Part shown: positions 1 to 64,000 of the stretch, one piece after another
Numbering within the stretch: the stretch's first letter is position 1
Layout: each line of letters opens with the position of its first letter
From: Lachnospiraceae bacterium
Lineage (GTDB): Bacteria; Bacillota; Clostridia; Lachnospirales; Lachnospiraceae
Length of the DNA: 64,000 nucleotides
Assembly: GCA_022483465.1 (NCBI GenBank)
Contig: JAKVNF010000001.1
Coordinates: forward strand, 992,001-1,056,000
Direction: 5' to 3'
Notes under the pieces: generated by a model
The model's input: the letters and a program-made list of their open reading frames with translations, nothing else
Databases searched by the model: none
Told to the model about the DNA's origin: nothing
Made by a program: the position numbers and the translations under genes

Positions 1-520
1 CTTCGATAGAGAAGAAGCGGATACCAGACAAGAAGGGCCGCCCCAGTCAGGGCAAGGATGCCGCGGCCCAGCGCCTGTTGCGAGAAGGCCGGCGCCGTGA
101 CCGCCGCCGCGGCGGGACCCACGAAGACCAGAAAGGCCGGGGTGTCAAAGGTGGAGAGAGGTTTTCCGAGAAACCGCACCGAGTAGGAAAGAAGAAATAC
201 CAGGTGCAGCAAAAGAGCGCCGGCCCAGAGAACTTCCGCAGGGCCTGCCGCCACCCGCTGCAGGATGGCGGCAAGAAAGGAAAGCCCCATCGGGAAGGTG
301 CAGAGGATGCCCCCCGTCACGGGGCTTGCAAGGTCGGAAAGGAGCCTTGCCGGGTCGGACAGGATGCGAAGGACAAGGAGCGCCATCAAAACCAGCGCGA
401 TTCCCAGCGTCACCTGCCAGAGGGGGGCGGACCAGCCAAGCAATGCATTGGTCAGCGCCGAGAAGGCGAGGAACAGGCCGGACAGCGCCGGCGGCACGTT
501 GAAGGGGGAGTGAGTGTCAT
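1..520 (-). CDS. TDT-family (TehA/SLAC1-like) membrane transporter, C-terminus cut by window edge
   Basis: Reading leftward from the ATG at 518-520 gives 173 open codons that run off the window. The protein starts MDDTHSPFNVPPALSGLFLA and is almost entirely hydrophobic, with at least five membrane-spanning stretches. The pattern PMGLSFLAAIL and the conserved proline-rich N-terminus resemble the tellurite-resistance/dicarboxylate transporter family, whose members are ten-helix anion channels or exporters. An AAGAAGG ribosome binding site precedes the ATG. The gene is divergent from the cyclase at 769, with about 250 AT-rich bases between them. The family call comes from overall pattern; the substrate cannot be inferred. 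Confidence 0.6.
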
Positions 521-768
521 CCACGGGGAGCCTTCTTTCTTGCTGCAGTAGATAGTTAGTGTTCCTATTATTTTTGTATGATTTGAACACAGCCGCTTTC
601 TCCTGTCAACGTCAACTTTCCGGATTCTGCCGCTTTGTTTTGCGTGCCCGGCGTGTTATCATGCGCGATAGGAAATTGCCGTCGATAGACTTATTTAATT
701 TCCTTTGCTTACACGCATAACAATTTTTGCAGCATTTGTCGTTTCCCTGAGGAAAAGGGGGTGCAAGG

Positions 769-1812
769 ATGGGAAAACACACTTTCGGTGAGCAGCTCCT
801 GCAGGGCATGCTGATGCTCATCCTGCTCATCCTGGTGGCGCGCTCTGCGGGCCTCTCGAAGCAGATCCAGGGAACCAGCCGGGTCATCAACTACGCCGGG
901 ATCGTGCGGGGCTGCACCCAGCGGGTGGTCAAGCGGGAGCTCTCGGGACAGACCTCCGACGAGCTGATCTCCTATCTCGATGCGATCCTCTCGGAGCTCC
1001 AGGGCGGCGAGGGCACCTATCAGCTGACCGCCCTCCCGGATGCGGCCTACCAGGAACAGCTCTCCGAGCAGCAGACGGAGTGGGCCGACATGAAGCAGCA
1101 GATCGAAGAAGTCCGACAGAGCTCGGATCCCACAGTCCGGAGCGCGCTCTTTGATGCCAGCGAATCCTACTACGACCTCTGCGACAACACCGTGTCCCTG
1201 GCGGAGGCGTACTCGGAGAAGCTGCTTCGCCTCTCGGGGATCCTCGCCTGGTGCATCATCCTGAACCTGGCACTGCAGACCGTGATCATCCTCCACCGGA
1301 CCTGGCTTGCCACCCGGGTCTTCCGCCGAAACGTGCTCATGGAGCAGAAGACCTATCTGGACTCCCTGACCGGCGTCTACAACCGGCGCTACTACGACGA
1401 GCTTCTGCACGAACTCGGGCAGGGGGAAGACTACAGCGTGATCTTCATCGACCTGGACCACCTAAAGCTCGTGAACGACACCTACGGCCACGACGCCGGC
1501 GACCGGTACATCCAGCGCTCGGTGTCCCTCATCCGCGCGCAGTTTCGGACCACGGACATGATGTTCCGGTTCGGCGGTGATGAGTTCCTGCTCTTTCTGA
1601 AGGGCTGCAGCGAGGACATCGCCGCAAGCCTCATCGAAAAGGCCTATGCCGCCGTACAGCAGGACAGCACCTTGGGGCACGGCTGCAGCTTCAGCTACGG
1701 GATCTTCTCCGCAAAGGCCAAAGACAACATTCCCCTAAAGACAGCCGTCATGGAGGCGGACCAGAGGATGTACCAGTTCAAGAAGGCCCACGGGGATATC
1801 CGGAGGGCGTGA
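769..1812 (+). CDS. membrane-anchored diguanylate cyclase (GGDEF)
   Basis: 347 residues. It makes cyclic di-GMP from two GTP. One membrane helix lies near residues 10-25, followed by an extracytoplasmic helical sensor of about 130 residues and a second helix near 160-180. The GGDEF domain follows (DSLTGVYNRRYYDEL to the end). The active-site motif FGGDEF is intact, and an RTTD inhibitory-site motif sits exactly five residues before it, so product feedback is likely. The ribosome binding site GAGGAAAAGGGGG lies 8-20 bases before the ATG. It stands alone between two divergent or convergent neighbours and ends just before a bidirectional terminator. The stimulus is unknown. Confidence 0.9.
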   Translation: MGKHTFGEQLLQGMLMLILLILVARSAGLSKQIQGTSRVINYAGIVRGCTQRVVKRELSGQTSDELISYLDAILSELQGGEGTYQLTALPDAAYQEQLSEQQTEWADMKQQIEEVRQSSDPTVRSALFDASESYYDLCDNTVSLAEAYSEKLLRLSGILAWCIILNLALQTVIILHRTWLATRVFRRNVLMEQKTYLDSLTGVYNRRYYDELLHELGQGEDYSVIFIDLDHLKLVNDTYGHDAGDRYIQRSVSLIRAQFRTTDMMFRFGGDEFLLFLKGCSEDIAASLIEKAYAAVQQDSTLGHGCSFSYGIFSAKAKDNIPLKTAVMEADQRMYQFKKAHGDIRRA

Positions 1813-1836
1813 TCCGAGCAGCGCAGCAGACAGCAA

Positions 1837-1889
1837 AAACGGGCGGACCGCCGCTCCCTGCATGTTGGGGAGCATCGGTTCGCCCGTTT
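1837..1889. terminator. bidirectional intrinsic terminator
   Basis: AAACGGGCG at 1837-1845 pairs with CGCCCGTTT at 1881-1889, with A and T runs outside the stem. It separates the convergent cyclase and DUF1304 genes. Confidence 0.7.
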
Positions 1890-1907
1890 CCTGTTATTCA
1901 TTTGTTT

Positions 1908-2276
1908 TCAGAGCATTGCCAGGATCGTGAAGATCAGCGTCAGGATCGGAAGGCCGCCCTGCATCAGGAGGATCTTGGGCTGGCTGGACACCGCCCCGTA
2001 GGCGGCAACCAGGATGATGTAGACCATGAGCACCGCGGTCATGGGAAGGCTTGCAAAGCAGAACACCGCCAAAAGGATCAACACGCCAATCAGGCCGTTG
2101 TAGACGCCCTGGTTCTTTAAGAGGGTCTTCACCGTGTCCTCCCGCAGCGTCTCCTGCGGGATCTTGAAGACAGAGCTCGTCTTTTCCGACGTGGGGGCAA
2201 GGGTCTCCAGGTAAAAGATGTAAAAGAACTCCAGTGCGGTGAGCACAGCAAGGATCACAGCGATGGTACGAATCAT
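1908..2276 (-). CDS. DUF1304 family membrane protein
   Basis: 122 residues with four predicted membrane helices. The middle segment LLKNQGVYNGLIG matches the conserved core of DUF1304 proteins, small bacterial inner-membrane proteins of unknown function. The length fits the family. The start at 2276 is preceded by a GGAGGAGA ribosome binding site. It is monocistronic, with a terminator downstream that is shared with the convergent cyclase. Confidence 0.85.
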   Translation of the reverse strand: MIRTIAVILAVLTALEFFYIFYLETLAPTSEKTSSVFKIPQETLREDTVKTLLKNQGVYNGLIGVLILLAVFCFASLPMTAVLMVYIILVAAYGAVSSQPKILLMQGGLPILTLIFTILAML

Positions 2277-2366
2277 GGTCTCTCCTCCTATCGATTGTGT
2301 CTAAATCAATTGCTTACAATCTTATTTTACTCAACCGGTCAAGATTTGCAACCCCCGCAGCGCAAA

Positions 2367-4430
2367 TTATTTCTCCGCGGGTTCGTGGTACACGGCGGGG
2401 TTCTCCGGCGTCGTGATGAGATAGCAGCTCTTTTGGTACAGGAGGGACGCGGGCAGGCGCCAGGGCCTGCCGATGCCAAAGCTGTCGGCGGCAAATTTCC
2501 CGTCCACAAAGAGCTCCGCGATGTCAAAGGGCGTCCGGATCTCCACAAAGCCGCAGGGGCTGGTGACAGAGAGTTTCTGCCATAAGAGCGGGCGGTCCCC
2601 GCCAAGGTGAAGCTCCTCCTCATAGGGCGGCGCAAAGGGCGCCGCGCAGGGCTCTGCCAGAAGCTTGGCCTGCTGCCAGGCAGGATCCAAGACCTCGTGA
2701 GAGACCCGCCTTGTTCCTTCCCAGGTCCAATAGCGCTGCGTTCCGCCCTCGATGGCAGCAAGGCTCCCGTTCAGCAAGTACCAGTCGGATCTTTCGCCCA
2801 ATATCATCTGCCCATCCAGGCGGCGCAGGTACACCGCCTCGGCAAAGGGCAGGGTGTGAATCCGGATCGCGCCAAGGTTCAGTTCGCCGTCCCCCTCTCC
2901 CGAATATTCCTGCCCGTCGGCAAAGTGATAGACCGCGGGGATTCCGGGAATCCTTGCAAAGTACCAGTCCTTCCCCTGCCGGCAGATGGGCTGGGCCGTG
3001 GCAAAGACAAGCTCCCGCTCTCCCAGCTGCATCCGGACCGGGAAGAAGAAGGCGGTGTCCTCCGCAACATCGATGGCGGGGAAGGTCACCCCCAGGGCGG
3101 AAAGGACCAGATCCTTCCAGGGTGCCAGCTTCTTATGGCGCTGGTGATGGCAGACAAAGACAAAGCCGGACCTGCCGTCGGTTCGAAGCGCCGTTCTCGG
3201 GGTGGTCTCATCCTCCGGGACGGGCGTCTCCAGCGAGGGGACATAGTGCATCGGGGCGAGCAGCTCCCCGAAGTCCTCCGCAAACAGGTGCAGCAGGTTC
3301 AGCATGCCATACTGGGGGCGCGCCTCCCCGTGCTCGGAGAGGGCCGTGTCAAAGTCGTAGTTTCGGATCGGATAGTCATTGGGATAACCCGTGGCCCGGC
3401 TCTCCTGAAACGTGCTGTGCTTTCCGATCTGGTTCGTCCCGCCGTGGTACATGTAGTAGCCGATCAGGTTGTTGCCGGAGCCGAGCTTGACCAGGGACAG
3501 GGCATAGGCATCCATCGGCGAGATCCGCACCCTTCTGTGGTAGGTGGACTGCTGCCCCGGTCCCAGCTCACAGGTGGCAAAGGGGTAGCGCTCATAGGGC
3601 AGGTGCCAGCCGTCCGGGGCGGTCTTCTGGATCAGGTCCGCGCCCACCGCCGCATCGTTCCGCTCCGGGTTGAAGACATAGTGCGGGGAGAGGGGAAGGG
3701 GATCTGTCCCCTCGCTCCAGGGGGCATCCGGATACGCAGAAAAAACCGGCAGCACCTCGTCCACCGGGATGCGCGCGCCGCTTGCCGCGTTCCAGCCGGT
3801 CACCGTGTACAGGGGCACCCGAAAGCCGATCTCCTCCGCCATCTTCTTCAGCGTCAGCAGGTGCTGCGCCCCGTTTGTCAGCTCGTTCTCGATCTGCACG
3901 GCGATCACCGGGCCGCCGTCCTCGTAGAAGAGGCCCTGCACCTGCTGAAAGATCGCGGAAAACCACTTCCGCACCAGAAAGAGGTAGGTGGGATCATCGG
4001 TGCGAAGGGGAAGCCCCTTGGCAACCAGCCAGTCGGGGAAGCCCCCGTTTCTCGCCTCCCCGTGGGCCCAGGGGCCGATGCGCAGCACCACAAAGAGGCC
4101 CTGCTGCCCGCAGAGCTCCACAAAGGCCCGCACGTCGTTTTCCCCGGCAAAGTCCAGAACCCCCTCCTCTTCCTCGTGGCAGATCCAGAACAGGTAGGTG
4201 GAGACAAGGCGGATGCCCCCGGCCTTCATCTTGGCAAGTTCCTTCGCCCAGTCCTCTCGCGGGCAGCGGGAGAAGTGAAACTCCCCCATGACCGGGAGCC
4301 AGGGCTTTCCGCCCTTTGTGAGGTACTGACTTGTGAGGTCAACAGGATCCGTGTCCCGGTTGTATCTTCCGAGGTTCAAGTGGTGCCGCAGGACAGCCGG
4401 CGGCTTATCGAAGGCAAACTGGCAGTGCAT
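2367..4430 (-). CDS. GH35 beta-galactosidase
   Basis: 687 residues, no signal peptide, so probably a cytoplasmic enzyme that removes beta-galactosyl residues. The N-terminal TIM barrel carries the family 35 acid/base motif AVQIENE (Glu near residue 180). A probable nucleophile lies in TCELGPG (near 287), and the GH35 signature MYHGGTN sits near 327. The C-terminal third is beta-sandwich. I chose the ATG at 4430 because AAAGGAGGAGAG lies directly upstream; an upstream ATG at 4493 has no such site. It is the last gene of a leftward run after the XRE regulator (145 bp gap), which may control it. Confidence 0.88.
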   Translation of the reverse strand: MHCQFAFDKPPAVLRHHLNLGRYNRDTDPVDLTSQYLTKGGKPWLPVMGEFHFSRCPREDWAKELAKMKAGGIRLVSTYLFWICHEEEEGVLDFAGENDVRAFVELCGQQGLFVVLRIGPWAHGEARNGGFPDWLVAKGLPLRTDDPTYLFLVRKWFSAIFQQVQGLFYEDGGPVIAVQIENELTNGAQHLLTLKKMAEEIGFRVPLYTVTGWNAASGARIPVDEVLPVFSAYPDAPWSEGTDPLPLSPHYVFNPERNDAAVGADLIQKTAPDGWHLPYERYPFATCELGPGQQSTYHRRVRISPMDAYALSLVKLGSGNNLIGYYMYHGGTNQIGKHSTFQESRATGYPNDYPIRNYDFDTALSEHGEARPQYGMLNLLHLFAEDFGELLAPMHYVPSLETPVPEDETTPRTALRTDGRSGFVFVCHHQRHKKLAPWKDLVLSALGVTFPAIDVAEDTAFFFPVRMQLGERELVFATAQPICRQGKDWYFARIPGIPAVYHFADGQEYSGEGDGELNLGAIRIHTLPFAEAVYLRRLDGQMILGERSDWYLLNGSLAAIEGGTQRYWTWEGTRRVSHEVLDPAWQQAKLLAEPCAAPFAPPYEEELHLGGDRPLLWQKLSVTSPCGFVEIRTPFDIAELFVDGKFAADSFGIGRPWRLPASLLYQKSCYLITTPENPAVYHEPAEK

Positions 4431-4575
4431 GGAAACTCTCCTCCTTTTCCTATCCCAAATGATACGGGCAGACCCCGTCCCCTGTCCACGCATCTTTCGC
4501 GCATTTTCGACCAGGTTCTGCGCATATTGAGGCAGAGCAGTTCCATCCGTTTTCGCTTTTCTCAGAAAGTCCCGG

Positions 4576-5574
4576 TCATCCGCCCTTTCCCGCCTCCCGA
4601 AGGCGAAGGAGCTGGCATACGACTGCCCAAAGGACCCCTGCGACCGGCCAGACCACCCAGGTGGACTGCCAGGCGCCCGTCAGAAAGCTGACAAGGAGGT
4701 AGAGGGCCGTGACAAGGCTCCAGTAGATCCCGCCGTAGCGGCGGCTGCTGCGCTTGTCCGCCCGTGAGAACGCTCCCTCCTCCAGGAGGACCTGGAAGGA
4801 CTCCCACACCCCGGATACAAAGACGATCTCAAAGACGCCGATTCCGACAAGGAGAGGAAGCAGGGAGACACCCGCGCAGTCGAGCATGGCGTTTCTCCCA
4901 GCCCCCGGGAGCACCTCCGCCAGCAGCACCGGGATGGCGCTGAGGATGCACAGGAGCACCCCTGCGGCGAGGCCGCGGTTTCTCGCACCTCGGAAGGCCT
5001 CCCGCTTCTCCCGGGTGAGGCCTTCCACACCGTAGGCGGTGTCGAGGGACTCCCTCCGAAAGCCCTCATAGGGCTCCCGCTGCATGTCGCCCGTCACAAA
5101 GAGGAAAACGCCTCCTGCCACCAGAACAAGGAGCAGGGCAACGCCAAAGCCGGAAGCCTGTCCCTCCGACATCCGGATCCAATGCATCTCCTGCGCGCCG
5201 GTCAGAAGAAGGAGCGGCACAGGGCTCAGAATGCAGAGAAAGACCCCGAAGGCCGTTTTCGGAGCCAGCATTCGCTCCAGGGCGAGAAAGGCATTTGCCT
5301 CCCCCAGGGAGACCGAAAGGAGCTTCTCTCCCTGATCATCGAGAACTTCCGGCTCCGCCTCTCCCTCCGGCTCCTCGCACTCATCCCGGAGCAGGTAGTC
5401 CGTGCTGACACCGAAGGTCCTGGAGAGGAGCAGGATCTTGTTCAGGTCCGGCACCGACTGGGCACTCTCCCACTTGGAGACCGCCTGCCGGCTGACTCCG
5501 AGCTTCTCCGAGAGCTCTTCCTGGGACCCGCCCGCCTTTTTCCGCAGCATTGCGATCTTGTCTGCCAGTATCAT
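4576..5574 (-). CDS. XRE-family transcriptional regulator with membrane C-terminus
   Basis: 332 residues. Residues 1-65 form a Cro/cI-type helix-turn-helix (SQEELSEKLGVSRQAVSKWE) with the usual YLL end. A charged acidic linker follows. After about residue 120 there are six or so hydrophobic segments, so this is a membrane-tethered regulator, a layout common in Clostridia. The signal sensed cannot be read from sequence. It lies between an unknown gene (168 bp upstream) and the GH35 gene downstream, both on the same strand. Confidence 0.85.
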   Translation of the reverse strand: MILADKIAMLRKKAGGSQEELSEKLGVSRQAVSKWESAQSVPDLNKILLLSRTFGVSTDYLLRDECEEPEGEAEPEVLDDQGEKLLSVSLGEANAFLALERMLAPKTAFGVFLCILSPVPLLLLTGAQEMHWIRMSEGQASGFGVALLLVLVAGGVFLFVTGDMQREPYEGFRRESLDTAYGVEGLTREKREAFRGARNRGLAAGVLLCILSAIPVLLAEVLPGAGRNAMLDCAGVSLLPLLVGIGVFEIVFVSGVWESFQVLLEEGAFSRADKRSSRRYGGIYWSLVTALYLLVSFLTGAWQSTWVVWPVAGVLWAVVCQLLRLREAGKGG

Positions 5575-5742
5575 CTTGTTCTCCCGTGCCGCCTGTCTGT
5601 GTTTGGGTCTGTCTCAGCGGCTTCCTTTCTGCAGGGAGCGTACCAGATTCCGCCGTGGCAGGCCGCCAGGTCCGCCTTGCACTTTGACAACCAGAGGCTG
5701 CAGCTGCCGCTAAAACGCGGCACAGGGTATCGGTACCGATAA

Positions 5743-6453
5743 TCAGTCAAACGGGAGCTCCTCTTCCTGAAATTCCGGGGTCTCCCTGGCAGGTTTTCTA
5801 TAGCCATCCCCCAGCGCCCGGATCCGCTCCTTTCGGGGAAGATCCGGATCGATTCCCATCTCCTCCCAGGTGACTCCGTAGGGCGCCCCGCCAGAGGTGT
5901 AGCCTGCGATGTAGGCAAAGGTGCCATCACACCACTGCTCCTGCTCCTCCCAGTGCTGTTTCAGCCGTTTTGTGGGCCGACCGCCGCTTTTTATCACCCG
6001 GTGCTCATAGCGCTTCCATCCCATCCGCTCATTCTGCTGCAGGAAGGCGGCAATCTTTTGCTTCACAGAAAGCGAGGGGTCCACACCCACTTCCTCCCAA
6101 GTGATGCCGTCCTGCTCTCCCAGGATGTAACAGTACGTATTGTTATGGGGCAAGCTGTACTTTTTTCCCTTCACCGCACAGTCCCCCGCCACATGGATGG
6201 CTTGTTTTCTCGCACGCCTATGCCTGCTCTGTGTTTCGATGTCCTTCCGGGCGATGTTCTTCTGCTCCTCGGAGACCGAAATTCCCCAGAGAGAAAGGTC
6301 TTTTGCTCCTCGAGTCTCATCGACCCCAAGCTTCGTGCAGTACCGGGACAGAAAGTCCGGTTCTGAAGAATCCGGATGTTCTTCGAAGATCTCCTTTGCC
6401 CTGGCAAGCCGGTTTCTGCGGGCCTGCTCCTTTTTTTGCTCGGACTTTCCCAT
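5743..6453 (-). CDS. hypothetical protein with two WEE-motif repeats
   Basis: 236 residues, not recognised. The first 75 residues are highly charged and likely helical. Two similar units follow: YILGEQDGITWEEVGVDPSL near residues 115-135 and YIAGYTSGGAPYGVTWEEMG near 185-205. Each is followed by a basic or amphipathic stretch and preceded by a charged helix. Highly charged sequence and the absence of membrane segments or a signal peptide suggest a cytoplasmic, perhaps nucleic-acid-binding, protein. It lies 62 bp downstream of yaaA on the same strand, so it may belong to that transcript. An AGGTGAGG ribosome binding site precedes the ATG at 6453. Confidence 0.55.
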   Translation of the reverse strand: MGKSEQKKEQARRNRLARAKEIFEEHPDSSEPDFLSRYCTKLGVDETRGAKDLSLWGISVSEEQKNIARKDIETQSRHRRARKQAIHVAGDCAVKGKKYSLPHNNTYCYILGEQDGITWEEVGVDPSLSVKQKIAAFLQQNERMGWKRYEHRVIKSGGRPTKRLKQHWEEQEQWCDGTFAYIAGYTSGGAPYGVTWEEMGIDPDLPRKERIRALGDGYRKPARETPEFQEEELPFD

Positions 6454-6515
6454 TCTGCTGCCTCACCTTTCCCGTTGCCCTGTCCTGCTCCCGCAGGATG
6501 GCCTCCGATATCCGC

Positions 6516-7289
6516 TTACTCTGTCTCTCCCATTTTTCCCGGCACCCCGGTTCTCTCAAAGACGTACGCTGTCTCTGTTGACCGGTCCGGATTGAAGCGA
6601 TAGCCGGAGAGGGCAAAGCCCTTTGCCTCCTCCGGGTCCTGCGCCCCAATGCCGGCAAGGTATCGGACCATCTCTCCCCTTGCCATCTTGGCATAGACGC
6701 CCTTCTGCCGGAGTTCTCCCTCCTCCATCTCACCGAAGACGCAGGTCACAAACCGGTCTCCCGACTGCAGAAAGGGTTCCACCGCCCGGGCATACTCCTT
6801 CGAGGCAAGGTTCAGGATCACACGATCCTCCCCAGTCACCTCATGATACAGCGCATCCCCCCAGTAGGCATAGAGGTTCTTCTCCCCCAGCGGTGCCCCC
6901 TTCGCCTGCATCTCGAGCCGATAGGGAACGACACCGTCGAAGGGCCGCAGCACGCCGTAAAAGCCGGATAGGATCCGGACGTGCTCCTGCACCCAGGCAA
7001 GGGCCGTCTCCTCCAGAACCGCCGGGGCCAGGCATGTGTACTGGATGCCATCGTAGGAGAGGACTGCGGGAGTCAGATTGCGCGAGAGGTCCATATCTGC
7101 AAAGAGCGCCCGGCTCGCCGCGGTGATCGCATCGCCCGCCGCCCAGAGTGTCTTCTGCTCTTTTTCTGAAAGGCCTGCGATCCAGTCCCGGAGCACTTTT
7201 GCCCGGTCCAAAAACACCGGCATGCCCGTGACCGGGAACGTGTCGGTGTCCACCCGCATCTTTTTGGCCGGGGAGAGGAGAATCTTCAT
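6516..7289 (-). CDS. yaaA: YaaA-family peroxide stress protein
   Basis: 257 residues, the usual length. It starts MKILLSPAKKM, the diagnostic N-terminus of the YaaA/DUF328 family. The later conserved blocks GFYGVLRPFDGVVPYRLEM and NLASKEYARAV are also present. In E. coli YaaA limits free iron and DNA damage under hydrogen peroxide. Its start overlaps the stop of bcp (ATGA), so the two are translationally coupled. This pairing with a thiol peroxidase supports a peroxide-defence role in an anaerobe. Confidence 0.93.
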   Translation of the reverse strand: MKILLSPAKKMRVDTDTFPVTGMPVFLDRAKVLRDWIAGLSEKEQKTLWAAGDAITAASRALFADMDLSRNLTPAVLSYDGIQYTCLAPAVLEETALAWVQEHVRILSGFYGVLRPFDGVVPYRLEMQAKGAPLGEKNLYAYWGDALYHEVTGEDRVILNLASKEYARAVEPFLQSGDRFVTCVFGEMEEGELRQKGVYAKMARGEMVRYLAGIGAQDPEEAKGFALSGYRFNPDRSTETAYVFERTGVPGKMGETE

Positions 7290-7756
7290 TCTGCCTTCCC
7301 CTCGTCCAGCATCTCCAGCATCTGCCCCGGGTTGTCCGCTGCCTTCACCTTTTCCATCGCCCGCTGGATGATGCCGTTCTCGTCGATGAGATAGGTGGTG
7401 CGCACGACGCCCATCGTGGTCTTGCCGTAGAGCTTCTTCTCCTGCCAGACCCCGTAGGCCTCGATGACGGTCCGCTCCGGATCGGAGAGGAGGAGAAACG
7501 GCAGGCCGTACTTCTCCTCAAACTTCTTGTGCGAGGCCACCGTGTCCTTGGAGACGCCGAGGACCACCGCGCCCTTCTCCCGAAACTGCGGATAGAGCTC
7601 CCCGAAGCCGCAGGCCTGCTTCGTGCAGCCGGCGGTCATGTCCTTCGGATAAAAGTACAGCACCACCTTGCTCCCGCGAAAGTCCGTAAGGCGGCGGATC
7701 GTTCCGTTCTGATCCGGCAGTGCAAAATCCGGTGCCATCGTTCCCACTTCCAGCAT
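7286..7756 (-). CDS. bcp: thioredoxin-dependent thiol peroxidase (Bcp/PrxQ)
   Basis: 156 residues. A cytosolic peroxiredoxin that reduces peroxides with thioredoxin. The peroxidatic Cys is in TAGCTKQACGF (near residues 43-53), with the resolving Cys five residues later as in the PrxQ class. FYPKD and the terminal conserved region are present. A GGAGGAAACG ribosome binding site precedes the ATG. It lies 11 bp after sfsA and overlaps yaaA by 4 bp, forming a tight operon. Confidence 0.93.
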   Translation of the reverse strand: MLEVGTMAPDFALPDQNGTIRRLTDFRGSKVVLYFYPKDMTAGCTKQACGFGELYPQFREKGAVVLGVSKDTVASHKKFEEKYGLPFLLLSDPERTVIEAYGVWQEKKLYGKTTMGVVRTTYLIDENGIIQRAMEKVKAADNPGQMLEMLDEGKAE

Positions 7757-7767
7757 ATCGTTTCCTC

Positions 7768-8436
7768 CTAACTGTTGTCCTGTTCTGCCCCGGTGACAAA
7801 AAGTGCATCCGGTTTTGGGTCCGTCTGCAAAAACCAGACGGCAACGCCTGCTTGTTTTGCCCTGGCAAGAGCCTGCCCGAAGGCGGGCTGGGTCCTGTCA
7901 TTGGGCAGGACCTGCTCCACACCCTTCATGCAGATCACAAAGGCAAGGCCCGCGTGGATGCCCTCCCCGGCAGCCCTTGCCAGCTCTCCCAGGTGCCGGA
8001 CCCCGCGCTCCGTGGGCGCATCGGGAAAGTAGCCGACGCCGCCCTCCTCCAGGGTGCAGCCCTTGACCTCCAGAAGATACGTCTCGCTTCCCCGGCGCAT
8101 CCAGAAGTCGATCCGCGAGGCGCCGTAGGTGGTCTCCGGGCGGATCTCGTCAAACCCGCGCGTCTGCAGCCACTCGTAGACGACCGCGTTGGGCGCCTGG
8201 GAGTCGATGTTGTAGAGCTTTTCGCCCCGGTATGCTCCGACGAGGTCGTAGGCGGTCTTTCGGTTTGGGTTCCCGCTCTTTGTCAGGATCACCTGCGCCC
8301 CGGGGAGAAGGAGCTCCCCGAGCCGCCCGGTGTTCTTGACGTGGACCGTGATCTCTTCCTGCTTCAATAGGACCTGGGCGGTAAAGCGGTTGTTCCGCCG
8401 GACAAAGACCGCCGGGCAGATGTTCTCATATCTCAT
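7768..8436 (-). CDS. sfsA: SfsA family protein (putative nuclease / sugar fermentation stimulation)
   Basis: 222 residues. Family landmarks visible are VHVKNTGRLGELLLPG, YNIDSQAPN, ASRIDFWM and LLEVKGCTLEE. The last two resemble the catalytic core of PD-(D/E)XK nucleases, to which SfsA has been likened. The start at 8436 was chosen because it gives the canonical MRYEN opening; longer forms add an arginine-rich extension encoded in the overlapping upstream gene. It overlaps the DUF1801 gene by 11 bp and ends with TAG, 11 bp before bcp. Confidence 0.92.
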   Translation of the reverse strand: MRYENICPAVFVRRNNRFTAQVLLKQEEITVHVKNTGRLGELLLPGAQVILTKSGNPNRKTAYDLVGAYRGEKLYNIDSQAPNAVVYEWLQTRGFDEIRPETTYGASRIDFWMRRGSETYLLEVKGCTLEEGGVGYFPDAPTERGVRHLGELARAAGEGIHAGLAFVICMKGVEQVLPNDRTQPAFGQALARAKQAGVAVWFLQTDPKPDALFVTGAEQDNS

Positions 8437-8821
8437 GTCTGCCCTCCGCCTCGCGCCTTCGGTACTGCGCCATCCGCGTGATGAGATCCGCAGGGAGCGG
8501 CTGATCCAGCGGAAAGCGCACCGCGCCCCGGGAGGTCCCGTAGGGGGCAAGCTCCTTCCGGAAGGCCTCGATGGGCCCTGCCGTCGGATAAAAGCCAAGG
8601 TGCTGCTTTGCCGCCGCGTAGTAGACGAGCACCACGGACTTGCCCCGTCCCCCGCGGGGCCCGGGTTCTAACGTAATCCGAAGAGCCGGCATCGAGTAGG
8701 AGATGCACTCCTCGGCTCCCGGCAGGGCTTCCCGCAGGATCTGCTGCATCGCGCGGAGCACCTCCTGGACCTTCTGCGGCTGCGCCTTGATATACTGCTC
8801 CGTGCTCTCCCAGACCGGCAT
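8426..8821 (-). CDS. DUF1801 / YdhG-like protein
   Basis: 131 residues. The family pattern is clear: EYI-type start (TEQYIKAQP), LPGAEECISYSMPALR, then HLGFYPTAGPIEAF and GAVRFPLDQPLP. These are small cytoplasmic proteins; the B. subtilis YdhG homologue has been linked to iron handling, but function is not established. An AGGAGGTG ribosome binding site precedes the ATG. It is the first gene of the leftward DUF1801-sfsA-bcp-yaaA operon. Confidence 0.85.
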   Translation of the reverse strand: MPVWESTEQYIKAQPQKVQEVLRAMQQILREALPGAEECISYSMPALRITLEPGPRGGRGKSVVLVYYAAAKQHLGFYPTAGPIEAFRKELAPYGTSRGAVRFPLDQPLPADLITRMAQYRRREAEGRHEI

Positions 8822-8999
8822 CTGGCACCTCCTGTTTCACTTCGTTTCATTGATTGTTTCAGTGATATTTCATTTCTATTTCAATTTGCCCGCCCGATCT
8901 GCGCGCCAATCGCGATCTCTGGCGGCATATTGTCCTGACATCTTTCGGCGTTTTCTCTCCACTTCCGTGTCAGTCCGAAATTTTCCCGCAAATTCAGCG

Positions 9000-9086
9000 G
9001 TGACGGGCCCGCTTTTTCCGGTATAATCAGGGTGGAACAAATTATATCGATTTCACAGAAAACGGGGCAGACCCTGCACCCGTTTT
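9000..9086 (+). promoter_or_regulatory. promoter and leader hairpin of the GH32 gene
   Basis: TATAAT at 9022-9027 has a GTGACG-like -35 box 16 bases upstream (9000-9005). Between this promoter and the start codon, AAAACGGG (9059-9066) pairs with CCCGTTTT (9079-9086), with an inner GCAG/CTGC stem. The hairpin could be an operator or an mRNA control element. The rest of 8822-9110 is AT-rich and holds no gene. Confidence 0.5.
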
Positions 9087-9110
9087 GCCATTCCATCAGG
9101 AGGAACTTTC

Positions 9111-10574
9111 ATGAGCAAGACCTGGACCCGAGAGGAGCGCTACCGCGTGCTGCAGGACCCGGAGGAACTGCGCCCGCTCCACGACGCCGTCCGGCAGTCT
9201 CCCTACCGGCAGACCTGCCACGTCCAGCCGGTGACGGGGCTGTTGAACGACCCCAACGGCTTCGGCTACCACGACGGGCTCTGGCACCTGTTTTACCAGT
9301 GGTGCCCCTGGGGCGCCGTGCACGGCCTCAAGTACTGGTACCACGTAACCTCCAAGGACCTGGTCACCTGGCAGAATGAGGGCGTCTGCATCCGCCCGGA
9401 CACCGAGTGGGACAACAAGGGCGCCTACTCAGGCTCTGCCCTCTCCGGCCACGGGAGCCTCTACCTGTACTACACCGGCAACCACCGGGATCCGGACTGG
9501 ACCCGGAAGTCCTATACCTGTCTGGTGCGTCTTGCCGATGACGGCACCGCCGTCAAGGCCAAAGAGCCGCTCTTTGGGCCCAACCCCGACTATACCGAGC
9601 ACCAGCGGGACCCCAAGATCCTGCAGGACTCCCAGACCGGGCTGTACTGGATACTTCTGGGCGCCCAGACGAAGGACCACCATGGGTGCGTGATCTGCTA
9701 CAAGTCCACCCAGCCGTTTTCCGGCTGGACCTTTGCGGGCCAGCTCAAGGTCCCCGGCTTTGAGGACTTCGGCGACATGTGGGAGTGTCCCTCCATCGAG
9801 CGCATCGACGGCACCGACGTGCTGCTCTTCTGCCCCCAGCACCTTTCCATCGAGGGCCGGGGCAGCGCCCAGAACCACAACGGGTATCTTCTCGGCCACA
9901 TGGACTATGAGACCCTGACCTTCACCCCGATGGGCCGGTTCCATGTGCTGGACCGGGGCTTTGACTCCTACGCCGCAGAGTGCGCGGCGACGATCCATCA
10001 CAACAAGGACCGGGCCATCCTGGTCGCCTGGATGGGCCTGCCGGATGTCTCCTACCCCACTGATGACGAGAACTGGGCCAACTGCCTGACCCTGCCCCGG
10101 GTCCTTCGGATGCGGGGGCGGCGCCTGATCCAGACGCCCATCGAGGAGCTCAAGCGCCTGCGCGGACAGACCGTCGACCCGTCGGCCGGCGTGCTTCCTG
10201 CCGCAGCCGACGTGGAGGTTCTGTGCGGAGGCGGGGATCTCTCCCTGGTGCTCCTGTCCCGGCCGGACGGACAGGGGGGCTTTCGGATCACCTGGGACAG
10301 CGCCGCCAAGCGCTTTACCGTGGACCGCTCCGGCATGACGAACCGCTTCAACGAGGCGGAGGGCGAGTCGAGATCCCGGAATCTCACCGGTCTTGCCCAC
10401 CTTCGGATCTTTTTGGATCACAGCTCCATCGAGATCTTTGTCAACGACGGCGATGCCGTGTTCACCTCCCGGGTTTTCCCGACCAATGAGGAACACCACT
10501 TTTCGCTCCAGGGCGACGGAAAGCTCCGCGCCTGGGAGATGCTCCCCGCTGTGCAGGATGACTTTGTCATCTGA
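9111..10574 (+). CDS. GH32 sucrose-6-phosphate hydrolase / beta-fructosidase
   Basis: 487 residues, typical for cytoplasmic bacterial GH32. The three catalytic landmarks are present: LLNDPNG (nucleophile Asp near residue 47), RDPK (near 166) and WECPS (acid/base Glu near 225). The C-terminal beta-sandwich has LRIFLDHSSIEIFVNDG. There is no signal peptide, so the substrate must be imported, probably as sucrose or sucrose-6-phosphate. No PTS or other sugar transporter is adjacent. AGGAGG lies 8 bases before the ATG. Its 3' end overlaps the convergent EAL gene by 8 bp. Confidence 0.92.
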   Translation: MSKTWTREERYRVLQDPEELRPLHDAVRQSPYRQTCHVQPVTGLLNDPNGFGYHDGLWHLFYQWCPWGAVHGLKYWYHVTSKDLVTWQNEGVCIRPDTEWDNKGAYSGSALSGHGSLYLYYTGNHRDPDWTRKSYTCLVRLADDGTAVKAKEPLFGPNPDYTEHQRDPKILQDSQTGLYWILLGAQTKDHHGCVICYKSTQPFSGWTFAGQLKVPGFEDFGDMWECPSIERIDGTDVLLFCPQHLSIEGRGSAQNHNGYLLGHMDYETLTFTPMGRFHVLDRGFDSYAAECAATIHHNKDRAILVAWMGLPDVSYPTDDENWANCLTLPRVLRMRGRRLIQTPIEELKRLRGQTVDPSAGVLPAAADVEVLCGGGDLSLVLLSRPDGQGGFRITWDSAAKRFTVDRSGMTNRFNEAEGESRSRNLTGLAHLRIFLDHSSIEIFVNDGDAVFTSRVFPTNEEHHFSLQGDGKLRAWEMLPAVQDDFVI

Positions 10575-13500
10575 GATTCTCCGGATTCTCCACTTCCGAA
10601 TACGTCCGGTACGCGAGCCTTGCATGCTCCGCCCGGTTCATGATTTCACCAAGGTCCAGGCTTCCCCGCTCGTGAATGGCACTGCCGATCGAGAGGGGAA
10701 TGTCCTGGGCCTTTGCTTCTTCCATGATTCTCCGCTCGAGGAACTTCGCCCCCGCCGCATCCATGTCGTACTCAAAGATCAGGAACTCGTCCCCGTCGAT
10801 GCGGAAGATCCGTCCCAGGTCTGCAAAGCGCGCCAGGGTCTCTGCGGTCTTCTTCAGCAGCTGATTTCCCGCCTCGATGCCCGCGACGGCGTTGACGTGG
10901 TCCAGGTCCCGGACATCGCAGACCAGGATGGCGCAGGAGCGCTTGCTGTCGTACTGCCCGGCAAGCCGCGCCAGGCCGCGCCGGCTGCCGACGCCAGTCA
11001 TGCCGTCCCGGAAGCTCTCCTCTCGGAGCTGCCCCTGCACCCCCTCCAGCCGAATCAGGACCGCCAGAAAGTCCGTCAGCGTGAGCAGCAAGAGGCTCGC
11101 GTTCCGGAAGGTCTCCTCCGAGGAGTTGACCACCAGGGTCAGCCCCATCGGCTTTCCGCCGATCACCAGCTGCCCCGAGACCACGTTTCGGATGTTCGGG
11201 ATCGGGATCCGCATGGTCGGATTGCTGCGGCAGAACGCCGCATAGTCCGAGAGCAGAACCACCCGCTTGTCCGTGAATTGCTGCACCAGCGGCGCGATCC
11301 GCTCGGCCACAATGCTCTGCATCTCCTCCCTGGCGGGGACATACCCCTCCCGGTGCCACTCGTGGGTACAGGAGAAGGAGCTGCCCGCCGCATTGCGCTC
11401 TAAGATCAGCACCCGCTCCGCCCGAAGGCTCCTGGCAATGCCGCGCAGGGTGGACTGGATGGCCGCCCCCGGCTCCTCCTGGGACAGGCCCGACTCAATG
11501 GCCTCGTTGGCGCCGTTTTCCTGCAGGAGCAGGACGTTTCCGCCAGTGGAGAGCCGGATGTAGTCGCTCATCAGGATTCCGACGCTCAGGACCGCGGTGC
11601 TGCCGTGCCAGGGGATCAGGAGGTCGCGGTTTAGCAGCATCCGACCGCCCTTCCACCTGCGGTTCCAGCACACCACCCGATTTCTCGAGAGGGAGTTGTT
11701 GCGGCAGGTCTCGCAGGGCGTGTCCCGTCCGGCCATCAGCTCATAGCAGTGCTTCTCCGAGACGTTATCCTCCGGAGAGATGCCCAGGGACTGGCGCATG
11801 GACGGGTTCATGAACAGGACCCGGTAGCTCTCCGGATCGATGATGCAGACGTACTCCGGGGTATCCTCCAGAGCGCCCATGTCGATCAGCACCTGCTCCC
11901 CCGGATAGACCAGTTTTTCGCCGCGGAGATTGGTCTCGAGGCGCCGCTTTCCCGCCAGGGTGAACACGCTCAGAAAGTCCTGACCCTCCACGCCGTAAGC
12001 AAGGCCGCTCTCCAGTGTGATGCGGCAGGGAATGCCGTCCACGTCGGTGAGCTCCTCTGCGGTCTCCTCCAGCGCATGCTCCGCCGCCTTCAGGTGGCTT
12101 AAGTTGGAGATGCCGGCGAGCAGGACGAAGGAGCAGATCTGGACGCGCCCCACCACAACCCCGGAGAGATCGGCGTGGGAGATCGCATCCGCCAGGATCT
12201 CCTCCAGATGCTCCAGGAAGCCTATGCCATACCGGGAGGAGATCTGCCCCAGTCCCCTGGGTGCCAGGTTCAGGACGCAGTAGTCCGTGCGGCTCACCCG
12301 CAGGGCATCGTCGAACTTGGCCCCCGCGGCATAGATGCCGCGGAAGTTCAAGAACTTCGTCACGGGATCCAGCACGGTCTGGTCCATCGCCACCTCAATG
12401 TCCTGGGTATCGGTGAGCAGGCACAGGATTCCGGCGGTCTCGTTTCCCCGGTAGTAGGGGATGCCGACGAGGCGCACCTGGCGAATCGTCCCCTCCCGGA
12501 TGACCGTGCAGGGGACCGCGAGCTCCTTTCCGGTGCGCAGCACCTCCCGCTCGTGCTGGGCCAGCTGCCGGATGTCCAGAAAGAAGGGGATCGATTTTCC
12601 GGTCTTGCCCCGCACCACGTCCAGGGACAGGCCGCTATAGGCGCGGAAGGCATCCGACATGCCCTGCATCGCGCCGGTCCGGTCCACCCAGAAGAACTTC
12701 ATTGCTGCGCTGTGCGAAAGCGCTGTGAAGAGACCATCCCACTCTCCCTCCTTGGGTGCAGCAGCCCGCAGCGCCGAGGTCTCGTCCGGGAAGGTGGAGG
12801 CAAAGGTCTCCAGTAGCTCCCTTCTCGTGTCCTTTCTCTCCCAGATGTCCTCCCGCTCCAAAAGCAGCACATCCCGGTTGCGGTGCTTGAAGAACACGAT
12901 CGCATGGAAGACCGACCAGTGATACCGGCCGTCCTCCCGGTGAATCCGAAAAAGCCCGGTCGCCTCGGAGCGGCCGGAGGCCTGGGCCTCGTCGCAGAGG
13001 CGGTCCTTGTTCATAAATTCCAAAAACCGCTCCCTGTCATCGATGTGGACGAGCTCCTTCGTGTAGGTCCGGATCTGCTCCTCCACGCCGGTTCCATCGT
13101 CCTCGGTGCCGATCTCCCCGTGGATCGAGCTGTAGACGTGGACCTTGTCGTGCTCGTAGTCCAGGTAGTAGATGCCGTCAAAGATGTCCAGCACGTTTCG
13201 GTAGAGGTTGTCGAGGAGCCGGGCCTGGCTGATCCTGCTCTCTCCGCCGATATCCACCAGGCTTGCCTTCCCGTACCAGAGTTCCCGGGTGCCGGCGATC
13301 TTCTCGGCAGTGACCATGATGTAGTGGCCGTTGTCCACGTAGGTCAAAGACCCGGCCTTGCCGTCAAAGACCTTCTCCAGAAAGCTGCAGATCTTCTTCT
13401 GCGGTCCCCAGGCACCGGAGGCGAGATTGTCATTTGCCATCTTCTGGTCCAGGGTCCCCGTGGCCCGCAGCACGTTCATATAGACCTCGTTGGCGGTCAG

Positions 13501-15252
13501 CAGGGTCGGTGCCTTCCCGTCAAAGGAGAAGATCGCCACCGGCTTTTCGGTCACCGTGTTGACCAGGCCGACCCGGGAGAAGATCCTGCGCTCCATGTCG
13601 GACTCGCTGGTGATCCCCTTGCGGGTCATCTGCTCCATGACGACGGAGAAGGGCTCCGGCTTTCCGTAGTACCAGCCCTGAATTCTCCCGCAGTCAATGC
13701 TCTTTAAAAACTCCAGCTGCTGCTCGTTCTCCACGCCCTCGGCCAGCGTCAGAATGCCCAGGGACTTTGCCATCATCACGACGCTCTTGATGATCTTGCG
13801 GCCCCGCTCATCGAAGTTGCGGAAGAACTCCATGTCGATCTTCAGGACGTCGAACTGGAAGTAGTGGAGGACGTTCAGGGAGCTGTACTCGCTGCCGAAG
13901 TCGTCGAGCCAGACCTCAAACCCGGCGTCGTGAAAGTCCCGGATGATCCCGGCGAGCTTTTCCCGGTCCCAGGCCATGACGGTCTCCGTGACCTCCACGT
14001 GGATGCTCTCCCGGGGCAGGTCATACCGGCTCATCAGATTTTCCAAGAGTTCCAGCGGATGGATGAGATCGAAGTCCAACTTGGAGAGATTGACCGAGAC
14101 CGGCAGGATCATATGGCCGTTCTGGAGCCTTTCGTGGAGCAGGCGGCAGACGTTCTCGATGATGTAGGCGTCCAGCTTGCCGATCAAGTGGACTTCCTCC
14201 AGAAGCGGCACGAATTCCGCCGGAGAGATCATGCCCTTCACCGGGTCCTCCCAGCGGGCCAGCGCCTCGAAGCCGCAGAGCTTTCCCGTCAGGGTCCGCA
14301 CCACGGGCTGATAGTAGACATGAATGTCGCCCTCTGCCAGGGCGCTCTCGAAGTGATTGAGCAGGTAGGTGCGCTTTTCGCTCTCCTCCTGCATCCTGCT
14401 GCTGTAGACGGCAGCATACTGGGTGGCATCCTGGCTGATGGAGTCGCAGGCAAGCCTTGCCCGGTCCAGCGCCGCCTTCAGGGTGTCGTCGTCCGCCCCC
14501 GCCTCCGGCAGGTAGATGCCGGTCTTGAGCTGGATGCTCTTGCTGCGGATGCCGCTCTGGATCTCCTCGGTCACCTTTTGGATGCCGGTCTCCACGCCCC
14601 TGCGGCGCACGATCGCCGCGAAGTTGTCCGCGGAGAGGTGTCCCACAAAGCCGTCCGGAAAGGAGGCCCGGAGGGTCTCCGCGATCTCCTTGATGAGCCG
14701 GTCCCCGGCCTCGACGCCGTAGGAGCGGTTGAAGAAGCGAAAGTTGGTGATGTTGAAGTAGAGGCAGCACCAGTCCCCGAGGACCTTCTCCCCCCGCTTG
14801 GTCTTCAACAGATCCAGGGAGGAGGCGGTGAACTCCTTGACCCCGGGAAGGCCGGTGAGGCCGTCGCTGAGGAGGCTCGCCTTGTGCATGGCCTCCGTGA
14901 AGATCTGGCAGACATAGATCGGCGTGTTCTGCCGCACGGCGCAGGTGATCAGCATCTGTGCCGGGAGGATGGAGCCGCCGGCCTCCGGGATCTGGTAATA
15001 CCAGGTGGAATACTTTGCCCCCCGCACCACATGCAGGGAGAGGGGTTCCCGGTCGCTCTCCCTCGTCATGCCGGCGAAGGTGCCCCCGGTTCTCTCGTAG
15101 AACTCCGCCTCATTTTTGCAGCCGTAGAGTTCCGGAACCGCGCGGTTCACAAAGAGAATCTGCTCCTTCTCATCCGCCTGGATGATGCAGATTCCCCCAT
15201 CCATCTCATCATAGAATTCGTGGTATTGTGCCTGATCCAATGTGAAAGACAT
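10567..15252 (-). CDS. giant PAS-GGDEF-EAL-PAS-GGDEF c-di-GMP signalling protein
   Basis: 1561 residues, soluble, no membrane helix. Order: PAS (10-115); degenerate GGDEF (about 125-285, site reads SADNF); EAL phosphodiesterase (about 300-545). The EAL domain keeps EALARW near 329, SVNLS, EVTE, DDFG near 451, LKID and AEGVE, so it is probably active. Several PAS-like segments follow (about 570-940), then a second degenerate GGDEF (about 960-1130). Next come a PAS with a CETC pair near 1180, a GAF-like region, and a final GGDEF (1410-1560) reading IDGDEF, which may be active. I start at 15252 because AGGAGGTCAAG precedes that ATG. Confidence 0.85.
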   Translation of the reverse strand: MSFTLDQAQYHEFYDEMDGGICIIQADEKEQILFVNRAVPELYGCKNEAEFYERTGGTFAGMTRESDREPLSLHVVRGAKYSTWYYQIPEAGGSILPAQMLITCAVRQNTPIYVCQIFTEAMHKASLLSDGLTGLPGVKEFTASSLDLLKTKRGEKVLGDWCCLYFNITNFRFFNRSYGVEAGDRLIKEIAETLRASFPDGFVGHLSADNFAAIVRRRGVETGIQKVTEEIQSGIRSKSIQLKTGIYLPEAGADDDTLKAALDRARLACDSISQDATQYAAVYSSRMQEESEKRTYLLNHFESALAEGDIHVYYQPVVRTLTGKLCGFEALARWEDPVKGMISPAEFVPLLEEVHLIGKLDAYIIENVCRLLHERLQNGHMILPVSVNLSKLDFDLIHPLELLENLMSRYDLPRESIHVEVTETVMAWDREKLAGIIRDFHDAGFEVWLDDFGSEYSSLNVLHYFQFDVLKIDMEFFRNFDERGRKIIKSVVMMAKSLGILTLAEGVENEQQLEFLKSIDCGRIQGWYYGKPEPFSVVMEQMTRKGITSESDMERRIFSRVGLVNTVTEKPVAIFSFDGKAPTLLTANEVYMNVLRATGTLDQKMANDNLASGAWGPQKKICSFLEKVFDGKAGSLTYVDNGHYIMVTAEKIAGTRELWYGKASLVDIGGESRISQARLLDNLYRNVLDIFDGIYYLDYEHDKVHVYSSIHGEIGTEDDGTGVEEQIRTYTKELVHIDDRERFLEFMNKDRLCDEAQASGRSEATGLFRIHREDGRYHWSVFHAIVFFKHRNRDVLLLEREDIWERKDTRRELLETFASTFPDETSALRAAAPKEGEWDGLFTALSHSAAMKFFWVDRTGAMQGMSDAFRAYSGLSLDVVRGKTGKSIPFFLDIRQLAQHEREVLRTGKELAVPCTVIREGTIRQVRLVGIPYYRGNETAGILCLLTDTQDIEVAMDQTVLDPVTKFLNFRGIYAAGAKFDDALRVSRTDYCVLNLAPRGLGQISSRYGIGFLEHLEEILADAISHADLSGVVVGRVQICSFVLLAGISNLSHLKAAEHALEETAEELTDVDGIPCRITLESGLAYGVEGQDFLSVFTLAGKRRLETNLRGEKLVYPGEQVLIDMGALEDTPEYVCIIDPESYRVLFMNPSMRQSLGISPEDNVSEKHCYELMAGRDTPCETCRNNSLSRNRVVCWNRRWKGGRMLLNRDLLIPWHGSTAVLSVGILMSDYIRLSTGGNVLLLQENGANEAIESGLSQEEPGAAIQSTLRGIARSLRAERVLILERNAAGSSFSCTHEWHREGYVPAREEMQSIVAERIAPLVQQFTDKRVVLLSDYAAFCRSNPTMRIPIPNIRNVVSGQLVIGGKPMGLTLVVNSSEETFRNASLLLLTLTDFLAVLIRLEGVQGQLREESFRDGMTGVGSRRGLARLAGQYDSKRSCAILVCDVRDLDHVNAVAGIEAGNQLLKKTAETLARFADLGRIFRIDGDEFLIFEYDMDAAGAKFLERRIMEEAKAQDIPLSIGSAIHERGSLDLGEIMNRAEHARLAYRTYSEVENPENLR

Positions 15253-15387
15253 CTTGACCTCCTGTGTGCTTCGCACGCAAAAGGAAAGCAGTCCAAGGAA
15301 GTTTCATCCGCCTGCTACCTTCGCCCTCCCCTGCACGAGGTGCGGCGGGTTCCCGCACCTTGCTCACGGAAATCATTATAGCATCAG

Positions 15388-15426
15388 TCAGAAGAAAATA
15401 CTGTCCCTCAATTTGATAACTTCCAT
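15388..15426 (-). CDS. possible 12-codon leader peptide upstream of the EAL gene
   Basis: GGGAGGT with a short spacer precedes an ATG reading MEVIKLRDSIFF and a stop. A TATAAT-like box lies just after it on the same strand, about 130 bases before the EAL start. It may be chance. The rest of 15253-15491 holds no other gene. Confidence 0.2.
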   Translation of the reverse strand: MEVIKLRDSIFF

Positions 15427-15491
15427 ATTTTTTACCTCCCGCAAATATTTACAGTGGTTAATTGTCTCTTTTTTGTTCTATCTTTCGCAGC

Positions 15492-18356
15492 TCACTCGAC
15501 AGCCTTGAGGGACTCGGCCATGTTGATGCGGCGGATCTGCCGGCGCATGAAGCCGTTCACGACGGCCGCAAAGAGCACCGTGATGACCAAGGAGAGCAGG
15601 CAGCTGACGGGCTCCACCTTGATCTGGTAGGTCATAGCATCGAGGAGGATCCTATCCATCACCGCGTGGGTGCAGAGGATTCCCAGGGGGATGCCAAGGA
15701 TCCCCGCAATCAACGAGAGCACCAGGTTCTCCCGAAGCACGTAGAAGCGGACCTCCTTTGGCGTAAAGCCCAGCACCTCCACCGTCGCGATCTCGCGGCT
15801 TCGCTCTGCCAGGTTGATGTTGGTCAGGTTGAAGATGACGACAAAGGAGAGGGCGCCGGCAAAGGCGACGATCAGCCAGATGATGTAGTTGAGGCAGTTG
15901 ACGGAGCGGTCCACCTTGGCCCGGCTCTCGGAGAGCCGCGTGACGCCGGTCACGCCGTCAATCTTTCCCAGTGCCTCCCCGAGGGAGCGCTCCGCCTCCT
16001 GGGAGAGACTCTTGGTGCGAAGAAGCAGGGTGTTCGGCTCCGACGCGCCAAAGAGCGCCTCATACGTATTCTGGGAGGTCAGAAGGAAGTTTCCGATGTA
16101 GTTGACAAAGACGGGGCCGGCCGTCAGGGTCTTCTCTCCATCGTCGGAGGCCTTAAACGCCTCCCCCTCCACAAGGTCCAGCTTCCCGGCAAGCCGCTTG
16201 GAGACAAGGACCGACCCGTCGTCCGGCAGGGAGAGTGCGGCGCCATCCTGCGCGTCCTGCAGGGTCCAGTAACCGGACAGATCCGTCCCATCTGCAAAGG
16301 CATAGAGGCTGACCGAGCTCATCGAGGACGTGTCGGAGGAAACATCCAGAACCTTGCTGTAGGCGGGCAGGACGCCGGTGACGCCCGTCTCGTCTTCCGC
16401 GGCTTTGACGATGTCCGCAAGATCTGCCTCCTCCGTGTCGATCGTGCACTCGATCTCATAGGTCTGGACGCCGTCGTACTGCTGGCTTCCCACGTGGATC
16501 ATGGAATCCCGCACGCCGAAGGCCGTGACGATCAGGGCGCAGGAGCAGCCGATGCCCACCAGCATCATGATCATCCGGATCTTGTAGCGAAACATGTTCC
16601 GGAGGGTCGCCTTTTTGAGAAAGGAGAGCCGGCTCCAGAGCGGGGTGCAGTACTCGAGCAGGATCCGCTTGCCGGGCTTTGCCGACTTCGGGCGGATCAG
16701 GGACGCCGGGGTCTCCTGCAGCACCCGCACGCAGGCGGCCAGGGTGCCGAGGCCGATGGCAAGAACCGTGACAAGGAGGGTGACAAGGGCGAGCTGCCCG
16801 TCAAAGCGGTAGCGGAGCCCGATGAAATCGTAGAGCGTTGCGTATGCTGCCCAGAAGCCCCGGGGCAGAAAGTACGTGCCCGGGAAGAAGCCGCCCGCCC
16901 AGCCAAGAAGGGCCGCGCTCACCGCATAGCGCAAGTACTTGCCCGCAATGGCAGGGCCCGAGTATCCGAGCGCCTTGAGGGTGCCGATCTGGCCCCGCTC
17001 CTCCTCCACCATGCGCAGCATCGTCGTGACGCACACGAGAAGGGCGATCAGGATAAAGAACAGCGGGAAGATGTCCGCGATCGAGTGGATGATGGAGGTG
17101 TCGCTCTCAAAGCTCACATACCCCGCGTTCTCCCGGCGGGTCAGGACATAGACCTCCGGCTCCTCCACGCCGTTGTCCTTCGCGGCGGACACTGCCTCGT
17201 CCCGGGTCATCGGGATGGCCTTGCGGTCAATGAGGTCCGAGAGGCCGCTGATGGTGTCCTGGCCGAGGAGGTTCTTCAGGTTGTCAGCATCCTCCTGCGA
17301 CATCCCAGCCTGCTTTGCAAAGTCGTCCACCGAGAGATCGGAGAACTGCGCATTGGCCGCAGCCTCGGCCTGTTCGCGGATGTCGGAGAGCTGCGCTTCT
17401 TCCGCCTCCTCCGTCATCATGCCGGCGGCAACGGCCGCATCCAGCTGGGTCTTTGCCTGCTGGACCTGCTCCTCCACCTGGTCGTCGATGTCTGCCTGGA
17501 TCTTCTTTGCCTTGTCGCCAAGCTCATCCAGGGCGTCCTGCTTCTTCTCGTCTGCCTCGTCTTCGATGTCCGAGAGGATGTCCTCATATCGCTTGTCTGC
17601 CAGCGCCTCGGCCTCCTGCTTCACGCCGTCCTGGTACTTGTCTTCCAGGTCGTCATAGGCGTCGGAAAAGATCTCCCCGGCATCCCCTTCCTTGCGCGAA
17701 GAATCCAGCACGAGATCCGCCTCGGTGTAGTAGTCGGAGGTAAAGCTCTCCAGGGGCAGGTACAAAAAGCCCTTGCGCTCCCCGGTGCCGTTGGCGGCGC
17801 TCCCCCGGTCGGTGGAGAGATACAGCGGCGAGTTCACAAGGCCCACGATCGTATAGGTGTCTCCGGAGAGACCGTCCTTCGTGTCCTCGTCGTTGTCCGA
17901 AGAGACCGTGACGGTCTTTCCCAGGTCCTCCTCCGTAAATGCCCGGTGGTCCGCAAGACACTCGCTGTCATTCTTCGGCATGCGCCCTGCGGTCAGGCTC
18001 GGCACGTTGACCCGCTCCGGCAGGGACAGGACCAGGTAGTCCTCCGTGTTCCCGTCAAAGGTAAGGAGCACGTCCTCCGATTTTGCCCCCTCCGCGTCGG
18101 CAATTCCGGAGACCTTCCCCAGTGCCTGAATGTCATCCCCGGAAAAGCCCAGGGTCGAATAGATCCGGTAGTCGTAGAAATTCTGGGCATCCAGATACCG
18201 GTCCGCCGCATCCCACATCTGCTCCCTTGTCACCTTGAGTCCGGACAGAAATCCCACGGACAGCAGCACGATCAGGAGGATGGAGAGATATCTTCCCTTC
18301 TTGGCCCGGATGCTGCGGCGCGCAAGCTTCCCGGCCGTCTTTCCCTGCCTCACCAT
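15492..18356 (-). CDS. MacB/FtsX-type ABC transporter permease with long coiled-coil insert
   Basis: 954 residues. There is an N-terminal cytoplasmic ARRSIRAKKGRYLSI start, then a membrane helix. A large extracytoplasmic domain of about 480 residues follows, with an Ala/Glu/Lys-rich coiled-coil segment at about 215-320. Two FtsX permease blocks follow, three helices each with the IGTLKALGYS and VEVLGFTPKEVRFYVLRENL signatures, separated by a second extracytoplasmic domain. This layout is typical of large Firmicute exporters of lipids, peptides or antimicrobials. Its start overlaps the ATPase gene stop by 7 bp, so the two form one transporter. Confidence 0.9.
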   Translation of the reverse strand: MVRQGKTAGKLARRSIRAKKGRYLSILLIVLLSVGFLSGLKVTREQMWDAADRYLDAQNFYDYRIYSTLGFSGDDIQALGKVSGIADAEGAKSEDVLLTFDGNTEDYLVLSLPERVNVPSLTAGRMPKNDSECLADHRAFTEEDLGKTVTVSSDNDEDTKDGLSGDTYTIVGLVNSPLYLSTDRGSAANGTGERKGFLYLPLESFTSDYYTEADLVLDSSRKEGDAGEIFSDAYDDLEDKYQDGVKQEAEALADKRYEDILSDIEDEADEKKQDALDELGDKAKKIQADIDDQVEEQVQQAKTQLDAAVAAGMMTEEAEEAQLSDIREQAEAAANAQFSDLSVDDFAKQAGMSQEDADNLKNLLGQDTISGLSDLIDRKAIPMTRDEAVSAAKDNGVEEPEVYVLTRRENAGYVSFESDTSIIHSIADIFPLFFILIALLVCVTTMLRMVEEERGQIGTLKALGYSGPAIAGKYLRYAVSAALLGWAGGFFPGTYFLPRGFWAAYATLYDFIGLRYRFDGQLALVTLLVTVLAIGLGTLAACVRVLQETPASLIRPKSAKPGKRILLEYCTPLWSRLSFLKKATLRNMFRYKIRMIMMLVGIGCSCALIVTAFGVRDSMIHVGSQQYDGVQTYEIECTIDTEEADLADIVKAAEDETGVTGVLPAYSKVLDVSSDTSSMSSVSLYAFADGTDLSGYWTLQDAQDGAALSLPDDGSVLVSKRLAGKLDLVEGEAFKASDDGEKTLTAGPVFVNYIGNFLLTSQNTYEALFGASEPNTLLLRTKSLSQEAERSLGEALGKIDGVTGVTRLSESRAKVDRSVNCLNYIIWLIVAFAGALSFVVIFNLTNINLAERSREIATVEVLGFTPKEVRFYVLRENLVLSLIAGILGIPLGILCTHAVMDRILLDAMTYQIKVEPVSCLLSLVITVLFAAVVNGFMRRQIRRINMAESLKAVE

Positions 18357-19051
18357 TCGAGTTCCTCCGCTTTCTTCGGGTGCGCGTTGATCTCATCCGA
18401 CCGGATCTTCCCGGACTGGATCCGAAGGACCCGGTCTGCCATCTGGGCGATGGCGGAGTTGTGGGTGATCATCAGCACCGTGGTCCCGTTCCGGCGGCCC
18501 AGGTCGTAGAGCATCTTTAAGACCGCCTTGCCTGTCACAAAGTCCAGCGCCCCGGTGGGCTCATCGCACAGGAGCATTCTGGGGTTCTTGGCGAGGGCTC
18601 TTGCGATCGCAACCCGCTGCTGCTCGCCGCCGGAGAGCTGGGCGGGGAAATTCCCCGCCCGCTCCGACAGCCCCACCATGTCCAGGGCCTCCTTTGCCGG
18701 AATCGGATTGTCGCAGAGCATCGCGGCGATCTCGACATTCTCCAGGGCGGTCAGGTTGGGGATCAGGTTGTAGAACTGAAAGACAAAGCCCACGTCCCGG
18801 CGCCGGTAATTCACCAGCTCCTTCTCCTTCATTGCGGAGACCTCCCTGCCGTCGAAGAGGATCGTGCCGGAGGTGGCCCGGTCCATCCCGCCCAGGAGAT
18901 TGAGAAGCGTCGTCTTGCCGGCGCCGGAGGCGCCCAAGAGGACACAGAACTCCCCCTCCTCCACGGAGAAGGACACATCGTCCAGGGCGCGCACCTCGCT
19001 CTCGCCCTGGCCGTAGATCTTGTCGACATGTTCAAAGCGGATCAGCTGCAT
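18350..19051 (-). CDS. MacB/LolD-type ABC transporter ATP-binding protein
   Basis: 233 residues. Walker [10 protein letters not shown], signature LSGGEQQR, Walker [13 protein letters not shown] and a switch His in MITHN are all present. The close match to the MacB/LolD/YknY class fits its FtsX-type partner gene, which it overlaps by 7 bp. The start at 19051 ([14 protein letters not shown]) follows AAGGAGGTCTCC; the in-frame ATG six codons upstream lies within this ribosome binding region. The pair probably exports or extracts a membrane-active substrate, unknown here. Confidence 0.93.
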
Positions 19052-19162
19052 GGAGACCTCCTTCGGCAATCGGATGCTGATACATACCTTTATTGTAACA
19101 GAACCGGCTCCCGCTGCCCCGACAAAACGCGGTGCTTTGGGTTGTTTTGCCCGGCAGGAGCC

Positions 19163-19203
19163 AAAAAAGGAGCTCCCCCGGCGGTGATGCCGCCGGGAGA
19201 GCC
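19163..19203 (-). terminator. intrinsic terminator of the first NlpC/P60 gene
   Basis: Read leftward, CTCCCGGCGG pairs with CCGCCGGGGGAG and is followed by CC and a T6 run. It separates the NlpC/P60 gene from the ABC operon. Confidence 0.75.
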
Positions 19204-19231
19204 CCGCTTGATGTTGCGATGAAATGGTATC

Positions 19232-20173
19232 TCAGTTTCCGATCACGTCCCGGCAGGCCACCGGGGCACGGTTCATCATGTTGATCCCGGTGACGATCAC
19301 CTTTCCGGAACCGCTCCCGGCCTCCACGACCTTGCCGTTTCCGATGTAGATGCCCACGTGGTCGATGTGGCCGTCCCTCTCCCAGTCATAGCAGCAGATG
19401 TCTCCGGGCTGGAGATTCCGCAGGGAGACCGCCCTGCCGGAGACCGCCTGGTAGTCGGTGTAGTGCAGGAGGGAGAGTCCCAGAGTGTCCCGGTAGACCA
19501 GGCGGATGAGTCCGGAGCAGTCCAGGCCGCCCGCCGACTCCCCGCCCCAGACATAGGGCGTTCCCACGAGGGAGAGTGCGTACTGCACCACCTCCTCCCG
19601 CTCCGCCTCGGTGTACGTCTCCTGGGCTTCCTCGCTGGAAGCGGCCTCGTCCTGGGATGCAGCGGATGCGGAGGCTGCGGTTTCCCCGGGCACATAGACC
19701 TCCTGGGCCGCGGGGAGCGTCACCTGCGTGTCATATTCCGGGTCCGTGTCATTGTCGGGTGTGGGATCGATGTCGTAGGTGTAGTAGGTGCCGTCTGCGG
19801 TGACCCCCTTGATGCAGGCGGCATCCACGCCGATCGTGCCGGTGAGGGCTCCTGTGGCGTCCACCACCTTTCCGTCCGGGGTGGCACCCCCTGCCACCAG
19901 CCGGCCGAAGCCGTCGAACAGGTAGCTCTTGCCGTTCTCGCTGACCCAGCCGTTCACCATGGCGCCGGAAGCGTCCGTGTGGTAGTAGTAGCCGTCCTGC
20001 AGCACCAGGGCATTCGCCTGGGTGGTGCCATCGTCATTCTGATAGATGAGTGCAGTCCCATTGGAGACAAAGCCCGCCGCGAAAACCGGCTGTCCCCCGG
20101 CGAGGGAGAGCATGGTGCCTGCGGTCAGGGCGACCAGGGCTCCGGCCGCGGAGAAGTGAAATGTCGTTGACAT
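19232..20173 (-). CDS. secreted NlpC/P60 peptidoglycan hydrolase with N-terminal wall-binding-like repeats
   Basis: 313 residues. A signal peptide (to about residue 33, VFAAG) is followed by repeats of the type YYYHTDASGAMVNGWV and SYLFDGFGRLVAGG. These resemble choline-binding/glucan-binding repeats that attach proteins to the wall. A Thr/Ala/Glu linker leads to the C40 domain: GTPYVWGGESAGGLDCSGLI (catalytic Cys near 216) and DHVGIYIG (catalytic His). It probably cleaves stem peptides in the wall. I start at 20173 since it gives the signal peptide; the site upstream (GGGGGCC) is weak. Its paralogue lies directly upstream. Confidence 0.88.
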   Translation of the reverse strand: MSTTFHFSAAGALVALTAGTMLSLAGGQPVFAAGFVSNGTALIYQNDDGTTQANALVLQDGYYYHTDASGAMVNGWVSENGKSYLFDGFGRLVAGGATPDGKVVDATGALTGTIGVDAACIKGVTADGTYYTYDIDPTPDNDTDPEYDTQVTLPAAQEVYVPGETAASASAASQDEAASSEEAQETYTEAEREEVVQYALSLVGTPYVWGGESAGGLDCSGLIRLVYRDTLGLSLLHYTDYQAVSGRAVSLRNLQPGDICCYDWERDGHIDHVGIYIGNGKVVEAGSGSGKVIVTGINMMNRAPVACRDVIGN

Positions 20174-20306
20174 GTTTGGCCCCCGAAATTTTGTGTTCGG
20201 GGAAAATGATAGTCGATTTTGACCAGGGCTGTCAATGGAGATTGACCGGTTCTGTGCAAAAAATGTCCGGTCTGCCGTGTGGATTTTTTCGCCTTTTCCG
20301 GGGCGC

Positions 20307-20335
20307 AGAAAAGCCTCTGCAAAGGCAGAGGCTTG
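20307..20335 (-). terminator. intrinsic terminator of the second NlpC/P60 gene
   Basis: Read leftward, AGCCTCTGC pairs with GCAGAGGCT with a TTTT-containing tail. Confidence 0.7.
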
Positions 20336-20369
20336 ATGCATCCTATGATATTCCCCTTTGCAGGCCCTC

Positions 20370-21212
20370 TCAGTCCGCGAACAGGCTCCTGCAGGTGACG
20401 GGGTTTTTGCCGTTCAGCTTTACGCTGGAGATCTTGACCACGTTGGAGCTGGAGCTCGCCTGGCAGATCTTGCCGCCGCCGATGTAGATCCCCACGTGTT
20501 CCACCGTGCCGTCGCCGTCCCAGTCGTAGCAGCAGATGTCGCCGGGCTGCAGGTTGGAAAAGGCCACTTTCCGCCCGAGCTTGGACTGGAGATCGGCGTC
20601 GTGCAGAAGGGGATCCTGCAGAGCCGCCCAGTAGGCGTACACCACAAGGCCGGAGCAGTCCACGCCGTCCGCATCCTGGCCGCCCCAGACGTAGGGCTTG
20701 CCCACCAGGGACTGGGCCGCTGCCACCACCAGGGGGCGCCCGGTTGCCCCGTTGAGCTGCTCCGTCGCGGCGTCGAGCTCCACCATCTCGTCGTCCCACC
20801 AGGTTTCCTTCGGCCCGATGTAGAAGTCAATGACGCTGCCCCAGTCCTCCGCATAGGCGATCTGGGAGGGATCGACGCCGATCGTCGCAACACACTGGCC
20901 CAGCTCGTTGACGACATATCCGTCCACCGTGGCGCCGTCGGCCAGGAGGCGTCCCTGCTCATCAAACAGGTAGTTGGCGCCGTTTAAGGGAACCCACCCC
21001 GTCTGCAGGGAGCCGTCCGCCCCCGCCGCATAGGTGTAACCCTGAAAGGGCACCAGTGCATTCGTGATCAGGTTTCCCGCATCGTCATAGGCGTAGAGCT
21101 TGTCCCCCTGCTGCTGCCAGGTGGCCGCCTGCGCCTGCATCGGCGCTGCCGCCGCCGTGATGCCAAACACGATACCCGCAAGGGCCCCGACGATTCCCAT
21201 TCTTTTTCTCAT
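20370..21212 (-). CDS. secreted NlpC/P60 hydrolase, paralogue of the neighbouring gene
   Basis: 280 residues. A signal peptide ends near AQAA (residue 30). The wall-binding-like repeats YAYDDAGNLITNAL and NYLFDEQGRLLADG come next, then the C40 domain with KPYVWGGQDADGVDCSGLVV (catalytic Cys) and VEHVGIYIG (catalytic His). The domain order and many residues match the gene at 19232, so the two arose by duplication. Both carry the unusual LQPGDICCYDW segment with a Cys pair. Separate terminators suggest independent transcription. Confidence 0.88.
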   Translation of the reverse strand: MRKRMGIVGALAGIVFGITAAAAPMQAQAATWQQQGDKLYAYDDAGNLITNALVPFQGYTYAAGADGSLQTGWVPLNGANYLFDEQGRLLADGATVDGYVVNELGQCVATIGVDPSQIAYAEDWGSVIDFYIGPKETWWDDEMVELDAATEQLNGATGRPLVVAAAQSLVGKPYVWGGQDADGVDCSGLVVYAYWAALQDPLLHDADLQSKLGRKVAFSNLQPGDICCYDWDGDGTVEHVGIYIGGGKICQASSSSNVVKISSVKLNGKNPVTCRSLFAD

Positions 21213-21331
21213 CCTGCCACTCCCTCACTTCCTTGGGCTGCTCTTTTGCAGCCATCCTGCACAACATACACCGCAAAAAGTGACCATGTCAACGCATTTT
21301 GGGGCAGCCGGCGCGCGGGCGTCTTTCCAGC

Positions 21332-21378
21332 AAAAAAGGCACGGGCCGCACCTCCAAATAGGGGTGTGACCCATGCCT
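21332..21378 (-). terminator. intrinsic terminator of fluC
   Basis: Read leftward, GGCATGGG pairs with CCCGTGCC and is followed by T6. Confidence 0.6.
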
Positions 21379-21387
21379 TGCCGGCGT

Positions 21388-21750
21388 TTATGAGACGAGC
21401 TTTTCCGCGGCAAAGACCGCCAGAACGCCCACCGCCATGGAGAGCAGCGCGTAAGCAAGTGCCACGCCTCCCTTTCCCCGGGCCAGAAGCTGGTCGGTCT
21501 CCAGGGCGAAGGAGGAGAAGGTGGTGAAGCCGCCGCAGATGCCCACCTTGAGAAACAGGACGAGCCGCGGGCTCACCGCATTCTTTGCGGAGAGCGCCGC
21601 CACCAGACCGATGACAAAGGAGCCGATGATGTTGATGCAGAAGGTCTTGACCGGGAATCCGCTCTGGGGCTCCACCGGGAGAAGACCAATGAGATACCGG
21701 CACATGGCGCCCAGTGCGCCGCCTGCGCCGACAACGATACAATTGAGCAT
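21388..21750 (-). CDS. fluC: fluoride channel FluC/CrcB
   Basis: 120 residues with four membrane helices. Signature GGALGAMCRYLIG at the start, NIIGSFVIG (the conserved Asn) and GGFTTFSSF (the Phe/Thr lining) are intact. The protein exports fluoride as a dual-topology dimer, so one gene suffices. I saw no crcB-motif fluoride riboswitch in the short upstream region. The gene is monocistronic, with a terminator downstream. Confidence 0.93.
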   Translation of the reverse strand: MLNCIVVGAGGALGAMCRYLIGLLPVEPQSGFPVKTFCINIIGSFVIGLVAALSAKNAVSPRLVLFLKVGICGGFTTFSSFALETDQLLARGKGGVALAYALLSMAVGVLAVFAAEKLVS

Positions 21751-21824
21751 GGCAGTACCTCCCGAATGTCCGTCTTGCAGTATAGCAGATCCGGCCCGGG
21801 AGGGTCACCCGGTATTTTCCGGGC

Positions 21825-22094
21825 TTATGCCGACTCTGGTCCCCTTCCCCGGTTGTAGTCGCACTTTTGGCACTGCAGCAGGGTGTTCTCATTCGCCTCC
21901 CGGATCAGCTCCTTGCGCGTCGCCCCCAGGACCGCATCGGAGATGTTGACCATCTCCTTGCGGATGCTGCTGTAGCGCAGCACCTTCCTCTCATGCAGCA
22001 CGCAGATCACGCGGGACTTCCACTTCCCGCCAAAGAGCTCCATGCCGTATACCAGTGGACAGCGGTTGTCCTTCTCGGTCTTTCTCTGATATAC
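21825..22094 (-). pseudogene. HxlR-family regulator remnant
   Basis: In one frame the segment reads NRCPLVYGMELFGGKWKSRV and then RKVLRYSSIRKEMVNISDAV, the start and recognition helix of an HxlR winged-helix repressor. The recognisable protein lacks an in-frame ATG, GTG or TTG before the conserved Cys: GTA sits where the start should be, after GGAGAGGAG. The C-terminal half of the usual domain is missing, ending in a short unrelated CQKC tail. It lies directly downstream of the flavin-binding gene, a common pair, and both are damaged. Starting at the internal ATG (22043) would delete the Cys. Confidence 0.6.
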
Positions 22095-22122
22095 CCCGGT
22101 CTCCTCTCCGCCGTGTAAAGTC

Positions 22123-22519
22123 TCAAAGCACTTTCCTGTTGTCCTTGCCAGGTATGGTCACGATGACCTTCTCCGGCGTGATGAGCAGAGCTCCCTTTGC
22201 GGTGACTGCGCCGCCGAACATCTGCTCCACAATGGCCTTGAACTGGTCCACGATCGCACCCTCGCTGACGCAGGACGCGGTTCCCTTGACCTGGTATCCC
22301 TCCAGGGTCTTGGCATCATAGACCGAGATCGCGATCTTTCCGCCGTTTGCCTTGAGGTTCTTCAGGGTTGTCTCCAGGAACGCATCACCGACGGCCAGCT
22401 TCCCGTCCGCAGTCGCCTGCTTGAAGGCAACCGGCACCACGTTCGGCTCACCAGCCGCACAGGTTGCCAGATCCCACATCGAACTCTCCAATTACCCTTA
22501 CCACATTTTCATTCAGCAT
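22123..22519 (-). pseudogene. pyridoxamine 5'-phosphate oxidase-like flavoprotein, frameshifted near the start
   Basis: From the ATG at 22519 the frame reads MLNENVVRVIGE, then the homologous sequence continues one frame over as MWDLATCAAGEPNVVPVAFK to the stop. One extra T in GAGTTCG near 22475 would explain it. The rest matches small FMN-binding split-barrel proteins of about 130 residues (FLETTLKNLKANGGKIAISV). A shortened protein could still be made from TTG at 22491. An IS1595 element begins about 100 bases upstream, which may have removed its promoter. Confidence 0.6.
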
Positions 22520-22649
22520 GATAATTATCTTCTACTTGTTTGTGCTGTTTGCTGTTCTTTGCTGCTTGCGCTGCAAAGAATAAGCCAGATAGGAGGCTTT
22601 GGGAAGATATCAGGAAAGGCGTTAGTAAGAAAACGGGTTGATAAGCAAT

Positions 22650-23905
22650 GGCGTTAGTAAAGAACCGGGTTGATGGGTTCCATACCACAACCTCCATGGT
22701 GAACTCTCGACTCGATAATGTCTGATGAAGATATAGAATCCCCATTTGGAGCTCTTTTCTTCTCTGCATAATGCCTATCTTGTTATTTATAGTCACATGC
22801 TCGGCAAGTAGGTGTATGCTTTTAGGCAATCTAGGTGATACTTTGTTACATGATGCAACACAGCACGGATAGAAGTGTACCCAGCTCGAGCTCAAAGTGA
22901 GGGATTAGTGGTCTCATGCTAGGCGATCGCTTATCAACCCGTTTCTTAACTAACGCCTAAGCAATGGCGTTAGTAAAGAACCGGGTTGATGGGTTCCATA
23001 CCACAACCTCCATGGTGAACTCTCGACGCGATAATGTCTGATGAAGATATAGAATCCCCATTTGGAGCTCTTTTCTTCTCTGCATAATGCCTATCTTGTT
23101 ATTTATAGTCACATGCTCGGCAAGTAGGTGTATGCTTTTAGGCAATCTAGGTGATACTTTGTTACATGATGCAACACAGCACGGATAGAAGTGTACCCAG
23201 CTCGAGCTCAAAGTGAGGGATTAGTGGTCTCATGCTAGGCGATCGCTTATCAACCCGTTTCTTAACTAACGCCTAAGCAATGGCGTTAGTAAAGAACCGG
23301 GTTGATGGGTTCCATACCACAACCTCCATGGTGAACTCTCGACTCGATAATGTCTGATGAAGATATAGAATCCCCATTTGGAGCTCTTTTCTTCTCTGCA
23401 TAATGCCTATCTTGTTATTTATAGTCACATGCTCGGCAAGTAGGTGTATGCTTTTAGGCAATCTAGGTGATACTTTGTTACATGATGCAACACAGCACGG
23501 ATAGAAGTGTACCCAGCTCGAGCTCAAAGTGAGGGATTAGTGGTCTCATGCTAGGCGATCGCTTATCAACCCGTTTCTTAACTAACGCCTAAGCAATGGC
23601 GTTAGTAAAGAACCGGGTTGATGGGTTCCATACCACAACCTCCATGGTGAACTCTCGACGCGATAATGTCTGATGAAGATATAGAATCCCCATTTGGAGC
23701 TCTTTTCTTCTCTGCATAATGCCTATCTTGTTATTTATAGTCACATGCTCGGCAAGTAGGTGTATGCTTTTAGGCAATCTAGGTGATACTTTGTTACATG
23801 ATGCAACACAGCACGGATAGAAGTGTACCCAGCTCGAGCTCAAAGTGAGGGATTAGTGGTCTCATGCTAGGCGATCGCTTATCAACCCGTTTCTTAACTA
23901 ACGCC
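22650..23905. repeat. tandem array of four 308-bp MITEs separated by TAAGCAAT
   Basis: Units are 22650-22957, 22966-23273, 23282-23589 and 23598-23905, each followed by the 8-base TAAGCAAT. Each unit has IS1595-like terminal inverted repeats (GGCGTTAGTAAAGAACCGGG and TTCTTAACTAACGCC) but no transposase, so it is a non-autonomous derivative. TAAGCAAT is also the sequence at the equivalent position of the uninterrupted IS copy, so it is the target duplication. Units 1 and 3 read GACTCG where units 2 and 4 read GACGCG. An 84-residue open frame in each unit is unlikely to be a gene. Confidence 0.92.
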
Positions 23906-23931
23906 TAAGCAATAAGTGCATCTTGTAGTCA

Positions 23932-24960
23932 TCAAATTGCAAGCAGATTGAGCTCCTTAACATCTCCATAATGGTGTACCTTCTTGGGATTCCTGGATGC
24001 AAAGAGAGCGTCCGCAAGTTCCCCAATCGTGGTCCTCTGCCTGTACGCTGCCCGGAATACGAGGTTGTAACGGTTCAAATACTTGGTAGCCACGCCGCGA
24101 TATTCGATATAGCGGTGCTTGATAAAGGAGTGAAGGTTGTTCACAGTGTTCAGATTGAAGAAACTTGCCGACTCCTTCTTCACATTCATGACCGTGATTC
24201 CCAGGATCTTGCCCAGTCTTGGATACACATTCATGCCGTCCGTCAGGAAAAGTGTTCCCTTCTGGACATGACCAGTATAGATATCAACAACATCCGCACT
24301 GGAAGGCCTTGCCCGGTTCTCGGATTTCACGATCAGATCGCCAGTCTTGCGCTGTACTGCGGTGCAGATACAGATCTGCTCGTCTGAAAGGCCGCGTTTG
24401 GATGCGGGAGTGCCACGCTTGCGGGGCTTTCGACTGGCATCAGGGCCAAATTTCGTACCTTTTTTGGACTCCGGAACGTAGGTTTCATCCGCTTCCACGA
24501 CATCTTCCACCGTGGCTGGCTGCTCCACCTGCATGTCCTCGAGAGCAAGCATGATCTTATGCCGCATGAAGAACAGACTGCTATGGCTGATCTTGCATCC
24601 ATGGCTGGCAAGTGACTTGACCGTCTTATCCAGAGAGGTCCCCCTGAGCGTCTCTTCCAGAACCTTGGTCCAGATCTCAGTACCAAAGTGTGAGCCTGAG
24701 AGCAAAGTGTTGCTCGTTGTAACAAATGACGTTCCACATTGCCTGCAGATGTATGCCTGTTTTCCATGTTTGTGTCCATTCCTAACAACATGAGCATTGG
24801 AATGGCAGATCGGACAATCCAAACGGGGAGCAATCATCTTCTTCGGAGAAGAGGTTGCACTCTCATGGGAGAAGCCCTCCATGAGCTTGTTAACAAGAAG
24901 AATCAGGTCGTCCCTGGAAAGATCTCTGGCTTCGGTCAGTATGCGCTCAATGCAGCTCAT
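23932..24960 (-). CDS. IS1595-family (ISXO2-like) transposase, copy 1
   Basis: 342 residues. It has an N-terminal zinc ribbon CPICHSNAH...CRQCGTSF, then a helical linker and a DDE-type core. That core contains VEADETYV (first Asp), LTDGMNVY (second Asp) and NNLHSFIK with YRGVATKYLNRYNLVF. This matches the ISXO2/IS1595 transposase domain. The start codon lies inside a hairpin whose loop is the ribosome binding site. It differs from copy 2 at a handful of residues, for example HRYIEY against RRYTEY. It appears intact and could mobilise the MITEs. Confidence 0.92.
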   Translation of the reverse strand: MSCIERILTEARDLSRDDLILLVNKLMEGFSHESATSSPKKMIAPRLDCPICHSNAHVVRNGHKHGKQAYICRQCGTSFVTTSNTLLSGSHFGTEIWTKVLEETLRGTSLDKTVKSLASHGCKISHSSLFFMRHKIMLALEDMQVEQPATVEDVVEADETYVPESKKGTKFGPDASRKPRKRGTPASKRGLSDEQICICTAVQRKTGDLIVKSENRARPSSADVVDIYTGHVQKGTLFLTDGMNVYPRLGKILGITVMNVKKESASFFNLNTVNNLHSFIKHRYIEYRGVATKYLNRYNLVFRAAYRQRTTIGELADALFASRNPKKVHHYGDVKELNLLAI

Positions 24961-25104
24961 AGTCTTGCCCTCCTGGCAAGACTATTGTAGTTCAAGTTAG
25001 AGAAGGCCGTTGTACAGCAGAATGTACAAAACGGCATATTTTATACTTCTGCTAAAATGCTTTGGAGCTTATCAACCCGTTTTCTTACTAACGCCTCAGG
25101 AAAT

Positions 25105-26157
25105 TCATGAGTCACTCATAAATTTAGGAGTACTCTCCTGCAGGTCCAGTATGGCCCCCTCGTGAAAGGCAAGGAGGCGCTTTCGCAGAGCGTCCGGCTC
25201 CCGGACCCGGAGCGTTCCGCCCTCAAACTTTCGAAAGTAGAAGAACAGCTGCTCCTCGGAGCAGGAAAACACAAGCCAACGGATGCCGTCTTTCTCCTCG
25301 ATGGCATCGGGCTTTGGCCTTCCCTGGTAGACCCGAAGGTAGGCATCCTGACCCTTGGGGGTGAGGCCGATGACAGACTTCTGCTTGCCCCGGATCACGT
25401 ACTGGGCGCCCCGCCTTGTCATCTCCTCCAGATCCCGCCGCACCGGTGCGGTCAGGGTCATCCGGGCAGCGCTCTTTCGAAGCCCCTGGAGGCGGTTCAG
25501 GCGGTAGGTCACCGCCTGATCCTTTCCGGTCCGCCTGTCCTGCTCCATGCAAAGGAGGTAGTTGTACATCTCATCCTGACCCACAAAGACGCCGTACGGC
25601 AGGACCGTGTGGGTTTTGTCCGGCTTCCAGCTTGTGGAAAAGCTGACGCACTGCTTCTTTTGGACCGCGTCCTCCAAGAGACCGTACTCCTCCCGGAACA
25701 CGATCCGCTCCCTTTCATGAAGGGGCTTTTGGCTGTAGGAGCAAAGGAGCTGACACAGATACCCGGAGAGGGAGTCCTCCAAAGGGAGGTTCTCGCGGAT
25801 TTCCTGCAGGATCCCCCCGGTGTCGACTGTCGGCTTGAGGGAATACTTTTTGGAGGGCGCATCCCTGCGCGGCGCCTCGGCTGCGCCGCGCAGGGAAAGG
25901 AGGAGTCGGTTTGCCGCTTCCTCCTGCTGGTTCTTTTTGGGAAGGTAGTCCGCGAGGACTTGGACCGCCGCCTCATACTGGATTCGGCACTCCTCCGCGT
26001 AGGTCCGGTAGTATCCCGCAAGGACTCTGGAGAGGAACCGGTTTCGGTTGATGGTCTCCCGGTCCTTCTTCAGGATCTCAAAGCGCATTGCATCCTCATC
26101 GAGAAGGGCTCCCGTCCCCTCCGGCAGATAGATGTTGATCTTCTCCTGATAAGCCAT
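25105..26157 (-). CDS. WYL-like protein without HTH, function unknown
   Basis: 350 residues. The N-terminus (MAYQEKINIYLPEGTGALLD) is short and not a recognisable helix-turn-helix. The middle (CVSFSTSWKPDKTHTVLPYGVFVGQDEMYNYLLCM, then YRLNRLQGLR) has the layout of a WYL ligand-binding domain. The end resembles a WYL C-terminal extension. Such proteins usually act as nucleotide-responsive regulators. The start at 26157 follows CAGGAGGCACGG. The IS1595 copy begins 10 bases after its stop. Confidence 0.55.
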   Translation of the reverse strand: MAYQEKINIYLPEGTGALLDEDAMRFEILKKDRETINRNRFLSRVLAGYYRTYAEECRIQYEAAVQVLADYLPKKNQQEEAANRLLLSLRGAAEAPRRDAPSKKYSLKPTVDTGGILQEIRENLPLEDSLSGYLCQLLCSYSQKPLHERERIVFREEYGLLEDAVQKKQCVSFSTSWKPDKTHTVLPYGVFVGQDEMYNYLLCMEQDRRTGKDQAVTYRLNRLQGLRKSAARMTLTAPVRRDLEEMTRRGAQYVIRGKQKSVIGLTPKGQDAYLRVYQGRPKPDAIEEKDGIRWLVFSCSEEQLFFYFRKFEGGTLRVREPDALRKRLLAFHEGAILDLQESTPKFMSDS

Positions 26158-26367
26158 CCGTGCCTCCTGCATCTTTCCTGTGATGACCCCCAAAAAGGGG
26201 TCGCAAATATCAGTCTAATATCGGTATAGCACAGGTTATCAGGCATGGAAAGGGGTTGGATTTTTGTTTGGATCTGCCAATTTTTCGCACCCCGCTTCCC
26301 CGGTATACTGGATGCTGTTCCGATGAGAAAGAGACCGTTCTCCCGCAGGGGAGGGAAAGGAGCACAG

Positions 26368-26889
26368 ATGACAACCTGCACTTCTGCCGAGGCAGCCAAG
26401 ATTCTGCGCCGGCTTCAGGGGGAGAAGTCCGCCCTGGAAGAGCGCGAGAACATTCAGAAGAGCTACGTCTCTTCCCTGGATCCCCAGGACATGGAGATGG
26501 CGCGTCCCGATTACGACTATGCGGCCACGCAGCGAAAGCTCCGGGACTTGGAGGCAAAGATCCGGAAGGTGAAGCACGCGATCAGCGTCTTCAACCTGAA
26601 CACCACCGTGCCGGGCACGGACATGACCATTGACCAAGTGCTGGTGTATCTGCCCCAGCTCTCCGCCCGGGTGGAAAAGCTTGGGAACATGAGCCGGCGC
26701 CTCGCGAGGGAGCGCGTAGACGGCCTGGAGCGGAGCTTTTCCGGGCAGCACCTGGTGGAGTACCGCTTTGCCAACTACGACCCGGAGCAGGTCATGGCGG
26801 ACTGGAAAAGCGCCGAGGAGGAGCTCTCCATGGTGCAGACTGGTCTGGACCGGGTGAACAGCACCGCGACCCTCACGATCCCCGATTAA
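26368..26889 (+). CDS. coiled-coil protein of unknown function
   Basis: 173 residues. I chose the ATG at 26368, preceded by AAAGGAGCACAG. The sequence is largely helical, with two heptad-rich stretches (AKILRRLQGEKSALEERENI and RKLRDLEAKIRKVKHAIS). A central segment NTTVPGTDMTIDQVLVYLPQ and a conserved-looking tail YRFANYDPEQVMADW follow. It resembles DIP1984-type small proteins but I am not certain. No membrane segment or signal peptide is present. It is divergent from the WYL-like gene. Confidence 0.6.
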   Translation: MTTCTSAEAAKILRRLQGEKSALEERENIQKSYVSSLDPQDMEMARPDYDYAATQRKLRDLEAKIRKVKHAISVFNLNTTVPGTDMTIDQVLVYLPQLSARVEKLGNMSRRLARERVDGLERSFSGQHLVEYRFANYDPEQVMADWKSAEEELSMVQTGLDRVNSTATLTIPD

Positions 26890-27112
26890 GATTGTTGACT
26901 TCTCCGGACAGGAAAGGCGAATACCACCGCAGCTGCGGGTCGAAGTGGAAGGTCTCCAGGTTTTCCGTTATTTCCCTGTTTTCCATTGTGTGGCCTGTTG
27001 CAAAGTGAAAAGCCAAGAGTTGGTGCCGCCTGAGCACGATTGAAACTTCCCTGTCAAAAGCAGAGCAGGCCCTGTGCCTGCCGCAGCCCGCTGCACGGTT
27101 CGAAGGGCTGAA

Positions 27113-27156
27113 AAAGCCGCAGCGCGGTCCGGTTTTCCGGTCCGCCTGCGGCTTCT
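27113..27156. terminator. intrinsic terminator hairpin
   Basis: AAGCCGCA at 27114-27121 pairs with TGCGGCTT at 27147-27154, with an inner GG/CC stem and A and T runs outside. The remaining bases 26890-27112 show no gene. Confidence 0.6.
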
Positions 27157-27187
27157 TTCGTGTCAGAATATCCTATTTGCTGTCGCC

Positions 27188-27825
27188 TCAGCAGGACTCT
27201 GCCGGGGGCACATCGATCTCCAGGTCGGTGAGCGGGAAGGTGCAGCAGGCGTGGACATCGCCATAGGTGTGATCTGCCTGCCGCCTGTGCTCCATGGCCT
27301 TCGGGGCAAACACCTCCCCGGAGAGGAGCCTCGTGCGGCAGTCCCCGCACTCTCCGCTCCGGCAGCGGGAGGGCGCCGCAATGCCGTTTCGCTCCAGGGA
27401 CTGCAGGATCGAGTCCTTTGTCTTCGCCGAGATGGCCCTCACCTGATCCCGGATGTGCACCGTGAGCTTACCCTCTTCCGGGCCGGGGTGCTGCCCCATC
27501 ACGACAGCCTGTGCCTGCGTCGCCTTCTTTCCGAGTGCAAGGAGCGCTGCCACCGCCGGGCGGCAGCCCGGAACTGCCTGCTCCATCGCGTCACAGAAGG
27601 CTTCCTCCCCGGTGGGCAGCACCAGGTCAATCTCCCGCGGGACCAGCAGGCGAAACAGCCGGTCCTCCCGCTGCCGTCCACCTGGTTGATGCCGTACCCG
27701 GCAAAGATCTTCCACACCGTGCCGGGCTGATCTGCATCTCCCAGGTTGCAGAGCTCGTGCAGGGCGGTCTCAAACTCAAAGTGCCTCCGCACAAAGCTCG
27801 TCGCACTGCCACCGGGAGCTGGGGG
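27188..27825 (-). pseudogene. remnant of an FAD-dependent oxidoreductase fused to a [2Fe-2S] domain
   Basis: The upstream part reads PGGSATSFVRRHFEFETALH and then IFAGYGINQVD, matching phytoene-dehydrogenase-like flavoproteins just after their FAD-binding site. The frame then shifts to RQREDRLFRLLVPREIDLVL and continues to a C-terminal ferredoxin-like domain with CRSGECGDC and a final Cys. The FAD-binding N-terminus is absent because the LysR remnant begins immediately beyond 27830. So the gene has lost its start and has at least one frameshift. Confidence 0.5.
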
Positions 27826-27842
27826 TTCCCCTCTTTGCCCGC

Positions 27843-28467
27843 GTGCAGATAACCCTGAAAACCATCCCGGCGCAGCCCCTTGTCATCGCGGTCTGCCCCG
27901 GGATCAGGCAGGCCCTCGGCCTGCAGTTCTTTGCCTCCTTCCAGCAGGCGCACCCGGACTGCCGGCTCGACCTTCGCTTTGCAAACGACCTGGACTGCGA
28001 GGCGCTCTTTGGGGAGGGAAAGGCAGACGCCGCCTGCCTGCGGGGGGCTAGAGATCGTCCGCTCGAGGCTCGTCGCCGTGGTGCGGCGGGATCACCTCTT
28101 TGCCAAGAAGCAGGCGCTTTCCCTCTCCGAGCTCTCCGGCATGACGGTCTTTATCCCCGACAAGACCCACGAGATGACAAGGATGTTTCAGAAGAATTAC
28201 CCGAAGCTCTTTGCCACGCGCAACCTCTCCTACTCCTCCAACGAGTACGAGGACTTCTGCCAGCTTTCGCGCTACCTCGACGGCGTGGCCCTGACCTTCC
28301 GGTTTCTCTGCGGATCGCTCCCGCAGGACCTTGTCACCGTGCCCGTCCGGGATGAGAGCTGCGTGAGCCTTCGCTTCTGCATGCCGTAGGAGGGCCGGGA
28401 CAAGAGGCTCGCCCTGTTCTGGGAGGCGCTCAAGCAGGACGGAATCCGCCCCGAAAACTTTCTCTGA
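27843..28467 (+). pseudogene. LysR-family regulator remnant (effector domain only)
   Basis: The frame at 27843 reads LKTIPAQPLVIAVCPGIRQA and continues to about 28045. A six-G run then shifts the homologous sequence to another frame (SRLVAVVRRDHLFAKKQALS), and an in-frame TAG interrupts near 28387 before the last 26 codons. This is the periplasmic-binding-like effector domain of a LysR regulator; the N-terminal helix-turn-helix is missing. Its truncated start abuts the truncated oxidoreductase, so one deletion probably removed both 5' ends. Confidence 0.6.
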
Positions 28468-28483
28468 GATCTGCCGGCACGCA

Positions 28484-28521
28484 AAAATCCCGTCCCCTCT
28501 ATTTTGAGAAGAGACGGGATT
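28484..28521. terminator. bidirectional intrinsic terminator
   Basis: AATCCCGTC pairs with GACGGGATT across a 19-base loop that contains further CCTCT/AGAG pairing. It lies between the LysR remnant and convergent lrgB. Confidence 0.7.
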
Positions 28522-28544
28522 ACATTTCTCAGTTGATTTCCGGA

Positions 28545-29237
28545 TCAGTAGATCATGGCAAAGACCGAGGCGGCACCCACGGTGATGAGGCCGGAGACGA
28601 CGATGGCAAGGCTGCTCATGGCGCCCTCCACTTCGCCCATCTCCATGGCCTTTGCGGTGCCGATCGCATGGGAGGCGGTGCCGGCCGCCAGGCCCCTGGA
28701 GATCGGGTTGCTGATGCGGAAGAGCTTGCACACCGGCTCCAGCATCATGTTTCCGAGGACACCGGTCACGATGATCACCGCCACGGAGATCGTGACGTTG
28801 CCGCCCAGCTCCTCCGAGATGCCCATGCCGATGGCTGTGGTGATGGACTTGGGAAGCAGGGTCACGTACTGGGCATGGGTCAGCTGGAAGGCCATGGACA
28901 GGGCGAAGATCGAGCCAAGGCTCGAGACCACGCCGGCCGCCACGGCGGCCAGTATGGCACCCAGGTTCTTCTTCAAGAGCTCCAGCTGCTTGTACAGCGG
29001 GATCGCCAGGGCGACCGTCGCCGGGGTCAGCAGATAGCTCAGGTACTGGGCGCTCTGGTTGTAGGAGTCATAGTTCACGTTGAAGATGAGGAGGAAGGCG
29101 ATGACCAGGATAATGGAGATGAGAAGCGGATTGAAGATCGCAAGCTTCCACTTCTTCTTCATGGCAATGCCCAGGCCATAGGCGAGCAGGCTGATGACCA
29201 CACCGATCGTTGCGGAATTCTGGATTGCGGTCTCCAT
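28545..29237 (-). CDS. lrgB: LrgB-family membrane protein
   Basis: 230 residues with about seven membrane helices. Family signatures KSITTAIGMGISEELGG and SHAIGTAKAMEMGEVEGAMS are clear. LrgB works with LrgA in holin/antiholin-like control of murein hydrolases or, in some species, pyruvate or glycolate movement. The ATG at 29237 follows AAAGGAGGTGTGAC and lies one base after the lrgA stop, so the two genes are co-translated. Confidence 0.93.
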   Translation of the reverse strand: METAIQNSATIGVVISLLAYGLGIAMKKKWKLAIFNPLLISIILVIAFLLIFNVNYDSYNQSAQYLSYLLTPATVALAIPLYKQLELLKKNLGAILAAVAAGVVSSLGSIFALSMAFQLTHAQYVTLLPKSITTAIGMGISEELGGNVTISVAVIIVTGVLGNMMLEPVCKLFRISNPISRGLAAGTASHAIGTAKAMEMGEVEGAMSSLAIVVSGLITVGAASVFAMIY

Positions 29238-29238
29238 G

Positions 29239-29694
29239 TCACACCTCCTTTGCCTTGGCAACGGCCACCGCGGTGGTGGCGGCCAGGGCGGACTTGGCCT
29301 GCTGCCGCACTTCCTCGGCACACTCCAGAACCTCTTCCTTCACCTCACCGGGCTTCTTGGCCAGCAGCGCATCCGAGATCTTGCCGGTCACCACCATGAC
29401 GATGAGCGTCACCGCCGCCGTGATCACGCAGACGGGAACCAGCATGGCCTGCAGCTCCGTCCAGGAGGCGACCAGGCCCACACCGGCGGGAATGAACATC
29501 ACCGGCATGATCTCCACGAGGAGATCCCCGACGGCCTCCACGCTCTCGAGCTTGACGACATGCGCAAGCAGAAGTCCGAACATGAGCAGCAGTCCGTAGA
29601 TGCTGGCAGGAATCGGAAGGGGCAGAAAGTAGTGCAGGAGCTCCCCGATACAGGTGACAAACAGGATGATGGCAGCTTGACGAAGGTACTTCAC
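29239..29694 (-). CDS. lrgA: LrgA/CidA-family holin-like protein
   Basis: 151 residues. Four membrane helices with LPLPIPASIYGLLLMFGLLL and LLVEIMPVMFIPAGVGLV, the CidA/LrgA core. An unusual C-terminal tail of about 35 residues (KKPGEVKEEVLECAEEVRQQ then Ala/Lys-rich) is predicted cytoplasmic and helical. The start is GTG at 29694 after AAAGGAGAAAAA. It is the first gene of the lrgAB pair. Confidence 0.92.
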   Translation of the reverse strand: MKYLRQAAIILFVTCIGELLHYFLPLPIPASIYGLLLMFGLLLAHVVKLESVEAVGDLLVEIMPVMFIPAGVGLVASWTELQAMLVPVCVITAAVTLIVMVVTGKISDALLAKKPGEVKEEVLECAEEVRQQAKSALAATTAVAVAKAKEV

Positions 29695-29856
29695 TTTTTC
29701 TCCTTTGGGCCTGGGGTCCGGAATCAGATGTGTGGATGTCCGGCAGGGGCCTGACACAACCGGTCCCGGTGTCTCTGCGCATGTCTGCTATTATGTCATC
29801 TGTTCGTACCCCAAACAAGACAAAGTGTGGCAAAGAAAAGTCAATATTTGAACAAG

Positions 29857-29886
29857 AAGAGGCACCGGCGGCTGCCGGTGCCTCTT
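29857..29886. terminator. perfect hairpin terminator
   Basis: AAGAGGCACCGGC pairs with GCCGGTGCCTCTT across four bases. It sits in the gap upstream of lrgA and ends transcription from the gene at 30210. The flanking bases 29695-29994 hold no gene. Confidence 0.7.
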
Positions 29887-29994
29887 CTCGTCTTTCAACG
29901 CTGCTTACTATATTTGGGGGAAAAAATGAGTTCAACGGATTCCCGGTACAGCCGCCTGATTCAGGTCAGGTCGGACAGAAGAATCCGGTGCTTT

Positions 29995-30210
29995 TTACTG
30001 CCGTCTCACCTTGCCGCTCCGTGTGGGGGCGAGCAGGCGGACCTGGTTCAGGGCGAGGGCTGCGCCGCCGGCCACACCCGCCACCAGGTAGGAGACCAGG
30101 ATGGGATTCAGGCTCAGCAGGCTGATCAAAAACAGCTCACCGACAAACAGGACAACACCGAACAGAATAGCGGAAACCACCAGCGTGATATATTTGGAAT
30201 AGGCTCTCAT
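29995..30210 (-). CDS. small two-helix membrane protein
   Basis: 71 residues from the ATG at 30210 (MRAYSKYITLVVSAILFGVV), preceded by AGAGAGG. Two hydrophobic helices are followed by a short basic tail (RSGKVRRQ). It is not recognised. A TATACT box about 80 bases upstream on the same strand may be its promoter. The 322 bases between it and the next gene hold only these promoters. Confidence 0.55.
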   Translation of the reverse strand: MRAYSKYITLVVSAILFGVVLFVGELFLISLLSLNPILVSYLVAGVAGGAALALNQVRLLAPTRSGKVRRQ

Positions 30211-30532
30211 TTTGCGTACCTCTCTCTTCTTGGATAACCCTGGGCGCCTCTTCCTCTTTCGGCGCCTCGTTCTTTCTGATGAGGGGAGTATAGCACCGAA
30301 TTTTTCCTTTGGAACACAGTTTCCCAATGTTTCGCGGATTCTTCCCGCCTGCTTTCGCGGGAGTTTGTCGGCAGTTTATAAATTTCAGACCCGGATTAGG
30401 GAGGTGTCGGTTCTGTGAACAGATCGACACTTTCTGCCGTTTCGTCATACTGGATTTTATATGGCGGAACCTGTCCTGTTTCTCCCGAAAGCGCGGTATA
30501 CTGCGAAAGAAAGCTCAAAGGAGGAAACCATC

Positions 30533-30706
30533 ATGGGACTTGTTCAAAAGCTCCGGGAACTGGTCTTTGACCTTCGCTTCTCCCTCCACTACGATGCGGA
30601 GCAGATGGCAGAGAAAAATAAAAAGACCTACGGGGACAACGTCCCCGACTGCTGCCGGATGAACCGGCAGAAGCAGGCGGCGGATCAAAAGACCGCCGGA
30701 CAGTAA
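30533..30706 (+). CDS. small conserved-looking hypothetical protein
   Basis: 57 residues, charged and soluble, starting MGLVQKLRELVFDLRFSLHY, with a CC pair near residue 40. AAAGGAGGAAACC precedes the ATG and TATACT (about 40 bases upstream) could be a -10 box. A strong terminator follows, which supports a real small gene. Function unknown. Confidence 0.55.
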   Translation: MGLVQKLRELVFDLRFSLHYDAEQMAEKNKKTYGDNVPDCCRMNRQKQAADQKTAGQ

Positions 30707-30709
30707 GAA

Positions 30710-30744
30710 GCGGCGCGCAGGATTCTTTCCTGCGCGCCGCTTTT
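30710..30744. terminator. strong intrinsic terminator
   Basis: GCGGCGCGCAGGA pairs with TCCTGCGCGCCGC and is followed by TTTT. It is shared by the 57-residue gene and the convergent split cyclase. Confidence 0.8.
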
Positions 30745-31478
30745 GTCACGTTGCGTCCTGCTTCATCTGCCGCTTCTTCTCGTACATCCGCCGGTCCGCC
30801 AGGCGGAAGAGCTCCGCGGCGGGTGCCTCCTTCGTGGAGGCAGCGCCCCAGGCCGCCCGCACCGGAATGCCGTGTTCGATGGTCAGGCTCCCCTCCAGCC
30901 TCTTTTGGAGGATGCGGTCGAACCGGTCCATCTCTGCGGCCGCTTTCCCCGTCACCATCGCGAGGAACTCATCCCCGCCCATCCGGTAGACTGTCCCATC
31001 TTCGCCGAAGGCCTCCTGGATCTGCCCGGCGGCGGCCCGGATCAGCTGGTCCCCCACCGCATGTCCGTAGGTGTCATAATGAATACAGGCGCGGAAACCC
31101 CGCCGCTTGCAGCGGGGAGGAGCGCCGTCCCCCTTTCTCAAATAAAAGCTCCGGCATGATTCAATATCCGCAGCTTACTGACAGATACGTTTTTGCCTGA
31201 ATTCAGTACAACCGCTGTGCCGTGGTTGTGTGTTCCAACTGCAACATAGGTATGCTTTTTATACATTACCTGTGTTCCCGGCTGAATCGGGTAACGCTGC
31301 TTTCGAACTGCGATACGTCCTTTGCTTACCTTTTTGCCACGAAAGATCCGAAAGTTCTTTTTCCCATAGGCGTTAGTAAGAAAACGGGTTGATAAGCTCC
31401 AAAGCATTTTAGCAGAAGTATAAAATATGCCGTTTTGTACATTCTGCTGTACAACGGCCTTCTCTAACTTGAACTACA

Positions 31479-31505
31479 ATAGTCTTGCCAGGAGGGCAAG
31501 ACTAT
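31479..31505 (+). promoter_or_regulatory. hairpin hiding the transposase ribosome binding site
   Basis: ATAGTCTTGCC (31479-31489) pairs perfectly with GGCAAGACTAT (31495-31505). The five-base loop AGGAG is the ribosome binding site and the start codon ATG (31504) begins within the stem. The same hairpin precedes the transposase in copy 1 (around 24958-24984). It should lower translation. Confidence 0.7.
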
Positions 31506-32532
31506 GAGCTGCATTGAGCGCATACTGACCGAAGCCAGAGATCTTTCCAGGGACGACCTGATTCTTCTTGTTAACAAGCTCATGGAGGGCTTCTCCCATG
31601 AGAGTGCAACCTCTTCTCCGAAGAAGATGATTGCTCCCCGTTTGGATTGTCCGATCTGCCATTCCAATGCTCATGTTGTTAGGAATGGACACAAACATGG
31701 AAAACAGGCATACATCTGCAGGCAATGTGGAACGTCATTTGTTACAACGAGCAACACTTTGCTCTCAGGCTCACACTTTGGTACTGAGATCTGGACCAAG
31801 GTTCTGGAAGAGACGCTCAGGGGGACCTCTCTGGATAAGACGGTCAAGTCACTTGCCAGCCATGGATGCAAGATCAGCCATAGCAGTCTGTTCTTCATGC
31901 GGCATAAGATCATGCTTGCTCTCGAGGACATGCAGGTGGAGCAGCCAGCCACGGTGGAAGATGTCGTGGAAGCGGATGAAACCTACGTTCCGGAGTCCAA
32001 AAAAGGTACGAAATTTGGCCCTGATGCCAGTCGAAAGCCCCGCAAGCGTGGCACTCCCGCATCCAAACGCGGCCTTTCAGACGAGCAGATCTGTATCTGC
32101 ACCGCAGTACAGCGCAAGACTGGCGATCTGATCGTGAAATCCGAGAACCGGGCAAGGCCTTCCAGTGCAAATGTTGTTGATATCTATACTGGTCATGTCC
32201 AGAAGGGCACACTTTTCCTGACGGACGGCATGAATGTGTATCCGAGGCTGGGCAAGATCCTGGGAATCACGGTCATGAATGTGAAGAAGGAGTCGGCAGG
32301 TTTCTTCAATCTGAACACTGTGAACAACCTTCACTCTTTTATCAAGCGCCGATATACCGAATATCGCGGTGTCGCCACCAAGTATTTGAACCGTTACAAC
32401 CTCGTATTCAGGGCAGCGTACAGGCAGAGGACAACGATTGGGGAACTTGCGGAAACTCTCTTTGCATCCAGGAATCCCAAGAAGGTACACCATTATGGAG
32501 ATGTTAAGGAGCTCAATCTGCTTGCAATTTGA
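31504..32532 (+). CDS. IS1595-family transposase, copy 2
   Basis: 342 residues, nearly identical to copy 1, with an intact zinc ribbon (CPICHSNAH, CRQCGTSF) and DDE core (VEADETYV, LTDGMNVY). It is transcribed opposite to the interrupted iscB. A handful of residue differences from copy 1 (SAGFF for SASFF, AETLFA for ADALFA) show the two copies are not the product of one very recent event. Confidence 0.92.
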   Translation: MSCIERILTEARDLSRDDLILLVNKLMEGFSHESATSSPKKMIAPRLDCPICHSNAHVVRNGHKHGKQAYICRQCGTSFVTTSNTLLSGSHFGTEIWTKVLEETLRGTSLDKTVKSLASHGCKISHSSLFFMRHKIMLALEDMQVEQPATVEDVVEADETYVPESKKGTKFGPDASRKPRKRGTPASKRGLSDEQICICTAVQRKTGDLIVKSENRARPSSANVVDIYTGHVQKGTLFLTDGMNVYPRLGKILGITVMNVKKESAGFFNLNTVNNLHSFIKRRYTEYRGVATKYLNRYNLVFRAAYRQRTTIGELAETLFASRNPKKVHHYGDVKELNLLAI

Positions 32533-33730
32533 TGACTACAAGATGCACTTATTGCTTATCAACCCGTTTTCTTACTAACGCCTTCCCATTTCGAGGCTCT
32601 GAACGGTTTGTTCTGCCACAGGACAGATCTGATCCGGACTTTTTGACACCATCCCCGATATCAATATACTTCGCGTCATAAAACTTCGATAAAACGCGAT
32701 TATTGCGGCGTCTCTTTTTCAGAAGCTGTTCCGTCGCTCTGTGCACCGGCTGAAACGCTCCCATACAATAGGCATCATTTGCATGCGTCTTGGCAAGGGA
32801 GTGATCCCGACGTGACAGCTTTGTATATGCTCCATACGTGGTATGCACAGTCAGACTGGAATCCAAGTCTTTGACAGCCTGCACAATTTTCCACCGCACG
32901 GTGTTCATAAATGCCGCACCGGTCAGAGGCTTCATCTTTGGCTTCCAGCCATATAGTTTGCCACTTTTTTTGTGGTTTGCCGCCGTATGGCATTTCGTGC
33001 AGACCGTAATCAGGTTGCTCATCCGGTCTGTATGATCGGAGGGTGTTTTCCAGTAACCGATATGGTGCACACGCAGAATCCGTCCATCTTCGATCCCCTT
33101 GCCGCAGCATTGGCATTTGTAGCCGTCACGATAAAATACCGCTTCACGAAGTGTTGCATTACCGTAACGGACTCCATGCTGATAGTCTGATCCTTCCGGA
33201 ATTGGCAGGCCCTTTTCCTTTGCCTCAAGTATCTGTGTATCGAATGTCCCTACTTCAAGGTATACATCACGAATCGGCAGTACCTTTTGGAACGTGGATA
33301 CAAGACGCACATGGATATCCGCTTTATGCTGAAGTGAGGGTGCAAGCCATCCGGGCTTCTTGGAGTGTGTGCGATTGTCGAACCTCGGTTCACGATACCG
33401 GAGACGGTTTCGTCTTGTGCGGCGGTACCGTCTCTGTGCATCGTGATGCTGCTTCTCATCTGCAAGTGTATCGACCTGCAGATGGACAAACTCATGCTTT
33501 GTGCTCTTTACGGAGACACCAATATGCTGATAGCCGGTATCCTCGCAGAGTTCGACCTTCTGCGTATGCGGCGTTTTCTGATCCGGCAGAGCGTAGGTCA
33601 GCCGGATTGTAAATCCCGGCTTGTGGCCTGCAATGACTGCTCTGCCGCCCTTGAGCATCTGTCTCACCTTTTTGATGTTGTAGGTCGGCATCAGCGGTGA
33701 GCCGTCTGCAGCCAGTACATAAGTCAGCAT

Positions 33731-34174
33731 AACTGATGCCTCCTTTCTGAAAATCAAACAATCGTTACGGTGCCTTACGGCTTCCCGTGCTGTGTCTCCT
33801 CAGGGAAGGCATACACGGGGTTCTGCCTACAGGAGGCTCCTTCCCGGAGGAAGAAGCCCCGTTCGGCGGGTCCACATCGCCAATGTTGTCAGCAGTTTGT
33901 TGTGCATCACACTCCTCCTACCCTCAGAAATGTTTAGTGACACACCGCAGAGCAGTGGACTTGTGAGAGCATCCACTGGTGCCTGTGTTCACGAGCAGAC
34001 AAGCCGGAACTGATCTGCCGAATTTGCTGACAACGTAGCCCATCCGCAATCCGAAGGTTTTTGGACAGGCGTGAGGCTACTCACTCAGGACTGCGATGGT
34101 GCTGCAGTCCTCACGTTAGGCCGATGGGGCTGTGTTGCCACACAACCCCCACGGCTTGCCGTGGGGTTAGTGAG
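33731..34174 (-). ncRNA. candidate IscB omega RNA region
   Basis: 444 bases upstream of iscB inside the element hold no gene but many stems. These include 34147-34166, AGGACTGC/GCAGTCCT (34087-34111) and TGTG/CACA (34131-34142). IscB systems encode their guide RNA upstream of the protein, with the guide at its 5' end taken from sequence beside the left end. Here that flank is the cyclase codons for FDINGLKA. Exact RNA ends cannot be set by eye. Confidence 0.6.
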
Positions 34175-34305
34175 TTGCCGCCTTGAGTCCATTGATGTCA
34201 AACATGACCAGCGCCATGTTCTCCCCGGGCGCGACCTTCAGCCGGTCTCTCTCGTAGGCCGCCCGGTTGCCAAGGCCCGTGAGGCTGTCCCGGTAGGCGA
34301 GTTTT

Positions 34306-34497
34306 GTCAACTACTCACGACTAAAGCCGCGAGCTTGTAGAAAAGGCTTCCTATTCCGAAGAACAGGCTGCCCCTTCAACAACTTACCCGGATACAGCCG
34401 GCTCGCACAAGTCCCGCAGGAGCCTGTGTGGAGGTCAGCCAATTAGGGGGCGGTTATCCTAGCGAGTTGCCATGCTAGGGTGACATGTCAACAGTTA
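34306..34497 (-). ncRNA. candidate TnpB omega RNA (right end)
   Basis: The 192 bases after the tnpB stop are non-coding and stem-rich, ending in the right-end hairpin CTCACGACTAAAGCCGCGAG (34314-34333). TnpB guide RNAs overlap the 3' end of tnpB and run out of the element. The guide would then be the cyclase sequence AAAACTCGCCTACCGGGAC just outside. Confidence 0.6.
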
Positions 34498-35762
34498 CTA
34501 TGTTAAGGCTGTTTTGGCCGTAACAATCAATGCTTTGGCAAGGATATTCTGCGCCGCGTTCTGATCACGCATGTGGTGCGTACCGCATACAGGGCACGTC
34601 CATTCTCTGGCAGAAAGCGGCAGCATGTACTTGTCTTTCAGCACATGCCCGCAGTGGCTGCATGTCTGTGTTGTATATTGCGGGGAAACCAGAATAACGG
34701 TTTTGCCGTACATGTCTGCTTTCTGCTGCAATAACGAAAGCAGTGTGCGCCATCCTGCATCGCTGATGCTTTTTGCAAGGCAGTGATTTTTAAGAAGGTT
34801 GCGTACCTTTAAGTTTTCTGCGGCGATAAGGTCTTGGTTTTCGACCATGCGCTTGGAGATCACATTTAGATACTCGTCCCTCTGCCTTGCAATATGACGC
34901 TGCGTCTTGGCTAGTTTCCTGCGCTGTTTCTGATAGTTTTTGGCATCTGCCAGTTTTTCCCGTTTCGCTTGGCGGCTTCTGCCTTACGGGACAGGGAACG
35001 CTGCTGCTTTTCAATTCTGTGTTCTGATACTTTACGAAAACGCTTGTTTTCGATGGCGTTGCCGTCGGAATCGTTGGCAAGATCCAGCAGGTTAAGATCA
35101 ATGCCGCATTGTTTGCCGGTTTTTGGAAGGGTCTGCTTAAACGGTGTTTCGGATGATATCTGAAGCGATACCCAGTACTCACCGACAGCATCACGGCGAA
35201 TGGTAACTGTCCCGATTCTGGTATCCTCGTTATGCGATAACAGCATGTCCATGATTTTTGGAGAACCATCGCAGCGCACTTTTCCGAGCTTCGGCAGCAT
35301 AATGTGATGCCTGTCCACAAAGCGAACAGTGCCATCCGAAAAGCCTGTGCTTTGTGCGTTGTAGTGGCAGTTTGTCTGCCATGTCTGCTCGGCTGACTTT
35401 TTATGCAGTGCCGGTACACCTGTATGGCGTTCTTTCATGTTTTTCCATGCAGTCCGATAATTGCGGATACCATTTTCTACAGTCTGGCAGTCCACATCTT
35501 TTCCATAAAGATATGGCAGTGCATTCTTAATTGCAGCCGCATTGCAGGAAACACTCTTCAGATAAGCGATGCGATCTCTGTCAGCAGGAACAAAATCAGC
35601 GGTTTTCTTCAAGTGGTAAATCTCATTATTGCATGCCACCAGATGATTGTAGACAGAACGCTGCGCACCATCATTGACAGCAACAAGCCGCTTCCCCGCC
35701 TCAGATAAATGAAGTTTTAGCAATACGCCGATATGATATGGCATTTCAGAGCAAGCACGCAT
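34498..35762 (-). pseudogene. tnpB: TnpB RNA-guided nuclease gene with one frameshift
   Basis: From ATG 35762 the frame covers the N-terminal helical domain and RuvC-I (GIDLNLLDLAND, Asp near residue 222). It leaves the homologous frame near 34965 after SRKAEAAKR. The correct sequence continues in another frame (KREKLADAKNYQKQRRKLAK). It then runs through ISKRMVENQDLIAAENLKV (catalytic Glu), a zinc ribbon CSHCGH and CPVCGTHH, and MRDQNAAQNI (catalytic Asp) to 34498. All catalytic residues remain but in two frames, so the nuclease is probably dead unless a ribosomal shift occurs. Confidence 0.85.
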
Positions 35763-37272
35763 AACAGCTTCCTTTCGACTTGGCCGCTTACCTGTACCGT
35801 GATCTGCTACACACCAAATATGTCAGATTTTGGGGGAAAAAGCAAAGTTTTTCAATATTTTTTTGCCTCTGGCAGGCGAAACGGCTGAGCGCCAATTCCT
35901 CCCATGGTTAAAACCACGGGAATCCTTGGCGCAGTTTTTGAACAGCTCGCTCTGCGCGATCCGGTTTAAGTCCTCCTGGTACCGGTTGAACCAGGCGGCC
36001 AGGCAGAACAGGGACAGCACCAGCACCCCGAGGCTGAGAATCCGGGCATACCAGCGGGAGGTGGGGGCGAGGTAGTATGCCGACAGGCCGACAATCTCGC
36101 AGACAAAGTAGGCAAAGCACCCCGTCCGGATCTTCCGATGGCTCGGCTCCCGGTCCTTCGAGAGGTGCCGCAGCACGAGCAGCATCATGACGAGAAGGAG
36201 CAGGTGGTTGGAGAGCATATATCCATAGACGGAGACCACGCCGACAAGGTGCAAAAACAATCCCAGCGCCATGTTGCCAAGAAACAGTAGCTCCAGGCAG
36301 CGGATCACCCGCACATTCGGCAGCACGGTCACGAGGAACTGCAGAAAGAACACCGGCATCAGAAAAAAGCAGATGACGCTCACCATGGCGCCGAGATTGA
36401 CCCTGGCGGTCACGAGCTGCAGAATCTGGGAGTCAGTGAGGGCCCAGATGCCGGCACTGAGGAGAAACAGACCCAGCGACCCCGTGGAGAGGGACGGATC
36501 CACCTGTCTTCTGCGCTGCTGGATGCTGGCATACAGAAGGAAGGCCGCCACAAAGACGCAGAACAGAAAGAATAAGAGGGCGTAGAAGTTGGATGCCATC
36601 AGGCGCCGCTGCAGCGCCGCCTGGGTTCCCAGCAAAGAGGAGGCGTTCAAGGCCTCCAGCGTTTCCTCCGCGGCCTCGCCCTGAATCTGCAGCGTCCCGC
36701 CGGCACTGTCCTCGGGAAGGGGGATCCACTGGAAGGCGGTCGCGGCGTTGTCCGGCTCCACCCGGTAGATCTCCTCCCCGTCCACACTCACCGTATAGGC
36801 GCCCTCGATGCTGGAAAGCTGCAGCAGGCTTCCCCGCGGCAGATCCGCAGGAAGCTTGGTGACGAAGGTTCCCCCCTCGATGGTCCAGGTCCCGGACAGA
36901 TCGGTGATGGGGGCCGCCTGCATCATGGGTGTTGTGGTCTCTCCCGGCTCCTGCCCGACAAGGAGAATGACGGCAAATATGCCGACCAGAAGAAAGAGAA
37001 GGCGTCTTGCCGCCCTGCCGGGTTTTCTGCCGGCTGTGATTTGTCTGCTGCTGTCGTCTGCCATGGTCCTGTCCTTGAATATCTACCCTTTTGCTGTCCT
37101 GCCTGTTTCAGTTTCCATAGTAATCTGCGCATTATTCTACCCCATTCTACTAGTGCCGAAAACTACTCAAATGTGGTGGATTTTTCGCCCCGCACTTGCC
37201 CCCTTTACAAACGCCGCGGCAGCGGGCAAAATAGGGAACTGCGGCCAAGAAGCCGCTGTCAAAGGAGTTTTC

Positions 37273-38049
37273 ATGATCGCCAATTACCACACCCATACCT
37301 ACCGCTGCCACCACGCCTACGGCACCGAGCGGGAATACATCGAGACCGCCATCGCCGGGGGGCTTCAAATCCTCGGCTTTTCCGACCACACGCCCCAGTT
37401 CTACCCCGAGGGCTTTGTCGACCGGGACAAGATGCTGCCCGAGGAGCTGCCGGAGTACTGTGACACGATTCTTTCTCTGAAAAATGAGTACGCCGCCGAC
37501 ATCGAGATCCACCTGGGACTGGAGGTGGAGTACTATCCCGCCTTCTGGGGCCGGCTCCTATCCTATGTCCAGGACTTTCCCATCGAGTATTTTCTCCTGG
37601 GGCAGCACCACCTGGGGAACGAGATCGATGACCTCAACTCCTTCACCCCCTGCCGCGACCCCAGGGGCCTTACCCGGTACGTGGACCAGTGCATCGAGGC
37701 GCTCTCCACCGGGGCCTTTACCTACGCGGCCCATCCGGATCTGTTCCATTTCATCGGGGATGACGCGTTCTACAAAAGGGAGATGCGCCGCCTCTGCGTC
37801 TTTGCGAAGGCGCATAACATTCCGCTGGAAATCAACTTCAACGGCCTTGCGGGCAACCGGAACTACCCGGACCCCAGGTTCTGGGAGATCGCAGGGGAGG
37901 TGGGAAACCAGGCGATCCTCGGCTGCGATGCCCACGTGAAGGAGATGGTCTTTCGGCCGGACCTCGAGGCGCGGGCACTGCAGCTCGCTAAGGCATCCCA
38001 CGTGGAGGTGCTCGAGACCGTGCCGCTCATTCGGCCAAAGAAACATTAA
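37273..38049 (+). CDS. PHP-domain histidinol-phosphatase family protein
   Basis: 258 residues. Metal-binding signatures are NYHTHTYRCHHA at the start, FSDHTP near residue 38, a central QHH, a THPD-like AAHPDL and GCDAHV near the end. These match the PHP-type histidinol phosphatase family, which removes phosphate in histidine synthesis. No other his gene is nearby, so it could act on another phosphoester. AAAGGAG lies five bases before the ATG. It is divergent from the split cyclase. Confidence 0.85.
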   Translation: MIANYHTHTYRCHHAYGTEREYIETAIAGGLQILGFSDHTPQFYPEGFVDRDKMLPEELPEYCDTILSLKNEYAADIEIHLGLEVEYYPAFWGRLLSYVQDFPIEYFLLGQHHLGNEIDDLNSFTPCRDPRGLTRYVDQCIEALSTGAFTYAAHPDLFHFIGDDAFYKREMRRLCVFAKAHNIPLEINFNGLAGNRNYPDPRFWEIAGEVGNQAILGCDAHVKEMVFRPDLEARALQLAKASHVEVLETVPLIRPKKH

Positions 38050-38096
38050 AGAAGAATTCCTGACTGTGCCCCAGCGCTGCCGTACAGGATGAAAAA

Positions 38097-38140
38097 CCGC
38101 CGTTTCGGATCCGCTTTTTGATCCGACGGCGGCTTGTTTT
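38097..38140 (+). terminator. intrinsic terminator after the PHP gene
   Basis: CCGCCGTTTCGGATC pairs with GATCCGACGGCGG and is followed by CTTGTTTT. Confidence 0.75.
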
Positions 38141-38235
38141 CCCCCGATATGTCCAATTTGCCATTTCGGTCCCTTGAAATATGACATTTTCTGCTGTAGG
38201 ATGCAGCTGGTTTCAGATGTTACGGAGGAAATTCG

Positions 38236-39066
38236 ATGATCGACAGCGCACAGACCGAGATGGCACAGGGCAAGGGCATTGCCATGGAACTGGTTTCCGG
38301 GGTCAATGACAACATGTCCCGCTCCCACTACCATGAGTACTTCGAGCTCTATTTTCTGGACTCCGGCAGCCGCCACCAACTGCTCAACGGCGCAGTGCTC
38401 GACAACATTCCCGGGGATGTCATGCTCTTTGCCCCGCTGGTCATGCACCACTCCTACAGCGACAAGGACGCCCCCTTCTCCCGGGTCGTCATCTACTTCA
38501 CCCCGGAGATGGTGCAGGATCCGAACCTCCTCGCCGCCGCCACAAACGGGAGCGGGCTGTACCGGCCCGATCCGCACCTTCTGCACTGGTTTCGGCGGAC
38601 CATCTTTGAGCTCCTCGAGGAAAATGACAACCGCACGGATGCCTACCACGACGCCTGCCTGGTGAGCCTTTTGAACCTGCTCCTGGTGCGGGTGCTTCGG
38701 CTCCACCAGGTGACCCCGCCGGTGCGCTCCAAAAACAGCATGCAGAACATCATCGCCTACATCCACGCCAACTACGCCTCGCCCCTCTCCCTTCCCGCCC
38801 TCGCCGAGCACTTCTACATCAGCGAGTACTACATGTGCCGGGAGTTTCGGAAGGTGACGGGCCAGACCATCGTCCAGTACATCCAGCGCACCCGCATCAT
38901 GAACGCCCAGCGCCTGTTCATGGAGACGGATCTCAACGTCACCCAGGTCTGTGAGCAGACCGGCTTTGCCAGTCTCACCCACTTCAACCGGATCTTCCAG
39001 CAGATCGCCGGTGAGACCCCCTCTGCGTACCGCAAGTGGGCGAGGGAACTGCACAGCAAGCACTGA
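38236..39066 (+). CDS. AraC-family transcriptional regulator
   Basis: 276 residues. An N-terminal cupin sensor (SHYHEYFELYFLDSG, then MLFAPLVMHHSY) is followed by two helix-turn-helix motifs at about 175-270 (LSLPALAEHFYISEYYMCRE and LNVTQVCEQTGFASLTHFNR). The class usually senses sugars. It faces the GH31/TRAP cluster convergently, sharing a terminator, so it is a good candidate for that cluster's regulator. ACGGAGG precedes the ATG. No binding site is defined here. Confidence 0.9.
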   Translation: MIDSAQTEMAQGKGIAMELVSGVNDNMSRSHYHEYFELYFLDSGSRHQLLNGAVLDNIPGDVMLFAPLVMHHSYSDKDAPFSRVVIYFTPEMVQDPNLLAAATNGSGLYRPDPHLLHWFRRTIFELLEENDNRTDAYHDACLVSLLNLLLVRVLRLHQVTPPVRSKNSMQNIIAYIHANYASPLSLPALAEHFYISEYYMCREFRKVTGQTIVQYIQRTRIMNAQRLFMETDLNVTQVCEQTGFASLTHFNRIFQQIAGETPSAYRKWARELHSKH

Positions 39067-39092
39067 GAATGAAACAGGAAACAGACGTAAGA

Positions 39093-39131
39093 AGAGCCGC
39101 AGACAGCTGCCAGCTGCCTGCGGCTCTTTGT
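39093..39131. terminator. bidirectional terminator between araC-like gene and GH31
   Basis: AGAGCCGCAG pairs with CTGCGGCTCT, with A and T runs on both outer sides. Confidence 0.75.
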
Positions 39132-39142
39132 CTGTGCGTTTG

Positions 39143-41659
39143 TTAGTCCTCGTGTTTGACCATGCCCACCAGATCGAACTTCTCGGTGGAGACCACCACC
39201 GTGAAGTTCCTTGCCTTCGGCTTTTGGAACTTGACCCAGACGGTCCGATCCGGCAGGTGGTAGAACCAGCCCTCCGAGGCTGCCTCGTAGTCATCCTGCA
39301 CCACAAAGCCCGGGATCTTTCTGCCGTCCAGGGTGCACCAGTAGGCGCCCTTCTCCTTGCTCACCACGCGAAGCTCCATGGTCTCCACGGTGTCCTCGTA
39401 GTCTCCCTCCCGGGCAAACGAGATGGCCTTCTGCTCTCCGCCATGCACCGTGATCGTGGTCTTTGCGTACACGCCGTCCTCGTACTGCATCGTGTGGCCG
39501 TCGTCGTCATAAAAGACAAACGAGCCCTCGGCGCCGCCAAGAAGCAGGTCCAGATGCCGCAGGGTATCCCGCATGATTCTGCGGATGTCCCGCGAGGTGG
39601 TCACGATTCCGGAATCCCGAAGGAACATCGGAATGCTCCCCCGGTCAACCGGGATCTGGATCAGCGAGCCGCCGGGATACCTGCGCAGGTGATCCGACAG
39701 GTCGTACCAGTCGGCGCCCTCCGGAAGGTAGACCTCCCGGGTTGTGGCGCCCTCCTCCACCACGCAGGCGACAAGAAGCGCCGGCCCGAACATGAACTCC
39801 ATGTGGCGGTCCCGGTAGAGCTTCCGATCCTGCGGGAACTCATAGAACAGCGGCCGCATGGCGGGGGCACCGTCGGTGCTCGCCTCATACATCAGGGAGT
39901 AGAGGTAAGGGAGCAGGCGGTAGCGCAGATGGAATGCCTCCCGGATGTAGGGGAGATCCTCCTCGTACATCCAGGGCTGGGTGACGGTGTTGTCGGTGTT
40001 GGCGGAGTTGATGACAAACCGCGGCTGGAAGACCGCCGTCTGGATCCAGCGAAGCAGCATCTCCTGGGTCGGTGCGGGCCCAGTGAAGCCGCCGATGTCG
40101 CAGCCCATGTTCGCGCAGCCGGAGAGTCCCATGCCCAGGATCGTGTCGATGTTGAACTTAACCGTGCGCCAGTCGGTGAGGTTGTCCCCGCCCCAGACCT
40201 GCGCATAGCGCTGGATGCCGGCAAAACCGGCCCGGTTGATCACATAGGGCCGCTCTCCCTTCCACTTCTCGAGAAGGGCCTTCCTGCCGAGCCAGGCCAT
40301 CATGTTGCTGTGGATGATCTTGAGCTCTGCCATCGTGCCGCCTGCGCCCTCAAAGTCGCAGCGGGCAGCCCGGTCCTCCACGCCGTCCATCTCGCAGTTG
40401 TCATTCCAGACCGTCTTCTCGCCCATGTCCAGGATCGTCTTCTCCAGGAGCTCCTTCCAGGCCTCCCGCCCGGCCTTCCCGGTGAAGTCGATGAAGCGGC
40501 CCTCGCCGCCCCACCACCTGCCGTAGTAGTCGCCGTTTCCGTCGGGATTCTGGATGAACGCGTGGCGCTTCTCATAGAAGTCCGCATAGGGGTGATTCTT
40601 TAAAACGCCGGGCTTTAGGTTGCAGATGACGTTGATGCCCCTGGACTCCATCTTCGCAAAGAACGCCCTGGGATCCGGGAAGCGCCGGTGGTTCCAGTTG
40701 AAGGTGTAGCGCAGGTTGTCCTCCTCCCCGGAGGAGTAGCCGGAGGCCAGCCAGAAGTTGTCGATGGGCAGGTCCTCCTTCTCATACTTGTCGATGACCC
40801 GGTAGATCTCCTGGTCGCAGTCCTTGTCCAGCTCCGTGTAGTACATCGTGGAGGCGCAGTACCCCAGGGACTGCTTGGTGGGCAGGCAGGTCCGGCCGGT
40901 CAGCCAGGTGTAGTGCTCCACCACATCCCGGATGGTCTTTCCGGTCATCAGGAACAGGTCGATGTCGCCCCCGTCCGCCTGGTAGTAGCAGTACCGATCC
41001 CAGTAGCCGCTGATCTCCTGTCCCATGTCAAAGACACAGTCATAGGAGTTGTTGTAGAAAAGGCCCACCGGGCGCAGGCTGTCCTCCCGGATCCGGATGT
41101 AGAAGGGGATGTGCTTGTACATGGGATCCCCGAACTCCGGGTCGTGACCGATGGCATCCTTGGGGGACATCCGAAGGCGCCGCCCCTTCTTGTCCAGGTA
41201 ACCGGTCTTTTCCCCAAAGCCGTAGAAGTGGTCCAGCTCCCGGTCCATCTTCGAGTAATGGGAGATGCGGCCCAGCTGATCCTTCTCAAAGGCCCGCTCC
41301 CGCAGGTCCTCGTAGAGGAGGTCGCCAGTCTTGGCATCGTACAGCACAAAGGAGAGCGGGTTCTTTCGCATCTCGAGGCGCAGGGCCCCGGTGTCAAAGG
41401 CCAGCCGGTTTCCCGTATCCTCACAGGGCACGTCCAGGGCCTGAATGCGCTTTCGCTCTCCCGCAAACAGGGGATCCAGCCGGTCTTCCCAGGCCGTAGT
41501 CACCAGGGCATAGGATGCCTCCGGAAAGGATCTGGAGAAGGAGACCCGGATCCGGATGATCTCCTTCTGTAAAAAGGCAAGTTCCAGATCCGCCGTGTCG
41601 GCATGGATCCGATAGCCGTTTTCGGTCTTCTCGATTCCCGCAAACTGTTTCACCAACAT
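39143..41659 (-). CDS. GH31 alpha-glycosidase, first of two
   Basis: 838 residues, no signal peptide. N-terminal beta-sandwich, then the TIM barrel. The nucleophile is the Asp of VWNDNCEMDG (near 419) and the acid/base is the Asp of WGGDNLTDW (near 491). SGCANMGCDIGGFTGPAP and C-terminal beta domains follow. GH31 enzymes hydrolyse alpha-glucosides or alpha-xylosides; specificity cannot be read safely. The ATG at 41659 follows AGGAGG at ten bases. It lies 84 bp after dctM, with a possible terminator between. It is paralogous to the gene at 45572. Confidence 0.9.
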   Translation of the reverse strand: MLVKQFAGIEKTENGYRIHADTADLELAFLQKEIIRIRVSFSRSFPEASYALVTTAWEDRLDPLFAGERKRIQALDVPCEDTGNRLAFDTGALRLEMRKNPLSFVLYDAKTGDLLYEDLRERAFEKDQLGRISHYSKMDRELDHFYGFGEKTGYLDKKGRRLRMSPKDAIGHDPEFGDPMYKHIPFYIRIREDSLRPVGLFYNNSYDCVFDMGQEISGYWDRYCYYQADGGDIDLFLMTGKTIRDVVEHYTWLTGRTCLPTKQSLGYCASTMYYTELDKDCDQEIYRVIDKYEKEDLPIDNFWLASGYSSGEEDNLRYTFNWNHRRFPDPRAFFAKMESRGINVICNLKPGVLKNHPYADFYEKRHAFIQNPDGNGDYYGRWWGGEGRFIDFTGKAGREAWKELLEKTILDMGEKTVWNDNCEMDGVEDRAARCDFEGAGGTMAELKIIHSNMMAWLGRKALLEKWKGERPYVINRAGFAGIQRYAQVWGGDNLTDWRTVKFNIDTILGMGLSGCANMGCDIGGFTGPAPTQEMLLRWIQTAVFQPRFVINSANTDNTVTQPWMYEEDLPYIREAFHLRYRLLPYLYSLMYEASTDGAPAMRPLFYEFPQDRKLYRDRHMEFMFGPALLVACVVEEGATTREVYLPEGADWYDLSDHLRRYPGGSLIQIPVDRGSIPMFLRDSGIVTTSRDIRRIMRDTLRHLDLLLGGAEGSFVFYDDDGHTMQYEDGVYAKTTITVHGGEQKAISFAREGDYEDTVETMELRVVSKEKGAYWCTLDGRKIPGFVVQDDYEAASEGWFYHLPDRTVWVKFQKPKARNFTVVVSTEKFDLVGMVKHED

Positions 41660-41696
41660 AACTCTTTGTCCTCCTGTCACAAACCTGCTGCCTATG

Positions 41697-41735
41697 AAAA
41701 ACCCCGGAACGGACCTGGGAAAGGCCGCCCCGGGG
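41697..41735 (-). terminator. possible terminator or attenuator between dctM and GH31
   Basis: Read leftward, CCCCGG pairs with CCGGGG and is followed by T5. It could limit read-through from the TRAP genes into the GH31 gene. Confidence 0.5.
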
Positions 41736-41743
41736 CAGAATGA

Positions 41744-43057
41744 TTACCACCAGAAATGATCCACCAGTCCGAGCAGATACGGGATGATCAGCGGAATCGC
41801 GGGGATGAAGGTCACCGCGAAGAGGGCGACCACCATCGCGATGAAGAGCTTCACGATGTAGGGTGTCACACCCTCGATCTTCGTGTGTGCCACGCCGCAG
41901 CCCACGAACAGGCAGGAGCCGACGGGCGGCGTCACGGAGCCGATGCCCAGGTTCATGATCAGCATCAGGCCGAAGTGGACCGGATCCATGCCCACCGACT
42001 GGGCGATGGGAAGGAAAATCGGTGTGAAGATCAGGACGGCCGGTGTCAGATCCAGGAACATGCCCATGACCAGAAGGAACACGTTCATGATGAGCAGGAT
42101 CACGTACCGGTTGCTGGAGATGCTCATCAGGGCGCTGGAGATGGCTCCGGGAATGCCGGTGAAGGACATCACGTAGGACATGATGGTGGAGGCGGAGATC
42201 AGGAACAGGATCGTCGCGGAGCTCGTCATCGTGTCGGCCAGCATCTCATAGTAGTCGCGGATGGTGATCTCATGATAGCAGATCGCCAGGACAGTGCAGT
42301 AGAGGATGCAGACAACGCCTGCCTCGGTTGCGGTGAACCAGCCTGCCAGGATGCCGACCATGACGATGATGACGGCGAGCAGGGAGGGAATCGAATCCGC
42401 CAGCACCTTGATGGCGGGGTCCTTCTCCTCGATCTTCGAGGCCGTGTAGCCCTTCTTCTTTGCCATGATCACCGTCACGATCAGGACCGAGAGGCCCAGC
42501 AGGATGCCGGTGAAGTAGCCGCCCATGAACAGCGCGGCAACGGAGACACCGCCTGCGGTGATGGAGTACAGGATGAGGGGGCCTGACGGCGGAATCAGAA
42601 TGCCGGTCGGCGCGGAGCAGATGTTGACGGCTGCGGAGTAGTTGGGATCATAGCCCTCTTCCTCCTCCAGCGGGCTCATGATGGAGCCCATGGCGGACGT
42701 CGCTGCCACGGAGGATCCGGAAATCGCACCGAAGAACATGTTCGCGAGCACGTTGGTGGCTGCCAGGTACCCGGGGACCTTGCCCACCACCAGTCTTGCC
42801 AGGCGCACCAGGCGCTTTGCGATGCCGCCCTTGTTCATGATGTTGCCGCCCATCATGAAATAGGGAAGGGCGAGCAGGGAGAACGAATCAATGCCGGAGA
42901 AGCAGCGCTGGGCGGCAATGATGGAAAAGATGTCCGCGGGGATGTAGAAGCACCCGGTGATGATAGAGGCAATGCCGATGCCCACGGAGATCGGAACGCC
43001 TGCAAAGAGCAGGAAGAAAAAGGATCCAAACAGAATAGCTATAGACTGACCGATCAT
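41744..43057 (-). CDS. dctM: TRAP transporter large permease DctM
   Basis: 437 residues with about twelve membrane helices. Typical segments are GVPISVGIGIAS, MNKGGIAKRLVRLARLVVG, GFFTATEAG-like GWFTATEAGVV and NLGIGSVTPPVG. It moves a small organic acid or acid sugar with sodium together with DctQ and DctP. Its start overlaps the dctQ stop by 4 bp (ATGA), so translation is coupled. Confidence 0.93.
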   Translation of the reverse strand: MIGQSIAILFGSFFFLLFAGVPISVGIGIASIITGCFYIPADIFSIIAAQRCFSGIDSFSLLALPYFMMGGNIMNKGGIAKRLVRLARLVVGKVPGYLAATNVLANMFFGAISGSSVAATSAMGSIMSPLEEEEGYDPNYSAAVNICSAPTGILIPPSGPLILYSITAGGVSVAALFMGGYFTGILLGLSVLIVTVIMAKKKGYTASKIEEKDPAIKVLADSIPSLLAVIIVMVGILAGWFTATEAGVVCILYCTVLAICYHEITIRDYYEMLADTMTSSATILFLISASTIMSYVMSFTGIPGAISSALMSISSNRYVILLIMNVFLLVMGMFLDLTPAVLIFTPIFLPIAQSVGMDPVHFGLMLIMNLGIGSVTPPVGSCLFVGCGVAHTKIEGVTPYIVKLFIAMVVALFAVTFIPAIPLIIPYLLGLVDHFWW

Positions 43058-43545
43058 CTCTTCTCTCCCTTCTTTGCCTTGCAGTAGTCCAGAAGGTACT
43101 CAAGGTACTTCAGGACCCGGGCGATCACGATCATGTATCCCGAGATCGGAAGGATCGCATAGAGGATCTTGAACGGGATGTGCATAACCGAGGAGGCGTT
43201 GGTGCTGTAGCGCGAGAGCATCATGCCGCCGTGGACGAATACGTAGATCACAAAGAACAGGACGCAGCCCTCAATGAAGATGTTCAGCAGGATTCTGCCG
43301 ATGCCCTTGGTTCTGTCCTTGATCAGATCCAGAGCCAGGTGCTGATCCTTGTAAAAGCAGTAGGCAGAGCCGATCATGGAAGCCCAGATCAGCACGTAGC
43401 GCAGGAACTCATCCGTGAAGGTGGAGGGATTTCTCAGCACCCACCGGGAGAAGATCTGCCAGAAGCCGCCCGCGATCAGGGCGAACATGGAGACCGCCAT
43501 CAGAAAGCGCATCACTGCGTCGATGATTTTATTGACCTTTTTCAT
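43054..43545 (-). CDS. dctQ: TRAP transporter small permease DctQ
   Basis: 163 residues, four membrane helices, with FSRWVLRNPSTFTDEFLRYV, the usual DctQ signature. It bridges DctM to the binding protein. It lies 13 bp after dctP. Confidence 0.92.
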   Translation of the reverse strand: MKKVNKIIDAVMRFLMAVSMFALIAGGFWQIFSRWVLRNPSTFTDEFLRYVLIWASMIGSAYCFYKDQHLALDLIKDRTKGIGRILLNIFIEGCVLFFVIYVFVHGGMMLSRYSTNASSVMHIPFKILYAILPISGYMIVIARVLKYLEYLLDYCKAKKGEKR

Positions 43546-43558
43546 GACACTCCCCTCC

Positions 43559-44596
43559 TTATGACGAGCTCGACGAGCTGTCCGCCATGCTCCGGATGGC
43601 CTCTACCACCTTGTAGCAGTCGGGATCCGAGGTCTTGAGCTCATCGTAGATCGGCTGGCAGGCCTCCTGGAAGGCTGCCTTGTCCACATCGTCCACAAAC
43701 TCGACGTCGTACTTGGTCTTGGCCTCCTCCTCGACCTGCTCCTCGAAGTCAGCCCAGGACTGCTTGTACTTCTCGGTCATGTTGTCGGCCGCCGTCTGCA
43801 GGGCATCCTGCTGATCCGGTGTCAGGCTGTCCCAGACCTTCGTGGAGATGATGACGATATCCGGAATTCTCGTGTGCTCATCGAAGCAGTAGTACTTGGT
43901 CACCTCGCCGTGGTCACGAAGGGCGGTGATGTTGTTCTCTGCCCCGTCGATGACGCCCTGCTGCATGCCGGTGTAGATGTCGGAGTAGCCCAGGACCGTC
44001 GCCGAGCCGCCCAGGTATTTCATCATCTCAATGGCCATCTGGGAATCCATCGTGCGGATCTTCAATCCCTTCAGGTCAGAGGGCTCCCGGATCGCGCGGT
44101 CCGCGGTGTAAAAGGAGCGGGCGCCGGAGTCGAGCCAGGTCAGTGCGATAAAGCCCTGATCCCGGGTGGACTGGAAGACCTCCTTGGCGGCATCCGAGTC
44201 CATGAACTCATAGAAGTGGTCCCGGTCGTCGAAGACGTAGGGGACGGAAAAGGCATTGAATTCACTGCTGAAGTTGCCCAGTGTGGAAGCCGATACCTTG
44301 GCCATGTCCAGGGCTCCGGCCTGGATCTGCAGGATCATGTCGGTCTCGGATCCCAGGATGCCGTTCGGATAGATCGACATCTCCACCGTGTCGGCGGTGG
44401 TCTCTTTGACCTCATCCGCCATGCCCTGGATCGCGATGTTGACCGCGTGGTCCTCCGCCATGTTGTGGCCGATCTTGAGCTGGGTGATCTTCTCTCCGGA
44501 AGCGTTCACGGACGGCGCCGCATTGGCGCAGCCTGAGACGCCGACCACCGCAGCACCAAGAAGTGCCAGGAGTGTCAGTTGGAATGTTCTCATCAT
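43559..44596 (-). CDS. dctP: TRAP transporter solute-binding lipoprotein DctP
   Basis: 345 residues. The lipobox VSGC gives a lipid-anchored protein. Domain landmarks are IYPNGILGSETDMILQIQAG, RDQGFIALTWLDSGARSFYT and the conserved Arg-containing KGLKIRTMDSQ, where Arg normally grips a carboxylate. It ends with a short Ser run. AGAGGAGGAAG precedes two adjacent ATGs (44596, 44593). The ligand is probably an acidic sugar or organic acid, since TRAP ligands carry a carboxylate or sulfonate, which is notable beside alpha-glucosidases. Confidence 0.92.
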   Translation of the reverse strand: MMRTFQLTLLALLGAAVVGVSGCANAAPSVNASGEKITQLKIGHNMAEDHAVNIAIQGMADEVKETTADTVEMSIYPNGILGSETDMILQIQAGALDMAKVSASTLGNFSSEFNAFSVPYVFDDRDHFYEFMDSDAAKEVFQSTRDQGFIALTWLDSGARSFYTADRAIREPSDLKGLKIRTMDSQMAIEMMKYLGGSATVLGYSDIYTGMQQGVIDGAENNITALRDHGEVTKYYCFDEHTRIPDIVIISTKVWDSLTPDQQDALQTAADNMTEKYKQSWADFEEQVEEEAKTKYDVEFVDDVDKAAFQEACQPIYDELKTSDPDCYKVVEAIRSMADSSSSSS

Positions 44597-44629
44597 CTTC
44601 CTCCTCTTTGCAGTTGCTCTATACATCAG

Positions 44630-44652
44630 GCGGCATCCATATCGGATGCCGC
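44630..44652. promoter_or_regulatory. stem-loop between the YcxB-like gene and dctP
   Basis: GCGGCATCC pairs with GGATGCCGC across five bases, without a T run. It could protect the dctP transcript or be an operator. Confidence 0.4.
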
Positions 44653-44707
44653 ATCTGTATCTTATGGCAGGCAGCTTATCACGGGCGCCCATGGCCCGCG
44701 CCGCAGC

Positions 44708-45250
44708 TCACCCCTTGTGCAGCAGATCCTGGAGCGTCAGCATCAGGATGCTGCGGGCCCTCCGGAACTTCTCCCCGGTCTTGTTCTGGACGAACTCCCG
44801 GAAGGACGCGTCGTCTTTTCCGAGTTCCTTGCGATCCAGCATCATGACGGTGGCGGGACCGGTGAACAGGTAGTAGTAGCGCTTCTCCTCGACCAGGCGG
44901 ATGATGTCCTGATAGGAGAGATTTTTACTCCCCTCTCCCGACATCCTCAGGTGATCGTCGTAGAACTCATACCGGTAAACCGGAAGGGACTTTCTCGCCT
45001 GCACCACATCCTGGGCGCGGAGTCTGGCCGGGAGATTCCGGCTCACCATGACCCAGCCGCCCAACGCCAAAAGCAGGATCCGCACCGGGCGGGAGACGGG
45101 CAGCAGCACCGAGAGGGCAACCAGCAGGATGCCCACCGCCAGAATGGCAAACTCCTGCTTTCTCCGGAACTGGTCATACTGGGTGCAGTAGAGCTGCTCG
45201 ATCGTGTGCTCCGTGTGGGTGATGCCGCAGGTATACAGGCTCTTCGCCAT
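44708..45250 (-). CDS. YcxB-like membrane protein
   Basis: 180 residues. Two adjacent membrane helices near 35-70 (FAILAVGILLVALSVLLPVS) are followed by a C-terminal YcxB-like domain (YRYEFYDDHLRMSGEGSKNL, YQDIIRLVEEKRYYYLF). Function of this family is unknown. It precedes dctP on the same strand, 111 bp apart, so it may share the TRAP promoter. Confidence 0.75.
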   Translation of the reverse strand: MAKSLYTCGITHTEHTIEQLYCTQYDQFRRKQEFAILAVGILLVALSVLLPVSRPVRILLLALGGWVMVSRNLPARLRAQDVVQARKSLPVYRYEFYDDHLRMSGEGSKNLSYQDIIRLVEEKRYYYLFTGPATVMMLDRKELGKDDASFREFVQNKTGEKFRRARSILMLTLQDLLHKG

Positions 45251-45338
45251 TTCGTCTCCTTTCCCTCATTTCTCTTGTGCACTCTGCCTGTACAGTTTCC
45301 GATATTTCTGTCGCTCTGTAGGGGTCTGTGTGAATGAT

Positions 45339-45354
45339 GCACATAAATATGTGC
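45339..45354. promoter_or_regulatory. candidate operator upstream of the YcxB/TRAP transcript
   Basis: GCACAT-AAAT-ATGTGC is an inverted repeat in an AT-rich upstream region, about 90 bases before the YcxB-like start. A related half site (GCACAT) recurs near 45374. The remainder of 45251-45571 holds no gene. Confidence 0.4.
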
Positions 45355-45526
45355 TAATCACCCAATTTTTTATGCACATGGTACAGGTTCGTGAGGAACT
45401 CATCTCACAATCGGGATTATACCGGACATAGCAGGGCAAAGTTTTACATTTTTAGCTGTCAAAGCGGGATTTTTGTACATTTTCTGCCCTGGCCACGGCA
45501 GCCCGGAAGGGAATCAGGAGAGAAAA

Positions 45527-45552
45527 GGAGGGCTGCCGTCTGGCAGCCCTCC
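45527..45552. terminator. terminator after the second GH31 gene
   Basis: GGAGGGCTGCC pairs with GGCAGCCCTCC; read leftward it is followed by a TTTTCTCTCC tail. Confidence 0.75.
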
Positions 45553-45571
45553 TTCCGGGATTCCTTCTCTC

Positions 45572-48109
45572 TCACATGCCGATCAGATCAAACTGCTCGA
45601 AGGAGATCACCACCTCGTGGTCCCGCTTCGGGTTGGGATAGCGGATCTCGACGGACTTAAGCCGCTGGCTGTAGTACCAGCCTTTCTCTGCCTCCTCAAA
45701 CTTTCTGCGGTGCAGGAAATGGGGAAGCTCCTCCCCGTCGAGGAGTACATAGAAGGGCGACTTCTCGCGGTGGATCACATCGAGCAGGAGGTTCTCCACC
45801 GTGGTGGCATAGCTTCCCTCCTGGGAGAACCGGATCCTCGTCTTCACGCCGGCCTCCACCGAGATCTTCGTCGCGCGATAGACGCCGTCCCGATAGTCGT
45901 TGCTGACGCCGTCATCCTCGTAGAGCAGGAACGAGGAGTCCACATCCGGTGCCATCAGGATCTCCAGAGAGGTCACCGGGTCCTTCGTCAGGTTCATGAG
46001 GCGGTTCCCCGCCATCGGGATGATGGCGCCGCTCTTCACAAAGAGCGGGATGCTGGAAAGATCCACCGGGAAGGTAACGGTCTCGCCGGGCACATAGGCT
46101 GTCCTGTCGTAGAAATCGTAAAACCGCTCTCTTGCATCCTCGGTCTTCGGGAAGCGGACGGTGCGCTCCGTTGCCCCCTTCTCCACGACGTTTGCGACCA
46201 GAAGGTCATCTCCGAACATGAAGTCCACACCCTCGTCGTAGGTGTCCGGGTCGTTCTGGAAGGCCATGAACAGCGCCTCCATGATCGGCAGACCATTCAC
46301 GTGGGCCCGATACACCAGGGAGTACAGATAGGGGCTCAGGCGGTACCGGAAGGCGATCGCATCGCGGATGTACTGCTTCTTGTCGCTGTACATCCAGGGC
46401 TCGGTGACCGTGTTGTCGGTGTTGGTGGAGTGGATCGAGAACCGGGGCATGAAGATCCCGTTCTGGACCCAGCGGACGAAGAGCTCTCCCTCCGGCGCCG
46501 GGCCGAAGAAGCCGCCCACATCCGAGCCGATGTTGGCCACACCGCAAAGGCCCATGCCCAGCATCGTGGCGATGTTGTACCGGAGCGTCTCCCAGGCGGT
46601 CAGGTTGTCGCCGGTCCAGACCTGGGCATAGCGCTGGATGCCGGCATGGCCCGAGCGGCAGACCGAGAACGGACGGACCTTCGGGTTGTACGCCTCGATG
46701 GCCTCGTTGGAGAGCTGGCACATGAGGTTGCTCATGACGGGCTTGAGGGCGCCGATGGTGCTGCCCTTTCCCTCAAAATAGACCTTCGCATCCTTGTCCA
46801 CCAGGCTGTCGTACTCGCAGTTGTCGTTCCAGACCGAGGTGCAGCCGTACTGCAGGAGGTACTTCGTGAGGTATTCCTTCCAGTGTGCCCGCACAGAGGC
46901 CTTGGTGAAGTCCACAAACACGCCGGGGCCGCCCCACCAGGTGCCGACCGCAAGGCCCTGCACCGGACCAGCCTCTCCCGGGTTGTCGTCGGAGGCCTTC
47001 AGGAACATGTCCTTTTGGATCATCTCGGGAAGAAGCGGATGTACAAGAAGCATGCCGGGTTTGACGTTGGGGGAGACCGTGATCCCCCGCTCCTTCATCG
47101 CGGCAAAAAAGCCCGCCGGGTCCTTGAAGCGCTTTAAGTTCCAGGTGAAGGTGCAGCGCTTGATGCCCTCCTTCGTCTCCACCGCGCAGTAGCCGGAGGA
47201 GAGCTGGAAGCCGTCTGCCGGGATCTCCTCCTCCCTGGTGGTGTCGATGAAGTCCAGGATGGCGTCATCGCAGTCCTTGGGAAGCTCCGGGTAGTACATC
47301 GAGCTTCCGAGATACCCGATCGCCGCCCGGGGGAGCAGGGCGCTCTTTCCCGTCAGGTCGGTGTACCGCTCGATCACCTCCCGGATGGAGGGGCCGGCGA
47401 TCAGAAACAGATCGATGTCCCCCGCATCCGCCCGGAAGGTGGAATAGCGGTGCCAGTAGTTGCGCTTCTCGCGGCCCATGTTGAAGTCGCACTCCGCCGT
47501 GCAGTGGTAAAAATACCCCACCGCCTTCTTCGTGCCGCGGTTCAGTCGGATGTAGAAGGGGATGTGCTTGTAGAGGGAATCGGTCTTCTCCGGGTTGTAT
47601 CCCATCGCATCGCCGGGGGCCATGTTCATGAGCTCCTCGGCCTTGTTGATCTTTCCGGACTTCTCACCGAAGCCGTAGAAGCAATCGTCCGCCTCGATCT
47701 GGCTCGTGTGGAGCCTTCTGTGGTTGGAATCCTCACGGTAGGCGAGGTCCGGGATGTCCGCGTGCAGAAGCGTCCCGTCCTGGTCATAGACCAGAATCCG
47801 AAACGGCTTCTTCTCCACGACGACCCGCAGGCGCTCTCCCTGGATCACCGCCTCTTTCTCCCCGTCCGACACCTGCATCGGAGAGGGGGCCACCTTCTTC
47901 CGGTATCCCGCAAGCAGTTCATCGGTCCGGGAATCCCAGGCTGTCAGGGCCAGGCTGTAGGACGCCTCGTCAAAGTCCCCGTCGAACCCCGCACGGATCC
48001 GCAGGATGTCCTTCGTCAAAAACAGGATCCGGATCTGCACCGCATTGGTCTCCACCAGGGCCATCTGCCCATCCTGTGTGACCGCTCCCGCTTGATAACA
48101 AACTCTCAT
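45572..48109 (-). CDS. GH31 alpha-glycosidase, second of two
   Basis: 845 residues, no signal peptide. The nucleophile Asp is in VWNDNCEYDS (near 427) and the acid/base Asp in WTGDNLTAW (near 499). NIGSDVGGFFGPAP and the barrel end HSTNTDNTVTEPWMY match the first GH31 gene (NSANTDNTVTQPWMY). The two are paralogues, with diverged N-terminal beta domains. I start at 48109 (MRVCYQAGAV) because GGGAGGACGAG precedes it; an ATG at 48166 would add 19 residues. It has its own terminator, so it is probably separately transcribed. Confidence 0.9.
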   Translation of the reverse strand: MRVCYQAGAVTQDGQMALVETNAVQIRILFLTKDILRIRAGFDGDFDEASYSLALTAWDSRTDELLAGYRKKVAPSPMQVSDGEKEAVIQGERLRVVVEKKPFRILVYDQDGTLLHADIPDLAYREDSNHRRLHTSQIEADDCFYGFGEKSGKINKAEELMNMAPGDAMGYNPEKTDSLYKHIPFYIRLNRGTKKAVGYFYHCTAECDFNMGREKRNYWHRYSTFRADAGDIDLFLIAGPSIREVIERYTDLTGKSALLPRAAIGYLGSSMYYPELPKDCDDAILDFIDTTREEEIPADGFQLSSGYCAVETKEGIKRCTFTWNLKRFKDPAGFFAAMKERGITVSPNVKPGMLLVHPLLPEMIQKDMFLKASDDNPGEAGPVQGLAVGTWWGGPGVFVDFTKASVRAHWKEYLTKYLLQYGCTSVWNDNCEYDSLVDKDAKVYFEGKGSTIGALKPVMSNLMCQLSNEAIEAYNPKVRPFSVCRSGHAGIQRYAQVWTGDNLTAWETLRYNIATMLGMGLCGVANIGSDVGGFFGPAPEGELFVRWVQNGIFMPRFSIHSTNTDNTVTEPWMYSDKKQYIRDAIAFRYRLSPYLYSLVYRAHVNGLPIMEALFMAFQNDPDTYDEGVDFMFGDDLLVANVVEKGATERTVRFPKTEDARERFYDFYDRTAYVPGETVTFPVDLSSIPLFVKSGAIIPMAGNRLMNLTKDPVTSLEILMAPDVDSSFLLYEDDGVSNDYRDGVYRATKISVEAGVKTRIRFSQEGSYATTVENLLLDVIHREKSPFYVLLDGEELPHFLHRRKFEEAEKGWYYSQRLKSVEIRYPNPKRDHEVVISFEQFDLIGM

Positions 48110-48375
48110 CTCGTCCTCCCATGGCGCGCTCTGCCGCACCGTCTGTTGTTTTTCAGCTGACTTCATCTTATCAGGCGGGGGGCTTCCAAACGGTACATAT
48201 CCTGCAGAATTTCCCCCGATTTTTTACATTTTTTGCAGAGTTCCCCCACGATGCCTCTCTGGTATGGCAGGTTTCCCAATCGGTATACCCGGCGGTTCAT
48301 CTTCCCTTGACGGGCAGGAAAAATCTGCTTAGGATTTTTCTGAACATTCATGAAGACCGGCCAAGGAGGTACGAA

Positions 48376-48993
48376 GTGAAGGTACTCATGATCAACGGAA
48401 GCCCGGACATCTCGGGCTGCATTCACACGGCAATGATGATCGCCAAGGACACCCTGGCGGAACAGGGGATCGAAGCCGAGGAGCTGGTGGTCGGAAACCG
48501 CGACATCCGCGGCTGCATCGGCTGCCGCAAGTGTAAGACGACGGGAAAGTGCGTCTTCAACGACCTCGTCAACGAGACCGCACCGCGCCTGGCCGAGGCG
48601 GATGGACTGATCATCGGCTCCCCGGTCTTCTACGGGACCCCCAACGGAACCCTGCTCTGCTTCCTGCAACGGCTCTTCTAGAGCTCGGGCCTCGACCTGC
48701 ACATGAAGGTGGGCGCCGCCATCGTCTCCTGCCGGCGCACGGGCAACTCCGCCGTCTTTGAGCAGCTCAACCAGTTCTTCGGCATCAACGGCATGCCCAC
48801 CGTCCCCTCCACCTACTGGAACGACGTGCACGGCTACCACAAGGAGGATGTGATGGCTGATGAGGAGGGCGTGGAGACGATCCAGAACCTCTCCCGGAAC
48901 ATGGCCTTCCTGATGCAGTCTATTATAGAAGGAAAGGACGCCCACGGCCTTCCCGACACGCCGCACGCCCACTTCACGAACTTCATCCGCTAA
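48376..48993 (+). pseudogene. NADPH-dependent FMN reductase / iron-sulfur flavoprotein with in-frame TAG
   Basis: The frame starts with GTG after AAGGAGGTACGAA and reads KVLMINGSPDISGCIHTAM, the flavodoxin-fold start. It continues to GCIGCRKCKTTGKC (a ferredoxin-like Cys cluster) and IIGSPVFYGTPNG. A TAG at 48679-48681 interrupts FLQRLF / SSGLDLHMKVGAAIV, and the same frame then runs to 48993. Changing that one codon would restore 205 residues. Most likely a recent nonsense mutation. Confidence 0.8.
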
Positions 48994-49017
48994 AGCGCAC
49001 GAAGCTCTGTCGTTTCA

Positions 49018-49048
49018 CCCCGCCGGCCTCTGTGCCGGCGGGGTTTTT
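49018..49048 (+). terminator. terminator after the flavoprotein gene
   Basis: CCCCGCCGGC pairs with GCCGGCGGGG followed by T5. Confidence 0.8.
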
Positions 49049-49072
49049 GTCTGCCCTCCGACCACAGGCACG

Positions 49073-49109
49073 AAAAAAGACGCCCCGCACGTGCCCATGC
49101 GGAGCGTCT
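49073..49109 (-). terminator. terminator after the solute-binding protein gene
   Basis: Read leftward, AGACGCTCCGCA pairs with TGCGGGGCGTCT and runs into a T6 tract. Confidence 0.8.
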
Positions 49110-49180
49110 GCATATCTCAGGTCCCTGGGTTGGAGGAGGACCTGTGAATGCCGGGTTTCCTCCCTCCCCTTTTCCTGGTA

Positions 49181-51040
49181 TTACCTGCCGAACTGGCAGT
49201 CGTTGTTGCCGGAGTCGGTCATCCACATCTCCAGCATGTTGATGGGATCGTCGTAGTCGGCGAGCCATCCCTCGCGGGCCACATCGAAGTTGCCCTGCTT
49301 GCGGTCGTTCAGGAAGGTCTGCCAATCCTCGACGGAGATGTCCATCGTGATGCCGATGGCGGAGAGATCCTGCTGGATGGCCTGGGCGATGCCCTCGTGG
49401 GCAGAGCCCTCGTTGGTCAGGTAGTTCAGGTGGAGCGGCGTGCTGTCAGAGAGCGTGCCGTCCTCGTCGAACTCATAGCCCGCGTACTCGAGCAGCTTTC
49501 TGGCCTCCTCGACGTTGGCATCGCCTGCCACGGAGAGATCCTCGAAGTAGCCGTCCTCCACCGGATAGGTGTAGTCGTCGTCATTGCTCTTGAACACGCC
49601 GCCGTTGCCGTCGCTCATGCCCGCCGGGATGTAGGAGGTTGCGATCTCCTGCTCGGTCTGGCCGATCGTGTCGATGATGTACTGGCGGTCCACCAGAAGA
49701 CCCATGGCCCGTCTCATGGCTGCGGTCTGTGCCACGGTCTTGCCTGCAAACAGGTCGGAGTTCACGTTGAAGCCGACATAGTAGGTGCCCAGGTACGGGA
49801 TGATGTGGAAGTCATCGCCGTCCTTGAGATTTGCGATCTCGCCGGTGGGAACGGTGTCCGCGTAGTCGATGTCGCCGGACTGGTAAGCTGCCAGGATCGC
49901 GGTGTCGTCGGCGGAGAGCATAAAGTCGAGCTCATCGACGGAGACGTTGTCGGCGTCATAGAAGTAGGGGTTCTTGACGTAGGTCATGGACTCGTTGTGG
50001 GTCCAGCTCTGCAGCGTGTAGGCGCCGTCGGTCACAAAGCCCGCCTCGTTTGCCCAGGTGTCGGAGCCGAAGGCCTCCTCGGGAACCGGGAAGAACAGCG
50101 GGAACGCCAGCAGGGACATCATGTACGGGCAGGGTGCGACCAGCGTGAACTGAATCGTGTTGTCGTCGAGTGCCGTGACGTTGATGTCGGGATCCGTGCC
50201 GTCGCCGTAGCCGTCAAAGACCGAGAACAGGTATGCGTAGTCGCAGCCCGTCGCCGGATCTGCCGCGCGGTTCCAGGAGTTGACGATGTCGTTGGCGTTT
50301 AAGGTGCTGCCGTCGGACCACTTGAGGTCGGTCTTCATGTGGATCGTGTAGGTGCAGCCGTCGTCCGAGATCTCGGGATCGCCGTCCGCCAGGGCGGGCA
50401 CGATGTTGAGATCGGAGTCATAGGTGTACAGACCCACGAAGGAGTTGGAGGCAAGGCTCGCGCCGTCCACGGAGGTGTTGCGCTGGGGATCCAGGTGATC
50501 CGGCTCCGAGGCCAGGTTGATGCGCATCACGTCCGCCGGCTCCCCGTTCTTCTTGGCGTACAGGAAGAACTTGGTTCCGGAGAGGTTGGCGTAGTCGCCG
50601 CTCCAGGCGGTGTTCTCCAGGTAGAGATCGTTGTAGTAGTAGATCGGCATGACTGCACCGGTGGCCATCACGATGTCCTCGGCCTGGTGCATCATCTCCT
50701 CACGCGTTGCGCCATCGGTCTCCGAGTAGATCGAGTTGATGATCTCGTCGTAGCTGGTCCAGTCCGGTGCCTGCCCGTCGCCCGTCAGGCCCACCTGGGT
50801 CACCCAGTCCTCGATGCCGTCGCTGTCTGTGGGAAGATAGAACGTCGAATCCGATGAAGTGCTCTCTGTGGCCAGGGTCGCCGCAGCCGTGGAATCCGCA
50901 GCCGCCGAGGTCTCCACAGCCGCCGAGGTCTCCGCAGCGCTGCTGCCGCCCGCAGGGGTTTCCGATGCGCTCCCACAGGCTGCCAGAAGTCCTGCTGACA
51001 GCGTTCCAACCAAAAGCATGGCAAGTGCTCTCTTTTTCAT
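49181..51040 (-). CDS. OppA-type ABC solute-binding lipoprotein, apparently circularly permuted
   Basis: 619 residues with lipobox LLAAC and an Ala/Thr/Ser linker. Residues about 66-165 (YDEIINSIYSETDGATREEM, AEDIVMATGAVMPIYYYNDL, NLSGTKFFLYAKK) match what is normally the C-terminal end of family 5 peptide-binding proteins. The usual N-terminal body then begins (VMRINLASEPDHLDPQRNTS) and ends at LADYDDPINML...GNNDCQFGR, exactly where the moved segment would normally follow. The frame is open throughout, so the protein may fold with new termini. No permease or ATPase genes adjoin it. Ligand probably oligopeptides. Confidence 0.85.
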   Translation of the reverse strand: MKKRALAMLLVGTLSAGLLAACGSASETPAGGSSAAETSAAVETSAAADSTAAATLATESTSSDSTFYLPTDSDGIEDWVTQVGLTGDGQAPDWTSYDEIINSIYSETDGATREEMMHQAEDIVMATGAVMPIYYYNDLYLENTAWSGDYANLSGTKFFLYAKKNGEPADVMRINLASEPDHLDPQRNTSVDGASLASNSFVGLYTYDSDLNIVPALADGDPEISDDGCTYTIHMKTDLKWSDGSTLNANDIVNSWNRAADPATGCDYAYLFSVFDGYGDGTDPDINVTALDDNTIQFTLVAPCPYMMSLLAFPLFFPVPEEAFGSDTWANEAGFVTDGAYTLQSWTHNESMTYVKNPYFYDADNVSVDELDFMLSADDTAILAAYQSGDIDYADTVPTGEIANLKDGDDFHIIPYLGTYYVGFNVNSDLFAGKTVAQTAAMRRAMGLLVDRQYIIDTIGQTEQEIATSYIPAGMSDGNGGVFKSNDDDYTYPVEDGYFEDLSVAGDANVEEARKLLEYAGYEFDEDGTLSDSTPLHLNYLTNEGSAHEGIAQAIQQDLSAIGITMDISVEDWQTFLNDRKQGNFDVAREGWLADYDDPINMLEMWMTDSGNNDCQFGR

Positions 51041-51113
51041 GTGATCCTCCTTCGTCGTTACGTCTGTGAATGGTCGATGAGTGAATTCTCCTTTTTTCGT
51101 AATTTATTAACGT

Positions 51114-51141
51114 TTAATATTGTATTACTTTACCGCGTCAA
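51114..51141 (-). promoter_or_regulatory. putative promoter of the solute-binding protein gene
   Basis: Read leftward, TTGACG (51141-51136) and TATTAA (51119-51114) are 16 bases apart. An ACCGC/GCGGT inverted repeat overlaps the -35 box and could be an operator. Confidence 0.45.
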
Positions 51142-51172
51142 TGCGGTGCTTTGCAACTTATTTTTACAGGTT

Positions 51173-52077
51173 TTACACCCTGGCCGGCCCATCTTCGGGT
51201 ACCGGTTTCCTTCCCGGCAGGCTGCTGATGACAACCCCAAAGAGTACCAGCACCACGCCCGCCGCGTTGGAGGGCGAGAGCACCTCGCCGTAGAGGAGCA
51301 CCCCGACCACCGTCGAAGTGACCGGCTCCACCGAGGCTATGATGGACGCGGCTCCGTTCTCCACGTACTGCAGCCCCGTGGTGTACAGGCAAAGGGTGCC
51401 ACGGTGGAGAGGCCCCCGAGAAGCAGGGCGGGAAGAAGAAGGGAGGGCGTTTCGGCGAAGGTCCCCGCGATACGGGCGGGATTTCCCAGGGCGGCGGAGG
51501 TCACCGCCGCAATGAGAAAGGTGTAGAAGGTGATGATGAGGGGGTGCGTAGCCTCTCTTTATTGCAAACCTGCTGAAGATGGAGTAGAGGGCGTACCCCA
51601 GCCCCGCCCCCAGCCCGAAGAGGATCCCGGGGAGGGAGAGGCGGCTTCCGCTTCCCACCATCCCGGTCACCAGCATCAGGCCAAGGATCGTCAAAACCAG
51701 GGCGGCAAGCTTTTTTGCCGTGATCCTCTCGTGAAAGCACCGGGCCGAGAGCAGGATCACGAAGGCCGGTGCGGTATAGAGAAGGCTGCCACGTAGAGCG
51801 AGGTCATCACCACTGCCTGAAAGTAGCAGAAGTTGAAGAAGACGATGCTCCCGATGCCGGTGCCGAGAAAGCAACACACATCCCGCAGACGGATCCTCCG
51901 CTCGCCCTTTCTCCGAAGAAGAAGGACCGGAACCAGGATCATGGTGGTCACCGCCGCCCGGATCCCCACGATGTCCATGGAGGTCAGGCCGCTCCCGTTC
52001 AGGCGCCGCACGAAGATGCCGAGGATTCCCCACAGCACCCCCGCGGACAGGATGAGAAACGGCGCACCTCTTGTCAC
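51173..52077 (-). pseudogene. EamA/DMT-family transporter with several frameshifts
   Basis: The homologous sequence starts at GTG 52077 (FLILSAGVLWGILGIFVRRL) and shifts frame near 51775 (to LLYTAPAFVILLSARCFHER). It shifts again near 51545 (to an intervening frame reading FYTFLIAAVTSAALG) and again near 51400, before ending YVENGAASIIASVEPVTSTV and PVPEDGPARV. Ten-helix drug/metabolite exporters of this family are about 300 residues, and the full span fits that length. At least three indels make it non-functional. It lies 12 bp downstream of the reductase B homologue, probably once one operon. Confidence 0.8.
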
Positions 52078-52089
52078 GGGCAGTTCTCC

Positions 52090-52801
52090 TTATACGTTGT
52101 GGCGGTACTCGTAGGGCAGCACCTTGATCTGGTTGTAGCTCGGGCAGTCACGAACCCACTCCAGGGACTCCTTGACAATGGCCGTCTGCATCGGGATGTT
52201 GTTGGGTTCGCCGGCGTTGGAGCCGATCGGCACGTGGGGTGCGGTGATGCGGGGTGCGCCCTGCTGTCTTGCGATCGGAGGACGGGCCGCGATGACGCAG
52301 CAGCTCATGCCCGCCTCCTCGCAGCATCTGGTGACGATGGTGGCAGAGCGGTGGCAGGTGCCGCAGCCGCCGGTGCACAGCACGACGTCCACGCCCTGGG
52401 CCTTGAGCTTTCTGGCGATCTCGGGGCCGGTCTCGTTGCGGAACTTCTCGACGTTTCCGCCGCCCATGAAGGTGTAGGTCTCATCGGCCAGGGAGCCGAT
52501 AAAGCCCTCCTTGACCAGCTCTCTGAGGCGGTCGATCGGGAACATGGCGTTGACATCCTTGTTGATGTCGAAGCCGCCGTGGGTGGCCATCAGCTCGCTC
52601 GTGGGGGTGTCCTTTTCAATGACGCGGTAGGAGAAGTCGCCGGAGGTGTTGAAGGGTACCTGGCTCTTCTTGTGAATTCCGCCTGCGGTGATAAAGGCCA
52701 CCTTGCACTCGGAGGGGCTTTTTGAGTTCCGTGAACACCGGCTTGGGGGTCACCGGAACAAAGATTTCAGACCGCTTTCCAGCTACTGTCGTAAGGCTCA
52801 T
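52090..52801 (-). pseudogene. glycine/D-proline reductase B-subunit homologue (Cys form), frameshifted
   Basis: It starts at ATG 52801 after AAAGGAGAACAAG and reads MSLTTVAGKRSEIFVPVTPK to KKP. One extra C near 52722 then throws it out of frame, and the homologous frame continues CKVAFITAGGIHKKSQVPFN to the end. The motif TGGCGTCHRSA holds Cys (TGC) where selenoprotein members of the family have selenocysteine (TGA). These subunits act in Stickland reduction of amino acids. Related residues include NKDVNAMFPIDRLRELVKEG and GSNAGEPNN. With the frameshift repaired it would have about 236 residues. Confidence 0.7.
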
Positions 52802-52824
52802 CTTGTTCTCCTTTGTCTGTACCT

Positions 52825-53229
52825 TCAGATCTGTTCCTGCGGGATGTCCCGCTTTCCAATGATCTTCATGCCGCTTAGATAACACGCCGCCAAAAGGCCT
52901 TCCTGCAGCGGCACATCGGTGAAGATCCATCGTCTCGGCACGGCGATCGTGCCGAGGTTCTGATCCAGCGTCAGCTTCACCGCGGTGTCATTCACCTCGG
53001 TGAGTTTCCCGCCCACCAGGCAGGGGAAGAGCTCCTCTTCCTCCGTCATCGGCGCGGCGTCGTAGTCAAGGGGTTCGTCCGTGACCCAGAGATAGCTGAA
53101 GTAGAACTGCATCTCGCAGCCCGGCTCCGGTTCCATTTCCCCTCGGATGACCTTTCTGGGGACCGTGAGCACACCCAGCCTTCCGTGCAGGTGTACCTTC
53201 ACGAGATCCCCCTCGGTCTCCTTGACCAG
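52825..53229 (-). CDS. small two-repeat protein of the reductase cluster
   Basis: About 134 residues if translation begins at CTG 53229, which sits five bases after GGAGGT; a GTG start at 53202 gives 125. Two similar units, KVHLHGRLGVLTVPRKVIRG and KLTLDQNLGTIAVPRRWIFT, suggest a duplicated beta-rich fold. It resembles CBO2463/CBO2479-type proteins seen near proline/glycine reductase genes, though I hold that loosely. It is open throughout, unlike its neighbours. Confidence 0.55.
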   Translation of the reverse strand: MVKETEGDLVKVHLHGRLGVLTVPRKVIRGEMEPEPGCEMQFYFSYLWVTDEPLDYDAAPMTEEEELFPCLVGGKLTEVNDTAVKLTLDQNLGTIAVPRRWIFTDVPLQEGLLAACYLSGMKIIGKRDIPQEQI

Positions 53230-53244
53230 ACGTTACCTCCATTC

Positions 53245-53904
53245 TCACTTGTGAATGCGGTTCTCCACCACCTTCTGCAGGATCATCAGGACAGACAGAA
53301 GAACCAGGTAGAACAGCGCGCAGATCGTGTGGGCGGGGATCGTGTTGTAGATGCGCGACACATAGTTCTGGGTCTGCCTGGTGATCTCATTCACCGAGAT
53401 CATGGAGAGCAGTGCCGTATCCTTCACGGAGATGATGAACTGGTTGAACAGGGCCGGGATCATGGACTTGAACGCCGGGGAATCACCACATGCCGCAGGA
53501 TCTGCCCCTCTGTCAGGCCCAGGGCCCGCCTCCTTCTGTCCGATGTCAATGCTCTCCAGCGCGCCCTTGACGATCGGGGAGATGAAGGCGCCGGCATTGA
53601 GGGTGATGACGATCGTGCCGGCCAGGTTGCTGTCCATCGTGTAGCGGGACCCCCGGGCCAGGGTGATCAGGGCGGGCACCACGAAGCAGACGTAGAGGGC
53701 CTGCACCACGATGGGCGTGCCGCGGATGATCCAGACATAGACGTTGGCGATGCCCCGGGCCACCCGGTTTCTGCTCTGCAGGGCGTAGCCCGAGAGGGAG
53801 CCGAGGACGAAGCCCAGAAGGATGCCAGTGACGGCGATCTGCATGGTGACCCGAAGGCCCCGAAACAGCATGGGGACAAAGGATTAGATGAGTTCTGCTG
53901 ACAT
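53245..53904 (-). pseudogene. amino-acid ABC transporter permease, damaged
   Basis: From ATG 53904 (after AAAAAGGAGC) the frame reads MSAELI, a TAA stop, then SFVPMLFRGLRVTMQIAVTG, an obvious HisM/GlnP-type permease N-terminus. Around residues 130-155 two compensating indels replace the expected EAA loop (another frame reads RALGLTEGQILRHVVIP) with GPGPDRGADPAACG. The frame then returns to AFKSMIPALFNQFIISVKDT and the normal end. The EAA loop contacts the ATPase, so even a restarted protein from ATG 53871 should fail. Confidence 0.8.
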
Positions 53905-54013
53905 GGCTAAGCTCCTTTTTCAATTCCTTCCGGAATGGAAAAAGAGCCCGCGCGGGAGATCACGTTCCCGCCGGTACGGGCTCTTTCTGCGGTTGGAGTG
54001 CAGGGCGCCTTCC

Positions 54014-54675
54014 TTACTGGCACCACTCCTCATTCAGCTGATCCAGAGTGCCGTTGTCGCACAGCGTGTCAATGGCGGCGTTGAAGTCATCGAGGATCTC
54101 GGGATACTGCTCACAGATGTCAAAGGAAAGGGCGATGGCGTAGGGTGCCTTGCCGATGTAGAACTCATCACCCACGGTCTTGAGCTGGATCTGGCCGGTC
54201 TTGATCGCATAGTTGGTGCCGGGCAGGTCGTAGATCGTGGCATCCGCCTGACCATCCTCGACGGCCTTGTAGGCAAGCGCCTGGGAGTCATAGGCCTGGA
54301 TGCAGCTCTCGGGGAGGTTGGCGACGCCGTACTCGTAGGCGATGGTGCCGGTCTGCAGGGCGACGGTGTAGTCGCCGGAGGTGAGGTCATCCACGCTGGT
54401 GATCGTGTCGTTGTCCTCTGCCACGCAGACCTACTACGATGCCGGCATCGTAGTAGGTCTGCGTGAAGTTCATGTTCTTCTTGCGCTCATCCGTTGCACA
54501 CAGGGCGGCAGCGCCGACGTCCAGGCTCCCCTGGATCAGGGAAGTGCCCAGCGGGCCGTAGTCCATATCCTGATAAGCGCCGTCCTTTACGGTAAAACCC
54601 AGGATCTGCTGCAGGGCATCAAGCATGCCGATGTCATAGCCCTGCAGGGTGGTGCCGTCCTCCGCGAAGTAGGAG
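54014..54675 (-). pseudogene. amino-acid ABC solute-binding protein remnant
   Basis: Family 3 binding-protein sequence runs DGTTLQGYDIGMLDALQQIL to FTQTYYDAGIVV in one frame. It continues as VAEDNDTITSVDDLTSGDYT to LDQLNEEWCQ in another, with the shift inside a 44-bp palindrome. The signal peptide and first strand are missing: the upstream sequence instead belongs to a zinc-ribbon gene, so a deletion joined the two near 54675. It would have worked with the damaged permease; no ATPase gene is left. Confidence 0.8.
54422..54465. repeat. 44-bp perfect palindrome with no loop
   Basis: CACGCAGACCTACTACGATG... is followed immediately by its exact reverse complement, 22 bases per arm, centred between 54443 and 54444. 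It lies at the frameshift in the binding-protein remnant. Part of it still encodes YYDAGIVV. Confidence 0.95.
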
Positions 54676-55346
54676 AGGGAGCGCCGCAGAAAGGACAGAA
54701 CGCATCATCCGGTCTGACCTCTTTGCCGCAGTTTGGGCAGGTGGTCACAAGGGCCGCACCGCAGCGCCTGCAGAACCGCTCCCCGCCCTTTCTCAGATGG
54801 CCGCGCTTTGAGCAGGTCCCGCGGATACCGGCATAGAGGTGAGTGCGATAACGGCGATCAGGTTGAAAAACAGCGCCGCAATCGCCCAGGGACTGGCACC
54901 AATCCCAAGCCGATGGCCTTCTGCGCCGCCCAGACCATCACCAGCACCCAGTAGGTAATAAGCAGAATCACGCCGATCAGGGCGATCCCACCGATCAGGA
55001 TCTTGTCTCCCGTTGTAAAGCTCCATCCTGCGGTCTTCTTCAGGTCTTCCTATTCCCTGGCCGAATCGCCAAGTGCGTGTTCTCTCTCCTCGCGGGTTTC
55101 CTCCTGGGATCTGTCATCCTCCTCCCCGCGGATGATCAAGTTCTCTTCTTCCGCAGGAGGAAGCTTCGTCTTTCTGGTGGATTCTGTCTGCTCCGCCGCT
55201 TTCGCCTGAACAAGGCGTGCGCCGAAGGCGGCATAGGAAAGGCCGCAGGAAGCCGCCACAAAGAGGGTCCCCGCCAGGATGAGCCCCGCAAAGGACTTCT
55301 TCAGGTTCAGGTGTTGCAGCTTTTCTCTCCATTTTTTATGAAACAT
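54676..55346 (-). pseudogene. membrane zinc-ribbon protein remnant
   Basis: From ATG 55346 (after AGAGGAG) the frame gives a basic N-terminus, one helix (FAGLILAGTLFVAASCGLSY) and an acidic coiled segment. A TAG stop at 55050-55052 follows. The same frame continues EDLKKTAGWSFTTGDKILIG through a helix, then shifts near 54890 to ASPWAIAALFFNLIAVIAL. It shifts again to ERFCRRCGAALVTTCPNCGK and DDAFCPFCGAP. Two zinc ribbons end at the deletion joint with the binding-protein remnant. At least one stop and two frameshifts. Confidence 0.65.
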
Positions 55347-55375
55347 TTCGTTCTCCTCTCTAGATAAATTTGTAC

Positions 55376-57268
55376 CCCAAAATCGCAAAGTTTTTTACTA
55401 GGCGTCCCGGGATGACTCCATTAAAATGTCAATAGACGTTGGAAATAGGGCATAAAACGACATTGTAACCTCTGTAAAATGCTAGTATAATAACTGATAG
55501 ATATTTTACTAGCAATTTAGAGGGCGGCCATGTACAGCAATACAGATGTACTCGTTAAAACTCCGAAATCAAGCGACAAGGGAACTATCCATATCCTCAC
55601 CACGGGTTATGTCTTGCTCGCCACAGAGTATCATTGGGACTCTGAGAAGCGGCGTCCTGTCGACAAACGGATCTCAATCGGAAAAATTGTCGATGGCGAT
55701 CGCTCTCATATGCATCCAAACAAGAACTATGAGCAGTTCTTCGGTCCCATCGATGCTGAGGTGAACCGACTGAAGGACACCTTCGGCACAAAGGCCCGTA
55801 AAGCTGCCGGCAAAACGGATTCGAAGCTCTCCTTTGGACCGTACCTGGTTCTAAAGGCGGCCGCAGAGCAATCCGGATGCTATACCGCTCTGACACGGGT
55901 CTACCCTGAATATGAGCGGAAAATCATTGCATTGGCCGTCTACTCCATTGTTGCGGAAAGTTCAACTGCCCAGCTGTTTCCCGGTTGGTGTTTTGATCAC
56001 TACTGCGGTCTGGATCGTGTCATCGACGACAGTGAAGTCAGCGGCCTATACCGTCTGATCGGGTCAGATGAGGGAAATATCAATGTGTTCTTCCGGATTT
56101 TCCGGGAAGAATACGAGAAACGATTTCCCCGAAAGGACAGCAATCGGGTCATTGCCTTTGACTCCACCAATCAAAACACCCAGTCCGAGAATGAAGATCT
56201 TGCAGAGTTCGGAAAATCCAAGACCGATTTTGGCCTGAAGATCATTAACACGGCTATGTTTGTGGATGAAGAGACCGGCATTCCTATGTGGTATGAGCAC
56301 TACGACGGTTCTCTCCTGGATAAGGTGCAGACGTCCTTCTCATTGAAAAAGATCGTGGATGCAGGATATCAAAAGCTGTTCGCAATGTTCGATCGAGGAT
56401 ACTTTTCAGAGGACATCATCAAAGCCCTCCGGAAAGTAAAGGATCTGGAATATGGTGTCCTCTGTCCAGACAATGTCAACTGGGTAGATGCGCTCATCAA
56501 AGATCATGGAGCGGAGATCCGCGGAAAGCAGAAATACCTGACGACGGAGCCCAACGTATTTGGAAAGCGGTACCCGGTAACAGTGGCTGGAAAGGCTTGC
56601 TTTGCCTACCTCTTCTTTGATCACTCCCGGGAATTTGATGAGGAACAGTCCATAAGGAGCACTATTTCCTATTACTTCAATGAGGCATCCAAGAGAAAAC
56701 GCTACACGGAAAAGATGGCGCAGGACTACGCTCCAAAAGGGATCATTGTCGTTAAAAAGGCCGATCCAGAAACAGGGAAGAACTTCACCATCCTGGAGGA
56801 CACTGAAATGATCCAGACGATGGTCGATCGTGCCGGATTCTTTGTTCTCGTCAGTGATACTGAAATGACGGCATCCGAGGCAATCCGGATTATCCGGCGA
56901 CGTGATGTTGTGGAGCACGTCTTCGAATCCATCAAGCGGCACTTTGATCTGTCGGTCACATACACCCACTCCATCGAGACATATCGGGGGAAGATGTTCA
57001 CGGCCTTTATCGCAAGCATTCTCTTTGCCACGCTGACATGGGATTTGAGGGAAGTGCTTCACGATAAGACCAGTGCAACCATCGCCTTCGAGATGATGGA
57101 GCTAAACAAGTATAAGGTGGAACTGCAGTCTGATGGCAGTTGGTATCCGTCCTATGCGATGAGCAGGATTCAGAAGGAACTGGTCTCCAAGGTTGGCCTC
57201 ACAGAGGACGAGGCAATCAACCAGGCAACTGAGATCAAGCTGCTAGTATAAAAACTTGCGATTTAGGG
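55376..57268 (+). mobile_element. IS1634-like insertion sequence
   Basis: 1893 bp. The ends (left CCCAAAATCGCAAAG, right CTTGCGATTTAGGG) are imperfect inverted repeats of about 26 bases that continue to ACTAG. TTGTAC flanks both sides, a 6-base target duplication. It inserted just upstream of the zinc-ribbon remnant. Confidence 0.85.
55530..57251 (+). CDS. IS1634-like (IS4 superfamily) transposase
   Basis: 573 residues, usual for this group. The N-terminus (GTIHILTTGYVLLATEYHWD) has the small domain typical of these enzymes. Probable DDE residues lie in VIAFDSTNQN (first Asp), FAMFDRGYFS (second Asp) and DVVEHVFESIKRHFD (Glu). The frame is intact and the stop lies inside the right inverted repeat, so the element may still be active. 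Confidence 0.88.
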   Translation: MYSNTDVLVKTPKSSDKGTIHILTTGYVLLATEYHWDSEKRRPVDKRISIGKIVDGDRSHMHPNKNYEQFFGPIDAEVNRLKDTFGTKARKAAGKTDSKLSFGPYLVLKAAAEQSGCYTALTRVYPEYERKIIALAVYSIVAESSTAQLFPGWCFDHYCGLDRVIDDSEVSGLYRLIGSDEGNINVFFRIFREEYEKRFPRKDSNRVIAFDSTNQNTQSENEDLAEFGKSKTDFGLKIINTAMFVDEETGIPMWYEHYDGSLLDKVQTSFSLKKIVDAGYQKLFAMFDRGYFSEDIIKALRKVKDLEYGVLCPDNVNWVDALIKDHGAEIRGKQKYLTTEPNVFGKRYPVTVAGKACFAYLFFDHSREFDEEQSIRSTISYYFNEASKRKRYTEKMAQDYAPKGIIVVKKADPETGKNFTILEDTEMIQTMVDRAGFFVLVSDTEMTASEAIRIIRRRDVVEHVFESIKRHFDLSVTYTHSIETYRGKMFTAFIASILFATLTWDLREVLHDKTSATIAFEMMELNKYKVELQSDGSWYPSYAMSRIQKELVSKVGLTEDEAINQATEIKLLV

Positions 57269-57856
57269 TTGTACATAATCCACAATGAGCCTTAATCTAT
57301 AGGGGTTTGAGAGTAAGACCTCTGTGAAAAATGTATGCTTTAACATTACAACAGTGCATGACTACGGGTGAAATCGGTGTCTCTGGAGGTCCGGACACCT
57401 ATGATTTCTGTGTTCAGGGTACAAAAAGAAAAGCATCCTCTTAATTGTCTGACAATAGTGACATTAGCTGTCAGTATAAGAAACGCGTTTCAATCTCCCT
57501 GCTTCACCATGGCTGCCAACCTCTCATGTCTAGCGGAGTCTGCCTTCGGTCCCACCCGGAGGCATCCCAAATTCCTTCGTACAGCCGATCCCATAGTTCG
57601 GAGCGCCGCTTATGCTTTCGTTCGGGGTCATATGCCCCATGGAGTAAATCCTGCGGCTACGCTCATGCTCTGTTTGTTTGAGAGCACCCCTGTAATTCAG
57701 TAAATCTCGGAAATCCCGGGGGACGCATCCCTGGATCCACACTGAAGTACATGGTGCGGTTAATACGTTACAGTTGAGGGGGAGTCATCCTAACGGTGTT
57801 GCCTGGTAGATAACCGCCCTGTTGGTCCTTGAAACTGTCTGCTGTCCGGCTGCGCG
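57269..57856. other. gene-free stretch between the IS1634-like and IS110 elements
   Basis: 588 bases with only unconvincing short open frames. CCTGTAATTCAGTAAATC at 57689-57706 recurs in inverted orientation at 63733-63750 upstream of the IS110 transposase start. This suggests the stretch contains an end of a related IS110 element in opposite orientation. No inverted terminal repeats are visible, as expected for IS110. Confidence 0.4.
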
Positions 57857-57891
57857 TTATGCAGGCATCATACCTGCCGCAGGATCGTGAA

Positions 57892-58199
57892 GGCGTTAGT
57901 TAAGAAACGGGTTGATAAGCGATCGCCTAGCATGAGACCACTAATACCTCACTTTGAGCTCGAGCTGGGTACACTCCTATCCGTGCTGTGTTGCATCATG
58001 TAACAAAGCATCACCTAGATTGCCTAAACACATACACTCACTTGCCGAGTATGTGACTATAAATAACAAGATAGGCATTATGCGGAGAAGAAAAGAGCTC
58101 CAAATGGGGATTCTATATCTTCATCGGACATTATCGCGTCGAGAGTTCACCATGGAGGTTGTGGTATGGAACCCATCAACCCGGTTCTTTACTAACGCC
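57892..58199. repeat. solo 308-bp MITE (IS1595 ends)
   Basis: Same length and about the same sequence as the array units at 22650-23905, in opposite orientation, with GGCGTTAG...CTAACGCC ends. ATCGTGAA flanks both sides exactly (57884-57891 and 58200-58207), an 8-base target duplication. Inserted at the 3' end of the IS110 transposase. Confidence 0.95.
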
Positions 58200-59533
58200 A
58201 TCGTGAATGACCTTAGACGGGTCAAAATCAACGCCTTTACGGAGGATTGCGTGGAAGATCCTCAAAGCCTTGCATGCCACTACTACGCGCGCCTGACGCC
58301 GTTTTAGAGGGTTCGTTGTCCGTGTGGTGTATTTGACCTGTAAGGCCTTAAATGCACTGTTCCAGGCTATCAGAGACCCCGCAGCTTCATACATGACTCG
58401 TCTTAAGGCAGAACGCCCTCGCTTGCTGATGCGATGTTCACCGACCTTCTTGCAGGATTCGTTGTTAATCGCATTCAGTCCGGCAAGCTTCACCAGCTGC
58501 TTGGGATCGCTGAAGCGGTTGACATCGCCCACCTCTGCAATGAATCCCACAACTGTCTGCATTCCGACTCCGCGTATACTCAACAGCTTGTCGACGTTAG
58601 GAAGCCGGCGAACCTGCTCTTCAAGTTTCCTGTCAAGCTCCTCCAGCCGTTCACTGTTCCTGCGGAAATCCTCAAGAATGTACAGGAAGGCAACTTTTTC
58701 AGCGGCGCAATAGTCCAGCCACATGTTTGCTGCAGCGGCCTCCACAAGCTTTTCAGCCTTTTTCCTGCCGCCGGTGCCCCGCATCTTTTTCGATTTCCAC
58801 AAGAGCAGAATTCCGTCAACGCCAAGTTCATATACGTCTCGAGGCAGCGATGCTATTTCCAGGACAGCCAGGCCGCCCTTGGAATCATACTTTGAATAGC
58901 AATTCAGGTATTCCGGGAAGTTTCTGCGCAGCCATGCCTGCATACGGTTCCGGGCCCTCGCCATGTTCTTCACAACGCTTTCCCTGACATTGAACAGGCT
59001 GCAGATCTCAGCGTAATCTCCCTGCGGATCATACGGTTCAAAGAAACGTCCTTCCCGCACCAGATCCGCAATGACTCGGGGATCCTTCTTGTCGTCCTTG
59101 CTTGGGGAGTTATCATCCAGCTCCTTCGATCTATGGACATGGAGTGTGTTCACCGTAACAATCTTGAAGCCCTTTTTGGTCAGATACTGTTTGAAGCATA
59201 GCCAGTACACACCCGTGGGCTCACAGCCGATAATAACCTCCGTAAGGCCGCTCCTGGCCTGTATCTCCTCAATCCACTTGATGAGGAGCAAAAAGCCTTT
59301 TTCGTTGTTGGGGAAGAAGAAAGCCTTTTTGGTGTACTCCTCGCCCCGCCAGTTCATGGCCCGTGCATAGTTTTTCTCGGAGCCAATGTCAACTCCGATG
59401 ATCAGATGGTGTTCTGATACTTGATGCAGCTTCTTTGTAAGCGTAACAACGGACGTACCATGACCCGGATCAACCTCTTCTGTAGAATGAGGCTAGGAAA
59501 CTACTAGCTGCGTTCTACAGAGGAGGCTTTTTT

Positions 59534-60052
59534 ATGGACAAGAGACAGCAGATGGTTCGTGAGGAGAAGCTTCGCTATTGGAGGCCGATCATCAATGCGT
59601 ACGAGAACAGAGAAACGAAGCTGATGTCGATTGCACAATGGTGCAGGGAGCATGAGATCAACGCCTCACTCTTCTACTACTGGAAAAACGTGATCAGGGA
59701 GACGGACGCCAGTAACAGGAAGGCATCCTCTGGTTCAGTGCCAGAGACAGAGAACTTCGTAGACATCACCGACATCGTAAACGGACAGGCACGCCCTGAT
59801 GTCAATACAATAGGCTCGGAACCGGGTACTGCTGATGACTCGGGTTCCCGCAGCCGGTCGAACCACTCTGATCTTCCGCGGATCACCGGTACACCGGAAG
59901 AAGGAAATGCCGGATCTGTTCCAGGCAGGCCGGGAGGGCCTGCCGTGTCTCCGGAAGTTATCCTGGAGACACGGTCCTGTCGGCTCTATCTCTACTCTTC
60001 TGTCCGGCGCGAGACCCTCTCCATGCTTAAGGAGGCTTTTCATGTTTGTTGA
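59534..60052 (+). CDS. tnpA: IS66 TnpA accessory protein
   Basis: 172 residues. The N-terminal 50 residues form a helix-turn-helix (LMSIAQWCREHEINASLFYY WKNVI in two parts), typical of IS66 OrfA. A low-complexity linker and the short conserved SCRLYLYSSVRRETL end follow. GGAGGC lies seven bases before the ATG. It overlaps tnpB by 11 bases. Required for IS66 transposition by unclear means. Confidence 0.85.
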   Translation: MDKRQQMVREEKLRYWRPIINAYENRETKLMSIAQWCREHEINASLFYYWKNVIRETDASNRKASSGSVPETENFVDITDIVNGQARPDVNTIGSEPGTADDSGSRSRSNHSDLPRITGTPEEGNAGSVPGRPGGPAVSPEVILETRSCRLYLYSSVRRETLSMLKEAFHVC

Positions 60053-60431
60053 CGGCATCGGCTTCAGGAAGATCATTCTCTGCACGAAGAGGGTGGATAT
60101 GCGCCGCGGCGTTGATGGACTCTCCGCTTATGTCATGCTGAACTATCACCTGGATCCAACGGACCGTGGAGTTCTCTATCTTTTTCGTGGCAGATCTGCC
60201 AGAACGATCAAGGGGATCTGCTTCGAGGGAATCGGCACTGTGCTCTATACGCTTCGCCTTGCGCCGGGAAACTCATTCCAGTATCCCAGGAATGCGGACG
60301 AAGCCAGATCTCTTTCTCCGGAGCAGTACCGTCAGCTCATGAGCGGAATCGCACTTGACGGTACCATCCGCGAAGTATACCCGCACATCGACATGCCTGA
60401 TCAGGTGGCCGCAGAATCCCAGAGATCCTGA
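60042..60431 (+). CDS. tnpB: IS66 TnpB (Orf2) protein
   Basis: 129 residues. The family hallmark RVDMRRGVDGLSAYV is present, with LYLFRGRSARTIKGICFEG following. This is IS66 Orf2, unrelated to the RNA-guided nuclease TnpB despite the name. The ATG follows AAGGAGGC inside the end of tnpA. Confidence 0.9.
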   Translation: MFVDGIGFRKIILCTKRVDMRRGVDGLSAYVMLNYHLDPTDRGVLYLFRGRSARTIKGICFEGIGTVLYTLRLAPGNSFQYPRNADEARSLSPEQYRQLMSGIALDGTIREVYPHIDMPDQVAAESQRS

Positions 60432-60486
60432 AAACACGCGGTTTTTGAACTTTCAGGCTACTTCAGTGGGGAGTATAAATATTCAG

Positions 60487-60537
60487 ATATCTATACCCTT
60501 ATTTTCGGTTGACAAGAGGGTATAGATATGTTACTAT
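60487..60537 (+). promoter_or_regulatory. internal IS66 promoter with overlapping inverted repeat
   Basis: TTGACA (60509-60514), a 17-base spacer and TACTAT (60532-60537) form a near-ideal promoter. ATATCTATACCCT (60487-60499) pairs with AGGGTATAGATAT (60517-60529), which lies in the spacer, so the repeat may be an operator or a terminator of the upstream genes. Confidence 0.65.
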
Positions 60538-60576
60538 ACTCCTGAGAACTGATAAGCAGCTCTCAGGAGGTCTGAC

Positions 60577-60954
60577 ATGGGTACCATTCATCTGAGACAG
60601 GGGGATACGGTATACGTTTATTCTTCACACAGCTATTGGGACAAGGAGGCTAAACAGCACAAGACAGACCGGAAGCTGATCGGGAAGCTTGATCCCGTTA
60701 CAGGGGAGGTTGTGCCCACCAGGAAGTACGTTCGAAAGCAGGCATCGGCCTCCGACGCACCAGCAGAGCAGGCAAACTCTGTTCGGGCTGAAGGTTCGAC
60801 GAAAACTTTGATTTCCAGAATAACAGAGCTGGAGGAGGCAAATGCATCTCTGCGGAATGAGAATACACAGCTGAGGAAGGCTCTCCGCGCCTATCAGGAT
60901 GCCGTTCAGAAGGCCAGCGCAAGCCTTGCTTCCGTAGACAAAGAGGCCCGGTGA
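60577..60954 (+). CDS. IS66 passenger protein with transposase-like N-terminus
   Basis: 125 residues. The first 50 (GTIHLRQGDTVYVYSSHSYW, IGKLDPVTGEVVPTRKY) resemble the N-terminal domain of the IS1634-like transposase at 55530. The C-terminus is a coiled coil (ITELEEANASLRNENTQLRK). TCAGGAGG precedes the ATG and its own promoter lies upstream. Its stop overlaps the tnpC start (TGATG). Probably a DNA-binding or complex-assembly accessory. Confidence 0.65.
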   Translation: MGTIHLRQGDTVYVYSSHSYWDKEAKQHKTDRKLIGKLDPVTGEVVPTRKYVRKQASASDAPAEQANSVRAEGSTKTLISRITELEEANASLRNENTQLRKALRAYQDAVQKASASLASVDKEAR

Positions 60955-63182
60955 TGGAAACCGAGATCCCTGTCCAGAGACTTCATAAGTACAACCTCCT
61001 GTACCAGTGTGGCGCTTTCAGTCCGAGCGACATCTCGAACATCTTTAGTGAGGTTATCGTGGATGACATCGTCAAGACGAACCGCATTGCAGCGCTGATA
61101 AAGGCAGCTGAAAAAGCAGCTGAAGATTATAAAGCGCTGCAAAAGGAAAATGAGGAACTCAAACAGAAGGAGCAGAATAAGGACGAGAACAACAAACTCG
61201 GACGTAGGAGAGCCTTTGGGGAAAAGGACGAGCAGCTCTCTGGGAAAGAACTCGAAACCGGGATTCCACAAGGCGGCAGCGAGGATGTGGAGACAGATCC
61301 GCTCACCGAAGAGTCTGACGCTGATGGAGAGCAGGCCAAAGACACGACAGGGACAGAAGAACCTGCAGAGCCAGCCAATGCAGACGAAAATGGGAAAGAC
61401 AGTGACGGAAAAACTCAGGATGAGAATCCGTCCAGGAAAGGCGGAGCTGGCGAAAAAGGCAGGAAACCCAGGCGGAGCAGCCGTCCCCCGAGAAAACCGA
61501 TACCCGATGAATCAAAGGAAAAACAGAAGCGCAAGCCGGGCATCTGGGAGCGTGATACGCAGAATCTCCCGCACAGAATCAGCTATGATGTGGATGATCT
61601 GACTCCGGAAATGATCGAAAAAGCAAAGTCTTTATCTAAGCTGGGATTCGAAGCAAGCGAAAAACTCAGTATAGAGGAGGCTCATGTCGTCGTGCTGACA
61701 ATCATGAAACCAATCATCGCATACTCAGAGGATGTCAGCGACGAAGAAAAATCCGATTCTGACAGTCATGAGGTGAATCGTACGCTATACCGGCCCTACA
61801 GCGAGGGATATATCATGCCGGGATCCCGGGCAACCCCGGAGATCGTCGCCTTCATGTACTACATGCTGACCAGCATGAGCATCCCGTACAAGCGCATCGC
61901 TGCTCTGATCTGTCACATGGGCTATCCCATGAAAACACAGAAAACGGTTTACTGGTGCAATACCTGTGCCGCAAGATATCTGCTTCCCGTCTTCGATTAT
62001 CTCGTCAGCTTCATCATAACAGGCAAGTACATTCAGATGGATGAAACCACCTGGAGATCTATCTATGATGCTGAGAAGCCGGGAGAAAAGTCCTATATCT
62101 GGCTGCTGATTACAAGTGAGCTGCGGGAAGGCCCCAAGGCTGCCGCATATTTCTTCAATCCCTCCAGGGCTGAGTCATTTCTGGATGGACTGTTTGCAGA
62201 CTTTCTTCCGGATAAGGACGCGGATCGTTCGGATACCGCAGGCCAGACAACTCCGCCGGAACAGGAAACGGAGCCCGATCCTACGACAGTGACAGGAAAT
62301 GCATCTGTCGTATGCAAGAACGACAAGTATGCTGCATATCCGGAACTGGAGCGCAAGTCTGAAGGAAAGATCGTGGTCTCATTCTGCCTTGCGCATCTGA
62401 GAAGGCCGTTCTTTCTTGCCTGGCTTATTGTGAAGATGGCCTCAAAAGACCTCATGAAAACGGAGGAGGGCAGAAAACAGCTGGCACAGACCTGGGAATG
62501 GAAAATCCTGCGCGAGATCAGCCTTGCCGAGAGCGAGGATACGAAGCTCAAGCGCCTGTCCGGAGAGGAGCGGGTTGCTGGAAGAATCAAAAACGTAAAG
62601 CCGCACCTGGATCTGGCCTGGCAGTACGTCTGTGAGTATGAGGAGGCCTATCAGGCCTCGCTGCATGGTACTTCCTCTGATCCATCAAAACGAGTAACGA
62701 TGACCGCGACGATGCGCAAGGCGATGAACTACTTTGAGGATTGCAAGAAAGGCGGTCACATCGACAGCTTCCTCTACGATTCTAACGTACCTGCGGACAA
62801 CACTTACTGCGAAAGAAACATCCGTAGGATTGCTTTGCAAAGAAACAGCAGTCTCTTTTCGTATTCAGATGAAGGTGCCACCGACCGCATGATTGCGAAC
62901 TCCATCGCAACAACAGCGGAATTGAATGATGCCGATCCGGAGTACTACTTCCAGTATCTCCTCATCGAGATACCCAAGCATCAGAGGCGGGGAGACAACC
63001 CAGATGAATATCTTCCAAAGATGATGTGCTGGTCTGAAGAATACAGGGCGTACGAAGCGAAGCAGCGAGAAGCCACACAGGCCGGGAAAGGTATCAGTTT
63101 TCAATCTGAGACAGAGCCCATCCTGGTAAATGGCCGGTGGATGCGAGATGGAAAGGTGGTCGGCCCATACCCGGCAGCATGA
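60954..63182 (+). CDS. tnpC: IS66-family DDE transposase TnpC
   Basis: 742 residues, larger than many IS66 TnpC (about 500). A coiled-coil start (AALIKAAEKAAEDYKALQKE) is followed by an acidic then basic disordered linker of about 120 residues. The catalytic core reads YIQMDETTW (first Asp), VCKNDKYAAY (second Asp) and ADNTYCERNIRRIAL (Glu). The C-terminal IS66 helix follows. The ATG overlaps the stop of the preceding gene, so translation is coupled. The frame is intact. Confidence 0.92.
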   Translation: METEIPVQRLHKYNLLYQCGAFSPSDISNIFSEVIVDDIVKTNRIAALIKAAEKAAEDYKALQKENEELKQKEQNKDENNKLGRRRAFGEKDEQLSGKELETGIPQGGSEDVETDPLTEESDADGEQAKDTTGTEEPAEPANADENGKDSDGKTQDENPSRKGGAGEKGRKPRRSSRPPRKPIPDESKEKQKRKPGIWERDTQNLPHRISYDVDDLTPEMIEKAKSLSKLGFEASEKLSIEEAHVVVLTIMKPIIAYSEDVSDEEKSDSDSHEVNRTLYRPYSEGYIMPGSRATPEIVAFMYYMLTSMSIPYKRIAALICHMGYPMKTQKTVYWCNTCAARYLLPVFDYLVSFIITGKYIQMDETTWRSIYDAEKPGEKSYIWLLITSELREGPKAAAYFFNPSRAESFLDGLFADFLPDKDADRSDTAGQTTPPEQETEPDPTTVTGNASVVCKNDKYAAYPELERKSEGKIVVSFCLAHLRRPFFLAWLIVKMASKDLMKTEEGRKQLAQTWEWKILREISLAESEDTKLKRLSGEERVAGRIKNVKPHLDLAWQYVCEYEEAYQASLHGTSSDPSKRVTMTATMRKAMNYFEDCKKGGHIDSFLYDSNVPADNTYCERNIRRIALQRNSSLFSYSDEGATDRMIANSIATTAELNDADPEYYFQYLLIEIPKHQRRGDNPDEYLPKMMCWSEEYRAYEAKQREATQAGKGISFQSETEPILVNGRWMRDGKVVGPYPAA

Positions 63183-63649
63183 TAACCTCCTGACAAACAG
63201 AACAACCCGAGTAGCCGACGTCTGCCGAACAGGCAGGCATCGGCCACTTGCAGTCGCATAAGTGAAACTGCAGAATTGACCGTCCGGCATGGTATTGTTC
63301 CCACCTGAGGAATCGCCATGCCGGACTTTCTTGTGTCTGGATCCATCGCTTCAGGGTGACAGGAGACTGGGACCCGGATGCCCAACCTATCCAGGTACAC
63401 GGAGACGCCCCATCACAACCGACGTACCTGCAGTCCAGATCCGAACCTGCGCAGTTCATTCCCAGGAGATGCGTAGGCCGAAAGCAATACATCTGCAAAG
63501 AGATTCACCTCCACTGTCAACCGCGAATCTCTGAAGTATTTGCGGTTTCAACTGGAACCCTCCCCCTTAATGATAACGCCTCACGCAGGTTTCGTCAGCG
63601 TACGCTGGTTGTTATGCTTACGCTTCTTTGCTCGTGTAGAATTCTTCAT

Positions 63650-64000
63650 AGATGGTCTCCTTACCGTGTGTTGGATTGCGTCTCGATGGACGTCCTCCAT
63701 GGTAACAGAGGCCATTTTAATTTCCTATTGGCGATTTACTGAATTACAGGAATGCTTTCGTCTGGGCATGTTTTCACTCCGGGAACGGATTCCCGTCAGC
63801 AGGACTTTTGTCCGCCTTGCATGGACTCTACCCAATGAAGCGAAACGTCAGAGAGACGAAAAGTTAAACAGTTGATAACCACCGTCATTGCGGCAACACA
63901 CGGCTGCCCGCCTCTTGTGCAGCGGAAGGCAGCAGACAATCGCACCATCAAATCCAGCGGTCTGACACCAGGGGTTCCTCCGTTAAAGCGGCAGAATTCC
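63650..64000 (-). other. IS110 upstream non-coding region, possible bridge RNA locus
   Basis: 351 bases upstream of the IS110 start, no convincing gene. In IS110-group elements the bridge RNA is encoded in the non-coding end upstream of the recombinase. Several short inverted repeats are visible, for example GGAACGGATTCCC around 63781. The left boundary of the element is not determinable in this window. Confidence 0.35.

What the first reader, a model, noticed from the sequence alone, without database searches (positions are those of the whole stretch)
30746..37064. One cyclase gene split by two different RNA-guided-nuclease elements, one of them split again
A 7TM-DISM/GGDEF gene is cut by a TnpB element (34306-35937) and, 131 bases further on, by an IscB element (31078-34174). 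The iscB gene is cut by an IS1595 copy. Removing all three restores a 1590-base open frame for the cyclase and a 1371-base frame for iscB. Two different OMEGA-type elements within 131 bases of one host gene is striking. It suggests the GGDEF core is a preferred or guided target.
Basis: seen in the sequence. Interest (0 to 1): 0.9.

Follow-up and report, generated by a model that had tools for sequence, protein, structure and literature searches.

The report
Cyclase gene hit by three transposons
In a bacterial genome crowded with mobile DNA, one signalling gene was hit by two transposons that carry RNA-guided nucleases, one of which was itself hit by a third, and this looks like coincidence in a transposon-rich genome rather than guided targeting.

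Summary
Confirmed to the base: a 529-residue GGDEF gene (minus strand) is cut by a TnpB element (34306-35937) and, 131 bp on, by an IscB element (31078-34174) whose iscB is cut by IS1595 (31369-32582). Joined flanks give one open GGDEF frame that aligns with intact homologues. Targets are TTCAA (TnpB) and ATGA (IscB); a full HEARO RNA marks the IscB left end. Guided targeting is not supported: guides of 14 of 14 other copies mismatch this site at 10 or more of 16 bases, and this locus's guides fit none of 30 GGDEF loci tested. The genome holds at least 10 full IscB elements, about 19 TnpB loci, 38 Y1 matches and at least 33 IS1595 copies; an IscB and a TnpB element within one gene length arise by chance in 17-71% of simulations (131 bp: 1.5-10%). 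Unlooked-for: 5 of 10 IscB copies sit exactly between a Shine-Dalgarno core and an ATGA start codon.

The parts
35938..37064 (-). 5' part of the host gene (N-terminal half up to ..SELF); ends with TTCAA (35938-35942), the target/TAM kept at the TnpB element's left end
34306..35937 (-). TnpB element without tnpA (1632 bp); 4 other copies in the genome, 3 of them with both ends
   Evidence: ends from copies L024-L027
34911..35762 (-). tnpB N-terminal frame (283 aa), broken by a frame change; copies L025 and L026 read 421 aa
34498..34863 (-). tnpB C-terminal part (Cas12f1-like TNB domain) in another frame
34175..34305 (-). 131-bp host segment (KLAYRDSLTGLGNR...FDINGLKAAN); holds both predicted guides
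34290..34305 (-). predicted TnpB guide (16 nt beyond the right end)
   Evidence: position by analogy with ISDra2 (PMC8612924 passages)
34175..34190 (-). predicted IscB guide (16 nt before the left end)
   Evidence: position recalled from the IscB literature; the HEARO match begins at 34174
31078..34174 (-). IscB (HEARO) element, 3097 bp with the nested IS1595
   Evidence: ends from 9 other copies with both ends
33865..34174 (-). HEARO RNA = IscB guide-RNA scaffold, complete
   Evidence: RF02033, 90.8 bits against gathering 83, model 1-211 of 211
32549..33730 (-). iscB reading frame, 393 aa: about 383 native residues, then about 10 from IS1595; the last about 73 residues are cut off
   Evidence: NF040563, 275.9 bits; HNH and RRXRR domains
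31369..32582 (+). IS1595-family insertion (1214 bp, 30-bp inverted ends); transposase 31504-32532
   Evidence: NF033547; ends; copies
31361..31368 (+). left target copy of IS1595 (TTCCCATA); right copy 32583-32590 (TTCCCATT), 7 of 8 alike
31138..31368 (-). severed 3' end of iscB (C-terminal part)
31074..31077 (-). ATGA kept at the right end of the IscB element (target/TAM)
   Evidence: present in 10 of 10 IscB copies with a right end; host origin from the restored frame
30746..31077 (-). 3' part of the host gene (MGGDEF motif to the stop)
   Evidence: Pfam GGDEF 62.9 bits

Best explanation
The gene was inactivated by ordinary single-strand transposition of two unrelated elements of IS200/IS605 type that lack their own transposase, each landing at its own short target (TTCAA for the TnpB element, ATGA for the IscB element), probably moved in trans by Y1 transposases of this genome (inferred). 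The two events are independent; once the gene was dead, the second insertion cost nothing. Each element then took its guide from the flanking cyclase DNA, so both predicted guides lie at opposite ends of one 131-bp stub. IS1595, a multiplied DDE element, hit the iscB 3' end, at a place also hit in a second IscB copy (L014). Shown: anatomy, ends, targets, copy numbers, restored frame. Inferred: mobilisation in trans, order of events, neutrality of the second hit, guide position and use.
For: Element ends agree with other copies, with ATGA and TTCAA constant and no further shared flank seen; HEARO begins at the last base of the IscB element; the joined frame is restored; none of the other IscB or TnpB-element sites examined is in a GGDEF domain (9 IscB and 3 TnpB sites with both flanks, plus one partial copy of each); 38 Y1 matches, at least 33 IS1595 copies; guides of the other copies do not fit this site; random placement of 13 IscB and 19 TnpB loci gives a pair within 1590 bp in 0.17 / 0.45 / 0.71 of trials and within 131 bp in 0.015 / 0.047 / 0.097, for tolerant genome fractions 1 / 0.3 / 0.15. 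TnpA inserts at the target and the guide is read from the flank in ISDra2 (PMC8612924, passages).
Against: An IS605 in a second GGDEF domain of the same genome: 3 of about 33 OMEGA insertions against 0.12 expected, P 2.4e-4 for three sites or 0.006 for two genes, uncorrected for post-hoc choice. A further IS605 (L079) lies next to, not in, a GGDEF gene (363 bp before its open frame). IS1595, without guides, shows 0 of 31 sites in a GGDEF domain; against 3 of 24 OMEGA sites the difference is not significant (Fisher 0.08 by site, 0.18 by gene).
Confidence: 0.82

Rival explanations
1. GGDEF genes are a preferred landing region because they are many and dispensable (39 domain matches here): insertions there survive selection. 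No guide is involved. (Compatible with the best explanation; it adds a bias.)
For: Second GGDEF gene with an IS605; 39 GGDEF matches; 3 of about 33 OMEGA loci against 0.12 expected.
Against: IS1595 should show it too and does not (0 of 31, not significant); ATGA is not denser in GGDEF domains than in their flanks, TTCAA and TTTAA about 1.5 times denser on 24 and 6 occurrences; no interrupted GGDEF frame in 35 IscB-relative loci. Dispensability was not tested.
Confidence: 0.4
2. Guided targeting: TnpB or IscB with a guide against GGDEF sequence cut the empty gene and the element was copied in by repair (homing between related genes).
For: Both predicted guides of this locus lie in sequence coding for conserved GGDEF motifs; homing into the same empty allele is the published proposal for TnpB (PMC8612924, passages).
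Against: No other copy has a guide for this site (14 of 14 with 10 or more of 16 mismatches); none of 30 GGDEF loci fits this locus's guides; copying by repair should carry flanking donor DNA, and the flanks of the copies share nothing evident beyond the target.
Confidence: 0.03
3. The nested IscB+IS1595 moved as one composite (an iscB-dead element mobilised in trans), since copy L014 carries the same IS1595 at the same place.
For: Same site and orientation, 0 of 1214 differences in the IS, an identical iscB tract of 836 alignment columns next to it, one allele found only in these two of the ten copies.
Against: Junctions differ by one base (8-bp target with one mismatch here, 9-bp target in L014; 9-bp matches also occur in 5 other copies); the backbones differ at 31 sites while the IS copies differ at none; L015, without IS1595, is slightly closer to the window copy (28 differences) and shares the identical tract. 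Two independent hits or gene conversion fit as well.
Confidence: 0.4
4. Assembly join of three unrelated segments.
For: All inserted elements are multi-copy repeats; no reads were available.
Against: Frame and motif are restored at both host joins; contig of 1.62 Mb, 4 contigs in all, 99.8% complete and 2.2% contaminated.
Confidence: 0.03

Closest known systems
IscB / HEARO elements (IS200/IS605 superfamily; OMEGA)
   Same: IscB protein (NF040563), complete HEARO RNA at the left end, constant ATGA at the right end
   Different: No tnpA in the element; this copy lost the C-terminal part of IscB to IS1595
TnpB elements of IS200/IS605 type (ISDra2 as model)
   Same: TnpB family (NF040570), short target at the left end (TTCAA here, TTGAT in ISDra2)
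   Different: No tnpA in the element; tnpB frameshifted in this copy and cut short in L024
IS1595 family
   Same: IS1595 transposase, inverted ends, target duplication of 8 (or 9) bp in this genome
   Different: Nothing notable
Diguanylate cyclases with a membrane N-terminal half (GGDEF)
   Same: Complete GGDEF domain with the MGGDEF motif; distant homologues in genus and order
   Different: Disrupted twice; the N-terminal half has no Pfam match over its cut-off

Membership tests
IscB (OMEGA) | IscB protein family match with HNH domain | tested here: met
   NF040563 275.9 bits (cut-off 175), PF01844, PF14239
IscB (OMEGA) | HEARO guide-RNA scaffold just upstream of iscB | tested here: met
   RF02033 90.8 bits, full model
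IscB (OMEGA) | Intact C-terminal (TAM-interacting) part | tested here: not met
   393 aa against 456 aa in uninterrupted copies; IS1595 cuts it. That the C-terminal part reads the TAM is from PMC9755519 (passages)
IscB (OMEGA) | RNA-guided DNA cleavage | not testable with these tools
   needs biochemistry
TnpB of IS200/IS605 type | TnpB family match | tested here: met
   NF040570, 116.3 and 127.4 bits for the two pieces
TnpB of IS200/IS605 type | One intact tnpB frame | tested here: not met
   283 aa then a frame change; L025 and L026 read 421 aa
IS200/IS605 element | Insertion next to a fixed short target, without target duplication | tested here: met
   ATGA at 10 of 10 IscB right ends, TTCAA at 4 of 4 TnpB-element left ends; host origin and absence of a repeat shown by the restored cyclase frame
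IS200/IS605 element | Y1 transposase gene in the element | tested here: not met
   none of the 38 Y1 matches listed lies in the window's two elements
IS1595 | IS1595 transposase and inverted ends | tested here: met
   NF033547 116.6 bits; 30-bp ends, 100%
IS1595 | 8-bp target duplication | tested here: inconclusive
   7 of 8 in the window copy; other copies show 8 or 9 bp, three show none
GGDEF diguanylate cyclase | Complete GGDEF domain with signature motif in the joined frame | tested here: met
   PF00990 89.3 bits, 1-159 of 161; MGGDEF
7TMR-DISM receptor | Pfam 7TMR-DISM domains in the N-terminal half | tested here: not met
   no such match at E up to 1 for the joined protein; homologue L011 has E 0.49 only

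The most novel reading that the evidence does not exclude
IscB/HEARO elements are start-codon insertion elements: their ATGA target is very often the initiation codon plus one base, so the element lies between Shine-Dalgarno core and start codon, its guide RNA is a piece of the ribosome-binding site, and guide and iscB are transcribed from the captured gene's promoter, which would explain why the copies examined here point the same way as the gene they hit. The cyclase copy would belong to the in-gene minority, and GGDEF genes would be tolerated landing sites.
Probability: 0.4. Interest if true: 0.5.

Novelty: new member of a known kind. Interest (0 to 1): 0.36.

Why it matters
The triple insertion gives a clean read-out of the target rules of two OMEGA families in one genome, but as two hits on one gene it is close to chance. 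If the start-codon bias of IscB elements holds, it bears on a testable question: how an element whose guide lies outside its own left end gets that guide transcribed, and whether ribosome-binding-site guides expose other genes to cleavage.

Tried and rejected
Guided homing between GGDEF genes: disfavoured by guide comparisons in both directions. GGDEF target density as the cause: ATGA 3.88 against 4.26 in flanks, TTCAA 0.96 against 0.61, TTTAA 0.24 against 0.16 per kb and strand, on 97, 24 and 6 occurrences in the domains. Empty site at nucleotide level: none found; distant homologues in 4 of the 60 other genomes searched, and the named-genome scan with the host protein confirmed no relative. 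Same elements in GGDEF genes of relatives: 35 IscB-relative loci L158-L192 gave one GGDEF frame, in L191, about 550 bp beyond the IscB match and apparently whole (the other 27 weaker loci were not scanned); 15 loci of other genomes of the genus (IscB, TnpB or IS605 matches, several of them short or at contig ends) gave one GGDEF frame, ending about 600 bp before the IscB end in L104. IS1595 at one place in two IscB copies: composite transfer, double hit and gene conversion could not be separated. Order of the TnpB and IscB insertions: not determinable. An Rfam hit to a human lncRNA family (E 0.27, below gathering) was set aside as chance. An alignment that placed the IS badly was replaced by a direct junction comparison.

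Rows dropped or limits: one search scored 40 of 183 candidates, at most 5 per genome, at most 11, so copy numbers are lower bounds (an IscB right-end fragment in L153, outside the GGDEF genes there, appeared only). The IS1595 census found 32 sites with exact ends, L145 being missed by the motif; one search uses 31 (window copy left out, nested copy in L014 kept). The OMEGA total of about 33 is 24 sites, 8 loci (L080, L081, L082, L089, L140, L148, L149, L150) scanned only as whole loci, and the L153 fragment; the Fisher test uses the 24. The SD|ATGA rule was set after seeing the sites. One search treats sites as independent and uniform. One search uses 26 left ends: 14 HEARO matches and 12, out of 36 loci searched; two pairs come from one genome each.
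Full report
What is there. On the minus strand a gene of 529 codons (N-terminal half that looks membrane-spanning by eye, C-terminal GGDEF domain) is present in three pieces: 37064-35938, 34305-34175 and 31077-30746. Between pieces one and two lies a TnpB element (34306-35937); between two and three an IscB element (31078-34174); inside iscB lies an IS1595 element (31369-32582). Joining the host pieces restores 1590 nt without a stop and one GGDEF domain of 89.3 bits (62.9 bits for the 3' piece alone). Alignment with three intact homologues from the genus (25-28% identity; L010, L011, L013) has no gap at either join: ELF|KKLAYRDSLTGLGNR and NGLKAA|NDTYGH. Pfam gives no 7TMR-DISM match for the joined protein.

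Ends and targets. The outer ends were fixed by comparison with other copies in the same genome. All 11 IscB left ends seen begin with the same bases, all 10 right ends carry ATGA, and the flanks beyond share nothing evident. All four TnpB-element left ends seen carry TTCAA, and all five right ends read TTGAC. Since ATGA and TTCAA are in every copy, their host origin is shown not by the copies but by the cyclase frame, which is restored when they count as host. Single-sided short targets without duplication are the rule for IS200/IS605 elements; in ISDra2 the transposase inserts 3' of TTGAT and a guide of about 16 nt is read from the DNA beyond the right end (PMC8612924, passages). The Rfam HEARO model, the scaffold of the IscB guide RNA, matches 33865-34174 in full, beginning at the last base of the element. 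The 131-bp host stub therefore carries the predicted TnpB guide at one end and the predicted IscB guide at the other (TnpB placement from ISDra2, IscB placement recalled; neither measured). Published IscB targets include NTAAA and NWRGNA (PMC13180657, passages); the ATGA target here is inferred from insertion sites only.

State of the parts. tnpB in this copy is frameshifted (283 aa) and in L024 stops at 298 aa; L025 and L026 read 421 aa but carry a further insertion of about 1650 bp at the tnpB stop codon. iscB here is 393 aa instead of 456, having lost its C-terminal part, where the TAM-interacting domain lies in studied relatives (PMC9755519, passages). By open frame six other copies (L016-L021) are uninterrupted, L015 stops at 405 aa, L023 carries another insertion, and L014 carries the same IS1595.

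Nested IS1595. It is 1214 bp. Of 8 other copies compared base by base outside IscB, 6 are identical and 2 differ at 16-17 positions. Copy L014 carries it at the same place in the same orientation, identical, but with a 9-bp target (AATGGGAAA), while the window has 8 bp with one mismatch; 9-bp matches also occur in 5 of the other copies listed. The two element backbones differ at 31 positions, and L015, which lacks IS1595, is slightly closer to the window copy (28), sharing an identical tract of 836 columns with both. Composite transfer, independent hits at a favoured site and gene conversion all remain open.

Is the double hit more than chance? The genome (4.30 Mb, 4 contigs) holds at least 10 IscB elements of this family with both ends, 25 TnpB matches at about 19 loci, 17 IscB matches, 38 Y1-transposase matches and at least 33 full IS1595 copies. 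Random placement of 13 IscB and 19 TnpB loci gives a pair within 1590 bp in 17%, 45% or 71% of trials, and within 131 bp in 1.5%, 4.7% or 9.7%, if 100%, 30% or 15% of the genome tolerates insertions. Two OMEGA elements in one gene are thus unremarkable here; 131 bp is mildly unusual.

Is GGDEF a guided target? The guides of 10 of 10 other IscB copies and 4 of 4 other TnpB copies mismatch this site at 10 or more of 16 positions; anywhere in the 763-bp joined site, without asking for a TAM, the best for the IscB guides is 4 to 6 mismatches. This locus's guides with their TAMs find nothing better than 5 (IscB) or 7 (TnpB) mismatches in 30 of 39 GGDEF matches; other loci of the genome gave 6.

Is GGDEF a preferred target? 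None of the other IscB and TnpB-element sites examined lies in a GGDEF domain. But an autonomous IS605 (tnpA+tnpB, 1961 bp, target TTTAA) lies inside the GGDEF domain of a GGDEF-EAL gene at G000:C2:388912-390872; joining its flanks gives SSWTVLF-LNLSGFRSYNDD in one frame. Another IS605 (L079) lies next to a GGDEF gene, 363 bp before its open frame. So 3 insertions in 2 genes among about 33 OMEGA loci fall in sequence that makes up 0.354% of the genome (expected 0.12; P 2.4e-4 by site, 0.006 by gene). This was looked for after the finding; if only 15% of the genome tolerates insertions the figures are 0.04 and 0.18. Of 31 IS1595 sites none is in a GGDEF domain; against 3 of 24 OMEGA sites this is not significant (Fisher 0.08 by site, 0.18 by gene). 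In 35 IscB-relative loci of other genomes no interrupted GGDEF frame was found. I take this as weak evidence that GGDEF genes, numerous and perhaps redundant, tolerate insertions.

An unlooked-for pattern. The IscB element's ATGA target often is a start codon. In 5 of 10 copies with both flanks (L014, L018, L020, L021, L023) the empty site reads Shine-Dalgarno core, spacer, ATGA with an open frame of 80 codons or more; by the same rule 60 of 1241 ATGA sites qualify in 13 stretches of this genome, window included (4.8%; binomial P 5e-5; rule set after seeing the sites). Frames that start at that ATG have Pfam matches over the cut-off in L018, L021 and L023, a weak lactonase match below it in L020, and none in L014. 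Direction: the frame hit or preceded runs the same way as iscB in all 7 copies where Pfam supports it over the cut-off (window, L015, L016, L017, L018, L021, L023), which has P 0.016 against even odds (own arithmetic); L014, L019 and L020 agree by eye only, and some sites have longer open frames on the other strand. In other genomes 8 of 26 HEARO left ends have GGAG or GAGG at -16 to -4, against 7.6% of upstream positions (P 5e-4); 18 of 26 do not. Searches for print on this (1 paper, 15 of 4,295 listed, 12 of 23 listed) showed nothing on it in the listed titles and abstract starts; the library lacks most subscription papers. I recall, without a call, that the original HEARO description named ATGA or GTGA as the site, so the motif itself is probably known.

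Source. The closest named IscB relative found is in an uncultured Lachnospiraceae MAG, isolate RUG285 (93% identity, L158). Searches for IscB or TnpB elements in diguanylate cyclase genes, or nested in one gene (4 papers, 12 of 153 listed) showed nothing of the kind in the listed titles and abstract starts. PMC11870625 (abstract and outline) describes TnpB as a gene drive for IS copies in plasmids, consistent with retention rather than choice of site.

Verdict. Observation confirmed; guided targeting not supported; a weak, post-hoc excess in GGDEF domains remains; the locus is a new case of known kinds of element.

Noticed in passing
L014, L018, L020, L021, L023 (IscB copies elsewhere in the genome): 5 of 10 IscB elements lie exactly between a Shine-Dalgarno core and an ATGA start codon, against 4.8% of ATGA sites; 8 of 26 HEARO left ends in other genomes show such a core.
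   Followed up: partly
L078:1413-3373 (G000:C2:388912-390872): Complete IS605 (tnpA+tnpB) inside the GGDEF domain of a GGDEF-EAL gene, a second GGDEF gene hit by an OMEGA element.
   Followed up: yes
L014:1584-4680: Second IscB element with the same IS1595 at the same site, junction off by one base.
   Followed up: partly
L025 and L026 (TnpB-element copies): Both carry a further insertion of about 1650 bp at the tnpB stop codon, which separates tnpB from its right end; L026 has yet another insertion near its left end.
   Followed up: no
IS1595 copies L118-L147: The element makes target duplications of 8 or 9 bp; three copies (L121, L124, L143) have unmatched flanks, suggesting recombination between copies.
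   Followed up: no
L015: IscB copy whose flanks look mismatched: end of a glycosidase-like frame with a ribosome-binding-site-like stretch on one side (by eye), inside of a hexapeptide transferase frame (Pfam) on the other, possibly a rearrangement between copies.
   Followed up: no
L104 (another species of the genus): IscB element in a frame that reads like a RelA/SpoT-type enzyme (name recalled from the sequence, no family search), about 600 bp after a GGDEF frame.
   Followed up: no
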